Assembly (NCBI GenBank): GCA_013204105.1
Contig: JABMOM010000029.1
Location: 1-64,000, forward strand
Direction of reading: 5' to 3'
Source: Flavobacteriales bacterium
Lineage (GTDB): Bacteria > Bacteroidota > Bacteroidia > Flavobacteriales_G > Salibacteraceae
Length of the DNA: 64,000 bases
The stretch's first letter is position 1; the number at the start of each line of letters is the position of its first letter. The notes below the pieces were generated by a model. That model worked only from the letters and a program-made list of their open reading frames with translations, did no database searches and was not told the DNA's origin. The position numbers were made by a program, and so were the translations under genes. This document shows, piece by piece, positions 1 through 64,000 of the stretch.

Positions 1-896
1 TTGTTGACGATCTTGGGATCCAAGCCAAAGCTATTCTTGTAATAGGTACCATCGGCATTTTTTAAACACGAAGGCTTTCCATCCGTGATCATAAAGATCT
101 GTCGATTCGGATTTTTTTTCTTTTTCAAAATGTCCAATGCCAACTCCAAACCTGCTACGGTATTGGTATGGAACGGACCTACCTTTAAATAAGGAAGGTC
201 TTTGATGCTCACCTTCCAAGCATCGTTTCCGAAGGCGATGATGTCCAAGGTATCCTTTGGATAGCGTGTGGTGATCAATTCAGCCAAGGCCATGGCAACT
301 TTCTTAGCCGGCGTAATTCGATCCTCTCCATACAAGATCATGGAGTGGCTCAAGTCAATCATCAACACAGTGGATGTCAGTGCTTTGTGCTCAGTCTCTT
401 GGATGACCAAGTCCTCCTCTCGCAATGAAAATTCCTCAATGCCTCGATTGATCTGAGCATTTCGAATGCTGTCCGTAAGAGCAATGCGATCCGTGCGATC
501 ACCGAACTGATACGGGCGAACCTCTGGGATGACCTCATCCCCTTTTCCGAGTTTGGTGGTCTTGTGTCCTCCCCCTTTGCTCTTCTTCATCTTTCCAAAA
601 ACCTGATCCAGCGACCGTTTCCGGATCACTTGTTCAGTTTTGGATGTCATCGCCATTCCATTACCCTTGGCGTCGTCGCTTACAAAGCCTTTGCGCTTAA
701 GCTCTTCAAGAAAATCGTCGATGGTATAGGACTCATCTGTCATCTGGTATTCCTTGTCCAATTCCCTCAACCAATCAATGGCTTCATCTACGTCGCCACT
801 CGTATGGGTAAGCAATTCCATGAAAATATCCAGCAGTTTGTCAAAGGGAGACTTGGCATTTTCGTCTTGAAACTCGGTAAAACTGAATCCTTTCAT
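1..896 (-). CDS. VWA-domain protein, 3' end cut by window edge
   Basis: The frame is open from an ATG at 894-896 (MKGFSFTEFQ...) to base 1, so the C-terminus lies outside the window. The N-terminal 90 residues or so are charged and helical. From about residue 180 there is a von Willebrand factor A fold: the strand VLMIDLSHSM carries the MIDAS motif DxSxS, and MITDGKPS supplies the later MIDAS aspartate. VWA proteins of this kind usually work with a MoxR or magnesium-chelatase type AAA ATPase, but none is visible here; it could lie to the left. No signal peptide, so probably cytoplasmic. The family is sure, the function is not. The next gene upstream starts 38 bases away on the same strand. 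Confidence 0.85.
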   Translation of the reverse strand, partial: MKGFSFTEFQDENAKSPFDKLLDIFMELLTHTSGDVDEAIDWLRELDKEYQMTDESYTIDDFLEELKRKGFVSDDAKGNGMAMTSKTEQVIRKRSLDQVFGKMKKSKGGGHKTTKLGKGDEVIPEVRPYQFGDRTDRIALTDSIRNAQINRGIEEFSLREEDLVIQETEHKALTSTVLMIDLSHSMILYGEDRITPAKKVAMALAELITTRYPKDTLDIIAFGNDAWKVSIKDLPYLKVGPFHTNTVAGLELALDILKKKKNPNRQIFMITDGKPSCLKNADGTYYKNSFGLDPKIVN

Positions 897-934
897 GCTA
901 GGTATAACTTAAGGGAGGACGATTTGTTCTGCAA

Positions 935-1465
935 TCATAAGGTGTCTTGCTGATCCTCTGACAGTGCAAAGCAATCACAATCCAAGGCCCGATCGATGAA
1001 TTGCTTCATGTTGCGCATTTCATCGTGCGATAACTTCTTCCCTTCATAGGAAATGAAATACATGACAATCATGCCAAGCGCTGCAACAGGCAGAATCCAC
1101 AGGCCCCACATTTCCTTTTTCAAGGTCCACTGTGACATACCTAAGGTAAGCCCAACGAAGGCAAGGAAGCCAAATAAGCCGTAAAAGAACATGAACATTG
1201 TCCAAACTGTAGGAGACGGTCCGATCAAACAGCGCACAAGGGTCCGCTTCGAATCTTCATCCACTTCCAAACTCACGTCCATATGCGGCGACCAAAAGTG
1301 ACGCAGTTCATTGTGGACATCCAAGACAAGGTGATCCTTTGCCTTTGTCAGGATAAGGCCTTTGCTGGATTCTGAGGTGGACTCCTTCAACAACAAATTC
1401 GCAATTGCCTCCATGGAGAGTGGAGACAGAAATCTAAAGCGCGGTCTGAATTCTAAGGATGACAC
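935..1465 (-). CDS. conserved membrane protein of unknown function
   Basis: This 176-residue protein has two close transmembrane helices (about residues 86-108 and 119-138) with a short loop between them, and soluble N- and C-terminal parts. The N-terminal part has the phrase HFWSPHMDVSLEV and the first helix is preceded by GPSPTVWTMFMF, which look like conserved family signatures, but I cannot name the family. The given start is a GTG; an ATG at 1414 (MEAIANLLL) would remove a possibly conserved N-terminus (FRPRFRFLSPLS), so I keep the GTG. It lies between the RRM gene and the VWA gene on the same strand, after the RRM terminator. No function is proposed. Confidence 0.7.
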   Translation of the reverse strand: MSSLEFRPRFRFLSPLSMEAIANLLLKESTSESSKGLILTKAKDHLVLDVHNELRHFWSPHMDVSLEVDEDSKRTLVRCLIGPSPTVWTMFMFFYGLFGFLAFVGLTLGMSQWTLKKEMWGLWILPVAALGMIVMYFISYEGKKLSHDEMRNMKQFIDRALDCDCFALSEDQQDTL

Positions 1466-1490
1466 TGTTCAATTTTGAAAAACTGAAAAT

Positions 1491-1522
1491 AAAAAAATCC
1501 CAACCGAAATTCGATTGGGATT
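1491..1522 (-). terminator. terminator after the RRM gene
   Basis: On the minus strand AATCCCAA pairs with TTGGGATT around a CGAATTTCG core that is itself self-complementary. A run of seven T follows (seen as A at 1491-1497). It lies 26 bases after the RRM stop codon and separates that gene from the membrane protein gene downstream. Confidence 0.8.
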
Positions 1523-1547
1523 GCACTTAGTAAAACAATATCCTCTA

Positions 1548-1793
1548 TTATGACCTTGGTCGGGCTTCGTTTACTACTAGATTTCTGTCCATCAGTTCAG
1601 CACCGTTCAAGCCATCGATAGCCGCCTGCGCCTCAGCGTCATTTGGCATTTCAATGAAACCGAAGCCTTTAGCTCGGCCAGTTTCACGGTCTGTAATGAT
1701 TTTAGCAGAATCAACTTGCCCATACTCAGCAAAAGCTTGTTCGAGGGCGTCTACATCCAACCTGTAATTAAGGTTGCCAACAAAAATGTTCAC
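1548..1793 (-). CDS. small RRM RNA-binding protein
   Basis: This 81-residue protein is a single RNA recognition motif. RNP2 is IFVGNL (residues 3-8) and RNP1 is KGFGFIEM (about 42-49); the aromatic residues of both are the usual RNA-stacking residues. It ends with a short basic tail (NEARPRS). Stand-alone RRM proteins of this size are common in Bacteroidota and Cyanobacteria, where many are cold- or stress-induced and bind mRNA; that role is taken from the family. The gene is monocistronic: it has its own promoter (TAnnTTTG box at 1829-1836) and a strong terminator right after it. Confidence 0.93.
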   Translation of the reverse strand: MNIFVGNLNYRLDVDALEQAFAEYGQVDSAKIITDRETGRAKGFGFIEMPNDAEAQAAIDGLNGAELMDRNLVVNEARPRS

Positions 1794-1828
1794 GGGAAAA
1801 AAATTAAAGTGAATAATAAATTAGAGGG

Positions 1829-1862
1829 CAAAGATAACTTAATACCAAATACTTACGCCAAA
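1829..1862 (-). promoter_or_regulatory. promoter of the RRM gene
   Basis: On the minus strand the -7 box TATCTTTG (plus strand CAAAGATA, 1829-1836) matches the Bacteroidota consensus TAnnTTTG. A TTG at 1859-1861 lies 22 bases upstream and can serve as the -33 element. The predicted leader is about 30 nucleotides. Confidence 0.6.
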
Positions 1863-1884
1863 GCTCGCTTTTTTATGGCTTTGC

Positions 1885-3039
1885 TCAATCGCGATAGACA
1901 GCAGGCCGCAGACTCCTGAGGTTGTAGTGGGATGCCATTGACTCACCATAAGCGCCTGCAGAGCGGATGGCGATCAGGTCCCCACGCTCGCTCAATGGCA
2001 ATAGCATTGCCTTTCCAAAACAATCGCTACTCTCGCACACGGGTCCAACAACATCGTATCTCTCTACTGCCTCTTCTCCTCTCTTGCTTAAATTCTCTAC
2101 GCTATGGATGGCTTGGTACAAAGCGGGACGGATCAACTCAGTCATGCCCGCATCCAAGATCATGAAGTTGGTTTTCAAGCCTTTCTTGATGTACAGGGTC
2201 CGCGCAATCAGATCCGCGCAATGCGCGACCAAACTCCTTCCTAACTCGAAGTGCAGCGTCTGATCTGCTCTGAGGTCCAGGAACTCATCGAACACGGCAA
2301 AGAAGCGTTCAAAATCCGGGTCCGTCTCATCGTCGGGGTGATCGTAGTCAATGCCAAGTCCTCCACCTGCATTGATGTGTTCAATATGCAATCCGGCATC
2401 TGCAAAACGTTGAAGTGCGAGGGTGATCCTCCCGCACAAATTCTTGAAGGGCTCTAAGTCTCGGATCTGAGAGCCTATATGAAAATGCAATCCCGTCAAT
2501 TGCAAGTGGGTGCTCCCACGGAGAAAGTCGATTACATCATCGATCTGCCAACCGCTGATTCCGAATTTATTCTCTTCGAGTCCCGTGGTGATATACTTGT
2601 GCGTATTGGCATCAACATCTGGGTTCAAACGAACCGCGATCCTCGCCTGTCTCCCCAATTTAGACGCCAGCGCTTCGATCACTTCCAATTCTTCCAAAGA
2701 CTCAACATTGATCGTAAAGATGTCAGACGTTATTGCTTGAATGATCTCTTCATCAGATTTACCGACACCTGCAAAGGCTATCGACTCTGCAGCAAAACCG
2801 CTTTCCAAGGCCTTTGACACCTCTGCTCCACTTACGCAATCCACCCCTAGCCCATTGCGCTTCATCACGTCTAGGACTTGATCGATCGCATTGGCTTTCA
2901 TCGCATAATGCAGGATGTATCCATACTTTTCCGCAGCCTTCTTGGCGCGATGCACCGTACGATCTAATTGCGCGAGGTCATAGAAATAGAGTGGCGTAGG
3001 ACAAGCTTCAAAGCGGTCAAGGTCTTCTTTCGTGATCAT
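1885..3039 (-). CDS. lysA: diaminopimelate decarboxylase
   Basis: Catalyses the last step of lysine biosynthesis, the PLP-dependent decarboxylation of meso-diaminopimelate to L-lysine. The 384-residue protein has the alanine racemase-like barrel first and the beta domain last. PLP-binding lysine K48 is in HYAMKAN; HIGSQI and the glycine loop GGGLGIDY bind the cofactor phosphate; CESSDCF near residue 335 supplies the conserved cysteine of the active site formed between subunits. The start overlaps the end of lysC by four bases (ATGA), so the two genes are translationally coupled and their products act at the two ends of the same pathway. Confidence 0.95.
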   Translation of the reverse strand: MITKEDLDRFEACPTPLYFYDLAQLDRTVHRAKKAAEKYGYILHYAMKANAIDQVLDVMKRNGLGVDCVSGAEVSKALESGFAAESIAFAGVGKSDEEIIQAITSDIFTINVESLEELEVIEALASKLGRQARIAVRLNPDVDANTHKYITTGLEENKFGISGWQIDDVIDFLRGSTHLQLTGLHFHIGSQIRDLEPFKNLCGRITLALQRFADAGLHIEHINAGGGLGIDYDHPDDETDPDFERFFAVFDEFLDLRADQTLHFELGRSLVAHCADLIARTLYIKKGLKTNFMILDAGMTELIRPALYQAIHSVENLSKRGEEAVERYDVVGPVCESSDCFGKAMLLPLSERGDLIAIRSAGAYGESMASHYNLRSLRPAVYRD

Positions 3040-4364
3040 GCCTCCAGGTTAAACAGTCCCTGATTCAGCGCTTTCAATGCAGCCGTCTTAAGATGGGAAT
3101 CAATGAGGATGGATATGTTGTTCTTACTTCCACCGTATGAAATCATCCGAATAGGCACGTCTTTTAGAGCACCCAATATCTTGGCAGCGTGCCCTGGTTC
3201 GTCTTGCAGAAGATGTCCAACTACGCACACAATGGTCTGATTCCTATCCACCTCCACCTTGCCGTACAAGCGCAGCTCTTCCAACAACGCGGAGATGTCA
3301 CCTGCTGTATCAATGGTCAAACTCACAGCGACTTCGCTCGTAGTGATCATGTCAATTGAAATCTTGTGGCGCTCGAAGACTTCAAAGACCTTGCGCAGGA
3401 ATCCGTACGCCAGCAGCATTCGATCACTTTTAATCTTGATGGCCGTGATGCCGTCTTTGGCTGCTACTGCCTTGATGAAATCACCCGAAGGTTCGTTGGA
3501 AATGACGGTGCCGGGGAGTTCTGGCTTAAGGGTGTTTTTGAGAATAACCGGGATCGAAGCCTGACGGGCAGGCACAATGCTGGTCGGGTGAAGGATCTTG
3601 GCTCCGAAATAGGCCAATTCTGCCGCTTCATCAAAGGTGAATCGTGAAATAGGCTTTGTCTGCTTGACCACCCTCGGGTCGTTGTTGTGCATTCCATCGA
3701 TGTCGGTCCAAATCTGAACCTCATCGACTTTGATCGCTGCACCAATGATGCTCGCCGTATAATCGCTTCCTCCTCGCTTTAGGTTGTCGATGTCGCCAAA
3801 GTGATTCCTGCATATATACCCTTGGGTAATGAAGAGGTCCACATCGGCGTGCGCTTTCAGCATCCTTTCTAAATTGCTCTTGACATACCACATATCCGGC
3901 TCCCCTTGCTGGTCGATGCGCATGAAGTCAAGCGCAGGTATCAAAGCCGAATGAATGCTTTGTTCCTCCAAAAAGAGCTGCATTAGGGTGGTGGAAATCA
4001 GTTCACCCTGCGCTAAAACCGTACGCTCTTCAAACCGAGTGAACATATCCAATGTGAATGACAAGATGTGAGACCAATGTCCTTCCAGCATTTCGAGGGC
4101 GCGCAGCTTGAAAGCTTTGTTCTGAAACAACTCCTCTACCGTGCCGGTATAAGACCTCTCTAAATCGTCTACCATGGAGTGTACGACGTCTTTATCCCCC
4201 TTGTACAAGGCTTGCACAATTTCTGACAAGGTGTTTGTCGTTCCACTCATCGCCGAAAGGACAACAACCTTGCGCCTTCCATCTTGGATGAGGGCTGCAA
4301 CGTTCTTGATCCGCGTTGCACTCCCAACACTCGTTCCGCCGAACTTTTGAATGACCATTCCCAT
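3036..4364 (-). CDS. lysC: aspartate kinase (monofunctional)
   Basis: Phosphorylates aspartate, the entry step to lysine, diaminopimelate, threonine and methionine. The kinase domain starts with KFGGTSVGSA; an internal GGSDYTAS loop follows, and two ACT-type regulatory domains fill the C-terminal 150 residues (with VAVSLTID and VVGHLL), so feedback control by an end product is likely. The frame extends to 4421, but the family starts directly before KFGG, so I prefer the ATG at 4364 (or 4358). There is no homoserine dehydrogenase domain. It overlaps lysA by four bases and diverges from gldF. Confidence 0.94.
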   Translation of the reverse strand: MGMVIQKFGGTSVGSATRIKNVAALIQDGRRKVVVLSAMSGTTNTLSEIVQALYKGDKDVVHSMVDDLERSYTGTVEELFQNKAFKLRALEMLEGHWSHILSFTLDMFTRFEERTVLAQGELISTTLMQLFLEEQSIHSALIPALDFMRIDQQGEPDMWYVKSNLERMLKAHADVDLFITQGYICRNHFGDIDNLKRGGSDYTASIIGAAIKVDEVQIWTDIDGMHNNDPRVVKQTKPISRFTFDEAAELAYFGAKILHPTSIVPARQASIPVILKNTLKPELPGTVISNEPSGDFIKAVAAKDGITAIKIKSDRMLLAYGFLRKVFEVFERHKISIDMITTSEVAVSLTIDTAGDISALLEELRLYGKVEVDRNQTIVCVVGHLLQDEPGHAAKILGALKDVPIRMISYGGSKNNISILIDSHLKTAALKALNQGLFNLEA

Positions 4365-4496
4365 ACTTGTTCTAAAAGGCTGCAAATGTACAGGCTGGGC
4401 AACATCTAAGCGTTTGCGCACCGCAAAGAGTTTACATCACAATCCATGGTTCAAAACCAATCGCTCATTTTCACTTCTCACACCACAACAGCCTTG

Positions 4497-4504
4497 TATA
4501 TTTG
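4497..4504 (+). promoter_or_regulatory. -7 box of the gldF promoter
   Basis: TATATTTG is a perfect TAnnTTTG box. It overlaps the first possible start codon of gldF (TTG at 4502), which argues that translation begins at the second TTG (4526), about 15 nucleotides after the expected transcription start. I see no clear -33 element. Confidence 0.55.
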
Positions 4505-4525
4505 GCCACCCAACGATGTGCACCA

Positions 4526-5257
4526 TTGATTAGTCTACTTAAAAAAGAGATCAGCGATTTTCTCTCGTCCTTGATCGGATACCTCGTGATAGCAGTATTC
4601 CTGTGCGCGGTAGGTTTATTCATGTGGGTCTTTCCCATTGACATGAATGTCCTGAACAGTGGGTACGCCAACTTGGATGCCTTGTTCAGCCTTGCCCCAT
4701 GGGTGTTTCTCTTTCTCTGTCCTGCTGTCACCATGCGCTTGTTTGCGGAAGAACATCGCAATGGCACCATAGAATGGTTGATGACCAAACCTTTGGGAGA
4801 TTGGCAGATCATCCTCGCCAAGTTTTTGGCTGGCTGGATCCTGACGCTCATCGCTATTCTTCCTACGGTAGTTTATTATTATTCCGTCTATCAACTAGGA
4901 AGCCCCACTGGAAACTTGGATTCTGGAAGCATTTTTGGCTCATATATCGGCCTTATGTTACTCTCTGGATGCTATGTGGCAATAGGCGTTTTTGCATCAT
5001 CACTCACGAACAACCAAATCATCTCTTTCATCACGGCGGTGTTTTTGAGTTTTATCATGTTCATCGGGTTCGACTCATTGAGTGGCTTGCTTCCCATGGG
5101 GGCAATTGAACATGTTTTCATCCAATTCGGGATCAACGAACACTACCTGTCCATTAGTCGTGGTGTGGTCGATACGCGGGACCTACTCTACTTCTTCGGG
5201 TTGATTGGCGTATTTCTTCTTTTCACGAAGACCAAACTTGAAAGCCGGAAATGGTAA
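4526..5257 (+). CDS. gldF: gliding motility ABC transporter permease GldF
   Basis: Membrane permease of the GldAFG complex needed for gliding in Flavobacterium johnsoniae. It has about six transmembrane helices, and the N-terminus KKEISDFLSSLIGYLVIAVF matches ABC-2 permeases of this type. Only TTG codons are available: 4502 would put the start inside the promoter box, while 4526 gives MISLLKKEI, the usual GldF N-terminus. gldG follows with a 7-base overlap. The ATPase gldA is not in the window, and in other flavobacteria it is usually unlinked. GldF and GldG homologues also occur in bacteria not known to glide, so presence does not prove motility. Confidence 0.9.
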   Translation: MISLLKKEISDFLSSLIGYLVIAVFLCAVGLFMWVFPIDMNVLNSGYANLDALFSLAPWVFLFLCPAVTMRLFAEEHRNGTIEWLMTKPLGDWQIILAKFLAGWILTLIAILPTVVYYYSVYQLGSPTGNLDSGSIFGSYIGLMLLSGCYVAIGVFASSLTNNQIISFITAVFLSFIMFIGFDSLSGLLPMGAIEHVFIQFGINEHYLSISRGVVDTRDLLYFFGLIGVFLLFTKTKLESRKW

Positions 5258-6966
5258 AGGAAGCCTCCATATTTACTGGGCGTAAAAACAAGCGTTGGAC
5301 GGACTTGATGGGTTTGATCATCGGGCTTGCATCGATCTTCTTGGTGAACTACTTAGGCAGCTTCCTTTTTGAACGCTTTGACCTTACGGCAGAAAAACGC
5401 TACACCCTTTCGGATGCGACGATCTCAACCTTAGAAGAACTGGAAGATGTGATCTTTATCCGTGTCTACCTCGACGGGGATTTACCGACGGAATTTCGAG
5501 AGATGCGCGCATCCACGAAAGAGATGCTGGACGACATGCGCGCATACGCCGGAGCCAACTTGGAATACGAATTCATCAATCCTTCCGCCAGTCCGCAGGA
5601 AGAAGAGCGCGTAGACGTTTATAAAGAATTAACCCGACAAGGCCTGCAGTTTACGAACATCCGAATGCGCGCAGGCGATAAGGTCAGCGAACAGATTATT
5701 TTCCCGGGAGCCATCCTGTCTTTCAACGGAAAGGAAACGCCTATACAATTACTAAAGAGTCAAGCCGGATCGGAACAGTCAGAGATGATCGAGTTGTCGA
5801 TTCAGCAACTTGAATACGCTTTCATGAGTGGTATTCAAAAATTGGGGACTACCACTGACCTGCACGTCGCGTTTATTGAGGGACACGGTGAGCTGGATAA
5901 ATTAGAGACGGCAGATGCTGAGCGTGCGCTCTCCGAGTTTTACGCTGTTGAGCGCATTACGATCGACGAGCAACTCGGCGCTTTGGATGGCCTTGACGCC
6001 ATCATCATTGCCCAGCCGGACAGTGCGTTCAGTGAAAAAGACAAATTCATCATCGACCAATTCATCATGCGCGGTGGGAAGGTGATGTGGTGCATCGATC
6101 CGGTATTCGCGCGGATGGACAGCCTAAAGCAAAGTCAATTTACGATGGGTTTGGTCTTGGAACACAACCTCACCGATCAGCTGTTCAAGTACGGAGCCAG
6201 GCTCAACAATGACTTGGTGCTCGACTTAGAAGCCCTTCCCATACCGATCGTTACCGGAATGGTTGGTAATCAGCCGAACTATGAAATGTTTACTTGGTAC
6301 TACATGCCCTTGATTTCTGGTCATGAAGGTCATCCGATCTCCAACAACATGGAACGCTTGCGTTCTGAATTCGTGAGCACCCTAGACTTGGTCGATGTAG
6401 ATGGCGTGACGGGTCATCCCCTCCTCCAAACGAGCGAGAAAAGTCGATTGGTGAACGCCCCTACCCGCATCAGTTTCAACATGCTGCGCGAAACGCCGCG
6501 CTACGAAATGTACAGCGGAGGCCCTTACACGGTTGGAGCATTGTTAGAAGGATCTTTTCCCTCCGTATTCAAGAATCGTCTGCCCAAGCAGATCGTAGAT
6601 AACCAAGGGATTCAATTCCTGGAGAAGAGCGAGCCCACCAAGATGATTGTGGTATCGGACGGTGATATTTTCAAAAATGAACTGAGTCGTAGCGAAGAGA
6701 AATTTTACGCCCTGGGCTATTACAAGTACACCGACCAGATGTATGGCAATCGCGAATTCCTCCTAAACGCAATGAACTATTTATTGGATGACAGTGGATT
6801 GATCAACGTGCGAAACAAGGAGTACAAAATCCGCTTGCTCGACCAAGCGAAGGTGGATGAAAAACGGTATTACTGGCAGGGACTCAACACGGCTTTCCCC
6901 ATCATGCTCGTGCTCATGCTCGGAGGGTTGAGAATGTGGTTGCGGAGAAGGACTTATGGCAATTAA
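5251..6966 (+). CDS. gldG: gliding motility ABC transporter auxiliary subunit GldG
   Basis: Partner of GldF. The 571-residue protein has an N-terminal membrane anchor (about residues 20-36), a large ABC-transporter auxiliary domain outside the membrane, and a C-terminal helix (about 545-562) followed by a basic end (RMWLRRRTYGN). This architecture (TM, IFT52/GldG-like domain, TM) is typical of the family. The start overlaps gldF by seven bases and the next gene follows 12 bases later, so gldF, gldG and the DUF4340 gene form one operon. The length fits known GldG proteins (about 560 residues). Confidence 0.92.
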   Translation: MVKEASIFTGRKNKRWTDLMGLIIGLASIFLVNYLGSFLFERFDLTAEKRYTLSDATISTLEELEDVIFIRVYLDGDLPTEFREMRASTKEMLDDMRAYAGANLEYEFINPSASPQEEERVDVYKELTRQGLQFTNIRMRAGDKVSEQIIFPGAILSFNGKETPIQLLKSQAGSEQSEMIELSIQQLEYAFMSGIQKLGTTTDLHVAFIEGHGELDKLETADAERALSEFYAVERITIDEQLGALDGLDAIIIAQPDSAFSEKDKFIIDQFIMRGGKVMWCIDPVFARMDSLKQSQFTMGLVLEHNLTDQLFKYGARLNNDLVLDLEALPIPIVTGMVGNQPNYEMFTWYYMPLISGHEGHPISNNMERLRSEFVSTLDLVDVDGVTGHPLLQTSEKSRLVNAPTRISFNMLRETPRYEMYSGGPYTVGALLEGSFPSVFKNRLPKQIVDNQGIQFLEKSEPTKMIVVSDGDIFKNELSRSEEKFYALGYYKYTDQMYGNREFLLNAMNYLLDDSGLINVRNKEYKIRLLDQAKVDEKRYYWQGLNTAFPIMLVLMLGGLRMWLRRRTYGN

Positions 6967-6978
6967 AAGAAGAGTACA

Positions 6979-7977
6979 ATGAGGAAGGTAATAGTTGGCG
7001 TAGTGTTTCTGTTGATTTTGGCAACGATTACGATTTGGATTAGGAATCTGGATTCATCCACTACGATTCAAAACGAGGTTTCCGTTTTTTCCTTCGGTGA
7101 CACGGCTTCGGTGGATCACATCGTTCTTAGGGATGAAAATGGCCTTGTCATCGACCTGAAGAAAGGAGAAAATGCCTGGAGTCTGAACGATACATTTATA
7201 GCTAGACCTGACGCTATACGAAACCTGCTTACTACGATGAAAAAGGTTTCTGTTCGAGCCCCCATCAGTCAGCAGGAAATGAATACGGTGCTCAAAAACA
7301 TCATCACCGGCCACACCTTGGTTGAAATCTATGTAGGTGAAGATTTGGTGCGTAATTACTATGTAGGAGGTCCAGACAAAGAACACACTGGAACGTATAT
7401 GCTGATGAAAGGCGCACAACGTCCCTACCTGATGCATATAGAGGGCTTCCATGGTTTCCTCACTCCACGTTTTTTCACGAATACTTATGAATGGAGACAC
7501 CGCGGAGTCTTCGAATACAAAGCCGAAGAAATAGAGAGTGTTGAAGTAAACTTTACCGACCGGAGCGATAAGGATTTCCGTATCGAACGCACTGCTTCAG
7601 GGGATCTCGAAGTTTTCGCAGGGGTTGATATGTCACCTGTTATGGCCATTGACAGCTTCATGTTGAGCGCCTATTTGAGCAACTACAAGATGATCCATTA
7701 CGAAAGCTACGAGGAAACGAAAAGCGAGGCGTTTCTAGATTCGGTCAGGTCAAGCGAGCCAATCTTTCACATTGCCGTCAGAGACCTGTCCGGCCAAGAA
7801 AAGAAAGTAACAGCCTTCCGAAAGCCGATCAAAGAAGGATATGATCCAGAAGGCAACGAGATCAAATACGACATGGACCGCCTGTACATTGCCATCGATT
7901 CAGAAGAAATTGTCATCGCACAATACGTCATTCTAGACAAGTTGACAGCAGGGATATCCTTCTTCAAAAACCGTTAA
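6979..7977 (+). CDS. DUF4340-type membrane-anchored protein
   Basis: A 332-residue protein with one N-terminal transmembrane helix (residues 4-22) and a long extracytoplasmic part made of repeated beta-rich units (for example VDHIVLRDENG and ESVEVNFTD). The pattern and position directly after gldG fit the DUF4340 family, which often accompanies ABC-2 permease/auxiliary pairs. Its role is unknown; a scaffold or cargo function for the GldFG complex is a guess from context. The gap to gldG is 12 bases. The following gene, dnaN, has its own promoter. Confidence 0.8.
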   Translation: MRKVIVGVVFLLILATITIWIRNLDSSTTIQNEVSVFSFGDTASVDHIVLRDENGLVIDLKKGENAWSLNDTFIARPDAIRNLLTTMKKVSVRAPISQQEMNTVLKNIITGHTLVEIYVGEDLVRNYYVGGPDKEHTGTYMLMKGAQRPYLMHIEGFHGFLTPRFFTNTYEWRHRGVFEYKAEEIESVEVNFTDRSDKDFRIERTASGDLEVFAGVDMSPVMAIDSFMLSAYLSNYKMIHYESYEETKSEAFLDSVRSSEPIFHIAVRDLSGQEKKVTAFRKPIKEGYDPEGNEIKYDMDRLYIAIDSEEIVIAQYVILDKLTAGISFFKNR

Positions 7978-8029
7978 AAACTTCCTAAAACTAGGGGCCT
8001 CGGATGATTTCCTTCTTAGGGGTAAAGTC

Positions 8030-8037
8030 TATATTTG
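8030..8037 (+). promoter_or_regulatory. -7 box of the dnaN promoter
   Basis: TATATTTG, a perfect TAnnTTTG match, 48 bases before the dnaN ATG and inside the 108-base gap after the DUF4340 gene. The -33 region is weak (ATTTCC at about 8007-8012). Confidence 0.6.
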
Positions 8038-8085
8038 CCTCCTGTCGGAAGGGCGTTCGCGCCCTCTAAACCTTAATTATACAGT

Positions 8086-9207
8086 ATGAAATTCATCGTC
8101 TCCAGCAGTACGCTTTTGAAGCAACTCACTTCCATCAGTGGAGTACTCAACACGAGCAGCAACCTCCCTATCTTGGGCTTCTTCCTCTTCGATGTTCGTG
8201 ATAAAAAGCTCACGGTGTCAGGGTCGGATCTGGAATCTACCATGGTCGCCGAAATCAATTTAGAGAAGGCTGATGATGACACAAAGGTTTGCGTTCCCGC
8301 AAAGCTGCTCTTGGATATGCTCAAGACCTTCTCTGATCAGCCGTTGACTTTTTCTGTGGACGAAAAGAACTTTGGCATTGAGGTAGCTTCTGATGCTGGA
8401 AAGTACAAGCTTGCTGGAGCCAGTGGTGATGAATTTCCTCGCCTCCCAGAAATGGACGCAGCGTCCAAAATGAAGATCGATAGTGGCATTTTGTTCAACG
8501 CGATCAACAAGACCGTTTTTGCCACGGGCAACGACGAACTTCGTCCTGTGATGAGCGGCGTATTCTTCGCCTTGGAAAAAGACGGTGTCACCTTCGTAGC
8601 TACAGATGCACACAAGTTGGTTAAATACCATAGAACTGACTGCAAATCAGGAAAGTCTGCGAGTTTCATCATGCCGAAAAAACCATTGAATCTTTTGAAG
8701 TCGCTGATGTCAAACCTCTCCACAGATGTTGAAATCGAGTACAATGAGACTAATGCCGCGTTCGTGTTTGAGAACTACAAGCTTGTGAGTCGTTTGATCG
8801 ACGGGAAATACCCAAATTACGATGCGGTAATCCCAAAAGAGAATCCCAATGAGATGACCATTGACCGAGTAGTTTTCCTCAACAGTGTGCGTCGCGTTTC
8901 TATCTTTTCCAATAAGACAACGCATCAAGTGCGCTTGAGCATCAAAGGCAGTGAGCTTCAAGTTTCCGCTGAGGACCTTGATTACAGCAACGAAGCTATC
9001 GAGCGACTCAATTGCAATTACAATGGCGAAGACCTTGTGATTGGATTCAACAGCCGTTTCTTGATCGAAATGCTCAATAACCTTGAGTCCGACGAAATCA
9101 GGCTCTTGATGAGCGCACCGAATCGCGCAGGACTCCTCTCTCCTACTGAGAAAGATGATGCCGAAGACATCGTGATGCTGGTCATGCCGGTAATGCTCAG
9201 TCAATAA
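8086..9207 (+). CDS. dnaN: DNA polymerase III sliding clamp, beta subunit
   Basis: The ring-shaped processivity clamp of the replicative polymerase. The 373-residue length and three repeated clamp domains are normal. Typical phrases include LPILGFFLFD and SGSDLESTM in domain 1, and the C-terminus ending in VMPVMLS, which forms part of the pocket that binds clamp-interacting peptides. Its own promoter lies in the gap upstream. The GH16 gene starts 30 bases downstream, so some cotranscription is possible although the products are unrelated. The replicative polymerase dnaE is in the same window at 51.8 kb. Confidence 0.96.
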   Translation: MKFIVSSSTLLKQLTSISGVLNTSSNLPILGFFLFDVRDKKLTVSGSDLESTMVAEINLEKADDDTKVCVPAKLLLDMLKTFSDQPLTFSVDEKNFGIEVASDAGKYKLAGASGDEFPRLPEMDAASKMKIDSGILFNAINKTVFATGNDELRPVMSGVFFALEKDGVTFVATDAHKLVKYHRTDCKSGKSASFIMPKKPLNLLKSLMSNLSTDVEIEYNETNAAFVFENYKLVSRLIDGKYPNYDAVIPKENPNEMTIDRVVFLNSVRRVSIFSNKTTHQVRLSIKGSELQVSAEDLDYSNEAIERLNCNYNGEDLVIGFNSRFLIEMLNNLESDEIRLLMSAPNRAGLLSPTEKDDAEDIVMLVMPVMLSQ

Positions 9208-9237
9208 GCTACGGTCGCTTTTCGTACCTTCCATCCC

Positions 9238-10497
9238 ATGTTGGATCGGGTCCTTCACCTTCGTTTTACACTCTTTTTTTTATGTGCGCTAGCTGCACCT
9301 TTTGTGCGCGCCCAAGATTGTGTTGGAGGACAGATTTACAGTCAAGAAGCCTATCTCTATGGTCGGTTTGAAGTAGCCATGCGTTCCGCTGGTGTAAGTG
9401 GAGTTATCTCCTCCTTTTTTCTCTACAACCTTGATTTAGGGTGTAATTGGCCAGCGGAGAACAATGAAATCGATATAGAGATGACAGGAAACAGCGAAGA
9501 CGTCCTGTTCACTACGCACTATCCGGGCCCATGGTACATAACGGATACTTACTCTCCACCCTTTAATCCGCATGACAGCTTGCACCACTACGCCATCGAA
9601 TGGGAACCAGGCATCGTTCGGTGGTTCGTGGATGGCGCCTTGGTCAATACCCAAGATCACAGCACCATCGATGAATTGATCTACCCTATGCGGATTATGA
9701 TGAACCTTTGGGCCGTGGACAATGAAGCCTGGGCAGGACCATGGGACACCGCAAGCATGCCCCTTACCTCCCTGTACGATTACGTAAAGTGTTATACCTA
9801 TGCTCCAGGCACAGGGGATTACGGCACCAACGACAATTTCAAACTAGACTGGGAGGAATCTTTCGACGCATTGAACGAACAACGGTGGACAGTGGAGCAA
9901 TTTGGAGGTTTCGGAGGGAACTTCTGTTCTTTCGAATCCACTTCAGTTGTGATCGATAGCGGCATGATGACGCTCCGCATTGAAGCTCCCCAAGCACATG
10001 CGCAAGTGCAGACCAGTTTTTCTGTGGATACGCGCGCTGAGTCTCTTGGAGCAAGCGATGTGATCTTCTTGAATGGAAGCTTCAACGATTGGTGCGGGTC
10101 TTGTCAACCGATGCAGGAACAGGACGGCATTTGGACCACCTCGGTTGACTTAGATCCCGGGAAATACGAATACCTTTTTACTAAGAATATCTGGGAAGAG
10201 AATGGCAGCGCACCTTACCAAAGCGAGTGCGATTACAATCCTTGCGATGAATGGTTGAACTACGGAGTGCTGGTTCCTGTTGGCGCTGCCCCTATAGATT
10301 TGGAAACGGTCTGCTGGAGAGAATGCTTTGCGTGTGCCCCACTCTCAACTCGGTTTCTTCCCATTCAAAACAAAAAGGAAATTCTAGCTATCTACGACCT
10401 GATGGGGCGGTCCGTTGGTCCTACTTCAAGTGGCATGCTCATCTATCGTTATGACGACGGGTCCTTCGAAAAAAAGTTGGCAATCCCCATCGATTGA
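9238..10497 (+). CDS. secreted GH16 glucanase, circularly permuted, with glycan-binding-like domain
   Basis: Signal peptide at residues 1-25. GH16 part one (about 28-190) runs from GGQIYSQEA and GRFEVAMRSA through the catalytic EIDIE (E77 nucleophile, E81 acid/base) to MNLWAVDNEAWAG. The strands that normally come first in GH16 (LDWEESFDALNEQRW ... MMTLRIE, about 203-249) follow after it. This is the domain order of the Fibrobacter succinogenes 1,3-1,4-beta-glucanase, so lichenase-type activity on mixed-linkage beta-glucan is the best guess. Next comes an E-set/AMPK-like carbohydrate-binding module (FLNGSFNDWCGSC..., about 270-350), then a short degenerate T9SS-like tail (LAIYDLMGRSVG ... GMLIYRYDDG). 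Probably exported and surface-bound or released. No sugar-transport genes lie next to it. Confidence 0.88.
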   Translation: MLDRVLHLRFTLFFLCALAAPFVRAQDCVGGQIYSQEAYLYGRFEVAMRSAGVSGVISSFFLYNLDLGCNWPAENNEIDIEMTGNSEDVLFTTHYPGPWYITDTYSPPFNPHDSLHHYAIEWEPGIVRWFVDGALVNTQDHSTIDELIYPMRIMMNLWAVDNEAWAGPWDTASMPLTSLYDYVKCYTYAPGTGDYGTNDNFKLDWEESFDALNEQRWTVEQFGGFGGNFCSFESTSVVIDSGMMTLRIEAPQAHAQVQTSFSVDTRAESLGASDVIFLNGSFNDWCGSCQPMQEQDGIWTTSVDLDPGKYEYLFTKNIWEENGSAPYQSECDYNPCDEWLNYGVLVPVGAAPIDLETVCWRECFACAPLSTRFLPIQNKKEILAIYDLMGRSVGPTSSGMLIYRYDDGSFEKKLAIPID

Positions 10498-10561
10498 TTT
10501 ATGAAGCGGTGATGGACGTTTTGCAACGTTGAAAACCCCGGCCTTGGCTTTCCCATATGTT

Positions 10562-11224
10562 TCAGTCCTCACCGTCTGACTTAGGCCGATAGGAATACTT
10601 GATGCGGTAAGGCTTTCGCTGCTCCACGGTGTCATCACTCAGTTCTTCAAAGGGAATGGTCTCCTCCCATGCATCTTCCAACTCCTCTTCCAACTCCCAG
10701 CTGTACTTCGGGCGCTGCGGTCCTTCATCGCGGTAATAGAACGCCAGAATAACCCCCGCTAAAGCACCAAATAAGTGTCCTTCCCAAGAAATACCAGGTT
10801 GAATGGGCAATACACCCCAAACCATGGAGCCATAGAGGAATACTACAACGAGGGAAAGCGACATGAGTCTGAAATGCTTTCGGAAAACACCAGAGAAGAA
10901 AATGAAGGCAGCCAAGGCATAAATCACACCACTGAATCCGATATGGTTCCCATTTCTCGCTGCAATCCACATCCACACCCCACTCATGATCCAGCTCCAC
11001 AAGATGACGGGACGCGCCAATTTTCCATAGAAACTAAACAGTCCCAGCAGCAGCACAAATGCGGTAATGCTGTTATCGGTTATATGCTTCCAGTCCGCAT
11101 GGAGCAACGGATAGGTGAAAATACCAACAAGACCGTGCGCCGTCCTAGGCGCCAATCCCAAGTCCCGCAAATCAAAGGCAATCAATGCGTCTAACCCGAA
11201 GACCAACCACAGTGATCCGACCAA
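10562..11224 (-). CDS. rhomboid family intramembrane serine protease
   Basis: About six transmembrane helices. The rhomboid signatures are all present: HxxxxHxxxN (H42, H47, N51), the nucleophile in GFSG (S98) and the catalytic histidine in EGHLFGALAG (H150). A polar, acidic C-terminal tail of about 50 residues rich in Glu and Tyr follows. The substrate is unknown. The given start is a TTG; the frame is open further up to a stop near 11286 without any ATG, so a non-ATG start is needed and a few more N-terminal residues (YSLYSTIL) may belong to the first helix. The 3' end faces the GH16 gene. Confidence 0.9.
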   Translation of the reverse strand: MVGSLWLVFGLDALIAFDLRDLGLAPRTAHGLVGIFTYPLLHADWKHITDNSITAFVLLLGLFSFYGKLARPVILWSWIMSGVWMWIAARNGNHIGFSGVIYALAAFIFFSGVFRKHFRLMSLSLVVVFLYGSMVWGVLPIQPGISWEGHLFGALAGVILAFYYRDEGPQRPKYSWELEEELEDAWEETIPFEELSDDTVEQRKPYRIKYSYRPKSDGED

Positions 11225-11309
11225 TAAGATCGTGCTGTAGAGACTGTATTTTAAGTTCTTATTGATTTTTTGCTGAAATTAGAGCAATCTAAGCACAATT
11301 CTTTGACCT

Positions 11310-11810
11310 ATGAAAGTCCATTCTACCCTATTACTCTCGACCCTTTTCTTGGCAATGAGCGTACCAACGCTAGGACAAGACACAACGGCAGTTGAGGCCT
11401 ATGAAGTTTTGGAGATCAGCGGCATCATCAGCATCGATGACGATGGCGTGGAAGAAGCATTGGTAGAACTCTTCGAAGGCAATCAGGTTGTCGACGCATT
11501 TGAAACCAAGAAGAATGGCAAGTTTAAGTTCACCCTTTTCAACGACATGGTCTATACCATACAGATCAACAAAAAGGGGTATTACACCAAACGCATCTCA
11601 ATCAGTACGAAGCTTCCGGAAGGATACGACGACTTCGAAAAATTCCAATTTGACATCGGTCTAACCGCAAAAAACGCGGAAAAATACGACCCTTACTTAG
11701 CAGAGTATCCCTCTGCCTTGATTGCCTTTGATCAGCGTAAAAAGGAGTTCAGTTTTGACAAGGATTACACGAAGTCGTACTTCGATGAGATCCGTCTTTC
11801 CGACAAATAA
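11310..11810 (+). CDS. secreted protein with carboxypeptidase-regulatory-like domain
   Basis: Signal peptide at residues 1-23 (ending PTLGQ), then an approximately 85-residue beta-sandwich of the carboxypeptidase regulatory or CNA-B type: ISGIISIDDDGVEEALVELF, then KKNGKFKFTLF and YTIQINKKGYYTKRI. This is the pattern of small peptidase-associated domains in Bacteroidota periplasmic or outer-membrane proteins. The rest (from about residue 110) is charged and lacks a named domain. No T9SS tail. It is a single gene between rhomboid (divergent) and purC (convergent, 4 bases away). Function unknown. Confidence 0.75.
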   Translation: MKVHSTLLLSTLFLAMSVPTLGQDTTAVEAYEVLEISGIISIDDDGVEEALVELFEGNQVVDAFETKKNGKFKFTLFNDMVYTIQINKKGYYTKRISISTKLPEGYDDFEKFQFDIGLTAKNAEKYDPYLAEYPSALIAFDQRKKEFSFDKDYTKSYFDEIRLSDK

Positions 11811-11814
11811 TCGG

Positions 11815-12771
11815 CTATGTCAGATTGTCTTGGATCCAAGAGGCAATGTTTGACTCTACCCGGGTCTGAATGCGATCGGTGTCTGCTTTTATAAAGCGAT
11901 CCCCTGTAATCTTCTCAAAGAGCTCGATGTAGCGGTCGCTTACGACCTTCACAAAATCATCTGGCATAACGGGCATGCTTTGCCCCTCCAGTCCCTGAAA
12001 ACCATTGCTTATCAACCATTGGCGGACAAACTCCTTGCTCAGTTGCTTTTGGTCCTCCCCCCGCTCCTGCCGCTCCTCGTAGCCTTCGGCGTAGAAATAC
12101 CGGGAAGAGTCGGGTGTATGGATCTCATCGATCAGCGTGATCGTGTCATCAGGGGCAATGCCGAATTCATACTTGGTATCCACTAGGATCAATCCCTGAG
12201 CGGCGGCAATCTCGGTCCCACGTTGGAACAAGGCGCGCGTATATTCCTCCAACTTGAGGTAAATCGACTCCTCTATAATGCCTTTGCCTAAGATGTCCTC
12301 CCTTGAGATATCCTCGTCGTGGCCTTCGTCTGCTTTCGTGGCTGGGGTGATGATGGGCGAAGGAAAGCGATCACTCTCACGCATACCTTCTGGCATGTCA
12401 ACACCGCAAATCAAGCGCTTGCCTGTACGGTATTCTCTCCAAGCATGGCCACTGAGGTAACCTCGAATCACCATTTCCACCTTGATCGGATCACACTTGA
12501 GTCCAACGGTTACGTTAGGATCCGGAACAGCAACCATCCAGTTCGGAACGATGTCGCGTGTGGCGTCCAGGAAGCGAGCTGCCAATTGATTCAACACCTG
12601 CCCTTTGAACGGAATGCCTTTCGGAAGGACATGGTCAAACGCAGAAATGCGGTCGCTGGCCACCATGGCTAGGTGTTTTTCCCCGATGTGGTATACATCG
12701 CGCACCTTTCCTCGGTACATTTTTTTTTGTCCCGGAAAGTGATAATTCGTCTCCTTGAGTGCTTCTGCCAT
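11815..12771 (-). CDS. purC: phosphoribosylaminoimidazole-succinocarboxamide synthase
   Basis: Makes SAICAR from CAIR, aspartate and ATP in purine synthesis. At 318 residues it is the longer form found in Bacteroidota and eukaryotes rather than the 240-residue enterobacterial form. Signatures: [12 protein letters not shown] with [12 protein letters not shown] at the N-terminus (ATP site), the middle [19 protein letters not shown], and [12 protein letters not shown] near the end. It lies 11 bases downstream of phoH on the same strand, so the two are probably cotranscribed. The start [20 protein letters not shown] is the family norm. Confidence 0.95.
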
Positions 12772-12782
12772 GATATGATGAA

Positions 12783-13748
12783 TCAGGATTTCTTGGTTCT
12801 TGTCTTCGATGCCTTCTCGTCTGCAAGCTCATACCGCTCTATGATGCTTTCTACCAATTTGTGCCGCACTACGTCACGCTTGTCCAGCTTAATGTTGGCC
12901 ACACCTTTCACCCCTTCTAGGATGTCCATCGAATGTAGTAATCCGCTGTCGATGTGCTTTGGAAGGTCTATTTGACTGGCATCTCCCGTTACGATGAACT
13001 TGGAGCCTCGCCCCATACGCGTAAGGAACATGCGCATTTGATTGGCACTTGTATTTTGCGCCTCGTCCAAGATAACGAAGGCATTCGCCAAGGTCCGTCC
13101 ACGCATGAATGCAAGGGGAGCGATTTCGATCACGCCACGTTCCAAAAACTTGCTGAGCTTATCGTGCGGCACCATGTCAAAAAGAGCGTCGTACAACGGA
13201 CGGAGATAGGGGTCGAGCTTCTCCTTCAAATCGCCCGGTAGAAAGCCTAAACTCTCCCCTGCCTCAACGGCTGGACGCGTCAACACGATGCGTTGAACTT
13301 CTTTATCCTTCAAGGCTTTCACAGCGAGCGCTACGGCGGTATACGTCTTTCCAGTGCCAGCTGGCCCAACGGCAAACAACATGTCATGCTTGCCCATGAG
13401 CTCTACCATCTTGAGCTGATTCGGTGTACGGGCTTTGATTACTTTACCATTGTTTCCGTATAGCAACACAGCATCATCCGCCTTGATCTCAGGATTTTCT
13501 GAGCGAAGCAAATTCTTCACGTCGTTGTCGTCGAGACGGTTGTACTGGTTAAGAAAATCGATGAGGTCTTTCCACTTTGCTTCGAACTCATTCAATTCCT
13601 TCTGAGGGCCTAACACTTTTACCTGATCACCACGCGCGATCAGTTTCAAAGCAGAAAAGTGCTTACGCAGCACCAGCAGATTAGCGTTGTTTACTCCGAG
13701 GATGTCCACTGGGTGGACGTCGTCAAATTGTATGATCAGTTCGTGCAA
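12783..13748 (-). CDS. phoH: PhoH family ATPase
   Basis: A PhoH-type P-loop ATPase, predicted to act on RNA. An N-terminal KH-like region ([13 protein letters not shown]) precedes the Walker A motif GPAGTGKT and Walker B FVILDEAQ; the C-terminal end is basic (KASKTRTKK). The open frame reaches a TTG at 13805, but that codon overlaps a -7-like sequence (13803-13810), and alignment to the usual N-terminus favours the TTG at 13748 ([10 protein letters not shown]). The other start would add 19 residues. Followed by purC after 11 bases. In other bacteria PhoH-type proteins are linked to phosphate starvation or to rRNA maturation; nothing here decides between them. Confidence 0.9.
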
Positions 13749-13842
13749 GCAGTTATCAATATTCAGGTTACGCCCCGCAGGATTTCCTACTTTCGCGCTA
13801 CGCAAAGAAAGAAATTTCTCAGCGGGAAACTAAGGTGATTTT

Positions 13843-14619
13843 ATGCCCATAATAACACTGACATCAGACCTGGGACTCGAAGACCATTACCTCGCCATGG
13901 TAAAGGCAAAGATCCTATCCCAAAACCCTGACGCACAGATTATTGATGTCAATCACTCCATCCACAAGTTTAATATTGCTGAAGCCGCTTTTGTACTCAA
14001 GACGATGCTGAAGGAGTTTCCAAAAGACACCATCCACATCGTAGCGGTAGGCACCCAAGCCATCGACGACATCACACACTTAGGAATTCGCTACCAAGAT
14101 CAATACATCCTAACCGCGGATACTGGACTGTTTAGCCTAATCGCTGAGCAGCACCCTGACCTTGTGGTTGAACTGCAAATGAAGGTAGATACCGACGTAA
14201 GGACCTTTCCTATGCGCGACTTGTACGCGCCAGCTGCGGTTTATCTATCAAATGGCGGAACACTTGAGGTGATTGGAAGACGTGTGGAATCTTACGAAGA
14301 GCGGGTTCTCCTAAAGCCTACAACTGGAAGTGATTACATCAAGGGGGCCGTTATCTATGTTGACGGCTACGGAAATGCCATTTCCAATATCGATGAAAAG
14401 CTGATCAAGGAGATTGGGAAAGGACGAGAATTCCTGATCGGTTTTGTGCAGAAAGGCTACGAAATGACCGAAATCAAGCTGCGCTATTCCGATGTTACGA
14501 TGGGAGAGCGTCTTGCCTTGATCAATAGCGCTGGTCACCTTGAGATTGCGATCAATCAAGGGCACGCAGCCGACTTGCTCGGCCTCAACGTCGGTGAATC
14601 CGTAATCATGACATTCTAA
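13843..14619 (+). CDS. SAM hydrolase / SAM-dependent halogenase family protein (DUF62)
   Basis: 258 residues matching the S-adenosylmethionine hydroxide adenosyltransferase family, which cleaves SAM to adenosine and methionine with water; fluorinases and chlorinases belong to the same fold. The N-terminal TLTSDLGLEDHYLAMVKA and VNHSI carry the conserved Asp and His, and MRDLYAPAAVYLSNGG carries the RD pair, so the Asp-Arg-His set typical of the hydrolase branch seems complete. I see no reason to propose a halogenase. It is the first gene of a five-gene operon with gaps or overlaps of 2, -4, -4 and -4 bases. Confidence 0.9.
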   Translation: MPIITLTSDLGLEDHYLAMVKAKILSQNPDAQIIDVNHSIHKFNIAEAAFVLKTMLKEFPKDTIHIVAVGTQAIDDITHLGIRYQDQYILTADTGLFSLIAEQHPDLVVELQMKVDTDVRTFPMRDLYAPAAVYLSNGGTLEVIGRRVESYEERVLLKPTTGSDYIKGAVIYVDGYGNAISNIDEKLIKEIGKGREFLIGFVQKGYEMTEIKLRYSDVTMGERLALINSAGHLEIAINQGHAADLLGLNVGESVIMTF

Positions 14620-14621
14620 GC

Positions 14622-14906
14622 ATGCTTCGAATCGTAAAGATGACATTCAAAAAAGAGTTGTTGGAGGAATTCCTGCACATTTTTGAGATCTCCAAACCCA
14701 AGATTGAAGCCTTTCCCGGCTGCCTAAAGGTGGACTTGGTGCAAGACATTAAGGAACCGTGTACCTTGATGACCCACAGCATATGGGAAGGCCCTGAGGC
14801 CTTAGAAGCGTACCGGAATTCAGAACTATTCAAAGCAACATGGGCCAAGACGAAGGTGTTGTTTGACGGCAAACCTGAGGCTTGGAGTGTTGAGAAAATT
14901 AGATGA
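14622..14906 (+). CDS. antibiotic biosynthesis monooxygenase (ABM) family protein
   Basis: A 94-residue single ABM/dimeric ferredoxin-like domain: LRIVKMTFKKELLEEFLHIF, then KIEAFPGCLKVDLVQD, HSIWEGPEALEAYRNSELFKATWA. The pattern of a beta strand, a helix, FPGC and a W-x-x-x-EAL-x-x-Y motif is the family signature. Members form dimers that oxidise quinones or act in haem degradation; others have no known activity. It starts 2 bases after the SAM hydrolase-like gene and overlaps the next one by four bases. Confidence 0.85.
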   Translation: MLRIVKMTFKKELLEEFLHIFEISKPKIEAFPGCLKVDLVQDIKEPCTLMTHSIWEGPEALEAYRNSELFKATWAKTKVLFDGKPEAWSVEKIR

Positions 14907-15439
14907 TGATGGAAGAAAAAGGAAGAAGCAAGCGCATCGAAGAAATGATTGCCGATCTCAAGTCAAAGAACAATCGACGTGTAATCGGAGCACTCAAAAT
15001 GGTTCCGCACGAAGGAAGCCCGGAAATGATCGAACCGATGTTTGCTTTGTTTAGCGAGATCCAGACCAAGGATGTTCGGATCCTGCTCGAAAAGACGCTG
15101 AACAACCTAAAAGACTCTAATTGCATCCTCCCGATGGTCAATATCCTTCGTGATTCGAAGCGCCCAGAAGTGCATAAAGAGGTATTAAATAGCATTTGGC
15201 AGTCAGGCTTGGATGTCGCAGAAGAACTTCCAATCCTCATCGACATCGCCGCATCCGGTGACTTTATGACGACCGTAGAGGTCGTAACCGTCATTGAGAA
15301 CCTTGAATTTGACAATGACACCCTCCTAACCGATGCCATCGTTAGGATGGATGAAATGGTGCAAAAACAAGGCGAAAAGCAGGAATTGCTCGTCAGCCTC
15401 CGTCAGCTCTTGCTCGATAAACTGCTAGGAGAGCAATGA
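14903..15439 (+). CDS. HEAT-repeat-like protein of unknown function
   Basis: 178 residues, predicted all-helical, with helix pairs resembling HEAT repeats (for example RVIGALKMVPHEGSPEMIEP, PMVNILRDSKRPEVHKEVLN, VVTVIENL), preceded by a charged N-terminus. No catalytic motif, signal peptide or membrane segment. Starts within the end of the ABM gene and overlaps the hemerythrin-like gene by four bases, so it is translationally coupled in the operon. A scaffold or adaptor role would fit HEAT proteins, but this is only inference. Confidence 0.75.
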   Translation: MMMEEKGRSKRIEEMIADLKSKNNRRVIGALKMVPHEGSPEMIEPMFALFSEIQTKDVRILLEKTLNNLKDSNCILPMVNILRDSKRPEVHKEVLNSIWQSGLDVAEELPILIDIAASGDFMTTVEVVTVIENLEFDNDTLLTDAIVRMDEMVQKQGEKQELLVSLRQLLLDKLLGEQ

Positions 15440-15876
15440 GTGGTGATGCGCATCCATTGATGCAGACTTTAAAGCGCAATCACAGTTCCATGCAAGCCTT
15501 GTCAACGCAGCTGCAAGCGCTTCAACTGCATGACCCCGTCGGACTCGCCAGAACGGCAGTGGAGGTTTTTCACAGACAACTCCTGCCCCACTTCCGAATG
15601 GAAGAGGAAATTGTGTGCGCTTTCGTCGCAGGGCGAAACGAAGACCTTGACCAAATCATCTACATCCTAAAAGATGACCACGCGGAAATCGAGGTGCTGT
15701 TCAGAAAACTTGAAAGCGAAGTCAACCAATTGAGCTTACTTCGCGCCATTGGGTCACTCTTGGAAGAACATGTTCGCACAGAAGAAGCGGATTTTTTCGA
15801 CCTCTTAGAGGCGTCCCTTACTCCCGAAGAATCTACCCATCTACAACAACAGATCGAAAGAGCATCCAAGCCATGA
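15436..15876 (+). CDS. hemerythrin-like HHE domain protein
   Basis: A 146-residue four-helix bundle with the spaced metal ligands of hemerythrin-like proteins: KRNHSSMQ, HFRMEEE, DDHAEIEV and EEHVRTEE. A di-iron centre that binds oxygen, NO or peroxide is expected from the family. No signal peptide, so cytoplasmic. It is coupled by 4-base overlaps to the HEAT-like gene before it and to the RlmD-type gene after it, which carries an iron-sulfur motif; a shared oxygen- or iron-related role is possible but not shown. Confidence 0.88.
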   Translation: MSGDAHPLMQTLKRNHSSMQALSTQLQALQLHDPVGLARTAVEVFHRQLLPHFRMEEEIVCAFVAGRNEDLDQIIYILKDDHAEIEVLFRKLESEVNQLSLLRAIGSLLEEHVRTEEADFFDLLEASLTPEESTHLQQQIERASKP

Positions 15877-17288
15877 AGAAAGGAACACTCATAGAAGGAA
15901 TTGAAATCGTTGATTTGGGCGCAAAAGGAAAGGTGATTGGTAAAAAGGATGGGCAAGCCTTCCTCACCAAAGGCGTGATACCGGGTGATATTGTCAGTAT
16001 TCTGGTTCGCAAGAACAAGAAAGGCATGAAGGAAGGAGTCGCTAAACGGATAGAAAAGCCATCCGCAGACCGCGTGGAAGCGCGTTGTGCTCATCAGAAG
16101 TATTGCGGCGGCTGCAGTTGGCAAGAGCTAGATTACGCAAAGCAAATCGAATACAAAGAGCGCAACGTCCTGCAACAACTTCGACGCATTGGAGGACTTA
16201 CGGAGTTTACCGCGGAACCGATCATGGGAGCAGAAAAGATCTACGGCTATCGAAATAAGATGGAATTCACCTTTATCCAGGAGCGATGGCTTACTCCAGA
16301 GGAAATTTCTACGGGAGATGTCATCCCAAAAGATCAAGGACTCGGATTCCACGTGCCCGGTCGGTTTGACTGGGTCTTGCACATTGACGAATGCCACTTG
16401 CAAGAAAGCGAACACAATGCCATGCGCAATTTCCTCTTTACCGAAGCACAGAAATTAGAACTCTCCTTCTACCACCCACGGTTGAAAGAAGGCATCCTCC
16501 GAAATGCAGTGTTGCGCAACAATCGCAAAGGCGAATGGATGGTCTTGATGATTGTCAAGGAGCAAACGGCTGAGGTAGATAGCCTTTACAAGAAAATGTT
16601 GGAGCAGTTTCCAAACATCCTTTCACTGTGGTCGATCATCAATACAAAAGTCAACGACACTTTCACGGACTGTCCTGCAACCTTGATCCACGGAGATGCC
16701 AACCTCACGGAGACCTTCACGCGTCCAGATGGGGGCACTTTGGATTATTTGATAGGGCCTAAGAGCTTTTTCCAAACCAACAGTCACCAAGCAGAACGAC
16801 TGTATAGCCTAATCCATGATTGGGCCGGTTTGAGTGGAGATGAGTTGGTGTACGACCTCTATACGGGAACGGGGAGTATAGCCCTTTACCTTGCCAATAA
16901 AGCGCGCAAGGTCGTCGGTATTGAGTACGTTCCTGAAGCCATCGCTGATGCAGAAGAAAACGCACGCATAAACGAAGTGACCAATTGCGACTTCTACGCC
17001 GGCGACATGAGGGAGATATTAACGGAAATATTTGTGGCAGAGCACGGCACTCCCGATGTGCTGATAACAGATCCGCCAAGGGCTGGTATGCACGGTGATG
17101 TAGTGCAGTGCATCTTATCCGTGTCACCAAAAAGGATCGTCTATGTAAGCTGTGATCCCGCAACCCAGGCACGAGACTTGGCCCTTTTGAAAGTGAAGTA
17201 TGACGTGATAAAAACGAGGGCGGTAGACATGTTCCCACACACGAGTCATGTCGAGAACGTAGCCTTATTGACCTTGCGAGGAGAGTAA
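15873..17288 (+). CDS. rlmD: 23S rRNA (uracil-5-)-methyltransferase, RlmD/RumA type
   Basis: 471 residues: N-terminal TRAM-like RNA-binding part (KGTLIEGIEIVDLG), then the cysteines of a 4Fe-4S cluster (CAHQKYCGGCSW, plus CHL further on), then a SAM-dependent methyltransferase domain with YDLYTGTGSIALYLA, TDPPRAGMHGD and the nucleophilic cysteine in VSCDPATQARDL. Methylates a uridine in 23S rRNA at C5. RlmD is the best match of the family, but RlmD and RlmCD cannot be told apart from sequence alone. Last gene of the SAM hydrolase-like operon. The 3' end overlaps coaE by 24 bases on the opposite strand. Confidence 0.9.
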   Translation: MKKGTLIEGIEIVDLGAKGKVIGKKDGQAFLTKGVIPGDIVSILVRKNKKGMKEGVAKRIEKPSADRVEARCAHQKYCGGCSWQELDYAKQIEYKERNVLQQLRRIGGLTEFTAEPIMGAEKIYGYRNKMEFTFIQERWLTPEEISTGDVIPKDQGLGFHVPGRFDWVLHIDECHLQESEHNAMRNFLFTEAQKLELSFYHPRLKEGILRNAVLRNNRKGEWMVLMIVKEQTAEVDSLYKKMLEQFPNILSLWSIINTKVNDTFTDCPATLIHGDANLTETFTRPDGGTLDYLIGPKSFFQTNSHQAERLYSLIHDWAGLSGDELVYDLYTGTGSIALYLANKARKVVGIEYVPEAIADAEENARINEVTNCDFYAGDMREILTEIFVAEHGTPDVLITDPPRAGMHGDVVQCILSVSPKRIVYVSCDPATQARDLALLKVKYDVIKTRAVDMFPHTSHVENVALLTLRGE

Positions 17289-17861
17289 TCGGTGGATTCT
17301 GACCACTTGCTGGATCAAGGATCGTTCGCCGCTGTTGTCAACGACGTAATCGCTCAGTGCAGCCACTTTTTCCTGCGCCCATTGGCTCTTCATCCGAGCT
17401 TCCACCTCTGCATGACTGACACCATCGCGATCCATGATGCGTTGTATTCGAATGGCGTCATCAGCACGCACGGCAATTAAATGATCACATTGGCTGGCCG
17501 CCCCGCTTTCAAATAGGATCGCAGCTTCCTTAAGGCAGTACGCTGTACCTGCCGGGAGTGCCATGACCCATGCCTCCGTGCTGCGCTTTACGGCCGGATG
17601 AATGATTGCATTTAAACTTTCCAATAGTACCGGATCGGCAAACACCTTGGATGCAATGGCCTTCCGGTCTGCCCTTCCTTCTGGAAGATATACCTCCTCG
17701 CCCAGCAACTTTTTAACCGCGGCGATTACTGCCATGTCGTTGTCTAGAACGCGCCTTCCTTGAGCATCGGAGTTGAATACAGAAATAGACATGCTCGCAA
17801 AAACCTGAGCCACGGTAGTTTTACCACTACCTATCCCTCCAGTAATTCCTACGACTTTCAT
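17265..17861 (-). CDS. coaE: dephospho-CoA kinase
   Basis: Last step of coenzyme A synthesis: phosphorylates the 3'-OH of dephospho-CoA with ATP. P-loop GGIGSGKTT at residues 8-16 of MKVVGITGG..., then the CoA-binding part (AVKRSTEAWV) and the LID (RDGVSHAEVEAR). The frame is open to 17930, but the ATG at 17861 gives the family N-terminus and the four-base overlap (ATGA) with the YbbR-like gene upstream. The gene ends 24 bases inside the 3' end of rlmD (convergent). Confidence 0.95.
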   Translation of the reverse strand: MKVVGITGGIGSGKTTVAQVFASMSISVFNSDAQGRRVLDNDMAVIAAVKKLLGEEVYLPEGRADRKAIASKVFADPVLLESLNAIIHPAVKRSTEAWVMALPAGTAYCLKEAAILFESGAASQCDHLIAVRADDAIRIQRIMDRDGVSHAEVEARMKSQWAQEKVAALSDYVVDNSGERSLIQQVVRIHRLLSSQGQ

Positions 17862-18847
17862 TCCTTTCTGCTTAATACGATCTCGACTTTCTCGGGTTTG
17901 ATGGAGACCTTTTCGGAAAACACCGGCCACTTATCAACGGTGATGGGCAACACCATATACCCCTCTTCCATGTCTCGGTAATCTATCTGGAGGTGAATGT
18001 CATCCGGTGAAATTTGATCGTACTTCGACAATGGAATCTGCACGGTTACTTGGATGCTGTTTGGAAACGTCAGCATCTCAAATGAGTCTGGCACGTTAAG
18101 CAATTCGGGAGCAAGCATGAAACTCCGCTCGGTCAATTGATCGATGGAAACGATCACCTTAACGCTGTCAACTGAAGTGTCAGCATCCTTCCCGATGAAC
18201 CGACTGGACACACCTGCCTTGATCGAACGGGTCTTGTTCAGCTCTCCCAACACCACTTGCTCTGTGTATATGGCTTGCATCGTGTCCAAAATAGACAAGG
18301 CACCAAAGACTTCTACTTCTGGTGGTTCAACTTCTATGGAGTCTATCTGAACGAAGCCTTGTTTTACTTGGAAGGAAGCCCTAGCCTTCACAGGAAGGAT
18401 TCTAGCCACTTTGAGATCAAACACAAACACAATCGAATCGCTGAGCACTCGATTGAGGGCCAACGCACCCTTCAAGCGCTCCTGCAAGTCCTTTCCAATG
18501 ACTGCCTGGTCTAGATACCCTCTTTGATAAGCACCATAAACGCCCACCTTCAGGTTGTCCAAATTTACCATGAGCGTGTCTTGCGTGAGTTTCTCGTCAA
18601 ATTGAAGCAAGTCGTAGCCGCTTCCGCTAACGCTCACAGCAATCTTGACAGGCACGTCGTTCAACAAGGTCTTGTTCTCCGGGAAGTTGATATATTTTAC
18701 AGGAACTACCAGGGTTGTATTGTAGTTCTTCCCAAGTGATATGAGGATCCAACTCAACAAGGAAAGTGCTAGACAGATCAAGAACACCGTAAGCTTTCTA
18801 CGGTCTTTGAGCATGTCTCGTATGCTGAAGAATGATTCCCTTGCCAT
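17858..18847 (-). CDS. YbbR-like domain protein
   Basis: One N-terminal transmembrane helix (KLTVFLICLALSLLSWILIS) and an extracytoplasmic part of about 280 residues built from repeated YbbR-like beta domains (for example VPVKYINFPENKTLLNDVP and ASFQVKQGFVQIDSIEV). In Firmicutes, YbbR/CdaR proteins partner with the c-di-AMP synthase; the Bacteroidota role is not settled. A start at 18883 is possible, but the ATG at 18847 (MARESFFS) lies closer to the helix. Coupled to coaE by four bases, a pairing often seen in Bacteroidota. Confidence 0.85.
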   Translation of the reverse strand: MARESFFSIRDMLKDRRKLTVFLICLALSLLSWILISLGKNYNTTLVVPVKYINFPENKTLLNDVPVKIAVSVSGSGYDLLQFDEKLTQDTLMVNLDNLKVGVYGAYQRGYLDQAVIGKDLQERLKGALALNRVLSDSIVFVFDLKVARILPVKARASFQVKQGFVQIDSIEVEPPEVEVFGALSILDTMQAIYTEQVVLGELNKTRSIKAGVSSRFIGKDADTSVDSVKVIVSIDQLTERSFMLAPELLNVPDSFEMLTFPNSIQVTVQIPLSKYDQISPDDIHLQIDYRDMEEGYMVLPITVDKWPVFSEKVSIKPEKVEIVLSRKE

Positions 18848-18885
18848 GGATGTCAAACCTACGCTAAATGCGAGGATGTACAAAC

Positions 18886-18916
18886 AAAAAGCCCCGACCG
18901 AAAATCGGACGAGGCT
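18886..18916 (-). terminator. terminator after yajC
   Basis: On the minus strand AGCCTCGTCCGA and TCGGTCGGGGCT form a slightly imperfect stem around TTT, followed by five T. It lies just past the yajC stop codon and ahead of the YbbR-like gene, which may therefore depend on read-through or on a promoter of its own. Confidence 0.7.
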
Positions 18917-18937
18917 CCCCTGATTGTGTCGACAGAA

Positions 18938-19270
18938 TTATTTCTTCTGTTGCAATTCGCTTTCACCTGTTCCAGTGCTTAGCTCTGGACTAACAGCGGA
19001 CTTAGAAACCTTGACTTCTACTCCATTAGCGATGGAGAGAACCAAGTATAGATCCTTTACCTCAACCACCTTTCCATGGATACCTCCAATGGTGATGACT
19101 TTGTCGCCCTTCGCCAAGGCCTCACGAAATTTCTTTGCTTCTTTCGCCTTCTTAGTCTGAGGACGAATCATAAAGAAATAGAATACCGCTACCAATGCAA
19201 CGAGCATAAATATCTGCGTCATGCCTCCACCCGGAGCACCATCAGCTTGTAAAATTATAGTCTGGATCAT
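18938..19270 (-). CDS. yajC: preprotein translocase subunit YajC
   Basis: 110 residues: short N-terminal part, one transmembrane helix (FMLVALVAVFYFFMIRPQ), the signature RPQTKKAKE and a cytoplasmic beta domain (KGDKVITIGGIHGKVVEV). YajC sits with SecDF at the Sec translocon. It lies 3 bases after the DUF1573 lipoprotein and is the last gene of the dehydrogenase-nusB-DUF1573-yajC group; a terminator follows. Confidence 0.93.
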   Translation of the reverse strand: MIQTIILQADGAPGGGMTQIFMLVALVAVFYFFMIRPQTKKAKEAKKFREALAKGDKVITIGGIHGKVVEVKDLYLVLSIANGVEVKVSKSAVSPELSTGTGESELQQKK

Positions 19271-19273
19271 GTT

Positions 19274-19771
19274 TTAATTTTCTTCAGAACCTTCTACAGC
19301 AGGCTCTTGTACTGGTTCAACTTCTTCCATGCCTTCGGCGATGGGGACAATCACGTCGCCTTTCAAGGTAACTGCGGAAGTTGCAGGTTCGGAATTGGCA
19401 ATAATAGATACGCGTTTGTGCTGCTTTCCTTTTTTACCCTCACTATTGAATACAACTTTTATCTCGCCTTGCGCGCCGGCTTCGATCGGCTCCTTAGGCC
19501 ATTCTGGCACGGTGCAGCCACAACTTCCTTTGGCAGAAACGATTACGAGGTCAGCATCTCCAGTATTCGTAAAGAAGAAGGAATGGGTAACCTTTTCCCC
19601 CTGGGTGATGGAACCGAAGTCAAATACATCGCTCTCAAATTCAATCGTCGTTGTTGATTCGACGTTATCCGTGGTGATCTCAGTTTCTCCTCCTTCTGTG
19701 GAGGCACCGCCGCCGCAAGCAGCCAAAAACAGAGACGCTGCGATCATGGCGCTCATTAGAATTCTTTTCAT
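19274..19771 (-). CDS. DUF1573 lipoprotein
   Basis: A lipoprotein with the lipobox LAAC (Cys at about residue 19 from the ATG at 19771; the longer frame to 19831 would hide the signal peptide). The mature part has an acidic linker, then a DUF1573 immunoglobulin-like domain with VFDFGSITQGEKVTHSFFF and GSCGCTVPEWPKEPI, the two hallmarks of this common Bacteroidota family. Expected in the periplasm or on the outer membrane. Function unknown. Cotranscribed with yajC (3 bases). Confidence 0.9.
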   Translation of the reverse strand: MKRILMSAMIAASLFLAACGGGASTEGGETEITTDNVESTTTIEFESDVFDFGSITQGEKVTHSFFFTNTGDADLVIVSAKGSCGCTVPEWPKEPIEAGAQGEIKVVFNSEGKKGKQHKRVSIIANSEPATSAVTLKGDVIVPIAEGMEEVEPVQEPAVEGSEEN

Positions 19772-19852
19772 TGCTCTTTTCTTTAATATAGTTCGCAAAA
19801 ATAGAAGCTTGGCTAGGACATGCCTTCCCAACCTTTGCTTTTAGTTAACAAT

Positions 19853-20824
19853 TCACTCCAACAATCCCCTTCCTTGTTTATTGATGCGTTCTGATTTTTT
19901 CAAATCAGCCACCAATTTATCCAGAACACCGTTGATGAAGACTTTGCTTTTTGGCGTGCTGTATGACTTTGCCAATTCGATGTATTCATTCAAGGTAACC
20001 TTGATAGGAATGGTCGGGAAATGCTCCAATTCCACTAATCCCATCTGCATCATGATCAAGTCCAGCAGCGCAATACGCTCGCTTTCCCAATTCTCAGCCT
20101 TACTCGCTATCATTTCAGCGTATTCAGGCGCAAACTGAATCGTCTTCCTGAAAAGCTCTTTGGCAAAACGCTGATCCTCTTCTTTGTTTTTGTACAAATC
20201 CGCGAGTACAGAAGTATTGGTCGTATCTCCTTCAGGCAAGGAATGGATGGTTTTAATCACGGTTAAGGCAGCAATCGGAAGGTCGTCTTGCCAGTAGATG
20301 TCTTTCTCTTCCAAAGCTGAATGCACTACTTCATTTACCCCAAGATAATCGCGAAATAGATGTACCAAGATTTCCTTGTCCAACTGCTCATTGTTGTCTT
20401 CGCGCATCATGTAGAGTCGGTATTGTTCATCCTCCCTAAAGGCCTTGTAAATCTTCCGAATGTCATCGTGCTCTTCCTTCCATTGGATTTTCGAACGCTC
20501 CATCAGCAGCTTAAGCTGCACATTCTCCTGCAGTTTTGTAAAAACCCTGTTTTCTATGAACCTTCTATTCGGGTTTAAATCCTCCGAGGTAGGCAGGTTT
20601 TTACGCTTGCTTTGCTCGGTAATCTCGTCCGCTACGGCCCCTACTTGCATCAATAACTTGATCAAATAGAGGTACAACGGAAACAAGCGGTTGATGCTCT
20701 CAAACATCTCCCTTTCCACCTTGACCATGTCGGGTTCAGAGGTCCGCTGGTATGCGTACACTGCTTGAAACACCTTGATCCGTAAGTAGCGACGGTTGAC
20801 CAATACTGGCAATCCTTTATTCAT
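19853..20824 (-). CDS. nusB: transcription antitermination factor NusB, long form
   Basis: 323 residues, about twice the length of E. coli NusB; this extended form is usual in Bacteroidota. The N-terminus has NRRYLRIKVFQAVYAYQ (RNA-binding helix), the middle is an insertion rich in charged helices, and the C-terminal third holds the NusB core (AEYAEMIASKAENW, LLDLIMMQMGLVEL, KVTLNEYIELAKSYSTPKSKVFINGVLDKL). NusB works with NusE (S10) on rRNA antitermination. The start codon overlaps the dehydrogenase stop by one base (TAATG), so translation is coupled. Confidence 0.93.
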   Translation of the reverse strand: MNKGLPVLVNRRYLRIKVFQAVYAYQRTSEPDMVKVEREMFESINRLFPLYLYLIKLLMQVGAVADEITEQSKRKNLPTSEDLNPNRRFIENRVFTKLQENVQLKLLMERSKIQWKEEHDDIRKIYKAFREDEQYRLYMMREDNNEQLDKEILVHLFRDYLGVNEVVHSALEEKDIYWQDDLPIAALTVIKTIHSLPEGDTTNTSVLADLYKNKEEDQRFAKELFRKTIQFAPEYAEMIASKAENWESERIALLDLIMMQMGLVELEHFPTIPIKVTLNEYIELAKSYSTPKSKVFINGVLDKLVADLKKSERINKQGRGLLE

Positions 20825-21906
20825 TAGAGGCTTCGGTGGATTTGTGCGATCTTTTCGATGCGCTGTTCTGCCATCTCATTGGCGATTTGATAGGTTGGTT
20901 TTCCTGAGGCTTGAGAGCTATCCAACACCGTCATGGTTGTGTCGTAGATTTGCTCGGCTTGCTCCAATGCACGTTCTCTGTTATAGCCTTCCAGTTCGCT
21001 GTAACAGTTGATCAATCCGCCAGCATTGATGAGGAAATCAGGTGCGTAAATAATGCCGCGTTCGATCATCATCTTCCCATGCTTCTCTTCTTCCGCCAAT
21101 TGGTTGTTTGCTGCTCCGGCTACGATCTGACATTTGAGTTGGGGGATGGTATCGTCGTTGAGGGTTGCTCCGAGGGCGCATGGAGCATAAATATCCATCT
21201 CCAACGCAGAAACGTTATCTGCCGACACCACTTCAACTTTCGGGTGACGGTCCGTCACTTCTTTGATCTTATTCTCGAAAATATCAGCGATCATTACATG
21301 CGCTCCATCCTTGACCAGATGATCTACGAGGTATCCACCAACGTGTCCCGCGCCTTGCACTAAAACACGCTTTCCTTGCAAGCTTTCACTTCCATAGGCC
21401 TTCTTCGCCGAAGCCTTCATCCCCATATACACACCATAAGCAGTTACGGGAGAGGGATCCCCTCCTCCACCCAAGGACTCAGGAATCCCGACCACATGTT
21501 CCGTCTCCATGTGAATGTATTCCATGTCTTTTGTGGTCATTCCCACATCTTCCGCCGTAATGTATTTACCTCCAAGGGAATCCACGAAGGTTCCAAAGCG
21601 TCGCATGAGCGCTTCGTTCTTGATCTTTCTAGAATCTCCAATGATAACGGCTTTACCTCCACCAAGGTTCAGTCCTGAAATGGCCGCTTTGTATGACATA
21701 CCTCTTGATAGGCGAAGTACATCGGTCAGTGCGTCGTTTTCGGATGCGTACATCCACATACGGGTTCCTCCTAAGGCAGGCCCGAGCACTGTGTTATGAA
21801 TACCTATGATAGCTTTTAGTCCAGTAGAAGGATCACTGCAGAATACAATCTGCTCATGTCCCATTTTATCCATCTGGACCAGTGGTGCGTTTGCTTGAAT
21901 ATCCAC
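20824..21906 (-). CDS. leucine/valine/phenylalanine/glutamate-type amino acid dehydrogenase
   Basis: NAD-dependent oxidative deamination of an amino acid to its 2-oxo acid. 360 residues with the catalytic domain first: GPALGGTRMWMY, then MSYKAAISGLNLGGGKAV with the catalytic lysine, and the Rossmann domain GAGHVGGYLVDHLV. The length and the missing glutamate-specific features point to the leucine or branched-chain dehydrogenase group, but the substrate cannot be fixed from sequence. Heads the group dehydrogenase-nusB-DUF1573-yajC. Its promoter is a perfect TACATTTG box with TTG 19 bases upstream. Confidence 0.9.
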   Translation of the reverse strand: MDIQANAPLVQMDKMGHEQIVFCSDPSTGLKAIIGIHNTVLGPALGGTRMWMYASENDALTDVLRLSRGMSYKAAISGLNLGGGKAVIIGDSRKIKNEALMRRFGTFVDSLGGKYITAEDVGMTTKDMEYIHMETEHVVGIPESLGGGGDPSPVTAYGVYMGMKASAKKAYGSESLQGKRVLVQGAGHVGGYLVDHLVKDGAHVMIADIFENKIKEVTDRHPKVEVVSADNVSALEMDIYAPCALGATLNDDTIPQLKCQIVAGAANNQLAEEEKHGKMMIERGIIYAPDFLINAGGLINCYSELEGYNRERALEQAEQIYDTTMTVLDSSQASGKPTYQIANEMAEQRIEKIAQIHRSL

Positions 21907-21960
21907 GTCAACTAAATTTTAAAGAACTTGTTATAAATGGTCTCTTTGCTGTTCGATTAC

Positions 21961-22010
21961 ATTTGCCGACCACGGCGCGGCAAATGTATATTTATTCGCA
22001 AAGCTCACAA
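21961..22010. promoter_or_regulatory. divergent promoters with an 8+8 inverted repeat (dehydrogenase / msbA)
   Basis: Minus-strand promoter of the dehydrogenase: -7 box TACATTTG (plus CAAATGTA, 21981-21988) and -33 TTG at 22008-22010, spacer 19. Plus-strand promoter of the exporter: TATATTTA (21987-21994, 7 of 8) with TTTG at 21962-21965, spacer 21. The two share two bases. An inverted repeat ATTTGCCG (21961-21968) / CGGCAAAT (21978-21985) covers the -33 of one and the -7 of the other, so a protein bound there could affect both. Confidence 0.6.
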
Positions 22011-22031
22011 GGGAAACAGAGGGAAGGATAG

Positions 22032-23828
22032 ATGAAGGAATTAGCTCACATAAATAAGTATTTTAAGCGCTACAAGTGGCACCTCTTGGGTGGCACCCTC
22101 TTCGTGGTCATCTCCAACCTCTTTGCGATCTTTCCCGCTCAGGTCATACGCTACGCCATCGACTTTGTACAGGACACCATTGCAGTCTATCCCGCTTTTG
22201 ATGCCGAAGGATTGTCGGAGGGCTACATTTCGATTTTAACAAGGGCCGTTTTTCTCTTTGCCGGTCTGGTGATTGGTCTTTCGATTGTTAAGGGCTTTTT
22301 CCTCTATTTGATGCGGCAAACGATCATCGTGATGAGTCGTCTCATCGAGTACGACTTGAAAAACGAAGTATTTGACAAATACCAGCGGCTTCACATGGCC
22401 TTTTATAAGCGCAACAACACCGGTGATCTCATGAATAGGATCAGCGAGGACGTCAGCAGGGTGCGCATGTACATTGGCCCTGCAATCATGTACACGATCA
22501 ATCTCATCGTTCTTTTTGTCATGGTCATCTTCACCATGGTAAGCGTAAATCCTACGCTTACATTATACGTACTTACTCCCCTGCCCATCCTCTCGGTTCT
22601 GATCTATTGGGTAAGTCGGGAGATCAACCAGCGCAGTGAAGTCGTTCAAGAAAAATTGAGCGACCTTTCGTCATTTGTACAAGAGGCGTTCAGTGGGATC
22701 CGCGTTATCAAAGCATACAATCGCTTGGGTGAACGAGAACATGAATTCACCGAGCAGTGCAACACCTACAAGGAATCCAACCTGGATCTGGTACGGATCA
22801 ACGCCCTCTTCTTACCTGCTATGATCTTGTTGATTGGTGTCTCTACCATCCTCACGATCTACATCGGTGGAAAACTGACACTTGAAGGGAAGATCTCAGC
22901 CGGCAACATTGCGGAGTTTGTCATTTATGTCAACATGCTCACCTGGCCCGTTGCTTCTGTTGGATGGGTAACCTCCTTGGTCCAGCGCGCTGCAGCCAGT
23001 CAGAAACGGATCAATGAATTCTTGACTGCAGAAGAAGATATCATAAATCCGTCGAGTGCTCCAGGTCATATCAAAGGCAAGATAGCCTTCAAGGACGTGA
23101 CGTTTGATTACCCAGATAGCGGGGTTCGCGCATTGAACAGGGTATCCTTCGAAGTACAGCCGGGCGAAAGTCTAGCGATCATCGGCCACACCGGTTCGGG
23201 TAAATCAACCATCGCTAACCTCATCTGCAGGCTGTATGACACGAGCAGTGGAACGGTATTCATCGATGACGAGGATATCAAGTCCATCAACCTCGACACG
23301 TTTAGAAGCAGCATCGGATATGTGCCTCAGGAGGTGTTTTTATTCTCGGATTCGATCAACAACAACATCGCATTCAGTACGAGCATCTCGAATGACGACA
23401 GTAACGCGGTAGTTAAAGCGGCAGAAGATGCGCAGGTCAAGCATAACATTGAAGACTTTCCGAAGGGGTTTAACACAAGGGTAGGCGAACGAGGTATTAC
23501 GCTTTCTGGCGGGCAGAAACAGCGCATCTCTATCGCCCGTGCAATCATCAAAGAACCGAAGGTGCTCATCTTTGACGACTGTCTTTCTGCGGTAGATACG
23601 GAAACAGAAGAACACATTTTGAGGAACTTAAAAGACCTGATGGATGGAAAAACAACGGTGATTATCAGTCATCGGGTTTCATCTGTAAAGCATTGCGACA
23701 AGATCATTGTGCTGGAAGACGGTCAGATCATAGAAGAAGGGAAACATCAGGAACTGCTTGAAAAACAAGGCGTTTACTTTGATATTCACGAACAACAGCA
23801 GCTCGAAACCATGCAATCGGAGGACTAA
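22032..23828 (+). CDS. MsbA-like ABC exporter
   Basis: A fused exporter of 598 residues. The six-helix transmembrane domain (about 1-310) is followed by the ATPase: Walker A GHTGSGKS, Q-loop YVPQE, signature LSGGQ, Walker B VLIFDDCLS and the switch histidine in VIISHR. Similar to MsbA and LmrA-type exporters; lipid A or a drug are possible substrates, and the sequence does not decide. Homodimer expected. It diverges from the dehydrogenase operon and shares a regulatory region with it. Confidence 0.92.
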   Translation: MKELAHINKYFKRYKWHLLGGTLFVVISNLFAIFPAQVIRYAIDFVQDTIAVYPAFDAEGLSEGYISILTRAVFLFAGLVIGLSIVKGFFLYLMRQTIIVMSRLIEYDLKNEVFDKYQRLHMAFYKRNNTGDLMNRISEDVSRVRMYIGPAIMYTINLIVLFVMVIFTMVSVNPTLTLYVLTPLPILSVLIYWVSREINQRSEVVQEKLSDLSSFVQEAFSGIRVIKAYNRLGEREHEFTEQCNTYKESNLDLVRINALFLPAMILLIGVSTILTIYIGGKLTLEGKISAGNIAEFVIYVNMLTWPVASVGWVTSLVQRAAASQKRINEFLTAEEDIINPSSAPGHIKGKIAFKDVTFDYPDSGVRALNRVSFEVQPGESLAIIGHTGSGKSTIANLICRLYDTSSGTVFIDDEDIKSINLDTFRSSIGYVPQEVFLFSDSINNNIAFSTSISNDDSNAVVKAAEDAQVKHNIEDFPKGFNTRVGERGITLSGGQKQRISIARAIIKEPKVLIFDDCLSAVDTETEEHILRNLKDLMDGKTTVIISHRVSSVKHCDKIIVLEDGQIIEEGKHQELLEKQGVYFDIHEQQQLETMQSED

Positions 23829-23850
23829 GCGCCTTCAATCAATATTTTTT

Positions 23851-23858
23851 TAGATTTG
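23851..23858 (+). promoter_or_regulatory. -7 box of the PUR-protein promoter
   Basis: TAGATTTG, a perfect TAnnTTTG match, 40 bases before the ATG at 23899. No strong -33 is visible. Confidence 0.55.
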
Positions 23859-23898
23859 TCTAAGTCCGTGAAGGGATTGAGAAATAATTGAACGAGGC

Positions 23899-24258
23899 AT
23901 GGAAGATAATGGAGCAAACGAGCGAGACGAGATCTACGCGAACGCAGTAAGAGCAGGTAAACGGACATACTTCTTCGACATTCGAGCGACGAAGAACAAC
24001 GATTACTACCTGACCATTACCGAGAGCAAGAAACGCTTCAACGATGACGGAAGCGTCAGTTATCAAAAACACAAGATCTTCCTTTACAAAGAGGATTTTG
24101 AGAAGTTCTCTGATGCCCTGGGTGATTCGTTCAAGAAGATCATTGAATTAAACAAGGAGCAAAGCAATGAACTCGAATCAAAGTTGACCAATCAGTTCAC
24201 AGACATCAGCTTTGATGAATTAGGGGACACAGGAAAAAGCGACGAAGAGGCTTCTTGA
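23899..24258 (+). CDS. PUR-domain nucleic-acid-binding protein (DUF3276)
   Basis: 119 residues with the PUR repeat pattern: KRTYFFDIRATKNNDYYLTI then SYQKHKIFLYKEDFEKFSDAL. Such single-repeat PUR proteins (DUF3276) are widespread in Bacteroidota, dimerise and bind single-stranded DNA or RNA. A Glu/Ser/Asp-rich tail follows. The gene is monocistronic with its own promoter and ends next to the convergent rimM gene. Confidence 0.9.
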   Translation: MEDNGANERDEIYANAVRAGKRTYFFDIRATKNNDYYLTITESKKRFNDDGSVSYQKHKIFLYKEDFEKFSDALGDSFKKIIELNKEQSNELESKLTNQFTDISFDELGDTGKSDEEAS

Positions 24259-24756
24259 TCAGAGTTCCAGTAATCCTTCTGGCAGGTCTAGCGTGATGCT
24301 TTTTGCTTTCACATCTAGGCTTACTAAGAATTCCTCAACCAAGGGCACATAATGTTCCTCGTCATCCGATGCTGCGATTACCAATAGTAATTGCGCTTTG
24401 TTTTCGATGGTGTCCACTACCTCGCCAATCCGCGCTCCATCTTTGGAGAATACTTCCATCCCCACCAGATCCACCTCATCACTGAACGTGAGGAGTTTGT
24501 TCTCCTGAAACAGCTCTACGCCCCTCAGCGCATCTGCCTGTTGCACCGTTTCCACCCCACGTAGCGTGATTTTAAACATAGACGTGCCCAGCACGGCTAG
24601 ATCCACAACGGCATAGGGAACCTTCGAATTGAATTGACTCAAATATACTTGCTCGAATCCTTTGAATTGGGAAACATAGGCAGCTTCTGCCTTGACCACC
24701 ACAGCTCCTTTGAGCCCGTGTGGTTTAACGATGACACCTATCTCTGTAAATTCCAT
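24259..24756 (-). CDS. rimM: 16S rRNA processing protein RimM
   Basis: 165 residues: N-terminal RimM domain starting with IGVIVKPHGLKGAVVVK and a C-terminal PRC-barrel (VDLVGMEVFSKDGARIGEV, VPLVEEFLVSLDV). Helps maturation of the 30S subunit and binds S19. Directly downstream of rpsP, as in many bacteria, but here a terminator stands between them. Confidence 0.94.
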   Translation of the reverse strand: MEFTEIGVIVKPHGLKGAVVVKAEAAYVSQFKGFEQVYLSQFNSKVPYAVVDLAVLGTSMFKITLRGVETVQQADALRGVELFQENKLLTFSDEVDLVGMEVFSKDGARIGEVVDTIENKAQLLLVIAASDDEEHYVPLVEEFLVSLDVKAKSITLDLPEGLLEL

Positions 24757-24761
24757 GGCAT

Positions 24762-24789
24762 AAAAAACCCCGACTCGAAGGTCGGGGTT
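24762..24789 (-). terminator. terminator between rpsP and rimM
   Basis: Perfect 9-base stem AACCCCGAC / GTCGGGGTT with loop TCGAAG (24775-24780), followed on the minus strand by a run of T (A at 24762-24767). It should stop most rpsP transcripts before rimM. Confidence 0.85.
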
Positions 24790-24811
24790 CGCTTTATAAT
24801 ATAGGGCTGTT

Positions 24812-25723
24812 TTAGCCTTCTTTCTTATCCTCTTCTTTCTTGTCCTCTTCTTTCGCTTTTTCAGCAGTAGGAACTTCTTCCTTTGCTTCAGCAGCAGGAG
24901 CTTCTTCCTTCACCTCTTCAGCAGCAGGAGCTTCTTCCTTCACCTCTTCAGCAGCAGGAGCTTCTTCCTTCACCTCTTCAGCAGCAGGAGCTTCTTCCTT
25001 CACCTCTTCAGCCACAGGAGCTTCTTCCTTCACCTCTTCAGCCACAGGAGCTTCTTCCTTCACCTCTTCAGCAGCAGGAGCTTCTTCCTTCACCTCTTCG
25101 GCGACAGGAGCTTCTTCCTTCACCTCTTCGGCAGGAGCTTCAACTACCTCAGCTACTACTTCTGCAACTTTCTCTTCCACAGCCTCAGCAACTTCCGCTA
25201 CTGCGTCACCTGCGCTTACAACTGCTTCGGCAACAACTTCTGTTGCTTCTTCAACCGCTTCCTCAACTTCTTCCTGTACAGTCTGTGCAGCGATGCGCGC
25301 CTCATTGGCTTGCTTTTCTGCAGCAAATCTTGCTTTGCGCTGATCATCAGCTGACATAGCAAGGTGATCACGTTTCTTCTGGATATTGCCTTCCTTCTCC
25401 TCTAACCACTTATCGAATTTCGCCTTGGCTTGATCCTCAGTAAGGGCTCCTTTGGCAACACCTCTCAGTAGGTGATCCATCATGAGTACACCGCGATAAG
25501 ACAAGATTGCTCTTGCTGTATCGCTCGGTTCAGCACCTTTTTGGATCCAATCTACGCTCTTATCGAAGTCGAGATCGATGGTAGCAGGATTTGTATTGGG
25601 ATTGTAGGTTCCGATCTTCTCGATGAAACGTCCGTCTCTCTTTGATCGTTGGTCAGCTACGACGATGTGGAAGAATGGTCTTCCTTTCTTACCGTGGCGC
25701 TGAAGTCTAATACGTGTTGACAT
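24812..25723 (-). CDS. rpsP: 30S ribosomal protein S16 with a long repetitive C-terminal tail
   Basis: The first 80 residues or so are normal S16 (MSTRIRLQRHGKKGRPFFHI...). A short helical part follows (EDQAKAKFDKWLEEKEGN, then QKKRDHLAMSADDQRKARFA), then an Ala/Val/Glu-rich part and about eight copies of the ten-residue unit AEEVKEEAP(A/V), ending in a Lys/Glu end (KEEDKKEEDKKEG). Total 303 residues, against 80-90 in E. coli and often about 150-190 in Bacteroidota. The tail is strongly acidic and predicted disordered or helical. The S16 role in 30S assembly should remain. The frame is intact, so this is not a frameshift artefact within the window. Confidence 0.93.
   Translation of the reverse strand: MSTRIRLQRHGKKGRPFFHIVVADQRSKRDGRFIEKIGTYNPNTNPATIDLDFDKSVDWIQKGAEPSDTARAILSYRGVLMMDHLLRGVAKGALTEDQAKAKFDKWLEEKEGNIQKKRDHLAMSADDQRKARFAAEKQANEARIAAQTVQEEVEEAVEEATEVVAEAVVSAGDAVAEVAEAVEEKVAEVVAEVVEAPAEEVKEEAPVAEEVKEEAPAAEEVKEEAPVAEEVKEEAPVAEEVKEEAPAAEEVKEEAPAAEEVKEEAPAAEEVKEEAPAAEAKEEVPTAEKAKEEDKKEEDKKEG
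24889..25140. repeat. 30-bp tandem repeat array inside rpsP
   Basis: About eight copies of a 30-base unit (plus strand CTTCTTCCTTCACCTCTTCA plus GCAGCAGGAG) in direct tandem, encoding AEEVKEEAP(A/V) on the minus strand. Copies differ at a few positions (AGCAGCAGG, AGCCACAGG, GGCGACAGG). There are no spacers, so it is a coding minisatellite. Confidence 0.95.
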
Positions 25724-25758
25724 CTATATATGGTGTAATCTATTCGTTGCGAAAACTG

Positions 25759-25804
25759 GCCGATTAAATCGGCTGCAAATATCTGATTAATATCTGACTT
25801 GCAA
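25759..25804 (-). promoter_or_regulatory. rpsP promoter with a palindrome at the expected start
   Basis: On the minus strand a near-consensus -7 box GATATTTG (plus 25776-25783, 7 of 8) has a TTG at 25802-25804, spacer 18. Right where transcription should begin, GCCGATT-A-AATCGGC (25759-25773) is a perfect 7+1+7 palindrome that could be an operator or a 5' hairpin of the mRNA. Confidence 0.5.
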
Positions 25805-25883
25805 CACAAATCGATAAATTTTTCCAAGGGGTATTGATTCGTCATGCAAGGCGAAAAGTTTATCTGCCAAGAATCAGCCTTTA

Positions 25884-25946
25884 TCTAGAATATATCGGCA
25901 TTCAGCATCCGTTGGAATACAGAATGCGTCTAGAATAATACTTTTG
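25884..25946 (+). promoter_or_regulatory. promoter of the giant SprB-repeat gene with repeated TCTAGAATA sites
   Basis: A perfect -7 box TACTTTTG (25939-25946) lies 47 bases before the ATG. Upstream, TCTAGAATA occurs twice (25884-25892 and 25929-25937, 45 bases apart), and GCATTC (25898-25903) / GAATGC (25922-25927) form an inverted repeat between them. A TTG at 25912-25914 is the nearest -33 candidate, with a long spacer (24). Confidence 0.5.
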
Positions 25947-25993
25947 GTAGCTTTTTATAAGCACGCTACTGTTTATCTAACCTAATTGACCGA

Positions 25994-28900
25994 ATGGCAC
26001 GACTTCTACGCTACGCTATTGCCGCTGTTCTTTTCACCCTTGGATCCATCTTTAATGGTGCGTTCGCACAGTGTGACTCGACCTATTCAAACTTCCAGAT
26101 AGAGGAAATCTGGGAACAACAGACCTTCACACTGTGGAATAATGTGTCTGGCAATGACTACGATTGGATCATCAATTCTGGAGGCACCCCGACCAACAAC
26201 TCTGGCCCTTCAGCTGCTTATGGTGGATCCTATTACATCTACACTGAGACCTCCGGGACAGGAACCAATGAGGTAGGCATCATGGAATCCGAGTGCTTGG
26301 CATTTCCTACGAACAGTGCTCCTTACCTTTCATTCAGGTTGCACATGTACGAGAACGTGTCGGCAACCACAGCGCAGTCCATGGGCTACTTACAAGTACA
26401 AGTAAACACCAATCCGAGCGGAAACAGCTGGTCTACACTTGCAACCTACAATACAAGTTCAAATTCTTGGTTAGAAAAATTTGTTGACCTCTCGGCATAT
26501 GCCGGCTCCACCATAAAACTCAGGTTTAGAGCAGTTACAGGAACCCAAGGTGGCTTCAATCAATGGTATGCATACGGTGACAGGGCCTTGGACAACATCG
26601 TTGTTTCTACCGGCGTCAACACTACAAACGTCAGCTGCTCAGGCGGATCCAATGGTTCCGCAATAGCCGTAGGCGCCTTCAATGGTGTAGGAAGCACACT
26701 TTACACCTACCTATGGAGCACTGGAGGGACTACTCAATCCATTACTGGCTTATCTGCCGGCAGCTACGTATGCACCATCACCGACACCAGCTCCAACTCT
26801 GAAGTGGTATCCTTTAGCATTACAGAACCTACGCTTCCTTCACCTCAAAACCTTTCCGCCACATCTACTTCTATCTGTGAAACTGAGAATGAAGTGGTGA
26901 CCCTGAGCATCGATTTCGCTTCAGGCGATTACACGTATTCCACCCTGACAGGGGACTCTTCGGATTTAGGTAGTCAGAACACCGCAGGCACATCCCAAAT
27001 TTTCAACATTTTCGACGCCCCTCCCTTTGCCACTGGGGACGCTACCCTCACCATGTATTACCGCGGTGATATGGAAGCTGCCGCTGAATACGTTACCACT
27101 TACTCGGAGTACGGAACCTCGTTGGGTGCATCAACTGCTGCGAGCGGTCAATGCAGCGGCTCCTATAATTCGGTAAGTTTCACCATCGATCCGGATTCAA
27201 TCAATGATTGGGCTAGTGATGGTGTTATTTCCCTTGAAGGAATTCCAACCGGCATGACGCGTTATTGTAACGCCGGTAGTGGAAACTACTTTTCATGGAA
27301 TGCCTATTACACTTTATCATATCCCGTCGCTCAAAGCACCCCTTACTGGTTTACGAACAGTTGCGACAGTGTGATCTCTAATGCGGTCGACTCAGGATAT
27401 ACCGTCAACGTTACCCCTACGACTACAACCACGTACTATGTTCGCTTTTACGATGCAGGGTGCAGCCAATGGGGTACTTGTGATTCCGTTACCGTCACGG
27501 TGAATGGTCCTCCCTCTGTATCCATTTCACCTACCTCCCCTTACTACTGTGGAATACCTATTTCCATCACAGCGAGTGGAGCCTCATTCTACTCTTGGTC
27601 TCCCGGAACAGGCCTAAACCAAACTTCAGGACCAACCGTCATTGCAAGCCCATCTGTAACCTCCTCCTATGAGGTTGTTGGTATCGATGGGAATGGATGT
27701 ACCGACACGGCCGCATTCAGCGTAACCGTCACAACCGGGCCTAGCGCAAGCGTTACGGGTACGAATGTCTCCTGTAATGGCGGGTCAAACGGAACGGCTT
27801 CGGTTACCGCATCAGGTGGCACGAGTGCATATACCTACCTATGGTCCAATGGAAGCACAGCTACCTCATTATCAGGGTTGTCTGCAGGGACGTATACGGT
27901 GACCGTCGATGATGGCACCACTTGTAACGCGGTTCAATCCATTGTCATCACCGAACCCAACGCGATAAGCATCACTATTGCGGGAAACAACATCGGGTGT
28001 TCTGGATTCTCAACCGGTAGTGCCTTTGCCCTTGTCACAGGAGGTACTGCTTCCTACTCCTATTCTTGGAGCAACGGATCAACGAGCAACGTTGCCTTTG
28101 CTTTGGCGGCCGGAACCTATACCTTAACCGTCACCGACGCGAACAGCTGTACAGCAACACAATCGGTTACCATCACCCAACCTTCCAGTGCGCTCAGCTC
28201 GAGCATTTCGTCGACGACAAATGTCAGCTGCAACGGCGGCAATGACGGATCTGCAACCGTAACCGCGAGCGGCGGAACACCATCCTACGGTTATGCTTGG
28301 AGTTCTGGAGCGACCACAGCGACTGCCTCTAACCTTAGCGCAGGAACATACATCGTTACCGTATCCGATGCGAACGGCTGCATATCTGTAGGAGTAGCAA
28401 CCATCACCCAACCGGCAACTGCAGTTAGTGTTTCGATTGGAAGCCCCACGAATGTCACATGTAACGGTGGTAGTAATGGCAGCGCTACAGCTTCCGGCTC
28501 AGGTGGAACAGGAACCATTACCTACGCTTGGTCTTCAGGATCGACTTCTGCTACGGCGAGTAGCTTGAGTGCAGGCACCTACACGGTAACAGCTACTGAC
28601 GCCAACGGCTGCGCCGATACGGAAAGTGTAACCATCACAGAACCTACTGCAGTTACAGCAAGTCTTTCCGTCACCAATGTGCTCTGTAACGGAGGTAACA
28701 ACGGGTCCATCACGGCCACCGGATCAGGTGGAAACGGCGGTGCCTATAGCTACGTATGGAGCACTGGCGGTACTTCTGGAACAGTCTCTGGATTGTCTGC
28801 AGGAACCTACACTGTAACCATTACCGACAACGCTGGGTGTACTGGCACAGAAAGTACCACCATCACCGAACCAAGTGTTCTGATCGCTTCCACTACCCTC

Positions 28901-31900
28901 GGAAACAACGTCAGTTGCAACGGTGGCAACAATGGCTCTGCAACAGCTTCAGCGAGCGGTGGAACAACATCCTACGCTTACAATTGGTCCTCTGGATCAA
29001 CCTCAGCAACGGCCTCTTCCCTTTCGGCGGGTACCTATACGGTGACCGTAACCGACGCGAACGGTTGCACTGATACAGAAACCATCATCATCACGGAACC
29101 AGCTACGGCTGTGTCTGCTTCTATTGGGTCGCCTACGAATGTCAGCTGCAACGGAGGCAATGACGGCGCTGCAACGGCATCAGGCTCCGGAGGAACTCCG
29201 GGATATTCTTACAGTTGGTCTTCCGGTGCAACCTCGGCTGCGGCATCTTCGCTATCTGCGGGGACGTACACAGTTACGGTTACAGACGCCAACGGTTGTA
29301 CAGATACCGAGACCGTGATCATCACCGAGCCCGCAACTGCGGTAACCGCTTCGATCTCGTTGGGTAGCAACGTCAGTTGTAATGGAGGCAGCAATGGATC
29401 TGCTACTGCTTCCGCCACAGGCGGCACAGCGGGTTACTCTTATAGCTGGTCATCTGGATCCAGCACCGCTTCCGTCTCTGGTCTCGCTGCAGGAACGTAT
29501 ACCGTTACTGTCACAGATGCAAACGGTTGTACAGATGCCGAAACCATCACCATTACCGAGCCTTCCGCACTGATTGCATCCACTACCTTGGGTAGTAACG
29601 TCAGTTGTAACGGAGGAAATAACGGTTCCGCTTCAGCTTCGGCATCCGGTGGAACGCCTGGGTATTCTTACGCTTGGTCTTCTGGGTCTACGGTTGCTTC
29701 TGCATCCAGTCTATCTGCTGGCACTTATACCGTGACAATCACAGACGCCAATGGATGTACCGATACAGAGACGATCACCATTACGGAGCCTTCCGTTTTA
29801 GTGGCATCTACAACACTGGGTAACAATGTGAGTTGCAACGGTGGCAACGATGGTTCAGCCACCGCTTCTGCATCTGGCGGAACGTCTACCTACTCTTATA
29901 GCTGGTCTTCAGGATCGACTGCAGCAATAGCCTCTTCCCTTTCGGCCGGGACGTATACCGTGACCGTCACAGACGCAAATGGTTGTAGCGATACCGAAAC
30001 CATCACCATTACTGAACCTGCTACTGCCGTAACGGCCTCCATAGGATCACCTACCAACGTGAGCTGCAATGGTGGTAATGATGGGTCTGCGACAGCTTCA
30101 GGCGCAGGCGGAACGCCAGGATATTCGTACAGCTGGTCTTCCGGCGCCACCGCAGCCACAGCTACGTCACTAACTGCCGGCACGTATACAGTGACCGTAA
30201 CTGACGCGAACGGCTGTACAGACACCGAGACCGTAACCATTACCGAACCCGCAACTTCCGTCACAGCCTCCATAGGATCTCCAACCAACGTAAGTTGCAA
30301 TGGAGGAAACAATGGATCCGCAACCGCATCTGGTTCAGGCGGCACACCTGGCTATTCTTATAACTGGTCTTCAGGCGCAACGACGGCAACCGCTTCATCA
30401 CTCACAGCAGGCACATTCACGGTTACAGTTACGGATGCCAACGGATGTACCGATACAGAAACGGTAACCATTACACAGCCCAGTGTTCTAGTCGCTTCAA
30501 CAACTTTGGGCAGCAATGCAAGTTGTAATGGCGGCAACGACGGTTCCGCAACTGCTTCCGCATCTGGCGGAACCTCACCTTATGGCTACAGCTGGTCTTC
30601 TGGATCAACCGCTGCTTCTGCAACCGGTCTATCTGCTGGCACATATACGGTAACGGTAACCGATGCGAATGGCTGTGACGATACAGAGACGATCACCATC
30701 ACCGAGCCTGCCGTGCTGGTAGCATCTATAACACTCGGCAGCAACGTGAGCTGCAACGGAGGCAACGATGGTTCTGCCACCGCTTCTGCCGCTGGCGGAA
30801 CATCCCCGTACTCTTACAGCTGGTCTTCAGGATCAACTGCAGCTAGCGCGTCTTCGCTTTCGGCTGGAGCTTATACAGTTACCATTACCGACGCGAACGG
30901 ATGTACCGACACCGAGACCATCACCATCACTGAGCCAAGTACGGGCGTTACCGCTTCGATCGGATCACCTACAAATGTGAGCTGCAACGGCGGCAACGAC
31001 GGTTCTGCAACGGCTTCTGGCTCTGGCGGAACGCCTGGCTACTCCTACAGTTGGTCTTCAGGCGCAACTACTGCAGCGGCTTCTAGCCTCTCTGCCGGAA
31101 CTTATACGGTCACCGTAACAGACGCGAACGGTTGTGCTGATACCGAGACCGTAACCATTACAGAGCCAGCAACGAGTGTCACAGCTTCAATAGGATCACC
31201 TACCAACGTAAGTTGCAATGGTGGTAGCGACGGAGCGGCCACTGCTTCCGGGTCTGGCGGAACGCCGGGTTACTCCTACAACTGGTCTTCAGGCGCAACT
31301 ACAGCAACAGCTTCGTCACTGGCTGCAGGAACGTACACCGTGACCGTGACCGATGCCAACGGATGTACCGATACTGAAACCGTAACCATCACCCAACCTA
31401 GTATCTTGGTTGCCTCGACCACTTTAGGTAGCAACACGAGTTGCAATGGTGCCAATGATGGTTCTGCTTCGGCTTCTGCTTCAGGAGGAACCCCTGGTTA
31501 TTCTTACAACTGGTCTTCAGGATCAACTTCCTCTTCAGCTACAAGTCTCTCGGCTGGTACATATACCGTGACCGTTACGGATGCTAACGGATGCACCGAC
31601 ACAGAAACAATAACAATTACTGAACCTGTTGTATTAGTAGCTTCTACAACACTTGGCAGCAACGTTAGCTGCAACGGTGGCAACGATGGGTCCGCTACTG
31701 CTTCAGCATCTGGCGGAACGTCTCCATTCGGTTATAGCTGGTCTTCTGGGTCAACCACAGCAGGCGCTTCATCACTTTCGGCAGGCACTTACACGGTGAC
31801 CGTGACCGACGCAAATGGCTGCACTGACACGGAAACCATCACGATCACCGAGCCCGCCACAGGAGTTTCCGCTTCGATTGGATCGCCTACCAATGTGAGC

Positions 31901-34900
31901 TGCAATGGTGGTAGCGATGGTTCAGCCACTGCCTCTGGTACTGGTGGAACTTCCCCCTATTCCTACAGTTGGTCTTCGGGGTCCACTTCAGCGACGGCAT
32001 CGAGTCTTTCGGCGGGTATGTATACTGTGACCGTAACCGACGCGAACGGTTGCACGGATACCGAGACTGTAACGATTACCGAACCTGCAACCGCTGTTTC
32101 GGCTTCTATCGCCCTAGGCAGTAACGTCAGTTGCAACGGAGGCAGTGACGGATCTGCCACAGCCTCAGGTACTGGTGGAACACCTGGTTATACCTACAGT
32201 TGGTCATCTGGAGCAACTTCTGCAACAGCTGCAACTCTTTCCGCTGGAACATATACAGTGACAGTAACAGATGCCAACGGTTGTACAGACACGGAAAACA
32301 TCACCATCACAGAACCAAGTGTATTGATCGCCGCAACAACTTTGGGCAACAATGTCAGTTGTAACGGTGGCAATGATGGTTCAGCAAGTGCTTCTGCTTC
32401 AGGAGGTACTTCACCTTACAGCTACAGTTGGTCTTCCGGCTCGACCACGTCATCGGCCACTAGTCTTTCAGCAGGAACCTACACGGTGACTGTAACAGAT
32501 GCGAATGGTTGCACCGACATAGAAACCATTACCATTACCGAGCCTGCTGTATTAGTGGCATCGACAACACTTGGAAGCAACGTGAGCTGCAACGGCGGCA
32601 ACGACGGTTCGGCGAATGCTTCTGCCGCTGGCGGGACATCACCTTACTCCTACTCATGGTCTTCTGGATCGACCTCAGCAAATGCCACCTCTCTTTCCGC
32701 TGGAACCTACACGGTGACAGTCACTGATGCGAATGGCTGCACCGATACGGAAACCATCACCATTACAGAGCCAGCCATTCTTGTCGCTGCAATCGACTCT
32801 TCATCAAATATCTCGTGTTTTGGATTATTCGATGGGGTTGCGTACAGCAGTGCGACAGGAGGCACCTCACCTTACAGCTTCGCATGGAGTTCAGGTGCAT
32901 CTACTTCCACCGCATCAGGCCTTGGCGCAGGGACCTTTACAGTCACCGTGACCGATGCAAACGGATGTACCGATACGGAAAGCGTTACTATCTCCCAACC
33001 TACCCTCTTGGTTGCTTCAGCGAGCGTAGACAATAATGTGTCTTGCAACGGTGGCAACGATGGGCAAGCCACAGCCTCTGGGTCTGGAGGCACTCCTGGG
33101 TATAGCTATTCTTGGTCCTCTGGTGCTACGACCTCGGTCGCTTCAAATCTTTCTGCTGGCAACTACACGGTAACGATTACGGATCTGAGTGGGTGCAGTG
33201 ATACCGCAAGTGTGACCATCTCAGAGCCAACGCTGCTTGTCGCCTCAACTGCCCTTGGCAACAATGTGAGCTGCAATGGTGGTAACAATGGATCTGCAAC
33301 TGCTTCTGTCGTTGGAGGAACTTCACCTTATTCCTACAGCTGGTCTTCAGGGTCAACTTCCACTTCTGCTACAGGTCTTTCCGCTGGAACCTATACGGTA
33401 ACCATCACGGATGCCAATGGATGTACCGACACGAGCAACATTACGATAACGGAGCCTACGCTTCTTATGGCGACCGGATCAGGTGTGAATGTAAGCTGCA
33501 ATGGTGCGGCAGATGGGCAAGCATCGGTTGCTGCCTCTGGCGGCACTTCACCTTATACCTATCTCTGGTCTACCGGATCAACGGTAAGTTCCGCGACGAA
33601 TTTAGGCCCTGGAACCTATGGCGTTACTGTGACCGATGCCAACGGATGCACCGCGACCGCGTCTGTTGCCATTACTCAACCCACCGTGCTCATAGCAAGC
33701 ATTGCTCTTGACAGTAACGTTAGCTGCAATGGTGGAAACGATGGTTCGGCAACTGCATCAGCTGCTGGAGGTACTTCTGGGTACACATACGCATGGTCAT
33801 CTGGTGCTTCAAGCTCGACGGCTTCCTCCCTTGCCGCGGGCACCTATACCGTGACCATAACGGATGCAAATGGATGCACGGATACGGAAACGATTACCAT
33901 CACGGAGCCGACACAACTCTCAACCACCAGCGCTGTGGTCAACAATGTGACTTGCTACGCTGGGACAAACGGAAACGCCAGTATAAGCGCTTCGGGTGCT
34001 ACATCTCCGTACAGCTACGCTTGGTCATCAGGAGCAACAACGACGAATGCTACAAACCTTGCTGCGGGGACTTACTATGTTACCGTAACCGACGCAATGG
34101 GCTGCGAGGCCATCGACAGTGTATCGGTCACCGAGCCTGACACATTGATCGCAACAGCGAGTATGGTAAATGGTGTGAACTGCAACGGCGGCAACGATGG
34201 GTCTGTTTCTGTTTCGACAACAGGCGGTACGACCGCTTATGGCATCCTCTGGTCAACGGGTTCTACCTCCACGACCGTTACAGGATTATCGGCAGGAACG
34301 TATACAGTAACCGTCACGGACGCCAATGGCTGTTCAGACACTTCATCCGCAGTTGTCACTCAACCAGACAGTCTCCTAGCCAGCATTTCGCTGGGAAGCA
34401 ATGTGAGTTGCAACGGTGGAAACGACGGTTCGGCAACGGCCTCTGCAACTGGAGGTACTTCCGCTTATTCATTCTTATGGTCAACCGCAGCTACAAGTGC
34501 ATCAATCAGTGGATTGACAGCAGGTACCTACACGGTAACCGTTACCGATGCAAACAACTGTACAAACGTTACTTCCCTTGTGATCACTGAACCTGCCTCG
34601 CTTGCCGCTAGTGCAGTGTCTGTGAACAATGTGCTTTGCAGTGGCCAAAGTTCAGGAACGGTTGCAGGATCTGCCTTGGGCGGCACAAATCCATATTCAT
34701 TCTTATGGAGTACTTCGGATACTACAGATACGGTTTCTGGACTCGTGGCTGGTACCTATACTTTGACGATTACTGATGCCAATGGGTGCACCGACACGGC
34801 ATCGGCGACGATCATCGAGCCATCTGCGGTAAGCGCCCAAGCGATTTGGATCATGGACGCTGCATGTAATGGCAGCTCTACGGGATCTGCCTATGCTGCG

Positions 34901-37900
34901 GCCACCGGAGGAACCACCCCCTACTCTTACGCGTGGGCAACGGGAAGCACGAATGATTCGATCTTTAACCTTTCGGCCGGTACGTACACTGTGACGATTA
35001 CCGATGCCAATGGCTGTTCCGACTCGGATACGGTTTCGATCATGGAACCTGCCGCACTCACCTTGAACTTTGCCTTGGTAGATCCTTTGTGCAATGGGTC
35101 GAACGACGGTTCGATAGCCTCAATTGTTACGGGGGGAACAACACCCTACAACTACTCATGGTCAACTTCTGCAACAAGCGCTAGTCTCTCGGGACTGAGC
35201 GCTGGTTCGTATACGCTCACTGTCACCGATGCCAATGGATGTACAACGGCGCTCAACGGTCAGTTGAACAATCCAACTTCTGTCGTCGCGAGTATTACTT
35301 CTCAGAATAATTCCTGCTTCGGTGATTCAACAGGATTAGCTGTTGCAAGTGGTTCTGGTGGAGCTGGCAATTTCAGTTTCACTTGGAGCACTGGATCAAC
35401 GAATGACAGCATTGAGAATGCAGTGGCAGGAACGTACACCGTTACCGTCACTGACAGCAATGGTTGCTTCGACGCGGCCTCCGTCACATTGACGCAGCCT
35501 ACTGCTCTGGCAGCATCGATCTCATTCATAGACAGCGTTGCCTGTTTCGGTGATTCATCCGGCTTGGCAGTTGCAGCTGCTACTGGAGGTACATCTCCTT
35601 ATTCTTACAGCTGGCCAGCCTCTTGGACAAGTAGCAATGACTCCATATTGAATGTACCTGTGGGAGTGTATACCGTCACCATAACAGACGACAATGGCTG
35701 TATTGATACCGCGGTTGCCGTAATCGATCAATACCCGGCCTTGGTTTTGACGATTGATTCTTCGCAAGATGTAACTTGTTTCAACGGAATGGATGGATAT
35801 GCATCTGTCCTAGCTTCTGGTGGTGCGGGTGGATATACTTATGCTTGGCCAAACGGTTCAACATCAGCGGCCAATGATTCCTTGAGTGGAGGTGAACACT
35901 GTGTGACAGTTACAGACGCAAACGGATGTTCGGATACCGCTTGTGTGGATCTATCGGAGTTGAATCCGTTGCCGCTCGTCAACATTGGAAATGACACCGC
36001 GATTTGCGACACATTGTTCACCCTGGATGCTGGAAGTGCTGTTGGCTATAGCTGGAGTACCGGCGCAACGTCCCAGACCATCCAAATCGATTCAACCGAC
36101 GATTACGCTGTTACCATTACAAACGCCATCGGATGTCAGAACAGCGACACCATATCGGTGACCTTCAATCCATTGATTTCCTTTGATATTGTTACCGATA
36201 GTACAAGTTGCGGCGGATCCACAGGTGCCGCCTTGGTAACCAACCTCACAGGTGGCGGCGGTTACACACTTCTTTGGAGTAGTGGACAACTGAACACGCT
36301 CAACGTTAGCTCACTCACCTATGGAGCATACAGCGTGACCGTAAACGACGCGAATGACTGTTCGGCGGAACAATCGTTCTTTATCTATGACGATACCGAT
36401 CTCTCCTTTGACTTGTTCGGTACGGACGCAAGTTGCTTTGGATTTTCTGACGGTTCCGCTTGGGCTGAAGTTACTTCAGGAACTGGACCTTATACGTTCG
36501 ACTGGTCGAATGGTGCAGTGAATGACACGATCGTGAATATCCCCGCCAACACTTATGTGCTTACGGTTACGGATAGTGCTGGATGTATTCTGGAAGATTC
36601 GATTGTGATCGATCAACCTGAAAACGTACTGCTTTCTGTTGTGAGCACCGACGCGACCTGCGGCGACTCAAATGGAGTTGCCGTTGTGAATGTACTTCCT
36701 AGCGCCAACTATTCTTTTGCTTGGAATGATCCATTTGCACAAACCACAGACACTGCTTCTAACTTGTCTGCTAGCACTTACCAAGTGATTGTAACGGCTA
36801 GTAATGGATGTCAGGATTCGGCTTTCGCCATTGTGAGCAATGATGGGGCACCTTCGCTAGCCATGGCTGCCATGAACGAATCTTGTGAGGGAAGTGGCGA
36901 TGGTTACGCAGCGGTTTCGGCCTCAAGCCTCTCTCCCCTTACCTATCTCTGGAGTGATGCTTTAGGACAAACAACGGATACAGCCTTTAATATTGGATCT
37001 GGCTTGTATTTCGTCTCTGTGACTGACACGAGTGGATGCATTGCAATCGACAGTATTTCAGTGGGTGCCGATGGATTAAACCCTGTCTTTACACTTGGCA
37101 ACGACACAAGCGTGTGCGGCAGCTCCATCACCTTATACGCTCCAATGGGTATGTCTTCATACACCTGGAGCACAGGAGCAACGAGCGACTCAATTGTTGT
37201 TACTGCAACAGGTCAATACTGGGTGAATGTGACGAATGCCTCGGGATGTTCGAGTTCCGACTCCATCCAGGTCGACCTCTACAATGCAATCACATATACT
37301 TCTGCCATCAATAATTCCAGTTGTTCGCAGAATACTGGATCCATTGACATTACCATCACTGCTGGCAATGGAGGTTATACGTTCCTTTGGAATACGGGTG
37401 ACACCACCGCACTTATAACAGGACTCGGTAGCGGTACCTACGACGTAACCATAGCAGACAGCGCTGGATGCTCAATAGAAGCATCCTTCAACGTAGACAA
37501 CATCAACGCTCCTGCCGTGTCGGTAGACGTTACTGACGCGAATTGTAACGCTGCAGCGAGTGGATCTGCCATAGCTACGGTAACGAATGGAACCGCCCCA
37601 TTCTCTTATGCTTGGAGCAATGGAGGAAACGGAACCAATCAAAGTGGATTGCTGGCTGGGAATTACGACTTAACCGTGACGGACGACAGTGGTTGCGTTG
37701 TCACCGTTCCTTTCGACGTATTAGAGCCAACGGCCATTACCATATCGATCTCAGGAATTCAGCCTGATTGTGGAGACTCCAACGGAAGTGCGTTGGCTCT
37801 GGTTACGAATACCCAAGGGCCAGTAGTGAATTATCTATGGAATGATTCCGCCGCCACCCCCTTGCCTTTCGTGAACAACCTCCCTGCTGGCTACTACACG

Positions 37901-38917
37901 GTATCGATTACAGATTCTGCCGGCTGTATGGCTTCAGAGAGTATCGCCTTGAGCAATTTAGGCGCCGCATCCCTGGCTACCTTCAGTACGACAAACAATT
38001 GCTCAAACGAAAACGTCGCCTACGCATATGTAGATGCCATCGGAAGCGGTCCGTTTACGTATGCTTGGAATGATGATCTGTCACAACAGAATGACACAGC
38101 TTTCAACCTGTACAATGGCACGTACGCCATTTCAGTGACGGATACCAATGGTTGCATTGCCGTCAGCACAATAGAGGTAACTTCCATATTTACCGCACCT
38201 TCTATTAGCCTGGGCAACAACGTTACAAGCTGCATTGGCGATGGGGTGATCCTCACGCCTGGAAATGGCTTCATCACGTACTTATGGAGCACGGGGTCTA
38301 CTTCACCTTCTATTACGGTAACCACTGGTCAATCCTATTCCGTAACTGTAAGTAACACCGTAGGATGCGCTGCGTACGATACCGTGCTTGTAAACTTTGT
38401 TGCTATTCCAGTTATTGATCTAGGAAACGACACGATTGTTTGTGTGGATGACATTGTTCCCGTGGTGACCTTGGATGCCGGTGAAGGATTCAACGACTAT
38501 CTATGGTCAACCAACGACACTACGCAGACGATTGATGTATTCAGTGGAGGTCTCTACAAAGTGAGTGTAAGCGACGTACCTGGCTGCGTAGGAAGCGATC
38601 AAGTAATCGTTGCATACGACACATGCATCAATGTGACCACTGAAGATCTGGCCAAAGGCGCCAGCGCATCCTTGCGCATTTACCCGAATCCGAACAGAGG
38701 AAGGTTTGTAATCGAAATGAATCATTTTGAAGCTGACAACTACGAAGTTCATGTAATGAATGCCGCGGGCCAACATGTATTCATGACAACGGTACGCACA
38801 GGTAGCAATGGCGTTTCCATCGCCGAGATAGACTTGTCTGAGACGCCGAGAGGCATCTATCTGATGACGGTTAAGGGTTCGGGAATACGGATGGATCAAC
38901 GCGTGATCATTCAATAA
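25994..38917 (+). CDS. giant SprB-repeat surface protein with T9SS sorting domain
   Basis: 4307 residues. Signal peptide 1-25 (ending GAFAQ); a MAM/jelly-roll-like domain (about 30-205); one SprB-type module; PKD/Ig-like domains (about 290-585); then a long array of SprB repeats of about 76 residues, about 45 recognisable modules in all and the most regular between residues 589 and about 3320. Each has a core like NVSCNGGNDGSATAS, then GGTPGYSYSWSSG, GTYTVTVTDANGC and ITEP, with one Cys near each end. The last third is more diverged and mixed with Ig-like parts (GNDTAICDTLFTLDAGS). It ends in a T9SS type A tail (LRIYPNPNRG ... RMDQRVIIQ). In F. johnsoniae, SprB is a cell-surface gliding adhesin; this protein is a good candidate for a similar adhesin, but SprB repeats also occur in other surface proteins. 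Confidence 0.93.
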   Translation: MARLLRYAIAAVLFTLGSIFNGAFAQCDSTYSNFQIEEIWEQQTFTLWNNVSGNDYDWIINSGGTPTNNSGPSAAYGGSYYIYTETSGTGTNEVGIMESECLAFPTNSAPYLSFRLHMYENVSATTAQSMGYLQVQVNTNPSGNSWSTLATYNTSSNSWLEKFVDLSAYAGSTIKLRFRAVTGTQGGFNQWYAYGDRALDNIVVSTGVNTTNVSCSGGSNGSAIAVGAFNGVGSTLYTYLWSTGGTTQSITGLSAGSYVCTITDTSSNSEVVSFSITEPTLPSPQNLSATSTSICETENEVVTLSIDFASGDYTYSTLTGDSSDLGSQNTAGTSQIFNIFDAPPFATGDATLTMYYRGDMEAAAEYVTTYSEYGTSLGASTAASGQCSGSYNSVSFTIDPDSINDWASDGVISLEGIPTGMTRYCNAGSGNYFSWNAYYTLSYPVAQSTPYWFTNSCDSVISNAVDSGYTVNVTPTTTTTYYVRFYDAGCSQWGTCDSVTVTVNGPPSVSISPTSPYYCGIPISITASGASFYSWSPGTGLNQTSGPTVIASPSVTSSYEVVGIDGNGCTDTAAFSVTVTTGPSASVTGTNVSCNGGSNGTASVTASGGTSAYTYLWSNGSTATSLSGLSAGTYTVTVDDGTTCNAVQSIVITEPNAISITIAGNNIGCSGFSTGSAFALVTGGTASYSYSWSNGSTSNVAFALAAGTYTLTVTDANSCTATQSVTITQPSSALSSSISSTTNVSCNGGNDGSATVTASGGTPSYGYAWSSGATTATASNLSAGTYIVTVSDANGCISVGVATITQPATAVSVSIGSPTNVTCNGGSNGSATASGSGGTGTITYAWSSGSTSATASSLSAGTYTVTATDANGCADTESVTITEPTAVTASLSVTNVLCNGGNNGSITATGSGGNGGAYSYVWSTGGTSGTVSGLSAGTYTVTITDNAGCTGTESTTITEPSVLIASTTLGNNVSCNGGNNGSATASASGGTTSYAYNWSSGSTSATASSLSAGTYTVTVTDANGCTDTETIIITEPATAVSASIGSPTNVSCNGGNDGAATASGSGGTPGYSYSWSSGATSAAASSLSAGTYTVTVTDANGCTDTETVIITEPATAVTASISLGSNVSCNGGSNGSATASATGGTAGYSYSWSSGSSTASVSGLAAGTYTVTVTDANGCTDAETITITEPSALIASTTLGSNVSCNGGNNGSASASASGGTPGYSYAWSSGSTVASASSLSAGTYTVTITDANGCTDTETITITEPSVLVASTTLGNNVSCNGGNDGSATASASGGTSTYSYSWSSGSTAAIASSLSAGTYTVTVTDANGCSDTETITITEPATAVTASIGSPTNVSCNGGNDGSATASGAGGTPGYSYSWSSGATAATATSLTAGTYTVTVTDANGCTDTETVTITEPATSVTASIGSPTNVSCNGGNNGSATASGSGGTPGYSYNWSSGATTATASSLTAGTFTVTVTDANGCTDTETVTITQPSVLVASTTLGSNASCNGGNDGSATASASGGTSPYGYSWSSGSTAASATGLSAGTYTVTVTDANGCDDTETITITEPAVLVASITLGSNVSCNGGNDGSATASAAGGTSPYSYSWSSGSTAASASSLSAGAYTVTITDANGCTDTETITITEPSTGVTASIGSPTNVSCNGGNDGSATASGSGGTPGYSYSWSSGATTAAASSLSAGTYTVTVTDANGCADTETVTITEPATSVTASIGSPTNVSCNGGSDGAATASGSGGTPGYSYNWSSGATTATASSLAAGTYTVTVTDANGCTDTETVTITQPSILVASTTLGSNTSCNGANDGSASASASGGTPGYSYNWSSGSTSSSATSLSAGTYTVTVTDANGCTDTETITITEPVVLVASTTLGSNVSCNGGNDGSATASASGGTSPFGYSWSSGSTTAGASSLSAGTYTVTVTDANGCTDTETITITEPATGVSASIGSPTNVSCNGGSDGSATASGTGGTSPYSYSWSSGSTSATASSLSAGMYTVTVTDANGCTDTETVTITEPATAVSASIALGSNVSCNGGSDGSATASGTGGTPGYTYSWSSGATSATAATLSAGTYTVTVTDANGCTDTENITITEPSVLIAATTLGNNVSCNGGNDGSASASASGGTSPYSYSWSSGSTTSSATSLSAGTYTVTVTDANGCTDIETITITEPAVLVASTTLGSNVSCNGGNDGSANASAAGGTSPYSYSWSSGSTSANATSLSAGTYTVTVTDANGCTDTETITITEPAILVAAIDSSSNISCFGLFDGVAYSSATGGTSPYSFAWSSGASTSTASGLGAGTFTVTVTDANGCTDTESVTISQPTLLVASASVDNNVSCNGGNDGQATASGSGGTPGYSYSWSSGATTSVASNLSAGNYTVTITDLSGCSDTASVTISEPTLLVASTALGNNVSCNGGNNGSATASVVGGTSPYSYSWSSGSTSTSATGLSAGTYTVTITDANGCTDTSNITITEPTLLMATGSGVNVSCNGAADGQASVAASGGTSPYTYLWSTGSTVSSATNLGPGTYGVTVTDANGCTATASVAITQPTVLIASIALDSNVSCNGGNDGSATASAAGGTSGYTYAWSSGASSSTASSLAAGTYTVTITDANGCTDTETITITEPTQLSTTSAVVNNVTCYAGTNGNASISASGATSPYSYAWSSGATTTNATNLAAGTYYVTVTDAMGCEAIDSVSVTEPDTLIATASMVNGVNCNGGNDGSVSVSTTGGTTAYGILWSTGSTSTTVTGLSAGTYTVTVTDANGCSDTSSAVVTQPDSLLASISLGSNVSCNGGNDGSATASATGGTSAYSFLWSTAATSASISGLTAGTYTVTVTDANNCTNVTSLVITEPASLAASAVSVNNVLCSGQSSGTVAGSALGGTNPYSFLWSTSDTTDTVSGLVAGTYTLTITDANGCTDTASATIIEPSAVSAQAIWIMDAACNGSSTGSAYAAATGGTTPYSYAWATGSTNDSIFNLSAGTYTVTITDANGCSDSDTVSIMEPAALTLNFALVDPLCNGSNDGSIASIVTGGTTPYNYSWSTSATSASLSGLSAGSYTLTVTDANGCTTALNGQLNNPTSVVASITSQNNSCFGDSTGLAVASGSGGAGNFSFTWSTGSTNDSIENAVAGTYTVTVTDSNGCFDAASVTLTQPTALAASISFIDSVACFGDSSGLAVAAATGGTSPYSYSWPASWTSSNDSILNVPVGVYTVTITDDNGCIDTAVAVIDQYPALVLTIDSSQDVTCFNGMDGYASVLASGGAGGYTYAWPNGSTSAANDSLSGGEHCVTVTDANGCSDTACVDLSELNPLPLVNIGNDTAICDTLFTLDAGSAVGYSWSTGATSQTIQIDSTDDYAVTITNAIGCQNSDTISVTFNPLISFDIVTDSTSCGGSTGAALVTNLTGGGGYTLLWSSGQLNTLNVSSLTYGAYSVTVNDANDCSAEQSFFIYDDTDLSFDLFGTDASCFGFSDGSAWAEVTSGTGPYTFDWSNGAVNDTIVNIPANTYVLTVTDSAGCILEDSIVIDQPENVLLSVVSTDATCGDSNGVAVVNVLPSANYSFAWNDPFAQTTDTASNLSASTYQVIVTASNGCQDSAFAIVSNDGAPSLAMAAMNESCEGSGDGYAAVSASSLSPLTYLWSDALGQTTDTAFNIGSGLYFVSVTDTSGCIAIDSISVGADGLNPVFTLGNDTSVCGSSITLYAPMGMSSYTWSTGATSDSIVVTATGQYWVNVTNASGCSSSDSIQVDLYNAITYTSAINNSSCSQNTGSIDITITAGNGGYTFLWNTGDTTALITGLGSGTYDVTIADSAGCSIEASFNVDNINAPAVSVDVTDANCNAAASGSAIATVTNGTAPFSYAWSNGGNGTNQSGLLAGNYDLTVTDDSGCVVTVPFDVLEPTAITISISGIQPDCGDSNGSALALVTNTQGPVVNYLWNDSAATPLPFVNNLPAGYYTVSITDSAGCMASESIALSNLGAASLATFSTTNNCSNENVAYAYVDAIGSGPFTYAWNDDLSQQNDTAFNLYNGTYAISVTDTNGCIAVSTIEVTSIFTAPSISLGNNVTSCIGDGVILTPGNGFITYLWSTGSTSPSITVTTGQSYSVTVSNTVGCAAYDTVLVNFVAIPVIDLGNDTIVCVDDIVPVVTLDAGEGFNDYLWSTNDTTQTIDVFSGGLYKVSVSDVPGCVGSDQVIVAYDTCINVTTEDLAKGASASLRIYPNPNRGRFVIEMNHFEADNYEVHVMNAAGQHVFMTTVRTGSNGVSIAEIDLSETPRGIYLMTVKGSGIRMDQRVIIQ
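29102..32773 (+). repeat. four tandem 918-bp blocks inside the giant gene
   Basis: Sixteen repeat modules (residues 1037-2260) fall into four blocks starting at 29102, 30020, 30938 and 31856, each exactly 918 bp (306 residues). Every block has the order A-A-B-B. A modules (77 residues) begin like ATAVTASIGSPTNVSC; B modules (76 residues) begin like SVLVASTTLGSNVSC. The second A of blocks 1 and 4 is a variant (ASISLGSN, ASIALGSN). In blocks 2 and 3 the second A module ends in TITQP instead of TITEP. Confidence 0.9.
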
Positions 38918-38935
38918 GGAACGACGAACAAAACC

Positions 38936-38963
38936 AAAAGGCTGGACTTTGTCCAGCCTTTTT
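38936..38963. terminator. bidirectional terminator between the giant gene and tamB
   Basis: Perfect 11-base stem AAAGGCTGGAC / GTCCAGCCTTT around TTT, with T runs on both strands (plus 38959-38963; minus seen as A at 38936-38939). It serves both convergent genes. Its right end touches the stop codon of the TamB-like gene. Confidence 0.88.
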
Positions 38964-41900
38964 CATTTGGTAATATCGCGTCGTTTGTCTTTCTTAAAAA
39001 AGTCATGGAGAAAGGAATCGAATTCCCTTCGATAGAAAACACCCACTCCTTGCGTATAAGGAGACTGGTTCAAGTTAGTTGGGTTGTAGTTATTCGCCTC
39101 ATTGTACACACGAGCCCGTAATGACTTATTGATCCTGTACTCAATATTGAATTCACCTGCGACGTTGTTCGCGTCTTGAGATGAACCATTATTGCCCTGC
39201 ACACTGCCGTTGACTTCCACCAAGACCTTATCATTGAACAGTTCGGTAGAGAGATTCACCTCCGTCTGATTGGCCGCATTTTCATCTCCCGGGCGATAGT
39301 TGACCCCGAAGTCAATGTTTTCAAAGTATTGCGATACCCAATTACTAAATTGATTGCTCATCATTTCGTAAGTGGTGGTTTGACCTGCAACGCCCAAGGC
39401 GGAAACTCCACTGCCTTGCGCAAAGAAGTGGTTGGTCAGCAAAAGCGCAAACGCCTGTTCATTCATGTCCTGCTTGCTGGTCGTTCTTACATCCAAGAGT
39501 TGATTCGCAATATCTGTTTCTGGTAAGCTTGGGAGGTCGACATCAAAGGATATATCTGGTTCGAATAGTTTTCCTTCCATCATCAATTTGACATCCACCG
39601 GCATCCTTCGCTTGTACACTTCTGACGTATCACCGACTGATGCGGTCAAATTGATCGGAGCAGCCCTCAGGTTATAATTTGCCGTGAGATCAACGTTCGC
39701 ATCCAAGGGTGAACCAGACCATGATATCTTACTCCCAGGCAATACGGTGAAGCGCTTATTTACAACGTTCTGCAGTGTGAAGAGATAATCTCCACCTGTC
39801 ATTGTATAATCTCCGTACATGTTGAAGGTGCCTCGGTTATCTATCCGCATGAGCATGTCTCCATTTCCTCGGACCTTGATGATGTCACCGATTTTCTCAT
39901 CGAAGATGATCTGTATCTCAGCATCGTCGTTTACGGCCAATTGAAAATCAAGGTTGAGGCTATTCCTTTCTTCCTCCAAGGTCACCGCTTCGGTTATGCG
40001 CCTTTTGTTCTTCTCTTTGGGTTGAACGAAACGGATATAATCGATCGAGCCCACTTCGCCTCCATCATCGAGGGGTATTGAAAGCTTAGTGTCTTTGTTG
40101 GTGAATGCATCCACCGCAATCTCAGTAAAACCTGGAACTCCGCTGACGGTCACATCCCCAGTAATGTTTGCCGTTCCATAATAATCCTCATTGTCCATGA
40201 TCGTCGTATTCAAAGCCATGAAATTCTCGGCACTCAAGAATATTTCGTAATTCAGGTTTCTAAACTGCTCATGATAGACCGAAGCATTCAGTCTAGCAAC
40301 GCTTCCTTTAGGGTCCAGCACCTTTATCCAGTCTGCCGTGATCATATCATCATCAATGCTAACAATGGCCTCAGGAACTTGATAATAAGTCTTCAGGTAG
40401 TCGACCTGCACCGCGCCATCTTTTAGCTTCATCGCACCGACGAGCTTCGGTGCGTCAATGTTTCCTGTTACACTGACCGAGCCATTGATCACGCCCTCCA
40501 AATGTTGCGCATAATTGCTGACAAATGGTTCAATGATCGAGGCACGAAACTCATTCAAAGCCACCTCGAGCTCCAATTGATCCTTATCCCGTAAAGGATA
40601 GTATTCCCCCATCACACGAACATTCCGTTGCTCCTTATAGCTCAGTTCCAAATTGAGTTCGACCGCATTGCGTTCCGAATCATAACGAGAGTCACCCGTA
40701 ATGTTGCCAATTTCAAAATTATCGACCACAAGTGAATCGATCGAAAGATCGGTCTCTGCCACGATGGACTCTTGGAGTTTATAGACGTTGACCTCCCCAT
40801 TGAAATACCCTTGGACATCATTGCTTACCAGTCCAAACCGACTGATGTATTCCAAATTGAAGTGGTGGACATCAAAATAGAGGTCAGCATCCTTTCGTGC
40901 GGAGACCTCGCCATTACACGTGATTTGCCCCAATCCACTTTGAATGTCAAGGTTCTGGATCAAGAGTCGCGTGCTGTCTGACCGTAGTATCGCTTGTTGC
41001 TCAGAGATCCACGTAGCATCGGCAATGCGAGCATAAAACTGATTCAACTCTAGATTTAATGGGAATTCATCCGAGCGATAAGCTAGCAAACTGATCGCTC
41101 CACTATCAGATCGAGAAGTGTGATTGTCCCAATCGATTTCACTTAGCAAAGTGTCACTGTACAACACCGATTGAGAGCTGAGATTCTCGAGGAAGAAACT
41201 ATTGGTCAAGGCCAAGGTGCTTGCGCGCACATCAAATCGAAGCCCTTTCCCATCAGGAGACACAACAGCCGTCTGGCCGCTCATCGCCAAGTCCCCATGC
41301 CTCCAAGAAATCGTGTCTAGATGCACATCCATGAAGGCATCTCTGGTGCGCAGACTGCCCGTGATGTGCACTTGTCCATCCAAGTGGAAGTCGGGCGCGA
41401 TGAACTTCTCCAATTGTCGACTGTCATAAATCAAGAGATCGTAATCTACAACTTGCGAGGTATCAACTTTACCTAGTTCTATTCCAGCAACGGCGGCAGG
41501 AGCATATTCCTGAGCGATCAGCAAAAAGGCATATGGCAGATCGAATAAACTGGTCTTTCCATTGAAACGAGCCCGTCCAACATCGCTCACCAACTCAATC
41601 CGATGACCTTCGTCCAACAGCTCATCAATCAATAAAACACTATCCAGTTTTATCTCCTGATCCTTAGAGGAATAAGTAAAATCACGAATCGATAAAGTAC
41701 CATGAAGGTTGCTTTTGTTCAAGCCCAGCATATTCAAAGCCATTCTCCCGGAAACCACGCCGAACGTATCTTCTGGAACAAGGCCCAACGGTCCTAGTCT
41801 CAATTGGGTGACCCTACTTACGCAATTCACAATGGGCACCTCGGGCTTTGCGTCGATCTTTCCGACGAAATCAAACGCTGCATTTGGGTCTGCCATGGAA

Positions 41901-43399
41901 AGACTCCCTTCGAAAACCTGCTTCAGTACAGACCCGTCCACAGTGATGTTTTGGAAGGAATAACCGTTGAAATCAAAACGATCAACACGACCTTCAGCCT
42001 TGATTTTCATCGTTTTAACGTCAGTGCCGACTCCTGAAGCCTTTATATCCAGCGCCGTCAATCCAAACAATGGATCATCCAGCGTTCTCCTCAAGTCAAA
42101 CGACTTGGTCTTAAGTTCTCCCGAATATGCAAGTTGATCTCCACCCGTCTTGATATTCATATCGGCGTCCAAATTTCCTAGCGCCGTTTTGAGCTGACCA
42201 AATGCCACAAAATCACTGATGAAGCCCATAAACTTTCCACGAAATTCGATCGTCCCAAGCCTGTCTAATTCTTCCGGTAAAGCATACATCTGCAATCCGC
42301 TCGGAGTCGGAATCCGCAGGCGCTCGATGTCCGTTGCTTGCACTTCTAGATGATCGATATCCGCATTGATGTTGAATTCATCCATGTAAGGCAGCCCTCT
42401 TAACCTAAGCTTTCCAGAGAGAAAGCCGTGATCGGCAAACTGCAATGAATCGATTTCGCCTCGCAGGTCACTCAAGGTACCCCATGCCCTACCCTTGAAT
42501 TGCATGGGTGCAAGCATGTTCCGTGCATTCTCACTGAAAAAGCCTACGTCGTAATAATGGATGCGCGCCTTTGACAGAGATGCCTCGAGGCGTACATCAG
42601 TGAAAAATGACTGAAAGGAGTGAAAATCCTCAAAATACATTGCGTAACTACCTTCTAAAACGGAGAGGTTGGTGACCACTTGCAAGTCACTACACTCAAC
42701 CCTGTCGGTCGCGAAGACAACCTTGGAGTTAAGACATCTCACACGAAAACCGCTTTGCTCCGCGAGGTGCAATCCATGGATTGAAGCTTGAATGGAATCG
42801 CCTATTTCTATATCGCTGATGCGGCCAGACACAGCCCGCAGCGCAATGTGTCTGAAATCTACCGTATTGCCTCCGATTGGTAGTCTCCGGTAATCATTAT
42901 AATCAAATCGCATTCCGTCCAACAAGAGGTTATCGCAAGCTACTCCAAAGGTGACGCGAGCGCTGTCCGGGGTATCCTTTTTAAAGGCATCGATCAAGAA
43001 TTGCATGTTGGTCACTGAGTCGCCTTCCGAGATATAAAGGTTGTAGTATGGATGCACCAAAATCACTTCATCCAACGCCACGTAGTTCGAATCCCTGTCA
43101 AATCGAGTCAAGTCGATCTTCAAGGCCTCAACGTACAGGAGCGTATCCTGCTGCTGATCTCGAATCAGCAATTCATCCAAGCGTAGTGTCCGAAACGGTT
43201 CGATGTACACCCCTCCCAAACGGAGTTCAGTATGCAATGCTTCACTGCCATATTGAACCGCCTTTTGCACCACGAAGTTTTGGACAGAAGGTATCAGAAG
43301 TAGCAGGGCTACTATGATTGGAATCATCAGCAACATAGCGATTAACATCGCCAAGAGCCTCAGTACCTTTTTGGTAGTTTTGTACCGCTGTTTATTCAC
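38963..43399 (-). CDS. TamB/DUF490-type translocation and assembly protein
   Basis: About 1,480 residues. An N-terminal membrane anchor (LLAMLIAMLLMIPIIVALLLL) is followed by a very long beta-rich periplasmic region and a C-terminal DUF490 domain (GDMLMRIDNRGTFNMYGDY ... SWSGSPLDANVDLTANYNLR). TamB proteins bridge inner and outer membrane and take part in outer-membrane protein insertion or lipid transport. The start is uncertain: the frame runs up to a GTG at 43444, but a -7 box (43414-43421) indicates transcription beginning near 43409, which leaves TTG 43408, GTG 43399 or ATG 43348; I chose GTG 43399 (MNKQRYKTTKK). Divergent from tsaD. Confidence 0.85.
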   Translation of the reverse strand: MNKQRYKTTKKVLRLLAMLIAMLLMIPIIVALLLLIPSVQNFVVQKAVQYGSEALHTELRLGGVYIEPFRTLRLDELLIRDQQQDTLLYVEALKIDLTRFDRDSNYVALDEVILVHPYYNLYISEGDSVTNMQFLIDAFKKDTPDSARVTFGVACDNLLLDGMRFDYNDYRRLPIGGNTVDFRHIALRAVSGRISDIEIGDSIQASIHGLHLAEQSGFRVRCLNSKVVFATDRVECSDLQVVTNLSVLEGSYAMYFEDFHSFQSFFTDVRLEASLSKARIHYYDVGFFSENARNMLAPMQFKGRAWGTLSDLRGEIDSLQFADHGFLSGKLRLRGLPYMDEFNINADIDHLEVQATDIERLRIPTPSGLQMYALPEELDRLGTIEFRGKFMGFISDFVAFGQLKTALGNLDADMNIKTGGDQLAYSGELKTKSFDLRRTLDDPLFGLTALDIKASGVGTDVKTMKIKAEGRVDRFDFNGYSFQNITVDGSVLKQVFEGSLSMADPNAAFDFVGKIDAKPEVPIVNCVSRVTQLRLGPLGLVPEDTFGVVSGRMALNMLGLNKSNLHGTLSIRDFTYSSKDQEIKLDSVLLIDELLDEGHRIELVSDVGRARFNGKTSLFDLPYAFLLIAQEYAPAAVAGIELGKVDTSQVVDYDLLIYDSRQLEKFIAPDFHLDGQVHITGSLRTRDAFMDVHLDTISWRHGDLAMSGQTAVVSPDGKGLRFDVRASTLALTNSFFLENLSSQSVLYSDTLLSEIDWDNHTSRSDSGAISLLAYRSDEFPLNLELNQFYARIADATWISEQQAILRSDSTRLLIQNLDIQSGLGQITCNGEVSARKDADLYFDVHHFNLEYISRFGLVSNDVQGYFNGEVNVYKLQESIVAETDLSIDSLVVDNFEIGNITGDSRYDSERNAVELNLELSYKEQRNVRVMGEYYPLRDKDQLELEVALNEFRASIIEPFVSNYAQHLEGVINGSVSVTGNIDAPKLVGAMKLKDGAVQVDYLKTYYQVPEAIVSIDDDMITADWIKVLDPKGSVARLNASVYHEQFRNLNYEIFLSAENFMALNTTIMDNEDYYGTANITGDVTVSGVPGFTEIAVDAFTNKDTKLSIPLDDGGEVGSIDYIRFVQPKEKNKRRITEAVTLEEERNSLNLDFQLAVNDDAEIQIIFDEKIGDIIKVRGNGDMLMRIDNRGTFNMYGDYTMTGGDYLFTLQNVVNKRFTVLPGSKISWSGSPLDANVDLTANYNLRAAPINLTASVGDTSEVYKRRMPVDVKLMMEGKLFEPDISFDVDLPSLPETDIANQLLDVRTTSKQDMNEQAFALLLTNHFFAQGSGVSALGVAGQTTTYEMMSNQFSNWVSQYFENIDFGVNYRPGDENAANQTEVNLSTELFNDKVLVEVNGSVQGNNGSSQDANNVAGEFNIEYRINKSLRARVYNEANNYNPTNLNQSPYTQGVGVFYRREFDSFLHDFFKKDKRRDITK
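43375..43382 (+). promoter_or_regulatory. -7 box of the tsaD promoter
   Basis: TAGTTTTG, a perfect TAnnTTTG match, 48 bases before the TTG start of tsaD and inside the 5' coding part of the divergent TamB-like gene. Confidence 0.5.
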
Positions 43400-43413
43400 T
43401 TCCGTCAAGGGAT

Positions 43414-43421
43414 CAAAATTA
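43414..43421 (-). promoter_or_regulatory. -7 box of the tamB promoter
   Basis: On the minus strand TAATTTTG (plus CAAAATTA) is a perfect TAnnTTTG match. It lies between the tsaD promoter and the tsaD start codon, so transcripts from the two promoters would overlap at their 5' ends. Confidence 0.5.
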
Positions 43422-43430
43422 CGCGAAAGC

Positions 43431-44444
43431 TTGGAGCACATCACGATACTCGGTATTGAGTCCTCATGCGATGAAACGTCTGCATCCGTGCTACGCGATC
43501 GTCAGGTCTTGAGCAATTACATTGCCAACCAAGATGTGCACGAACAGTACGGAGGAGTTGTACCTGAACTCGCCTCGCGCGCTCATCAGAGCAACATTGT
43601 ACCGGTGATCGATCGGGCCCTCAAGGATGCGGGTATTGCCCTCGAAGAGATCGATGCGATAGCCTATACCGTAGGCCCGGGATTGATCGGCGCCCTGATG
43701 GTTGGGAGCAGCTTTGCCAAGGGGCTTTCAATCAGCACTGGCAAACCATTGATTGAAGCGCATCATATGCAATCACACGTGCTCGCGCATTTCATTCAAT
43801 CGCCCGAACAACACGAGCCTCCTCTTCCCTTCCTTTGTTTGACGGTGAGTGGAGGTCATACTCAGATAGTGCAGGTTGACAATCCTCTGGAACAATCCGT
43901 TATCGGGAGAACACTTGATGATGCCGCCGGCGAAGCATTTGACAAAGCCGCCAAAATACTAGGACTTCCTTACCCCGGCGGGCCGTTGATCGATAAGCAT
44001 GCACAAGGTGGAGATCCGCATCGATTTGTTTTTCCAATCTCAGACATTCCATCCTTGGACTACAGTTTTAGCGGACTGAAGACAGCTGTTCTCTACTTCG
44101 TGCGCGACCACATGAAGAAAGATCCAGCTTTTATAGAAGAGAACCTCTCCGACATTTGCGCATCGGTCCAGCATACTATTGTTGAAACCTTGCTCCAAAA
44201 ACTGCGCACTGCGATGGAACGAACGGGCATTCGACACATCGGGATTGCTGGTGGCGTCTCCGCCAATAGTTTATTAAGGCATCGTTTGTTGGAATTTGAA
44301 GCCGAGGGGTGTGTGGTATACCTTCCTAAGTTCGAGTTTTGTACAGACAATGCGGCGATGATCGCAACCTATGGACACTACAAGTACATTCAACAAGCAT
44401 TTGGCTCCCTTGCCACTGCTCCGAAAGCGCGCATGCCTTACTAG
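43431..44444 (+). CDS. tsaD: tRNA N6-adenosine threonylcarbamoyltransferase TsaD
   Basis: Transfers threonylcarbamoyl to A37 of ANN-decoding tRNAs. Signatures: ILGIESSCDETSASVL at the N-terminus, the metal ligands in HHMQSH, LTVSGGHTQI, GEAFDKAAKILGLPYPGG, FSGLKTAV and FCTDNAAMIA. The open frame reaches an ATG at 43314, but the extra 39 residues read through tamB DNA and do not look like TsaD; the TTG at 43431 gives MEHITILGIESSCDE, the family N-terminus. The outer-membrane-type gene that follows overlaps the end. Confidence 0.95.
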   Translation: MEHITILGIESSCDETSASVLRDRQVLSNYIANQDVHEQYGGVVPELASRAHQSNIVPVIDRALKDAGIALEEIDAIAYTVGPGLIGALMVGSSFAKGLSISTGKPLIEAHHMQSHVLAHFIQSPEQHEPPLPFLCLTVSGGHTQIVQVDNPLEQSVIGRTLDDAAGEAFDKAAKILGLPYPGGPLIDKHAQGGDPHRFVFPISDIPSLDYSFSGLKTAVLYFVRDHMKKDPAFIEENLSDICASVQHTIVETLLQKLRTAMERTGIRHIGIAGGVSANSLLRHRLLEFEAEGCVVYLPKFEFCTDNAAMIATYGHYKYIQQAFGSLATAPKARMPY

Positions 44445-45156
44445 GAGTTGGGGACTGGTTGTACTCGCATTGCTTTCGACCGCGACGCTATCCTTTGCGC
44501 AATCGAATCCTCCAAGACCTACGCCCAGCGGTAAAGAGCCTGCGATCGAAGCGAAACGATTCTACGCTAAATTCAATCCCATCCCTATCCTTCACGGCCC
44601 TATTCCTAACACATCGGAATACAGACTCGGCTTTGAGGTCGTAGGTGGCGAACGGTTTTCTTACCAAGTAGTTGGTAGCTACCTAAACCGGTCGCTGCTC
44701 ATCAATGCCCTCGCCGACGACAGCATCAAGGCACAAGCGAGTCAGTATGAATTCCCTGGATACCGCTTTCAACTTCAAGCTCGCTACTATTTGATCAAGA
44801 TGAGCGATGGGAAATCGATGAAGGAATTGATGACCCCCAGCGGCATCTATGTTGCCATACATACATCCTACGCCGCGGCAACTTGGAAACCAAAAGATCA
44901 AAATTTCCCGCGTCAGGAATGGACCAATTTCACCTTGAACGGATTGATCGGAGTTCAGCTGATGGCCGACGACGATTTTGGGCTTGACATGTTCTTCGGA
45001 CTCGGCTATAAAGAAAACAGATCCTACCTTACAGATTATCGGCAAAGGACTACTGCCGTTGACCTAAAGGAAGCCTTTGGAGGCGCCCTCGGCGAATACA
45101 TTGCCTCCCCAATTAAGGTCAGCTGCGGTTTCCATTTGGTTTTCGGAATCTTATAG
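44410..45156 (+). CDS. secreted, probably outer membrane beta-barrel protein
   Basis: About 250 residues: signal peptide (WGLVVLALLSTATLSFAQ), a proline-rich linker, then amphipathic beta strands with alternating aromatic residues (EYRLGFEVVGGERFSYQVVG, YRFQLQARYYLIK, GIYVAIHTSYAAATW, GLDMFFGLGYKENR), ending in GFHLVFGIL, a C-terminal strand typical of barrels. I cannot name the family; it resembles small uncharacterised Bacteroidota outer membrane proteins. The start is uncertain: TTG 44410 (MPLLRKRACL) overlaps tsaD by 35 bases, and an ATG at 44371 overlaps by 74. Probably cotranscribed with tsaD. Confidence 0.7.
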   Translation: MPLLRKRACLTRSWGLVVLALLSTATLSFAQSNPPRPTPSGKEPAIEAKRFYAKFNPIPILHGPIPNTSEYRLGFEVVGGERFSYQVVGSYLNRSLLINALADDSIKAQASQYEFPGYRFQLQARYYLIKMSDGKSMKELMTPSGIYVAIHTSYAAATWKPKDQNFPRQEWTNFTLNGLIGVQLMADDDFGLDMFFGLGYKENRSYLTDYRQRTTAVDLKEAFGGALGEYIASPIKVSCGFHLVFGIL

Positions 45157-45165
45157 TAAAGCCGT

Positions 45166-45173
45166 TAAGTTTG
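45166..45173 (+). promoter_or_regulatory. -7 box directly before the Hpt start
   Basis: TAAGTTTG, a perfect TAnnTTTG match, ends only 5 bases before the ATG at 45179. If used, the mRNA has no or almost no leader. Confidence 0.5.
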
Positions 45174-45178
45174 CACGC

Positions 45179-45517
45179 ATGGCGCACTTGGACCTCACCT
45201 ATATCAAAGAGAATGTTTCAGACGACCCCGACTTCATTGGTCAGCTCTTGGACGTGTTTCTTCTGGGGCTTGAGCAAGACGTACCCGTGCTAGAGCAGGC
45301 GGTAATTTCAGTCGATCACGACGCCATTCGTAAAGCGTCACACAAAGTAAAGTCCGGATTCAGAAGCTTGGGAATGACGCAAATGACCGCATTCCTGCAG
45401 GGGCTGGAAGACATGGGGAAGGATGAAAAGCCCAGTTCAGAGATCCGGGAAAAATTTGAAGCATTCCTATCCTTGCTTCCCGAAGTAAAAAGTGAGATCG
45501 CTAGCTATCAGCCGTAA
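45179..45517 (+). CDS. single-domain histidine phosphotransfer (Hpt) protein
   Basis: 112 residues forming one Hpt four-helix bundle. The phosphorylated histidine is H55 in ASHKVKSGFRSLGM, which has the HxxK(S/G)xxxxLG pattern. It carries phosphoryl groups in multistep phosphorelays between hybrid kinases and response regulators; no kinase or regulator gene is in the window, so it is an orphan. The frame extends upstream to 45077, but the ATG at 45179 starts the domain and follows a promoter box. The 3' end is 14 bases from the convergent MbnP gene. Confidence 0.88.
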   Translation: MAHLDLTYIKENVSDDPDFIGQLLDVFLLGLEQDVPVLEQAVISVDHDAIRKASHKVKSGFRSLGMTQMTAFLQGLEDMGKDEKPSSEIREKFEAFLSLLPEVKSEIASYQP

Positions 45518-45531
45518 TCCTAATTCGGAAA

Positions 45532-46338
45532 TCACTGTTTGACTGATATGGCCTGCACCAAGTTGTTCGTAAACCTGGCGGCAAGGTCAAGGTCTTCGGC
45601 GTTATCGGCAGTGTGGGTAATATTCTCCGATCGAATATCGATGGCTTCATCGCCTTGGTAAAAAACCATCTCCCAATCCAATTGAAGCACCACTTCTGAC
45701 TCCGAATCCATTTCAGCTGAGAAGAGAACCTTGCGCTCAATATTAGGGCGATACAATTGGTCCAATCCCATATGGAAGATCACATCGTGGTCAAAATTAT
45801 CCCCACCAGTTGTATCCATCTTGGCCTCCAAAATCACAAAACGATACATCGACGCCCATGACCAGTACATGTTGCTGTAGATGCTCAAAGCCTCATCATT
45901 GTCATAAGTGGCAGGGTCAATACCATTGAGGTCACCGGGCACACCTAGGCCAAACTCAATGGCCGAATAGGTTCCTTTTGGCAAGGTGTAGCTGTACACA
46001 TTTGGCCATTGTGGGGTAGTGATTGCTGCGTCTATGGGTTTATGGTCAAACAGCTCAATTTCCGAGACGGCCGCTCGACCTCCATTATCATCGATGAACG
46101 TAATGTCAGCCAAATAGAATTTGAGGGCGACTAACTTCACTCGATTTCCTTCTGCATCCGTAAACTCATCATCAATGCTATAGACCGAACCTTGGCTAAC
46201 GAGTTCAGACCGAATGGAAACGATCGGATCCTTTTCTACGGGTTGCGGAGCTGGCGGATCTTCTTTGCAAGCCCCAAAATTCAACAGAATTGAAAGTGCG
46301 AAGAGTCCTAATAAGCTATGAACGAAAGGTTTAGTCAA
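45532..46338 (-). CDS. MbnP family lipoprotein (copy 2)
   Basis: 268-residue lipoprotein (lipobox FGAC at about residues 21-24) with the signature NMYWSWASMYRFVILEA of the MbnP family. In the characterised MbnP of methanotrophs a tryptophan is oxidised to kynurenine by the dihaem protein MbnH and the site binds copper; the WSW motif here is consistent with this. Other family phrases: VKLVALKFYLADITF, GTYSAIEFGLGVP and FHMGLDQL. It overlaps the start region of this operon's first MbnP gene by eight bases. No MbnH-like gene is in the window. Confidence 0.88.
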   Translation of the reverse strand: MTKPFVHSLLGLFALSILLNFGACKEDPPAPQPVEKDPIVSIRSELVSQGSVYSIDDEFTDAEGNRVKLVALKFYLADITFIDDNGGRAAVSEIELFDHKPIDAAITTPQWPNVYSYTLPKGTYSAIEFGLGVPGDLNGIDPATYDNDEALSIYSNMYWSWASMYRFVILEAKMDTTGGDNFDHDVIFHMGLDQLYRPNIERKVLFSAEMDSESEVVLQLDWEMVFYQGDEAIDIRSENITHTADNAEDLDLAARFTNNLVQAISVKQ

Positions 46339-47158
46339 GAGTAAAAGCTTCTTTGGTGTTCTCTGTAATCTTCATTGCAAGTGGCATATTATCCATGGTA
46401 TGCGTGACCAATTCAGTCGTGAAATCAACATTGGATAGCACTTGCTTGAAATCAAGGTTCAGGTGGACGATGACCTTCCCATCTTCCACCGTCAATTCTT
46501 CCATGGGGATCTCAACGGTTCTTAAAAGAGCATTCATACCAGTGTGGTATTCAAATTTTTGAAGGTCAGACCCATCCGCGGATGCAGAAGCATCTACCAT
46601 GCCCTCGATGGTCACAAAACGATAGCCTGACGCCCATGACCAATACATGGTCGGCGACTTAGGAGCGAACGGTCCGCTCAACTTTGTGCTAGGATCCAAT
46701 CCTACGTTCCTGCACGAGTCTACGCCTACGTTGAAGCGAATGGCCGTGACGTTTGCATCTGCATTGGGAAGAAAGGATCCCGTATACGTTCGATCTGATT
46801 CTAACATCAAATGTGCGTCTTGCTCCCGCTCCACACAATCATTCGTGCCGTTCCCTAATAGACCAGCCTTACCATCCACTACAAAGGCCATTTCCGTTAA
46901 GTAGACGCCGAAATAGTCAATTTGAAGAGAGCGGCCCTCATCCGTAGTCAGCTGTGTAGGGTTTGCTCCAGACGTTACTGCGACATCACCATAGCTAGTA
47001 GTGAACGAAACTTCAACAGGAACAGGTTCCCAAACACAAGCTTCTGGTGATGTGCCTTCAGGGTCATAGTTGAAGGCTTTAGGATCATTGCATCCGTCCT
47101 TTTTACACCCTTGGAAGGACAATAAGACAACCACGGAGAAATAGAAGAGTCTGTTCAT
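46331..47158 (-). CDS. MbnP family lipoprotein (copy 1)
   Basis: 275-residue lipoprotein (lipobox around FQGC). The mature N-terminus has a short Cys/Asp motif, GCNDPKAFNYDPEG ... ACVWEP, seen in many Bacteroidota surface proteins. The MbnP signature is TMYWSWASGYRFVTIEG; other family parts are LQIDYFGVYLTEMAFV and ITAIRFNVGVDS-like strands (VTAIRFNVGVDSC). First gene of a two-gene operon with copy 2 (8-base overlap). The two copies are clearly diverged, so the duplication is not recent. A perfect TAAGTTTG promoter box lies 34 bases upstream. Confidence 0.88.
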   Translation of the reverse strand: MNRLFYFSVVVLLSFQGCKKDGCNDPKAFNYDPEGTSPEACVWEPVPVEVSFTTSYGDVAVTSGANPTQLTTDEGRSLQIDYFGVYLTEMAFVVDGKAGLLGNGTNDCVEREQDAHLMLESDRTYTGSFLPNADANVTAIRFNVGVDSCRNVGLDPSTKLSGPFAPKSPTMYWSWASGYRFVTIEGMVDASASADGSDLQKFEYHTGMNALLRTVEIPMEELTVEDGKVIVHLNLDFKQVLSNVDFTTELVTHTMDNMPLAMKITENTKEAFTLD

Positions 47159-47191
47159 ATAGAAGGTTGTTTATTCGTAAGACGTAGCTTA

Positions 47192-47219
47192 CAAACTTAG
47201 GTCGGATAAACATCACAAA
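47192..47219 (-). promoter_or_regulatory. promoter of the MbnP pair
   Basis: On the minus strand TAAGTTTG (plus CAAACTTA, 47192-47199) is a perfect -7 box. TTTG (plus CAAA, 47216-47219) lies 16 bases upstream as a candidate -33. Confidence 0.55.
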
Positions 47220-47300
47220 TGTCTTCCTGTTAAACCAACGTTAAAAGGACTTTTATCACAAGGCAATTTTGAATTGCTTTGAAGCACATTACAAAAGATC

Positions 47301-48770
47301 ATGAGATACCTCTTCATCGTTACCCTCATCACCCTTTCTTCCGCTTCCTTATTTGGTCAAGAGCCCATTCGGAATTACGACTACACGTTCAGGATCTCTG
47401 GACTCAGCGACAGCACTGATAGCGTGGTTTACATGGCCAATTACTACGGCGGAAAGCAGTATTATTTCGATACAGGATTGGTTGAAAATGGAAACACCGT
47501 GCACTTCACAGGAGACGAAATCGGCGGAGGCATATACTCCATCATCATGTCTGATCGTAAGTCTTATTTCGAGTTCGTAGTGAATGAGCCGAAGATTGAA
47601 ATGGAAACGAGAGCCGGAGATTTCGTGAAGAACATGAAGGTGAAGACATCGATTGAAAACCAAAGTTTTTACGAATACCTGCTCTTTATCAACGATAAAT
47701 CAAAGCGCGTGCAGGAACTCCGCACCAAATTGGACAAGACGGAAGGAACGGAAAAGGAAAAAGTAAAAGAGGAACTCAAAAAGATTGACGCCGAGGTGGT
47801 GACTTTTAAAACTGGTTTTATTGAAGGGCATCCCGACCTATTCATCTCTAAAGTATTTGCAGCTTCGGAAGAACCAAATGTTCCTGATTACAATGAAATC
47901 GAAGACGAAAAGGAACGGAGCCGCAGGCGCTACGTTGAATTCAAGAAAGGATACCTCTCTACCATGGACTTCAGTGATGAAAGATTGCTGAGAACACCCG
48001 TATTCCAAAACAAGCTCAACTATTACATCACCAAGCTCACGCCTCAGCTTCCGGATAGCATCATCGCTGCAGCAGACATGTTGGTTGGGATGACCAATGG
48101 AAACAAAGAGACACACAAGTACATCGTACACACGATCACGAGTAAGTACGAAGATTCAAAGGTCATGGGCATGGATGCTATTCTCGTCCATATGGGACAG
48201 AACTACTATTGCCCAGATAAAGCTTGGTGGTTGAGTGAGGATAAATTGGAGAAGTTCTGTGAGCGTGTCGACGCAATGGAGCCACTTCTGATCGGCAAAA
48301 TCGCTCCCAACTTGATCCTCCAAGACACCACAGGAGCTTGGGTAAACATGTATGAACTCAAGTCCAATTTTACCATCCTTTACTTCTGGGATTCTGGCTG
48401 TGGACATTGTAAAAAAGTGACGCCTAAGCTGCTAGACTTCTACGCTGAAAACAAAGAAAAGGGCGTTGAAATATATGCGATCGGAACTGAGTTTGAAACG
48501 AAAGAATGGAAAAAGTACATTCGAAAAAATGGGCTTGTATGGCTGAACGTTTCCGATACACCAGAAGCAAATGAGGATGCTCATGATTTGATCTTCAAAG
48601 GCAAAACCACGCTTGAAAGCATGAATTTCCGTGATACCTACGATATCTTCAGCACACCTAAGGTATTTGTGCTCGACGCAGACAAGCGCATCATTGCAAC
48701 CAAGCTTTCACCTGAACAAATTGGCGAGTTCATTGAGAACTACTCAAAAGAACAAGCCGACAAGGGTTGA
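47301..48770 (+). CDS. TlpA-like thiol-disulfide oxidoreductase with DUF4369/DUF5106-type parts
   Basis: 489 residues: signal peptide (ends LFGQ); an N-terminal DUF4369-like beta domain (YTFRISGLSDSTDSVVYMAN); a helical middle of DUF5106 type (about 110-330); and a thioredoxin fold at the end with active site C367-G-H-C370 in FWDSGCGHCKK. The periplasmic location and CxxC suggest reduction or isomerisation of disulfides. It diverges from the MbnP pair (142-base gap), so it could act on their cysteines or those of the SprB-repeat protein, but this is only inference. The 3' end overlaps the convergent methyltransferase gene by 27 bases. Confidence 0.88.
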   Translation: MRYLFIVTLITLSSASLFGQEPIRNYDYTFRISGLSDSTDSVVYMANYYGGKQYYFDTGLVENGNTVHFTGDEIGGGIYSIIMSDRKSYFEFVVNEPKIEMETRAGDFVKNMKVKTSIENQSFYEYLLFINDKSKRVQELRTKLDKTEGTEKEKVKEELKKIDAEVVTFKTGFIEGHPDLFISKVFAASEEPNVPDYNEIEDEKERSRRRYVEFKKGYLSTMDFSDERLLRTPVFQNKLNYYITKLTPQLPDSIIAAADMLVGMTNGNKETHKYIVHTITSKYEDSKVMGMDAILVHMGQNYYCPDKAWWLSEDKLEKFCERVDAMEPLLIGKIAPNLILQDTTGAWVNMYELKSNFTILYFWDSGCGHCKKVTPKLLDFYAENKEKGVEIYAIGTEFETKEWKKYIRKNGLVWLNVSDTPEANEDAHDLIFKGKTTLESMNFRDTYDIFSTPKVFVLDADKRIIATKLSPEQIGEFIENYSKEQADKG

Positions 48771-49532
48771 TGGAAAGCGAATGCTAAAATCTTCTTTTGC
48801 CTGAGGTTTCCCTACCCAGGCGATACCGAAAAAGAAAAGGTCGATCGTCACTGTGACGCTTCGGTCTTTTTTGATTTCAGCCCATGCTCGTTTCATCCCT
48901 GATGACCAGTAGATGTCGTGAAAGATGATCGCGCCACCAACATTCAGTTTGCCTTTCAGTAACTCGAAATACTTCAACGTTGGTTCGTATCGGTGATCCC
49001 CGTCTAAGAAGACGACATCGTACCCTCCTTGATCCCCAGATAAGTAATCTTCAAACGAAGCGTGCACCACGCGGGCATTTTCAATTCCCAATGTTGACAA
49101 GGCATCTTGTGCATAAGCTACCAATCCATGATTACCCTCCACCCCGATGCATTCAGCGTACGGAGCACCTGATGCCATGCAGGCCAAAGATTTCCCGAGG
49201 TTACTTCCTAATTCCAACACCCTCTTGGGTTGACCTTGATGAACAAAGCGATGCAATAAGGCAGCTTGCACATCCATGATCGCAGCTGTTCGAGCGTATT
49301 GAGCAACGGAAACTTCGGAGTGGATATCCTTTCCAAGGTCCACCCCTTTGACGAGGCTCACATCCTTCTTTGCCGCAGCATAATGGTCAATAATGCTTTT
49401 TGAAACCTTCGGTTCATCCGCGTAGATGCACGTATCGATCAACGCATATACGAAGGGAGAATGCACGCCATGCCGCGTTTTAGACCGCAAACGGTGAGAT
49501 AAAAAGTCGATGGCTGTTCGGATGCTACGCAC
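48744..49532 (-). CDS. class I SAM-dependent methyltransferase
   Basis: About 262 residues with an O-methyltransferase-like Rossmann fold: motif I VLELGSNLGKSLACMAS, the acidic end of strand 2 in CIGVEGNHG, and motif IV YDVVFLDGDHRYEPT, then GGAIIFHDIYWSSGMKRAW. The DGDHxYE and FHDIYW pattern is the family of Methyltransf_24-like enzymes. The substrate is unknown. The start is uncertain: GTG 49532 (MRSIRTAIDFL) or TTG 49574; the first lies just after a weak -7-like CATCTTTG. Convergent with the TlpA-like gene (27-base overlap). Confidence 0.82.
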   Translation of the reverse strand: MRSIRTAIDFLSHRLRSKTRHGVHSPFVYALIDTCIYADEPKVSKSIIDHYAAAKKDVSLVKGVDLGKDIHSEVSVAQYARTAAIMDVQAALLHRFVHQGQPKRVLELGSNLGKSLACMASGAPYAECIGVEGNHGLVAYAQDALSTLGIENARVVHASFEDYLSGDQGGYDVVFLDGDHRYEPTLKYFELLKGKLNVGGAIIFHDIYWSSGMKRAWAEIKKDRSVTVTIDLFFFGIAWVGKPQAKEDFSIRFPSTLVGLFF

Positions 49533-49583
49533 GCGGCAAAGATGTGGGATTTGTCTTTGCTGATGGATTAACAATCAGTCCTT

Positions 49584-49690
49584 GTTGGTCGCTGGACCAG
49601 GTTTGGCCGTGAAGGGAATTCAGGCCTTGCGCGCTTTGCTTGCAGAGGCCTTTTTCTTGTTGCCTGCGCTCGAGCTAGCTCGGCTTGTCA
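49584..49690. repeat. 107-bp direct repeat, copy 1
   Basis: Identical base for base to 49722-49828. The unit contains GGTC/GACC (a short hairpin), a terminator-like structure on the plus strand (AGGCCT-TGC ... GCA-G-AGGCCT then TTTTT, 49622-49655) and the 12-base perfect palindrome CGAGCTAGCTCG (49671-49682). It also holds a 23-codon minus-strand reading frame (49620-49691, MTSRASSSAGNKKKASASKA...) of doubtful meaning. Confidence 0.95.
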
Positions 49691-49721
49691 TGCTTTCATC
49701 CTTTGGACTGGAGTAGCTCCC

Positions 49722-49828
49722 GTTGGTCGCTGGACCAGGTTTGGCCGTGAAGGGAATTCAGGCCTTGCGCGCTTTGCTTGCAGAGGCCTTTTTCTTGTTG
49801 CCTGCGCTCGAGCTAGCTCGGCTTGTCA
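49722..49828. repeat. 107-bp direct repeat, copy 2
   Basis: Second identical copy, 138 bases downstream of the first; the 31 bases between the copies (49691-49721) are unique. Together with copy 1 it fills the stretch between the methyltransferase start and tRNA-Leu, which holds no other gene that I can support. Confidence 0.95.
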
Positions 49829-49832
49829 AACG

Positions 49833-49863
49833 AAAAAGGCCTCTCCGCTTCGCGGAAAGGCCT
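49833..49863 (-). terminator. terminator after tRNA-Leu
   Basis: Stem AGGCCT (49837-49842) / AGGCCT (49858-49863) extended by CCGC/GCGG around TTC, followed on the minus strand by TTTTT (A at 49833-49837). It lies 11 bases past the tRNA 3' end. Confidence 0.8.
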
Positions 49864-49874
49864 AAATCATCAAG

Positions 49875-49956
49875 TGCCCAGGACTGGACTCGAACCAGCA
49901 CGTCTTGCAACACACGCCCCTCAAGCGTGCGCGTCTACCAATTTCGCCACCTGGGC
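49875..49956 (-). tRNA. tRNA-Leu(GAG)
   Basis: 82 bases that fold as a class II tRNA: acceptor GCCCAGG / CCTGGGC with discriminator A, D-arm GCG AAATTGGTAGA CGC, anticodon stem CACGC/GCGTG with loop TTGAGGG (anticodon GAG; plus-strand complement at 49920-49922), a long variable arm and T-arm CTGG TTCGAGT CCAG. The 3' CCA is not encoded. The long variable arm and GAG anticodon identify leucine. A near-consensus -7 box TATTTTCG (minus, 49978-49985) lies upstream. Confidence 0.95.
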
Positions 49957-50038
49957 AGACTGATTAAGAACGGGCGGCGAAAATAAAACTTCTTCATGAA
50001 TTCCGACACCTACTATTCTACTGTTTCACACTCGCTTC

Positions 50039-51577
50039 CTAAGCGTCTGTCAACACCTTGTAACTCGGGTCTTCAATGATATTGACGTCGATTAAATTAT
50101 CTGCATTATGCAGCAATCGCCTGCAGTCTTGACTCAAATGTTTGAGGTGAATTTTCTTTCCTGCGTTCATATATAGTTCGGTCAGTTTATTCAAGGCCTC
50201 AATACCTGACATATCGGCCACCCTGCTTTCTGCAAAGTCTACGATTACCTCGTTCGGGTCATCCTTCACGTCAAACTTGTCGTTAAAGGTGGAGACAGAG
50301 CCAAAGAACAGTGGCCCGTAGATCTCATAGTGCTTCACCCCTGCTTCATCGATGTGCTTTCTAGCTCGAATACGCGTCGCATTCTCCCATGCGAACACCA
50401 GTGCACTGATAACAACGCCGATCAGGACTGCCAAGGCAAGATTGTGAAGGAATACGGTGATCAAGGCCACGAGCACCATTACCAATACGTCGCTGAAGGG
50501 CATTTTACCAAATGTTTTGATGCTCGCCCATTCAAACGTTCCGATACTCACCATGATCATTAGACCGGTCAAGGCGGCCATTGGCACTTGTTCAATCAGA
50601 TCTGCTCCAAACATGATAAAGACCAATAGCATCACAGAGGCGACAATTCCAGACAATCGTGCCCGCGCGCCAGAAGAAATGTTGATCAGGCTCTGCCCAA
50701 TCATCGCACAACCGCCCATTCCAGAGAAAAATCCAGTAACCGTATTGGCCAAGCCTTGGGCTACCGCCTCCTTGTTTCCCCAACCGCGGGTTTGGGTGAT
50801 CTCATCGATTAAGTTCAGCGTCAATAAGCTCTCGATCAAACCAACACCCGCAACGATCAATGCATAAGGAAAGATGATCGACAGTGTTTCCCAAGCAATC
50901 GGGAGTTCAGGAATATGGAAGGGCGGGAATCCCCCTTGAATGCTGGCTATATCGCCAACGGTCTTCGTGTCAATACCAAAGCTGAACACGACCGCAATAA
51001 CGACCAAAATGGCGGTGAGAGAAGCTGGCACTTGCTTGGTCAGCTTCGGGAGACCCCATATGATCAGCATGGTCAAGAGCACCAAACCAAGCATAACGTA
51101 CAGTTGCATTCCGCTCATCCATTGCATCATGCCATCTACCGATGGTGCCTTGAACTGATCCAACTGGGATAAGAAGATTACGATGGCCAACCCATTGACA
51201 AATCCAAACATTACTGGGTGCGGTACCAATCGAATAAATTTACCCAATCGCAGCAATCCTGCGGTCATTTGAATAAGGCCTGCCAGCACCACCGTTGCAA
51301 ACACATACTCCACTCCGTGGCTGATCGCAAGACTGACGATCACTACCGCCACAGCACCCGTCGCACCAGAAATCATCCCCGGTCTGCCGCCGAAGATCGA
51401 GGTGATCAATCCCATAGAAAAGGCAGCGTATAAACCCGTCAATGGTGACAATCCTGCAATCATCGCAAATGCAATTGCTTCCGGCACCAATGCCAAGGCA
51501 ACCGTAAGCCCCGAGAGGACCTCAATTTTGTAGTCTACTTTTTGAGAAAAGTCAAAGAGGTTGATGTACTTACGCAT
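50039..51577 (-). CDS. SulP family anion transporter
   Basis: About 512 residues: ten or more transmembrane helices starting with [34 protein letters not shown], the sulfate permease signature, and a C-terminal STAS domain ([19 protein letters not shown]). It carries sulfate, bicarbonate or another anion; the substrate cannot be told. The frame is open to 51706, but ATG 51577 ([10 protein letters not shown]) is the typical SulP start, and a weak -7 box TACCTTCG (minus, 51605-51612) lies before it. Confidence 0.92.
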
Positions 51578-51757
51578 GTCGTTGGGCCTTGTTGAAAAAG
51601 GGCGCGAAGGTATCGCTAAGGATTGAGTTTTGCTTGAATCTCCCCCTTTTTGCTCCGTGTTTCGAAATTCTTGTTCACAAACTATCAACATCAGCCATCT
51701 GCTCAAATGCGTCTGCTAATTTTATAGCCTTCAGCAAATCTTCTATTAAAGCGTTTT

Positions 51758-54700
51758 ATGTACCTGATATTCGATACCGAAACCACTGGCCGCATTGAGA
51801 ATTGGAAGGCTCCTGTCAGTGAATTCGAGTCTTTTCCCCGCGTCGTCCAACTCGCATGGCAGCTCCACGATTACAAAGGAGAGCTGATCGATGTCAAAAA
51901 CTACATCATCAAGCCGGATGGGTATACCATCCCATTCAACGCGGAAAAGATCCACGGGATCAGCACGGAACGCGCCCAAAAAATCGGTGTGCCCATCGAG
52001 TTCGTCATGGACGAATTCAAGAAGGCGCTGGCAGATACAGATTTTGCCATAGGTCACAACATTGAATTCGATACGAAGGTCCTGGGGGCTGAATACGCTC
52101 GGGCAAGGCGTGACGATGGCCTCATGGAGAAGCGGACGCTGGACACCATGCAGCTCAGCACCAATTACTGCCAACTCCCTGGGGGACGTGGGAAAGGGTT
52201 CAAATACCCGACCCTGTCAGAACTCAACCAAAAGCTGTTTGGTGAAGCAGTGGACAATGCACACAATGCCTCTGCCGACGTGGAGGCCACCACCCGGTGC
52301 TTCCTCGAATTGATTCGCGTTGGTGTCATTGGCATTAAGGAACTAGAATCGAACAAGGAGTACATCGACAAATTCAAAGAGCACAATCCATCTACGATCC
52401 AACTGATTGGACTAAACATTGCGCCCTACAAGCCGGACGACCTGGTTGAAACAGAAGAGCCGGAGAAAGCGGCTAATGCTCCTTCTAAAACGGCACTGAA
52501 AGAAAACGAGCAGTTGCTGAGCGACTACCCTTTCGTTCACCTGCACAACCACACGCAGTTTTCCATCCTGCAATCAACTTCGGCTGTCAAGTCCATCGTG
52601 CGGCAAGCAGCTGCATTTGAGATGCCAGCCATTGCCATCACGGACCTTGGAAACATGATGGGCGTGTTCCACTTCGTGAAAGAATGCGAAATGAACGGCA
52701 TTAAGGCAATCGTCGGTTGTGAGTTCTTTGTCGCCGCAGAATACAAGCGACATCAGTTCACCAAGGACGATCCAGACCGCCGATTCAGGCAAGTGCTCAT
52801 CGCGAAGAATGAGAACGGCTACCACAACCTTTCCAAGCTCTGTTCGGTCGGATTCATCGACGGCTTCTACGCGGGTCTCCCGCGCGTTGGGCGCGAGGTG
52901 ATTGTGGAATTCAAAGAAGACCTCATCTGCACCACCGGCGGATTAGGAGGTGAGATTCCGAATTTGATCCTCAACATTGGCGAACAACAAGCCGAAGAAG
53001 CATTCAACTATTGGCACACCTTGTTCGGAGACGATTTCTATGTTCAATTGATGCGCCATGACCTGGAAGAGGAAGTCCGTGTGAACGAAGTGCTCCTGCG
53101 CTTTTGTGCAAAGTATGGTGTGAAGTACTTCGCCGCGAATGATGTCTATTACCAGTCCAAGGAAGATGCAAATGCACATGATATCCTACTCTGCGTAAAG
53201 GATGGCGTGCAGCAGGATATGCCGATAGGACGAGGACGCGGTTTCCGTTTCGGTATGCCGAACCAGGAATTCTATTTCAAGTCTCAAAAGGAGATGAAGG
53301 AAAAATTCAAGGACCTTCCGGATGCCATCACCACGGTATCTGAGATCATCGACAAAGTGGAGGAATACAAACTCGGTCGCGACATCCTGCTTCCCAAGTT
53401 TGACATTCCCGAAGAATTTGAAGATGAGAATGCATTCCTAGCTCACCTCACTTACGAAGGGGCCAAAAAGAAATACGGCGAAATCACGGACGAGATCAAG
53501 GATCGACTCGATTTTGAACTCAAGGTGATCAAGGACATGGGCTTCCCGGGTTACTTCTTGATTGTACAAGACTTCACCACTGAGGCTAGAAAACTAGGGG
53601 TATGGGTAGGTCCGGGACGAGGATCCGCGGCCGGATCAGCTGTCGCATTTTCTGTTGGCATTACGAACATCGACCCGATCAAGTACAAGCTGCTGTTTGA
53701 GCGTTTCTTGAATCCGGAGCGTGTAACGATGCCCGATATCGATATTGACTTCGACGACGAGGGCCGGGATCGCATCATCGACTACGTGGTCAAGAAATAT
53801 GGCCAGACCCAAGTGGCACAGATCATTACCTACGGCACCATGGCGGCTAAGTCGAGCATTCGAGATGTTGCGCGCGTGTTGGACCTGCCGCTGGGCGACG
53901 CGGACCGCATTGCCAAATTAGTTCCAGACTTGAAGAAGTTCAAGCACATCTTCGGTCGAGCGAAAGAAGACTTGAAGAAGGACTTCAACGGTGATGACCT
54001 CACCAACGTCCAACAACTCATCGCGATCAGTGAGCAAGAAAATGAGGAAGGCAGGATTCTGAATCAAGCCCGGAAACTAGAGGGTTCGGTACGTAATACA
54101 GGTATCCACGCCTGCGGAGTCATCATCACACCCCAAGACATTCGAGAATTCATACCTGTTGCCACCGCGAAGGATTCTGACCTACTGCTTACCCAGTTTG
54201 ACAACAGCGTGGTGGAAAGCGCAGGCCTGCTCAAAATGGACTTCCTCGGCTTGAAAACCTTGACCGTGATGAAGGATGCGATCAAGTTGGCCAAGCAGCG
54301 GCATAACGTCGACATCGATCCCGACACGATCCCGTTGGACGATCCGAAGACCTTTGAGTTGTACCAGCGGGGTGAGACCAACGGAACTTTCCAGTTTGAA
54401 TCCGTTGGAATGCAGAAAAACCTGCGATTGCTGAAACCAACAGGCATTGAAGACCTCATTGCAATGAACGCCCTGTATCGTCCTGGTCCATTGCAGTTCA
54501 TTGATTTGTTCATCAATCGAAAGCACGGCCGTGAGAAAGTGGAGTACCCCCACGAAAAATTGGAGCCTATCCTGAAGGATACATATGGGATCATGGTCTA
54601 CCAAGAGCAGATCATGCAGACAGCTCAAATCTTAGCGGGCTACTCACTAGGTACTGCAGACATCCTTCGTCGGGCCATGGGTAAGAAGAAGATGGATGTC

Positions 54701-56059
54701 ATGGAAGAACAGCGCGTAATCTTCCGCGACGGATGTGCCAAGCATAATGACATCGATGGAGAGACGGCCGATAAGATCTTCGACGTAATGATGAAGTTTG
54801 CCGAGTACGGATTCAATCGTTCCCACTCGGCCGCGTATAGTGTGGTGGCATTTCAGACAGCGTACCTCAAGGCAAACTACCCTGCCGAATACATGGCTTC
54901 TGTGCTCACGCACAACATGGGCGACATCAAGAAGGTCACCTTCTTTATGGAAGAATGCAAGCGCATGGGTATTCCTGTATTAGGGCCAGATGTCAACGAG
55001 AGTGCTTACAAGTTTGCGGTCAACAGCCAAGGGGAGATTCGTTTTGGTATGGGCGCCATCAAAGGTGTAGGAGAGGCAGCTGTAGAGGCCATTGTGGCAG
55101 AACAGCTTGAAAATGGTCCTTATCGTTCCATTTTCGACTTTGCTTCCAGGTTAGACTTGCGTTCGGTGAATAAGAAAAATTTTGAAGGTCTTGCCATTGC
55201 TGGCTCGTTTGATTGTTTCCAAGGCGTACATCGCGCGCAATATTTCGCCGAAGATGAGAAGGGTTCTACCTTGATCGAAAAGGCGGTTCGCTATGGAAAT
55301 GCCTTTCAGGAAGCAAAGAACTCTTCCCAGGCTTCGCTCTTTGGTGATACGGAAGACGCCGAAATTCCAGAGCCGTCAATACCCGAAGCACCCGAGTGGA
55401 CCACCTTGGATCAGCTCAATCGTGAAAAAGAGGTGGTCGGCGTTTATATCTCAGGCCATCCACTGGATGATTTTCGTTTTGAACAGGAACAATTTGCAAA
55501 TGCAGCGACGGTGGATCTTCATGACATTGAAGCCATGAAGCAACGCCGTGATATCAAGGTTGCAGGAATCATCACAAAGGCTGAACACCTCACCTCCAAG
55601 ACCGGTAATCCCTATGGGAAGTTCACGCTTGAAGATTATGAGGGAACCCACGAATTCATGTTGTTCAAGGACGATTACATCCGATTCAAGAACTATCTGA
55701 CGGAAAACTGGTTTGTACTGGTCAGCGTCGGCATTCAGAGTTGGTTCAACAAAAGGGAACAGCGCGAAACTTCAAGGCTTTCGGTCACCAAGATAGATTT
55801 GCTGGCAGAATTGCGAGAGAAGATGGTGAAACAAGTGGTCTTGGATGTGGAGGTACAGTCGATCTCCGACAAGTTGATCGACCGAATCAAAGGAATGTGC
55901 TCTAAAAACAAGGGTAGCATTCCAATCCAAATCAACGTGCACGACAACGGAACCATCATTGAAATGCCCAGCAGATCTATGAGGGTCAACTTGACGCGCG
56001 AAGTGACAGAACAACTTGAATCCTTGGAAAATATCATCTGGAGCATCAAAAAGGCATGA
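51758..56059 (+). CDS. dnaE: DNA polymerase III alpha subunit with N-terminal proofreading exonuclease
   Basis: 1433 residues. The N-terminal 220 are a DnaQ-like DEDDh exonuclease: FDTETTG (D6, E8), GHNIEFD and HNASADVEATTR. A PHP domain follows (FVHLHNHTQFSILQ, from about residue 260), then the polymerase core with catalytic aspartates in PDIDIDFDDEGRD (about 659-671), then a helix-hairpin-helix and an OB-fold (IKVAGIITKAEHLT) near the end. It is a DnaE rather than a PolC: the exonuclease sits before the PHP domain and is not inserted in it. Fused exonucleases are known in flavobacterial DnaE. A near-consensus box TAATTTTA (51717-51724) precedes the gene. Confidence 0.95.
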   Translation: MYLIFDTETTGRIENWKAPVSEFESFPRVVQLAWQLHDYKGELIDVKNYIIKPDGYTIPFNAEKIHGISTERAQKIGVPIEFVMDEFKKALADTDFAIGHNIEFDTKVLGAEYARARRDDGLMEKRTLDTMQLSTNYCQLPGGRGKGFKYPTLSELNQKLFGEAVDNAHNASADVEATTRCFLELIRVGVIGIKELESNKEYIDKFKEHNPSTIQLIGLNIAPYKPDDLVETEEPEKAANAPSKTALKENEQLLSDYPFVHLHNHTQFSILQSTSAVKSIVRQAAAFEMPAIAITDLGNMMGVFHFVKECEMNGIKAIVGCEFFVAAEYKRHQFTKDDPDRRFRQVLIAKNENGYHNLSKLCSVGFIDGFYAGLPRVGREVIVEFKEDLICTTGGLGGEIPNLILNIGEQQAEEAFNYWHTLFGDDFYVQLMRHDLEEEVRVNEVLLRFCAKYGVKYFAANDVYYQSKEDANAHDILLCVKDGVQQDMPIGRGRGFRFGMPNQEFYFKSQKEMKEKFKDLPDAITTVSEIIDKVEEYKLGRDILLPKFDIPEEFEDENAFLAHLTYEGAKKKYGEITDEIKDRLDFELKVIKDMGFPGYFLIVQDFTTEARKLGVWVGPGRGSAAGSAVAFSVGITNIDPIKYKLLFERFLNPERVTMPDIDIDFDDEGRDRIIDYVVKKYGQTQVAQIITYGTMAAKSSIRDVARVLDLPLGDADRIAKLVPDLKKFKHIFGRAKEDLKKDFNGDDLTNVQQLIAISEQENEEGRILNQARKLEGSVRNTGIHACGVIITPQDIREFIPVATAKDSDLLLTQFDNSVVESAGLLKMDFLGLKTLTVMKDAIKLAKQRHNVDIDPDTIPLDDPKTFELYQRGETNGTFQFESVGMQKNLRLLKPTGIEDLIAMNALYRPGPLQFIDLFINRKHGREKVEYPHEKLEPILKDTYGIMVYQEQIMQTAQILAGYSLGTADILRRAMGKKKMDVMEEQRVIFRDGCAKHNDIDGETADKIFDVMMKFAEYGFNRSHSAAYSVVAFQTAYLKANYPAEYMASVLTHNMGDIKKVTFFMEECKRMGIPVLGPDVNESAYKFAVNSQGEIRFGMGAIKGVGEAAVEAIVAEQLENGPYRSIFDFASRLDLRSVNKKNFEGLAIAGSFDCFQGVHRAQYFAEDEKGSTLIEKAVRYGNAFQEAKNSSQASLFGDTEDAEIPEPSIPEAPEWTTLDQLNREKEVVGVYISGHPLDDFRFEQEQFANAATVDLHDIEAMKQRRDIKVAGIITKAEHLTSKTGNPYGKFTLEDYEGTHEFMLFKDDYIRFKNYLTENWFVLVSVGIQSWFNKREQRETSRLSVTKIDLLAELREKMVKQVVLDVEVQSISDKLIDRIKGMCSKNKGSIPIQINVHDNGTIIEMPSRSMRVNLTREVTEQLESLENIIWSIKKA

Positions 56060-56101
56060 CAGATTGACCCAAATGAACGAATGGTGAAGGATTTGTTTTC
56101 A

Positions 56102-56109
56102 TAGTTTTG
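56102..56109 (+). promoter_or_regulatory. -7 box of the trxA promoter
   Basis: TAGTTTTG, a perfect TAnnTTTG match, 33 bases before the trxA ATG and 42 bases after the dnaE stop. Confidence 0.6.
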
Positions 56110-56142
56110 TTCATCAATAGAAAACATCAATAGAATCAAAAA

Positions 56143-56460
56143 ATGGCATTAGAACTAACAGACAGCAACTTCGAAGTCGAAGCGTTGAATTCAGACAAGC
56201 CAGTAATGGTCGATTTTTGGGCCGAGTGGTGCGGACCTTGCCGCATGGTGGGCCCGATCGTCGAAGAAGTGGCGAATGAATACGCTGACAAAGCGGTTGT
56301 AGGGAAACTTAATGTTGACAACAACCCTGGAGTTGCTCAGAAGTACGGTATTAGAAGCATTCCAACCATCCTATTCTTCAAGAATGGAGAGATCGTGGAT
56401 CGCCAAGTAGGCGCGGTTCCGAAGGCTGCGTTGATCAAGAAGCTGGAAGCACACATGTAA
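56143..56460 (+). CDS. trxA: thioredoxin
   Basis: 105 residues, a complete single thioredoxin fold with the active site WCGPC (C30, C33) and the cis-proline loop RSIPTILFF. No signal peptide, so cytoplasmic. Reduces protein disulfides and serves ribonucleotide reductase and other enzymes. It is monocistronic: promoter box upstream and a strong terminator downstream. Confidence 0.97.
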   Translation: MALELTDSNFEVEALNSDKPVMVDFWAEWCGPCRMVGPIVEEVANEYADKAVVGKLNVDNNPGVAQKYGIRSIPTILFFKNGEIVDRQVGAVPKAALIKKLEAHM

Positions 56461-56485
56461 TTCCGGCAACCTAACTAAACGGTTG

Positions 56486-56517
56486 AAAGCCTCGGTTAAC
56501 CCCCGAGGCTTTTTTTA
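56486..56517 (+). terminator. terminator after trxA
   Basis: Ten-base stem AAAGCCTCGG (56486-56495) / CCGAGGCTTT (56503-56512) followed by a T run to 56517. It lies 25 bases past the trxA stop. Confidence 0.9.
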
Positions 56518-56619
56518 TGCTCAAGCCTTTATAAACCGGAGTGAATGGATTGACTACTCAAATTAATCCAATCAAAAAAATAACAGTCAACTACCCTTCC
56601 ATCTAACTTTAACGGTTCA

Positions 56620-57825
56620 GTGACCTCTCCCATCTCATACTATTTCGACTCCTACAAAGGCTTCCGAAAAGAGGTCTGGATCATAACCTTGGTTAGCCTC
56701 ATCAACCGAGCGGGCACTATGGTGATTCCTTTTCTCTCGCTCTACTTAACAGGTGAGATGGGTCTCAGCTTCCAGCAAGTTGGATGGGTAATGTCTGCCT
56801 TCGGTCTGGGTTCTCTTGTTGGATCTTGGGCCGGAGGTAAATTAAGCGATAAAATTGGCTTCTACCCTACCATGCTATGGAGCATGATCACACCTGGTCT
56901 GCTATTCTTTTTGCTTCAGTTTGTCACTTCATTTATGGGTTTTTGCATTGCCATCTTTCTGGTCATGTCCGTTGCCGACATGTTCCGACCAGCCATGTTT
57001 GTGTCGTTGCGCGCATATAGCAAGCCCGAAAACCGAACGCGCTCCGTGACCTTGGTTCGACTCGCAATTAATTTGGGTTTCAGCGTGGGTCCAGCAGCTG
57101 GCGGACTGATCATCGCCAAGCTTGGATACCTTTCTTTGTTTTGGGTGGATGGTCTCACCTGTTTTCTTGCGGGAATGGTGATCTTGTTCTTCCTTCCTAA
57201 ACCTGAATCTGAACCCGCTTCAGCAATGGACGCCCCGGCTAAAACAGCCTTGAAAGAACCCCTAAAAGACGGCCCCTACCTCCTCTTTCTGTTTGCAGTT
57301 TTCCTCACTGGTTTTGTCTTTCTGCAATGCTTCAGCTCTATCCCATTGTACTACAGAGACGTTCATGGTCTTGCAGAACAACCCATTGGCCTATTGCTAG
57401 GCTTAAACGGTTTCCTGATTTTTCTTTTCGAAATGCCGCTGATCAAATTTACCGAAGACAGGAAGTGGAAACTACCCAGGATCCTCATCGTAAGCGCGCT
57501 CATGATTGGATTCAGCTACGCGGTGTTGAACGTTTGGCAGACCACTTTCATCCTTGTGATCAGCATTCTGTTTCTTACGCTTGGAGAAATGCTCAATTTC
57601 CCAATCGCAAACCGAATCGCAATGGATCGGGCCGAAGGAGGTAAAATTGGTGGATACATGGGCTTGTATACCATAGCCTTCAGCCTTGCCCACATCGTAG
57701 GTCACAATGGAGGCTTGATGTTGATCCAAGCCTATGGTTATGCATTTACGTGGAATGTTATGGCCATAGTAATGCTATTGGCTACAGTAGTAATCTACTA
57801 TTCAAGCAAGCGCTTGATCGTTTAG
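56620..57825 (+). CDS. MFS transporter
   Basis: 401 residues with about 12 transmembrane helices in two halves. Between helices 2 and 3 is GSWAGGKLSDKIGFYPTM, a variant of the MFS loop motif GxLxDrxGrr. Similar in outline to drug-efflux MFS (MdtH-like), but the substrate is unknown. The start is a GTG; a near-consensus box TAACTTTA (56604-56611) lies only eight bases before it, so the leader is very short or absent. Surrounded by trxA and the DUF58 gene on the same strand, but with separate promoters likely. Confidence 0.9.
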   Translation: MTSPISYYFDSYKGFRKEVWIITLVSLINRAGTMVIPFLSLYLTGEMGLSFQQVGWVMSAFGLGSLVGSWAGGKLSDKIGFYPTMLWSMITPGLLFFLLQFVTSFMGFCIAIFLVMSVADMFRPAMFVSLRAYSKPENRTRSVTLVRLAINLGFSVGPAAGGLIIAKLGYLSLFWVDGLTCFLAGMVILFFLPKPESEPASAMDAPAKTALKEPLKDGPYLLFLFAVFLTGFVFLQCFSSIPLYYRDVHGLAEQPIGLLLGLNGFLIFLFEMPLIKFTEDRKWKLPRILIVSALMIGFSYAVLNVWQTTFILVISILFLTLGEMLNFPIANRIAMDRAEGGKIGGYMGLYTIAFSLAHIVGHNGGLMLIQAYGYAFTWNVMAIVMLLATVVIYYSSKRLIV

Positions 57826-57896
57826 GAACGTCTCTCATTCGATACATAAATGCATCCTTCTGAAAGAAGCACAATCATAAATCGTAAACTCGCAGT

Positions 57897-58826
57897 ATGC
57901 CGATTGATCATTTCAGAGCGCAACAATTTGGAAGACTTGAGTTACTCGCCAGACAGGCTGTAGAGGGATTCATTACAGGTCTTCACAAAAGTCCATACCA
58001 TGGCTTTTCGGTTGAGTTTGCTGAACATCGCGCTTACAATACAGGTGAGAGCACGCGACACATCGATTGGAAGCTCTACGGCCGGACGGATAAGATGTTC
58101 GTGAAGCGCTTTGAAGAAGAAACCAACTTGAGGTGCTTCATCTGCATCGATCGATCAGGGTCTATGTTCTACCCCAAACGTTCGGAGGGAGACGCGCCCA
58201 ATAAAATTCGTTTCTCCATTCAAGCTGCTGCATCGCTGATCTATTTGATGCGCACCCAGCGCGATGCCGTGGGTCTATCTTTTATCGGAAAAGGGATAGA
58301 ACAAACTACGCCAGCAAAGAGCTCATCGGTACACCATAGTTACTTGTTCACCTTGTTGGAGCAGGAATACGCGCAATTGGAAGGGGCAGATCAATCGGAC
58401 ATCGTCGCATCGTTGCACAACCTAGCAGAGCAAGTACACAAGCGCTCGTTGATCGTAATTTTCAGTGATTTTGTGGATTCTACCATGCGCGGCGAAGCGG
58501 ATCAACAGCAGCTCTTTGAGGCACTCCAGCACCTGCGTTACAACAAGCACGAAGTCGTATTATTCCATGTAATGGACAAGCCGACGGAAGTAGACTTGGA
58601 GTTGGACAATCGCCCACACACCTTCATTGACATGGAAACGGGCGAGCGAGTGAAGGCACAACCGCACGAATTAAAGAAGGCATACAAGGAGGCCAGGGAA
58701 AAACGGATCAATGAGATCAAGCTCAAGTGCCGACAATTCCACATCGATTGGGTTGAAACCGATATTCAAGAAGGCGTCAACCGTGTTTTGGAGAGATTCC
58801 TCGCCAAGCGGTCAAGGTTGCACTAA
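57897..58826 (+). CDS. DUF58 domain protein
   Basis: 309 residues. The DUF58 signature is AEHRAYNTGESTRHIDWKLY, followed by a VWA-like fold (ICIDRSGSMFYP has the MIDAS-like DxSxS, and VIFSDFVDS). DUF58 proteins are usually partners of MoxR-type AAA ATPases; none is in the window. No signal or membrane segment. The 3' end overlaps the convergent aroQ by four bases. Confidence 0.9.
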   Translation: MPIDHFRAQQFGRLELLARQAVEGFITGLHKSPYHGFSVEFAEHRAYNTGESTRHIDWKLYGRTDKMFVKRFEEETNLRCFICIDRSGSMFYPKRSEGDAPNKIRFSIQAAASLIYLMRTQRDAVGLSFIGKGIEQTTPAKSSSVHHSYLFTLLEQEYAQLEGADQSDIVASLHNLAEQVHKRSLIVIFSDFVDSTMRGEADQQQLFEALQHLRYNKHEVVLFHVMDKPTEVDLELDNRPHTFIDMETGERVKAQPHELKKAYKEAREKRINEIKLKCRQFHIDWVETDIQEGVNRVLERFLAKRSRLH

Positions 58827-59251
58827 GCTTGATTGAGCAGCTTTAAAATTCCAAGTAGGTAGCTTTCCATTCCGAATCCCGCGATGGATCCAATGCTATG
58901 CTTGCCGATGAAAGAGACGTGGCGGAAATCTTCGCGCGCAAAAATGTTGCTCATGTGTACTTCGATCACCGAACGATCAATAGCCGCGACGGCATCTCCA
59001 ATGGCAACTGAGGTGTGGGTGTAACCCCCTGCGTTCAAGAGAATGCCTTTTACCGTTTTGTCCTTATCCAATGCGTGTAAGTGATCGATTAGTTCACCTT
59101 CAATATTGCTTTGGAAATAGTCGATCTCGATTTGCGGAAAGCCTTTCTTCATCTCTGCAATGAATCCATCAAAGGACTTATCTCCGTAAATGTCCTTCTC
59201 ACGCTTACCAGTCAGGTTGAGGTTGGGGCCGTTGACGATTGCGATCTTCAT
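58823..59251 (-). CDS. aroQ: 3-dehydroquinate dehydratase, type II
   Basis: 142 residues. Converts 3-dehydroquinate to 3-dehydroshikimate in the shikimate pathway. Signatures: NGPNLNLTGKREKDIYG with the catalytic Arg/Tyr pair (R17, Y22), NAGGYTHTSVAIGDA, and EVHMSNIFAREDFR. The length matches the dodecameric type II enzyme. Divergent from xerC/D-type recombinase. Confidence 0.95.
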   Translation of the reverse strand: MKIAIVNGPNLNLTGKREKDIYGDKSFDGFIAEMKKGFPQIEIDYFQSNIEGELIDHLHALDKDKTVKGILLNAGGYTHTSVAIGDAVAAIDRSVIEVHMSNIFAREDFRHVSFIGKHSIGSIAGFGMESYLLGILKLLNQA

Positions 59252-59347
59252 ACTGCGAAACTACGCACTGCATCAACACCTGCTGTTTGAAAGGACGGCA
59301 AGAAGCGTCAAAGGAGCAAAGGATTAATTGTTGAACTTTCCATCGCA

Positions 59348-60262
59348 ATGTGGGAGAGTTATAAGAAAGGGTTCAAGTCGTACCTACGCATGGAGCGTTC
59401 GCTGTCAGAGAACAGCATCACTGCCTACATGGAAGACGTGCACAAGCTTACCTCCTACTTTGAAGGGATAGAACAATCGCCCAATCCGAAAGACGTCAAT
59501 CGCAAAGACCTGGAACAGTTCGTTAAATGGGTGGTTGAATTAGGCCTGGCGCCCCATACCCAAGCACGTATCATTAGTGGTATCAAGGCCTTTTTTCGAT
59601 TTCTCGAAATCGATGAAGTAATCAGCGAAGACCCCACCACTATGCTCGAAGGGCCCAAATTGGGAAGGAAATTACCGGACACTTTGAACAACGCAGAGAT
59701 CGAGGAAATGCTCGATCAGATCGACCGCTCTGCGCCAGAAGGCGAACGGAACCGAGCAATCATTGAAACCTTATATGCCTGTGGACTTCGTGTGTCTGAG
59801 CTTGTCACCCTTCGCATCAGCAACCTCTTCTTCCATGATGGCTTCATCCGTGTCATTGGCAAAGGAGACAAAGAGCGTCTGGTGCCGATCCACGATTTCG
59901 CTGCAAAGAGCATTGATCTTTACCTGAACGAAGTGCGCGTTCACGTACAGCCAAAGCCCGGCGAAGAGGACTTTGTGTTTCTCAATCGCCGTGGAAGCCA
60001 TTTGAGTCGTGTCATGGTCTTCTACATCATCCGAGACCTTGCTGCTAAGGCCGGCATACGGAAAACCATCAGTCCGCATACGCTCCGCCACAGTTTTGCA
60101 ACAGAGTTGGTAGAGAATGGCGCAGACTTGCGCGCTGTGCAAGAAATGTTGGGACACGCGTCCATCACCACCACGGAGATTTACACCCACTTAGACCGGA
60201 AATTCCTCAAGAAAACAATCCTTGAACATCATCCGATGTACAATGGAAAGATGAAGTCGTAA
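59348..60262 (+). CDS. xerD: tyrosine recombinase of the XerC/XerD type
   Basis: 304 residues with an N-terminal SAM-like DNA-binding domain (1-100) and the catalytic domain. All catalytic residues are visible: R148 (GLRVSEL), K172, H244-x-x-R247 (HTLRHSF), H270 (LGHASI) and Y279 (TEIYTHLD). This length and the lack of phage genes nearby suggest the housekeeping chromosome-dimer resolvase; whether it is XerC or XerD cannot be told, and the symbol is a guess. The next gene starts 10 bases later. Confidence 0.92.
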   Translation: MWESYKKGFKSYLRMERSLSENSITAYMEDVHKLTSYFEGIEQSPNPKDVNRKDLEQFVKWVVELGLAPHTQARIISGIKAFFRFLEIDEVISEDPTTMLEGPKLGRKLPDTLNNAEIEEMLDQIDRSAPEGERNRAIIETLYACGLRVSELVTLRISNLFFHDGFIRVIGKGDKERLVPIHDFAAKSIDLYLNEVRVHVQPKPGEEDFVFLNRRGSHLSRVMVFYIIRDLAAKAGIRKTISPHTLRHSFATELVENGADLRAVQEMLGHASITTTEIYTHLDRKFLKKTILEHHPMYNGKMKS

Positions 60263-60272
60263 GTTTGACTCC

Positions 60273-62219
60273 ATGGTCAAGAAAGCAGTAGACAACGCAG
60301 GTCAAATGGATCCACGCTGGATGTGGCTTCCGGTTGTGCTTAGCATCCTCCTTTATTCGATGGCCGTAGGGCACGGATTCGTGCTGGACGACAACCTGGT
60401 CATCACCCAAAACAGACACGTTCAAGACGGGTTTTCGGGCATTCCGGACCTGTTGACCACCAACTACACCCATGGGCATCTTGACTTCAACGATGGGCTC
60501 TATCGCCCGCTTTCGCTCATCACTTTTGCAGCGGAATCGGCCATCCATGGTTTGGATCCGAACATCAGTCACTTCATCCAGGCCTTGCTGTATGGCCTCC
60601 TGCTGCTGATCTTAGGAAAATTGTTGCTGCTCTTATTCCACAACCGCCCGTGGAATGCCTTTTGGATCTTGTTACTCTTTGCTGTCCACCCCATCCACAC
60701 GGAGGTTGTCGCAAACCTGAAGAGTCGGGATGAAATCATGGCGTTGCTATTCTTTGCATGGTCCGCTTGGGTGTTTGTGCGATACTTGAACAGCAACGAC
60801 AAGAGATTGCTAGCTGGCGCTATGGGATTGTACTTTTTGGCGCTCTTCAGTAAAGAAAGTGCCATCACGTTTCTGGTGGCCTTTCCACTTCTCCATTATT
60901 TCTATCGTCCTGATTCATGGAGGAAAGTACTGAAGACGGGTGCTCTTTTCGCTATTCCAGCGGCCATTTTTCTAGGCATCAGGGCTTGGGTCTTGCTTTC
61001 ATTGAGGCCAGTAGATTCCGGTGTGAGCGACCTCCTTCAAAACATTCTTTCGAGCTCAGAAAGTTGGGTGGAACGCATTGCCACTGCAACGGTGGTTCAA
61101 GGGTTTTATCTCTGGAAGTTGCTCATTCCCTTTCCACTTTCGCATGACTACTCCTATCACGTCATCCCCGTCTACGACTTGACCTCTCCTCTGTTCCTGG
61201 CATCCTTGATCACGTTGCTCGGCATTTTATACCTGGCTTATCGTGGTTGGAAAGGAAGGCAGTGGTACGCATTCGGTATTGTCTTCTACTTCATTGCCAT
61301 TTCGGTTGTATCGAATACTATGATCTTGATTGGTGCTTTGATGGCCGAGCGTTTCGTTTTCGCTCCTTCGCTGGGGTGGACCATTGCTTTGGTAGGCGGA
61401 ATCGGTGCAGTTCCCTTCTTGAGCAAACGGCAAACGTGGCTATTCGCTGGAATGGCAGGTATTTTCCTTCTCCTTTCGGCGCAGCGGATTCCGGATTGGA
61501 AGGACAACTACACGCTCTTCAACGCCGATATTGACAAGGTGCCAAGCAGTGCACGAGCGCATTACAATGTAGGCACGGCAAACAACGATCGGGCAAAGAT
61601 TGACCCTCAAGAACGACAGCAACTCCGGACTTCGGCCATTCAGCACCTCCGCAAGGCGATTGAAATATGGCCTGAGTACAAAGACGCCTACAACAACCTT
61701 GGGGTGGTGTACATAGACATGGGCAAGCTCCAGGAGGCCTATGCCGTATATCAAGAAACCCACAAGCGCTTTCCCTCCTATTCAAAAGGCCTTTACAACT
61801 TAGGCATTACCACCTATAAGCTTGGGAAGTTTGCGGAGGCAGAAAGCTATTTTGAGGCTTATCTGGACCAATCCTCGAACAACGACGTCCTTTTCCTCAC
61901 AGCAGAGAGCGAAGGCTATCAGTCCAAATTTGAGGAAGCGAAAGAGCATCTGCTCCTGCTGATAGAGCGCGAACCCTCACGGGCCCGGGGACCCCTCAAA
62001 TTAGGAATGGCCTACGGCATTTCTGGAGATCAAGCCCAGGCTGAAGCATACTTTAACCGAGCCATCCGAATAGAGCCTCGGAATGCGGAAGCGCATTTGA
62101 ACTTGGGCCTTCTCTACCTGAACACCCAACGACCAGACCTAGCAGGCGAAAGTTTACGAAACGCCTTGGCCTTGGATCCAAACCTAGAACAAGCGCGTCA
62201 ATTACTCGATCGTTTATGA
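60273..62219 (+). CDS. TMTC-like membrane glycosyltransferase with TPR repeats
   Basis: 648 residues. The N-terminal 430 or so hold about ten transmembrane helices; the first loop after helix 1 has FVLDDNLVI, and YRPLSLITFA and HPIHTEVVANLKSRDE follow, which match GT-C type glycosyltransferases of the TMTC group. The C-terminal 200 residues are tetratricopeptide repeats (for example AYNNLGVVYIDMGKLQEAYA and GLYNLGITTYKLGKFAEAES). Proposed role: polyprenyl-linked sugar transfer to proteins or glycans; unproven. Starts 10 bases after the recombinase and overlaps the next gene by four bases. Confidence 0.85.
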   Translation: MVKKAVDNAGQMDPRWMWLPVVLSILLYSMAVGHGFVLDDNLVITQNRHVQDGFSGIPDLLTTNYTHGHLDFNDGLYRPLSLITFAAESAIHGLDPNISHFIQALLYGLLLLILGKLLLLLFHNRPWNAFWILLLFAVHPIHTEVVANLKSRDEIMALLFFAWSAWVFVRYLNSNDKRLLAGAMGLYFLALFSKESAITFLVAFPLLHYFYRPDSWRKVLKTGALFAIPAAIFLGIRAWVLLSLRPVDSGVSDLLQNILSSSESWVERIATATVVQGFYLWKLLIPFPLSHDYSYHVIPVYDLTSPLFLASLITLLGILYLAYRGWKGRQWYAFGIVFYFIAISVVSNTMILIGALMAERFVFAPSLGWTIALVGGIGAVPFLSKRQTWLFAGMAGIFLLLSAQRIPDWKDNYTLFNADIDKVPSSARAHYNVGTANNDRAKIDPQERQQLRTSAIQHLRKAIEIWPEYKDAYNNLGVVYIDMGKLQEAYAVYQETHKRFPSYSKGLYNLGITTYKLGKFAEAESYFEAYLDQSSNNDVLFLTAESEGYQSKFEEAKEHLLLLIEREPSRARGPLKLGMAYGISGDQAQAEAYFNRAIRIEPRNAEAHLNLGLLYLNTQRPDLAGESLRNALALDPNLEQARQLLDRL

Positions 62220-62884
62220 TCTGGATGCTCACCTGTGAGCACTACAGCAATGGTGTTCCGCTTCAGTATGCGCACCTATTTGTGAAAGCCGTAGACGTGT
62301 TGGAAAGTCACCGGGGCTACGATGTTCGTGTAGCTCCGATGTATCTCAGGCTTGAACCCTTGTTTGACGAGGCTCGCTTCTTTCGCTACACACGCTTGTT
62401 GATCGAACCCAACCGCCAGATCCAAGACAAGCACCTCTTCTCTCCTTTTACGGCCCAACTTTCTACGTCGGAAAAAGCGGATATCACCAGCAGGTATTAC
62501 CATCCCTACCGAACGGGTATTGAACGGTTCATCGAGCAATACATTGACGAAGGGGTATTTCACATTTCCTTGCATTCATTCCACCCAGGGCTGGGTAGCC
62601 AAAATCGTGAAACGCCCATCGGTCTGTCGTTCGATTCAAAACGTCAATGGGAACGAGAGGTGGCTATCATTTGGCGGCGTGCAATTCAAGAACTTTCTCC
62701 AACCCATAACGTCCGATTCAACTATCCCTATCGAGGCAATAAGAATGGATTCACATCGTATTTACGCAATTGCTTTCCGGAGAATTACACCGCTTTAGAA
62801 TTGGAGGTGAGAAACGATGTCGTACTCGACTTGAGGCAAACGATCTACGAGAGCCTTGCCAACTTGAGGGGGGTGATTGGTTGA
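62216..62884 (+). CDS. N-formylglutamate amidohydrolase family protein
   Basis: 222 residues with the family pattern: WMLTCEHYSNGVPLQYAHLF at the N-terminus (metal-binding EH), HISLHSFHPGL in the middle and NYPYRGNKNGFTSYLR near the end. The characterised enzyme hydrolyses N-formyl-glutamate in histidine degradation, but many members have other or unknown substrates, and no hut genes are here. Coupled by a four-base overlap to the TMTC-like gene, which hints at a related role that I cannot define. Ends 3 bases from the convergent holin-like gene. Confidence 0.85.
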   Translation: MIWMLTCEHYSNGVPLQYAHLFVKAVDVLESHRGYDVRVAPMYLRLEPLFDEARFFRYTRLLIEPNRQIQDKHLFSPFTAQLSTSEKADITSRYYHPYRTGIERFIEQYIDEGVFHISLHSFHPGLGSQNRETPIGLSFDSKRQWEREVAIIWRRAIQELSPTHNVRFNYPYRGNKNGFTSYLRNCFPENYTALELEVRNDVVLDLRQTIYESLANLRGVIG

Positions 62885-62887
62885 AGC

Positions 62888-63268
62888 TTACCGCTCAGCG
62901 CTGCTCTTTGAGCGCCGCTTTCTATCGTTTCCGCTAAGTACGTCTAAAACGGATGTTACAACCGTTAGCAGCAAACTAAAGAAGAGCGCCCATAGAAAAC
63001 TATCCACTTCAAACCCATCGCTTATGATCCAGTCGGCCAACTCAATCATAGCAGCATTGATCACCAAGAGAAACAAGCCCAGCGTAAGGATGGTAGCAGG
63101 GATAGTGAGAATCACCAACAAAGGTTTCACAAACTGATTCAAGAAAGCGATGGCGAGGGCCACGAAGAATGCATCTACGAAACCTTCAACGTACACACCT
63201 GGCAAGAGGTAGGCGCAAATGATAACAGCGAGCGCAGAGAGGATTATGTTGATGAGAAACCTGATCAC
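62888..63268 (-). CDS. holin-like small membrane protein (phage_holin_4_2/DUF360 type)
   Basis: 126 residues with four predicted transmembrane helices: FLINIILSALAVIICAYLLP, VDAFFVALAIAFLNQFVKPL, ILTLGLFLLVINAAMIEL and FLWALFFSLLLTVVTSVLDV, then a basic tail. It matches the family called phage holin 4_2 (YvlD-like) in many genomes; members are mostly cellular proteins of unknown role, and no phage genes are nearby. Overlaps the preceding lipoprotein gene by four bases (ATGA). Confidence 0.85.
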   Translation of the reverse strand: MIRFLINIILSALAVIICAYLLPGVYVEGFVDAFFVALAIAFLNQFVKPLLVILTIPATILTLGLFLLVINAAMIELADWIISDGFEVDSFLWALFFSLLLTVVTSVLDVLSGNDRKRRSKSSAER

Positions 63269-64000
63269 AATGAAAAAACAGCAATAAATGCAATGATCAG
63301 CACAATGGAAAGAAGTATAACCACAGCTACCAGGATCAAGTAAATAAGGCCCAAAATGAATCCTACCAATCCCAAATCACTTTCCTTCTTACTCCGATTA
63401 CCAAACACTACCGCCATGATGGCGAGCACGAGCGCGAGCAATGAAAATACTATACCTAAGCCTGGAACAATAAAATTGGTAACGATTGCAAACAGTAAAA
63501 ATACCCATGTCAACACCCCTGCTATTAAGGCGATATTCGCATAGCGTTGAGTTTGCTCATCCACTTCTTCATCTTCCTCAGGGAGAGCGGATTCTAACGT
63601 CCCTCTTGAGACATCATCGCTTTCACTCAGAGCACTACCGGATCGAGGTTTGAACCAGGATATAGTTTGTTGTCTCGGCCCCTTCTTAATGGAAGCCTTC
63701 GTAAGGTCTGAGAGCACCCTTTTCGTAGCGGCAAATTTGCTATAGGTTCGACCTTCATTATGACCTTCAGAAACTTGCGTTTGTTCGGCTTTCCGGGTTT
63801 CAGGAGTGCCATTCTGGTTCGCATCTGGTTGATCCACTAATGCCGGAATTCGCTGGCTCAGGTTATTAGGGCTCTTCTGAGAACCCAAGTTTAGGTGGTA
63901 GCCATTGCGGTGCTTTCTTTTTTGAATGATGTTGGATGATACTACATCATTGCTGGTACTGCAAGCGGAGAGAAGGATGGAGGCCGCCACAACTAACGCC
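63265..64000 (-). CDS. lipoprotein with C-terminal membrane helices, 5' end cut by window edge
   Basis: The frame is open to the right edge; the visible start ...ALVVAASILLSACST is a signal peptide with lipobox LSAC, so the true start lies outside the window. The mature part is polar for about 130 residues and then has three transmembrane helices (IALIAGVLTWVFLLFAIVTN, GLGIVFSLLALVLAIMAVVF, LVGFILGLIYLILVAVVILL), resembling DUF4190-type domains. A lipid anchor together with membrane helices is odd, but is common among such Bacteroidota proteins. Function unknown. Coupled to the holin-like gene by a four-base overlap. Confidence 0.75.
   Translation of the reverse strand, partial: ALVVAASILLSACSTSNDVVSSNIIQKRKHRNGYHLNLGSQKSPNNLSQRIPALVDQPDANQNGTPETRKAEQTQVSEGHNEGRTYSKFAATKRVLSDLTKASIKKGPRQQTISWFKPRSGSALSESDDVSRGTLESALPEEDEEVDEQTQRYANIALIAGVLTWVFLLFAIVTNFIVPGLGIVFSLLALVLAIMAVVFGNRSKKESDLGLVGFILGLIYLILVAVVILLSIVLIIAFIAVFSL

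Follow-up and report, generated by a model that had tools for sequence, protein, structure and literature searches.

The closest described system is the glucanase of Fibrobacter succinogenes (FsGlu), reportedly the subject of a study by Tsai in 2003 and already known as a natural circular permutant of the GH16 fold. PMC2395249 counts "some bacterial beta-glucanases" as natural permutants, and the reference list of PMC4176579 contains, by title, a further permuted glucanase; the main text of the GH16 subfamily paper (PMC6827312) contains neither "permut" nor "Fibrobacter". Within the literature covered by our search, to which most subscription papers did not belong, we found no paper on permuted GH16 enzymes beyond F. 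succinogenes, and their spread may have been published. It is this spread that we regard as new. The gene described here lies in a 64,000-nucleotide stretch of contig JABMOM010000029.1 from a Flavobacteriales bacterium (the window), and its features are collected in Table 1.

The preliminary description of this gene had proposed a permuted GH16 enzyme with the catalytic half first and a junction resembling that of the F. succinogenes enzyme. When the window protein was compared with the PDB by phmmer, a single unbroken match was obtained over residues 24-248 to FsGlu (best entry 3axd, E 2e-33; further entries 1mve, 1zm1, and 3h0o); matches to lichenases of ordinary order, 1byh among them, covered residues 27-185 only. 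A structural model of the protein (26 input sequences; mean pLDDT 80.5, with the catalytic domain mostly above 90) superposed on FsGlu 1zm1 over 226 residues (25..253 on 4..233; Z 33.7, 1.6 Å) and on the ordinary Bacillus subtilis lichenase 3o5s over 159 residues (23..188 on 82..242; Z 18.9). Segment 1 corresponds to the C-terminal part of an ordinary GH16 and segment 2 to the strands that open one; in the model, segment 2 forms strands at residues 201-207, 217-219, 230-232, 237-240, and 243-249, and residues 203-249 complete the sandwich, as had been anticipated. A full first set of GH16 strands was looked for ahead of residue 28, and only a signal-peptide-like stretch was found there. The protein scored 89.6 bits against PF00722 (GH16; cut-off 22), its EIDIE sequence at residues 77-81 conforms to the catalytic EXDX(X)E pattern of the family, and its catalytic segment stands ahead of the usual first strands, the order of the FsGlu type of natural permutant. 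The cut sites are the same as in FsGlu and the linker is alike in letters. The window protein is thus confirmed as a GH16 protein of permuted order, probably secreted, and the proposals on fold and junction both held.

Table 1. Features of the permuted GH16 gene and its product, in window coordinates.
Feature	Residues	Coordinates	Strand	Basis
Permuted GH16 gene, stop codon included	419 aa	9238..10497	+	ORF; PDB match to FsGlu 24-248
N-terminal hydrophobic stretch, likely signal peptide	1-26	9238..9315	+	Sequence; model helix 2-18
Catalytic domain segment 1	28-188	9319..9801	+	Pfam GH16 29-165; FsGlu/lichenase alignments
Catalytic EIDIE	77-81	9466..9480	+	Invariant in all permuted rows tallied
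Linker joining old ends, APGTGDYGTNDN	189-200	9802..9837	+	Position and similar letters in relatives
Segment 2	201-250	9838..9987	+	Model strands, superposed on FsGlu
AMPK/CBM48-like E-set domain	∼257-370	10006..10347	+	AMPK1_CBM in 6/6 clade members
C-terminal tail, putative T9SS-like	372-419	10351..10494	+	Partial profile match, probability 76%

When relatives were compared with a profile built from the permuted core, permuted ORFs aligned as a single block (about 2-222) and ordinary GH16 ORFs as two blocks of swapped order (172-220, then 2-161). A fixed order rule classed 129 ORFs as permuted and 36 as ordinary, with repeated fetches of one gene counted; 111 distinct permuted cores were obtained, FsGlu included. 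Sixteen further ORFs with a profile hit, mostly truncated or with the second piece missing or very weak, fitted neither order rule and were left uncounted. The junction and cut site were common to 37 aligned relatives.

The permuted form had initially been called unusual, a judgment overturned by searches of genome samples, which included no Fibrobacterota genome. Within the order of the window genome, 5 of 42 genomes gave a match, all five spanning nearly the whole core; within its class, 18 of 395 genomes matched, 9 of them contiguously (from a listing read by eye), and the remaining matches covered the shared segment only, as an ordinary GH16 would. In the window's phylum, which in the genome set used also contains Ignavibacteria contigs, 63 of 395 genomes matched and 36 held contiguous permuted copies, 33 of these genomes lying outside the window's class. 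Matches were found in 44 of 149 genomes of the phylum of a Neomarinimicrobiota (Marinimicrobia) genome, G757 (54 of 55 places contiguous), and in 18 of 40 genomes of the phylum of a Calditrichaceae genome, G756 (17 contiguous, 1 partial). In a collection of 84,980 genomes with at least 364 relatives (at least 594 stretches), a permuted ORF is present at each of the 80 best loci; these are labeled Ignavibacteriota (27), Fidelibacterota (Marinimicrobia records; 17), Bacteroidota (14), Calditrichota (8), Chlorobiota (1), Myxococcota (1), or carry no phylum (12). A plasmid search yielded 67 records, in none of which did a single place span 80% of the permuted core. The permuted GH16 form is widespread over several bacterial phyla. 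With an ordinary lichenase as query, 36 of 390 genomes of the window's phylum matched at 1e-20 and four of these (G606, G650, G709, and G750) hold the ordinary-order form; the other places matched the shared segment only, as permuted copies do. The ordinary form was present in 4 genomes (390 sampled) and the permuted form in 36 (395 sampled) of one phylum, and the permuted order may be the usual lichenase-type form there. In G650, a single contig carries both forms, with about 8 kb between them.

Several loci were observed that stand apart from these counts. The Myxococcota label belongs to a permuted GH16 in a metagenome-assembled genome titled Deltaproteobacteria (L065), which either is mislabeled or lies beyond the phyla in which the form is usually found. 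Two permuted GH16 genes occur within the fetched stretch at each of L115 and L134, and several genomes of the G757 phylum have two permuted genes close together. In G757 itself, a GH16 gene (L156/L157, G757:C158) is interrupted by in-frame stops and is apparently a broken copy.

For phylogenetic analysis, the permuted segments were first rearranged into the ordinary order and four trees were constructed. For tree 1 (91 rows), thinning by identity reduced the 111 distinct permuted cores to 60, of which tree 2 (47 rows) used 32; the ordinary rows in both were mostly laminarinase-type or very divergent, with few lichenase rows. Both trees set the laminarinase-type rows apart from the lichenase-type and permuted rows, and in both the permuted rows stayed divided, with the window clade apart from the others; a single permuted clade was not rejected by the tree 2 data (p 0.295). 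The long-branch rows canon_L165 and canon_L168, along with canon_L159 and some laminarinase rows, were left out after tree 2. In tree 3 (42 rows), four ordinary enzymes from the same phylum were added together with four GH16_21 lichenases, and five permuted rows were left out; its 27 permuted rows formed a single clade, supported at 96/90 and present in 98% of bootstrap trees, that was sister to GH16_21 (100/98) and not inside the four GH16_21 rows. Tree 4 (44 rows, without laminarinases) kept these additions, restored the full set of 32 permuted rows from tree 2, and again gave one clade (100/96). The nearest relatives of FsGlu in tree 3 were two proteins (L012 and L015; 100/99) from other families of the window's class. 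The window clade was firm (100/100) on a long stem (0.99 in tree 3), its joining with the FsGlu clade was not rejected (p 0.146), and its placement within the permuted family is tentative. The preliminary description had left a choice between shared ancestry and transfer between phyla. Because the permuted rows form a single clade once adequate lichenase outgroups are included, the data favor one permutation and shared ancestry, as in trees 3 and 4, and a transfer from Fibrobacter would not be needed. In a separate analysis, the C-terminal G-Y-x-G/D tail found in many relatives was considered as a relic of a permutation by tandem duplication, in the form of a second copy of the N-terminal Y-x-G-A-E strand; this was not supported when 109 tails were scored against shuffles (11 with p ≤ 0.05; median 0.69).

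Residues E77, D79, and E81 of the window protein, to which we assign the catalytic roles by assumption, align with E56, D58, and E60 of FsGlu (with a presumed offset in FsGlu numbering); they are invariant in the permuted rows tallied, as are FsGlu N139 and W148. The cleft has been altered elsewhere. FsGlu N44, W54, Q70, N72, K200, and W203, which we take to be substrate contacts together with the other cleft residues listed here, are replaced by L, N, L, T, V, and F, respectively, with N75, L90, T92, and F222 standing at W54, Q70, N72, and W203; FsGlu N139, W141, and W148 are kept. In the main permuted group, W occupies position 54 in 92 of 97 rows and N occupies position 72 in 86 of 97. The W54 difference is uncertain, as W71 of the window protein lines up with the W54 column in a MAFFT alignment that introduces a four-residue insert. 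Judged by W54, Q70, N72, and W203 of FsGlu, the window protein departs from the FsGlu-type cleft pattern of a lichenase (EC 3.2.1.73). In view of these changes and of the AMPK/CBM48-like domain, lichenan, the substrate first envisaged, may not be that of the window sub-clade.

The E-set-type domain that had been suspected downstream of the catalytic domain was recovered with the AMPK1_CBM profile in all six proteins of the window clade (best 8e-7), the window protein alone scoring 23.8 bits against a curated cut-off of 26.8; the E-set region of the model is of low confidence in parts. W285, W319, and N341 of this domain are invariant in the six proteins and presumably correspond to glycogen-contact residues of AMPK beta. 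The suggestion of a T9SS-like tail fared less evenly: when the tail was compared by profile with true T9SS tails, a partial match over 23 columns was obtained (probability 76%), the window ORF was absent from the 107 Por_Secre_tail matches of its genome, and the tail is a putative T9SS signal. The C-terminal parts of other permuted relatives include Malectin (L083 and L033) and a T9SS tail (L033 and L053); L127 gave no further Pfam match. Elsewhere in the window, a 4307-aa ORF (25994-38917, + strand) has a Por_Secre_tail match at its end.

Around the window gene are dnaN, gldF/gldG-like, and rhomboid-like genes (named by eye), and no glucan-use genes are among these neighbors. We compared the site (window coordinates 8086-11224), bounded by dnaN and the rhomboid-like gene, in 13 genomes of the genus. 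Four of them carry the gene there (G000, G027, G018, and G019), and the site is empty in seven (G017, G020, G021, G022, G024, G026, and G028), where the flanks are ∼50 to 170 bases apart, too close to hold the gene; G023 (contig edge) and G025 (no match) were not classed. The site is therefore one of single-gene presence or absence, at which gain and loss are indistinguishable. The neighbors of permuted relatives, scanned at six loci (17 proteins), include GH3, GH5, GH9, PorV, MFS, and SSF proteins, and a second, ordinary GH16 ORF was present within the fetched stretch at 16 of the best 80 loci (a 17th, L125, was discounted for a match of 7.6 bits). These neighbors agree with a use of beta-glucan. 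In the window's own genome, locus L193 (G000:C31:17000-29000) contains SusC/SusD-like genes (names assigned by eye), an ordinary GH16 gene, and, adjoining the latter, a gene whose 617-aa product carries three AMPK/CBM48-like domains as well as a Por_Secre_tail; this cluster appears laminarin-locus-like.

We consider it quite probable that the window gene encodes a putative secreted endo-beta-glucanase belonging to a GH16 family whose circular permutation took place a single time, beside the lineage of the GH16_21 lichenases. This explanation draws on the unbroken alignment with FsGlu and the fuller superposition on it than on the ordinary lichenase (Z 33.7 over 226 residues versus 18.9 over 159), the junction and cut site shared over 37 relatives with an invariant catalytic E, D, and E, the permuted clade (96/90 and 100/96) that is sister to GH16_21, the GH3, GH5, GH9, and ordinary GH16 genes adjoining relatives, and the threefold occurrence of the window-type E-set domain beside an ordinary GH16 gene in the same genome. 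Weighing against it are the lack of glucan-use neighbors at the window gene, the differing cleft positions, the failure of trees 1 and 2 to unite the permuted rows, and the long stem of the window clade. In this family, the chain is opened at the loop that separates the strand ending LxLxLT from that beginning YxGAE, and a short TPGxG-type linker connects the old ends, giving, according to the alignment and model, the same beta-sandwich and cleft; its members now occur in Bacteroidota, Ignavibacteria, Calditrichota, Marinimicrobia, and Fibrobacter. Conservation and known GH16 chemistry point to cleavage by the retaining EXDXE mechanism, the AMPK/CBM48-like module of the window sub-clade probably holds a polysaccharide, and the changed cleft may direct this sub-clade to a beta-glucan possibly other than lichenan.

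Alternative origins were considered. The window lineage might have been permuted independently of FsGlu, the shared cut site then reflecting a break-tolerant loop; the separation of its clade in trees 1 and 2, its stem of 0.99, and the superposition over 28..251 of the engineered lichenases 1cpm and 1cpn, which indicates that the place tolerates a break, are all in keeping with such an event, but sequence similarity extends over the linker and the two ends, and the permuted rows form one clade once close ordinary lichenases are included, and we regard it as unlikely. A recent arrival of the permuted gene from Fibrobacter or a close relative appears very improbable, given that the identity to FsGlu is only ∼30%, that the nearest relatives of the window gene are in its own genus and family, and that FsGlu itself clusters with proteins from elsewhere in the window's class (100/99), even though FsGlu is the best PDB match and the grouping of the two clades was not rejected. 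An assembly or gene-calling artefact is refuted by the open frame and by the same order in six clade proteins of different genomes and in the 111 distinct permuted cores, leaving this reading a negligible probability.

The nature of the substrate is a closer matter. That the permuted scaffold was re-tuned into a beta-1,3-glucanase or other non-lichenase glucanase is a plausible reading toward which we nevertheless do not lean: the exchange of FsGlu W54, Q70, N72, and W203 for N, L, T, and F and the recurrence of the same E-set domain in a protein encoded beside a laminarinase-type GH16 gene argue for it, and the retention of N139, W141, and W148 and the possible replacement of W54 by W71 argue against it.

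Regarding the history of the permuted GH16 family as a whole, we lean slightly toward an early, single natural permutation of a lichenase-type enzyme in the Bacteroidota/Ignavibacteria/Calditrichota/Marinimicrobia/Fibrobacter group, the product of which became its usual lichenase-type GH16. If this is correct, FsGlu would represent just one of many tips, and the window branch would have split off, re-tuned its cleft, and acquired a CBM48-like module. Natural permutants of apparently single origin, with a living sister group of ordinary order, would lend themselves to experiments on the cost or gain of permutation, with folding, stability, and specificity comparable between the two forms within one phylum. 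Local profile matches conceal the order of the fold, and Pfam labels the window protein simply as GH16.

Compared with the known systems, the window protein is like FsGlu (1mve, 1zm1, and 3axd) in its permuted order, cut sites, linker, catalytic EXDXE, and fold, but the two share ∼30% identity and differ at several cleft positions; the E-set domain is that of the window protein, the C-terminal part of FsGlu being outside the comparison. The GH16_21 lichenases (3wvj, 1gbg, 3o5s, and 3i4i) have the EXDXE motif and form the sister group of the permuted clade, but their segments are in the ordinary order. The Bacillus lichenase permutants 1cpm and 1cpn superpose on the window model with a Z of 31 and, unlike the window protein, are engineered rather than natural. 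Finally, the E-set domain of the six clade members matches the profile of AMPK1_CBM/CBM48 domains, with the window protein alone falling below the curated cut-off, and here it is attached to a GH16 enzyme.

What the first reader, a model, noticed from the sequence alone, without database searches (positions are those of the whole stretch)
29102..32773. Exact 918-bp higher-order period in the giant SprB-repeat gene
Sixteen consecutive repeat modules are not a simple tandem array: they form four blocks of exactly 918 bp, each with order A-A-B-B (77+77+76+76 residues). The block boundaries at 29102, 30020, 30938, 31856 and 32774 were located from the ORF. This suggests that the array grew by duplication of a four-module block, so the functional or structural unit may be about 306 residues. 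Blocks 1 and 4 share a variant second A module, while blocks 2 and 3 share another (ending TITQP), which suggests a nested order of duplication.
Basis: seen in the sequence. Interest (0 to 1): 0.75.

Follow-up and report, generated by a model that had tools for sequence, protein, structure and literature searches.

The report
Four-module super-repeat in giant adhesin
A giant bacterial surface protein is built from about 50 similar beads, and its middle part grows, shrinks and renews itself in sets of four beads; the same habit is seen in its relatives, much as in the muscle protein titin.

Summary
29102-32773 is four tandem blocks of exactly 918 bp (77+77+76+76 aa) inside one 4307-aa ORF. Blocks are 72-76% identical, and position in the block predicts module similarity, at synonymous codons too.

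Corrections: the array really starts one module earlier (28874; core = 4n+1 modules), so the block phase is arbitrary. The second "A" of blocks 1 and 4 does not group with the A modules, and nested duplication is not supported.

Homologues settle the main point. The core lies between five fixed modules and a fixed right flank, and holds 17, 17, 13 and 5 modules in four intact orthologues (n=4,4,3,1). Three less secure orthologues fit n=3,3,5. In a sister species with the same length (4307 aa, no indels), blocks 2 and 3 are 99.5% identical: a recent 918-bp-register copy. Within the family, 10 of 11 ORFs with recent repeats show a four-module step (906-936 bp), in at least three kinds of SprB-repeat gene. 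Elsewhere in the class steps of 1, 3 or 5 modules occur, so four is clade-typical, not universal.

The protein is a T9SS type-A-exported, MAM-tipped rod, not the gliding adhesin SprB itself. Best reading: a titin-like super-repeat in a bacterial adhesin, maintained by in-register recombination.

The parts
25994..38917 (+). giant SprB-repeat gene ('gene 1'), 4307 aa
   Evidence: single ORF; 38 PF13573 stretches, 1048 bits
26114..26548 (+). MAM domain at the N-terminus (likely adhesive tip)
   Evidence: PF00629, 26.8 bits against cut-off 26.4; orthologues G011 and G015 score 81 and 69 bits with two copies
27734..28873 (+). five fixed left SprB modules (F0-F4), same number in orthologues
   Evidence: module spacing and best-hit mapping; start of F0 approximate
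28874..29101 (+). module m-1, B2 type: the '+1' of the 4n+1 core and true left end of the repetitive core
   Evidence: falls in the B2 clade, 96/91; lag-4 nt identity rises from here (index 5)
29102..30019 (+). block 1 (A1 A2* B1 B2), 918 bp
30020..30937 (+). block 2 (A1 A2 B1 B2), 918 bp
30938..31855 (+). block 3 (A1 A2 B1 B2), 918 bp; nearest relative of both copied blocks of the sister species
31856..32773 (+). block 4 (A1 A2* B1 B2), 918 bp
32774..38677 (+). fixed right flank: single-copy diverged SprB modules from R1 (32774-33001) on, then further repeats up to the sorting domain
   Evidence: same number of modules between R1 and the 78-69 spacing anchor in own, G009, G007 and G011
38678..38914 (+). 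T9SS type A C-terminal sorting domain
   Evidence: TIGR04183, 151.6 bits; PF18962, 106 bits

Best explanation
The core of this giant adhesin is a super-repeat: tandem copies of a four-module unit (about 306 aa, 918 bp) set between fixed, single-copy modules. SHOWN: the unit, its slot-specific sequence, its presence before the species split, copy-number differences of whole units among orthologues, and a recent in-register copy of one unit over its neighbour in the sister species. INFERRED: the engine is homologous recombination (unequal exchange, or gene conversion) between blocks. Four diverged slots make the in-register block the best-matching partner, so exchanges add, remove or overwrite four modules at a time. 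Slot identity lies mainly in the first 12 residues of each module, at the junction with the previous module, so a whole-unit exchange leaves every junction matched, which selection would favour. The product is a surface rod exported by the type 9 secretion system with a MAM tip; adding or removing a unit changes rod length without altering tip, base or junction types.
For: Exact 4 x 918 bp. Slot predicts similarity including at synonymous codons and clade (4 changes against shuffled mean 9.4). Sister orthologue of identical length without indels; its blocks 2 and 3 are 99.5% identical, with exact lag-918 runs of 890 and 394 bp spanning b1B2 to b4A1, while modules outside that tract pair across species as orthologues with starred support. 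Core = 4n+1 modules: own 17, G009 17, G007 13, G011 5; less secure G003 13, G015 13, G004 21. Ten of eleven ORFs with recent repeats in the family have a main step of about four modules: 906, 912, 915, 918, 924 or 936 bp. 10 of 15 slot-discriminating columns are among the first 12 residues. Five-module model: Ig-like beta modules, mean pLDDT 97.3, pTM 0.74.
Against: Gene 2 arrays have 25, 24 and 21 modules between homologous ends, so single-module changes do occur there. Other class members show steps of 1, 3 or 5 modules. In the window's own gene the blocks are old: same-slot synonymous codon identity 0.42 against 0.31 expected from codon usage. In G011 a lag-3 match also appears. G003 and G004 orthologues are frame-broken and one G003 module was inferred from a double spacing; R1 is not recognisable in G015 and G004, so their core counts assume a constant right flank.
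Confidence: 0.82

Rival explanations
1. Recombination inertia only: four is a historical accident. One ancestral duplication of four modules created the register, and homologous recombination has followed it since, with no structural or functional meaning of four.
For: The register is old: G015, another genus, keeps 13 core modules with 77-aa spacings four modules apart at only 55-62% lag-4 nt identity. Genes 1 and 2 could be paralogues sharing one origin. Outside the family the step is often not four.
Against: Lag-4 signals also occur in arrays of G025, G168, G153 and G045, three of them in other families, and four is the commonest best lag (12 of 26 arrays with signal, not independent of one another).
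Confidence: 0.5
2. Structural unit: successive Ig-like modules rotate by about a quarter turn, so four modules complete one turn and whole-unit changes keep tip and base in phase.
For: Step is four modules although unit length varies from 906 to 936 bp, so module number rather than DNA length is kept; slot differences lie at the junctions.
Against: Steps of 3 and 5 in other lineages and a one-module difference in gene 2.
Confidence: 0.22
3. Assembly artefact: the number or order of blocks is wrong.
For: Other SprB genes of this genome do end at contig edges (C40, C6, C44).
Against: No exact repeat of 30 bp or more in the own array, and an independent assembly of the sister species gives the same length.
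Confidence: 0.02
4. Chance similarity of generic modules: A and B alternate without block history.
For: All modules are alike (66-94% aa identity within the 16) and aa-level support for A1 versus A2 alone is weak (0.14 of splits as good).
Against: Synonymous codons and trees carry the position signal; copy-number steps and the fresh sister copy are independent of it.
Confidence: 0.02

Closest known systems
Titin A-band super-repeats (7- and 11-domain; PMC10665226)
   Same: Tandem Ig-like beta domains in which domains at the same position of a super-repeat resemble each other most, linker types are position-specific, duplication is by whole super-repeat, and central copies are most alike.
   Different: Bacterial, secreted, a single module family, unit of four; no known partner filament whose period it would match. 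Analogy, not homology.
SprB of Flavobacterium johnsoniae (gliding adhesin)
   Same: Very large T9SS-exported surface protein with SprB repeats (PF13573).
   Different: Here a type A sorting domain (TIGR04183) rather than the type B route of SprB (PMC12635249), no spr neighbours found among the genes scanned, and a MAM N-terminus.
GhpA, grappling hook protein A of Aureispira (PDB 9flp-9fly, 9g8b)
   Same: Best structural match of the five-module model (Foldseek E 3e-14, TM 0.51 on the query) and weak sequence match to 9flp (E 2e-4); a giant Bacteroidota protein of tandem Ig-like domains.
   Different: 22% identity, TM only about 0.5; oligomer formation and hook function cannot be inferred for this gene.

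Membership tests
SprB-repeat protein (PF13573) | repeats above the curated cut-off | tested here: met
   38 stretches, 1048 bits, cut-off 28
SprB gliding adhesin | type B T9SS C-terminal signal | tested here: not met
   type A domain found instead, TIGR04183 151.6 bits
SprB gliding adhesin | linked sprC/sprD/sprF genes | tested here: inconclusive
   scanned neighbours are S16, RimM, an ABC transporter, TamB and TsaD; not every ORF of the window was scanned
T9SS type A substrate | C-terminal sorting domain at the extreme C-terminus, with an N-terminal signal peptide | tested here: met
   residues 4229-4307 of 4307; hydrophobic start MARLLRYAIAAVLFTLG by eye, no signal peptide predictor run
titin-like super-repeat (as an organisation, not a homologous family) | position in the unit predicts module similarity | tested here: met
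titin-like super-repeat (as an organisation, not a homologous family) | copy number changes by whole units | tested here: met
   gene 1: n=1,3,4,4, with 3,3,5 less secure; exception noted in gene 2
titin-like super-repeat (as an organisation, not a homologous family) | unit matches the period of a binding partner | not testable with these tools
   no partner known
GhpA grappling hook | oligomeric fibre of the whole protein | not testable with these tools
   only fold similarity of five modules

The most novel reading that the evidence does not exclude
Four SprB modules form one structural and functional unit of a superhelical adhesin rod, so SprB-repeat adhesins of this family are selected to change length only by whole four-module turns, in several genes and species independently.
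Probability: 0.2. Interest if true: 0.72.

Novelty: new variant of a known kind. Interest (0 to 1): 0.52.

Why it matters
Arrays of identical repeats in bacterial adhesins are common, but an ordered super-repeat with fixed flanks, conserved phase and whole-unit turnover is better known from muscle giants. It offers a natural series (n = 1, 3, 4 and probably 5 units) for measuring how adhesin length and module order affect function, and a sequence record of in-register recombination caught both fresh (sister) and old (window). No paper describing it for SprB repeats was found in the open library searched, which is not proof that none exists.

Tried and rejected
Assembly collapse: rejected. Nested duplication from the shared A2 variants: not supported by trees. 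A universal period of four for all SprB arrays: rejected by a class-wide survey (lag 5 in L055, lag 3 in L041, single-module steps in L064 and L071). An absolute multiple-of-four rule: fails in gene 2 (25, 24 and 21 modules). Twist per module from the predicted model: could not be measured, since model coordinates are not exported. The genome-contig scan by the N-terminus gave only one close relative. Pfam hits to BiPBP_C, K319L-like_PKD and TcfC inside the repeats have no stretch that passes on its own, so they were taken as cross-hits of related beta-sandwich profiles. Literature searches for SprB higher-order repeats found nothing relevant.

Full report
WHAT IS THERE. The ORF 25994-38917 (+, 4307 aa) encodes a signal-like N-terminus, a MAM domain, a stretch of about 300 aa without recognised domains, about 49 SprB-type modules and a T9SS type A sorting domain. 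The neighbours are rpsP/rimM on one side and tamB/tsaD on the other; a TamB-like gene is convergent downstream in the sister too (by reading the sequence).

THE OBSERVATION. Modules 29102-32773 form 4 x 918 bp. Blocks are 72-76% identical. The block signal is not only protein-level selection: for modules of one class, those in the same slot share more synonymous codons (mean 0.42) than those in other slots (0.345), against 0.314 expected from codon usage. These low values also say that the blocks of this genome are old. On trees the position label is nearly perfectly clustered. The A2 slot is the exception: b2A2 and b3A2 join the A1 modules, b1A2 and b4A2 do not. Their start (ATAV-ASI-LGSN) resembles the 77-aa module at the same slot of G007 and G011 (ATAVTAAIALGNN), so I read it as ancestral and the GSPTN type in blocks 2 and 3 as derived. 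Module 28874-29101 belongs to the B2 clade, so the core has 17 = 4x4+1 modules and the block phase is a convention.

THE SISTER SPECIES. Outside blocks 2 and 3, modules m-1, b1A1, b1A2, b1B1, b4A2, b4B1 and b4B2 pair with their window counterparts with strong support: the four-block layout predates the split. From b1B2 to b4A1 the sister is homogenised in register 918: exact runs of 890, 394 and 37 bp, blocks 2 and 3 99.5% identical. Its b2B1 and b3B1 group with the window's b3B1 (98/95), and at block level both are nearer to the window's block 3 (0.79) than to its block 2 (0.76). So the sister's block 2 has been replaced by a copy of block 3, with no net change in number. Whether this was conversion or a gain plus a loss cannot be told.

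MORE DISTANT ORTHOLOGUES. Left modules F0-F4 and the right flank from R1 to the 78-69 spacing anchor keep the same number in own, G009, G007 and G011; only the core between them varies: 17, 17, 13 and 5 modules, i.e. 4n+1 with n=4, 4, 3, 1 (labels printed are shifted by one module). G015 (another genus) and G003 fit n=3 and G004 fits n=5, with caveats: G003 and G004 are frame-broken in these assemblies, one G003 module is inferred from a double spacing, and R1 is not recognisable in G015 and G004, so a constant right flank is assumed. N-terminal identities put own, G009 and G004 on one side and G011, G007 and G003 on the other, so at least three changes are needed, all multiples of four; three random changes would do that about once in 64.

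OTHER GENES. In a second SprB gene of the genus, species-specific four-module units are 98-100% identical (G009 924 bp; G004 906 bp). Among the family's ORFs with recent repeats (about 90% over 180 bp), 10 of 11 have a main step of about four modules (L021, L022 twice, L024, L025, L031, L032, L033, L040, L050), plus L023, which shows both four and three; the clear exception is L041 with three. To be exact: 12 ORFs of the family are listed, 10 of which show four only, one four and three, one three. The count of 10 of 11 leaves out the ambiguous L023. Two of the ten are pieces of one frame-broken gene. Outside the family, steps near 1 and 3 modules dominate and one array has a clean five-module period (L055). 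A survey of class arrays gives best lags 4:12, 5:4, 3:4, 2:2, 6:2, 7:1, 8:1, not independent because orthologues are included. Gene 2 also shows that non-multiples of four happen (25, 24, 21 modules).

MECHANISM. AlphaFold2 on five modules with 114 aligned window and locus segments gives Ig-like beta modules at pLDDT 97; the nearest solved structures are fragments of the grappling hook protein GhpA. Slot-discriminating columns cluster at the start of the module (columns 1-5 and 8-12), i.e. at the junction with the preceding module. I therefore favour in-register homologous recombination between whole blocks, with junction compatibility as the selective filter. Shown: the pattern and its products. 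Inferred: the recombination route, the selective filter, and the role of the rod as adhesin stalk. The reason for four, rather than another number, remains open between inertia (0.5) and structure (0.22).

STATUS. It works like a titin super-repeat but is not related to titin; it is an SprB-repeat protein but not SprB, since the type B C-terminal signal was tested and not met. Survivorship should be kept in mind: this gene assembled well because its blocks are diverged, whereas another SprB gene of this genome (C40) starts at a contig edge inside modules resembling the sister's four-module unit.

Noticed in passing
window 24812-25723 (-), repeat 24846-25141: Ribosomal protein S16 ORF of 303 aa: the S16 domain covers residues 9-67 and the rest is a long extension with a 30-bp tandem repeat (10 copies).
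   Followed up: no
window 51758-56059 (+): DNA polymerase III alpha ORF of 1433 aa with an epsilon-like (DnaQ-type) exonuclease region at residues 2-187 before the DnaE part (258-1423).
   Followed up: no
L042 (G000:C40) 1-1500: A second SprB-repeat gene of the window's genome is cut by the contig edge within modules that resemble the sister's near-identical four-module repeats; its true copy number is unknown.
   Followed up: partly
L055 (G045:C51): An SprB-type array with a clean five-module period (aa identity 0.80 at lag 5 against about 0.43 at lags 1-4).
   Followed up: no
L022 (G004) and L025 (G003): Orthologues broken by several frame changes within the repeats; assembly error or decay not distinguished.
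   Followed up: no
L023, L024, L025, L026 N-termini: These orthologues carry two MAM-like domains where the window gene, G009 and G004 appear to have one.
   Followed up: partly
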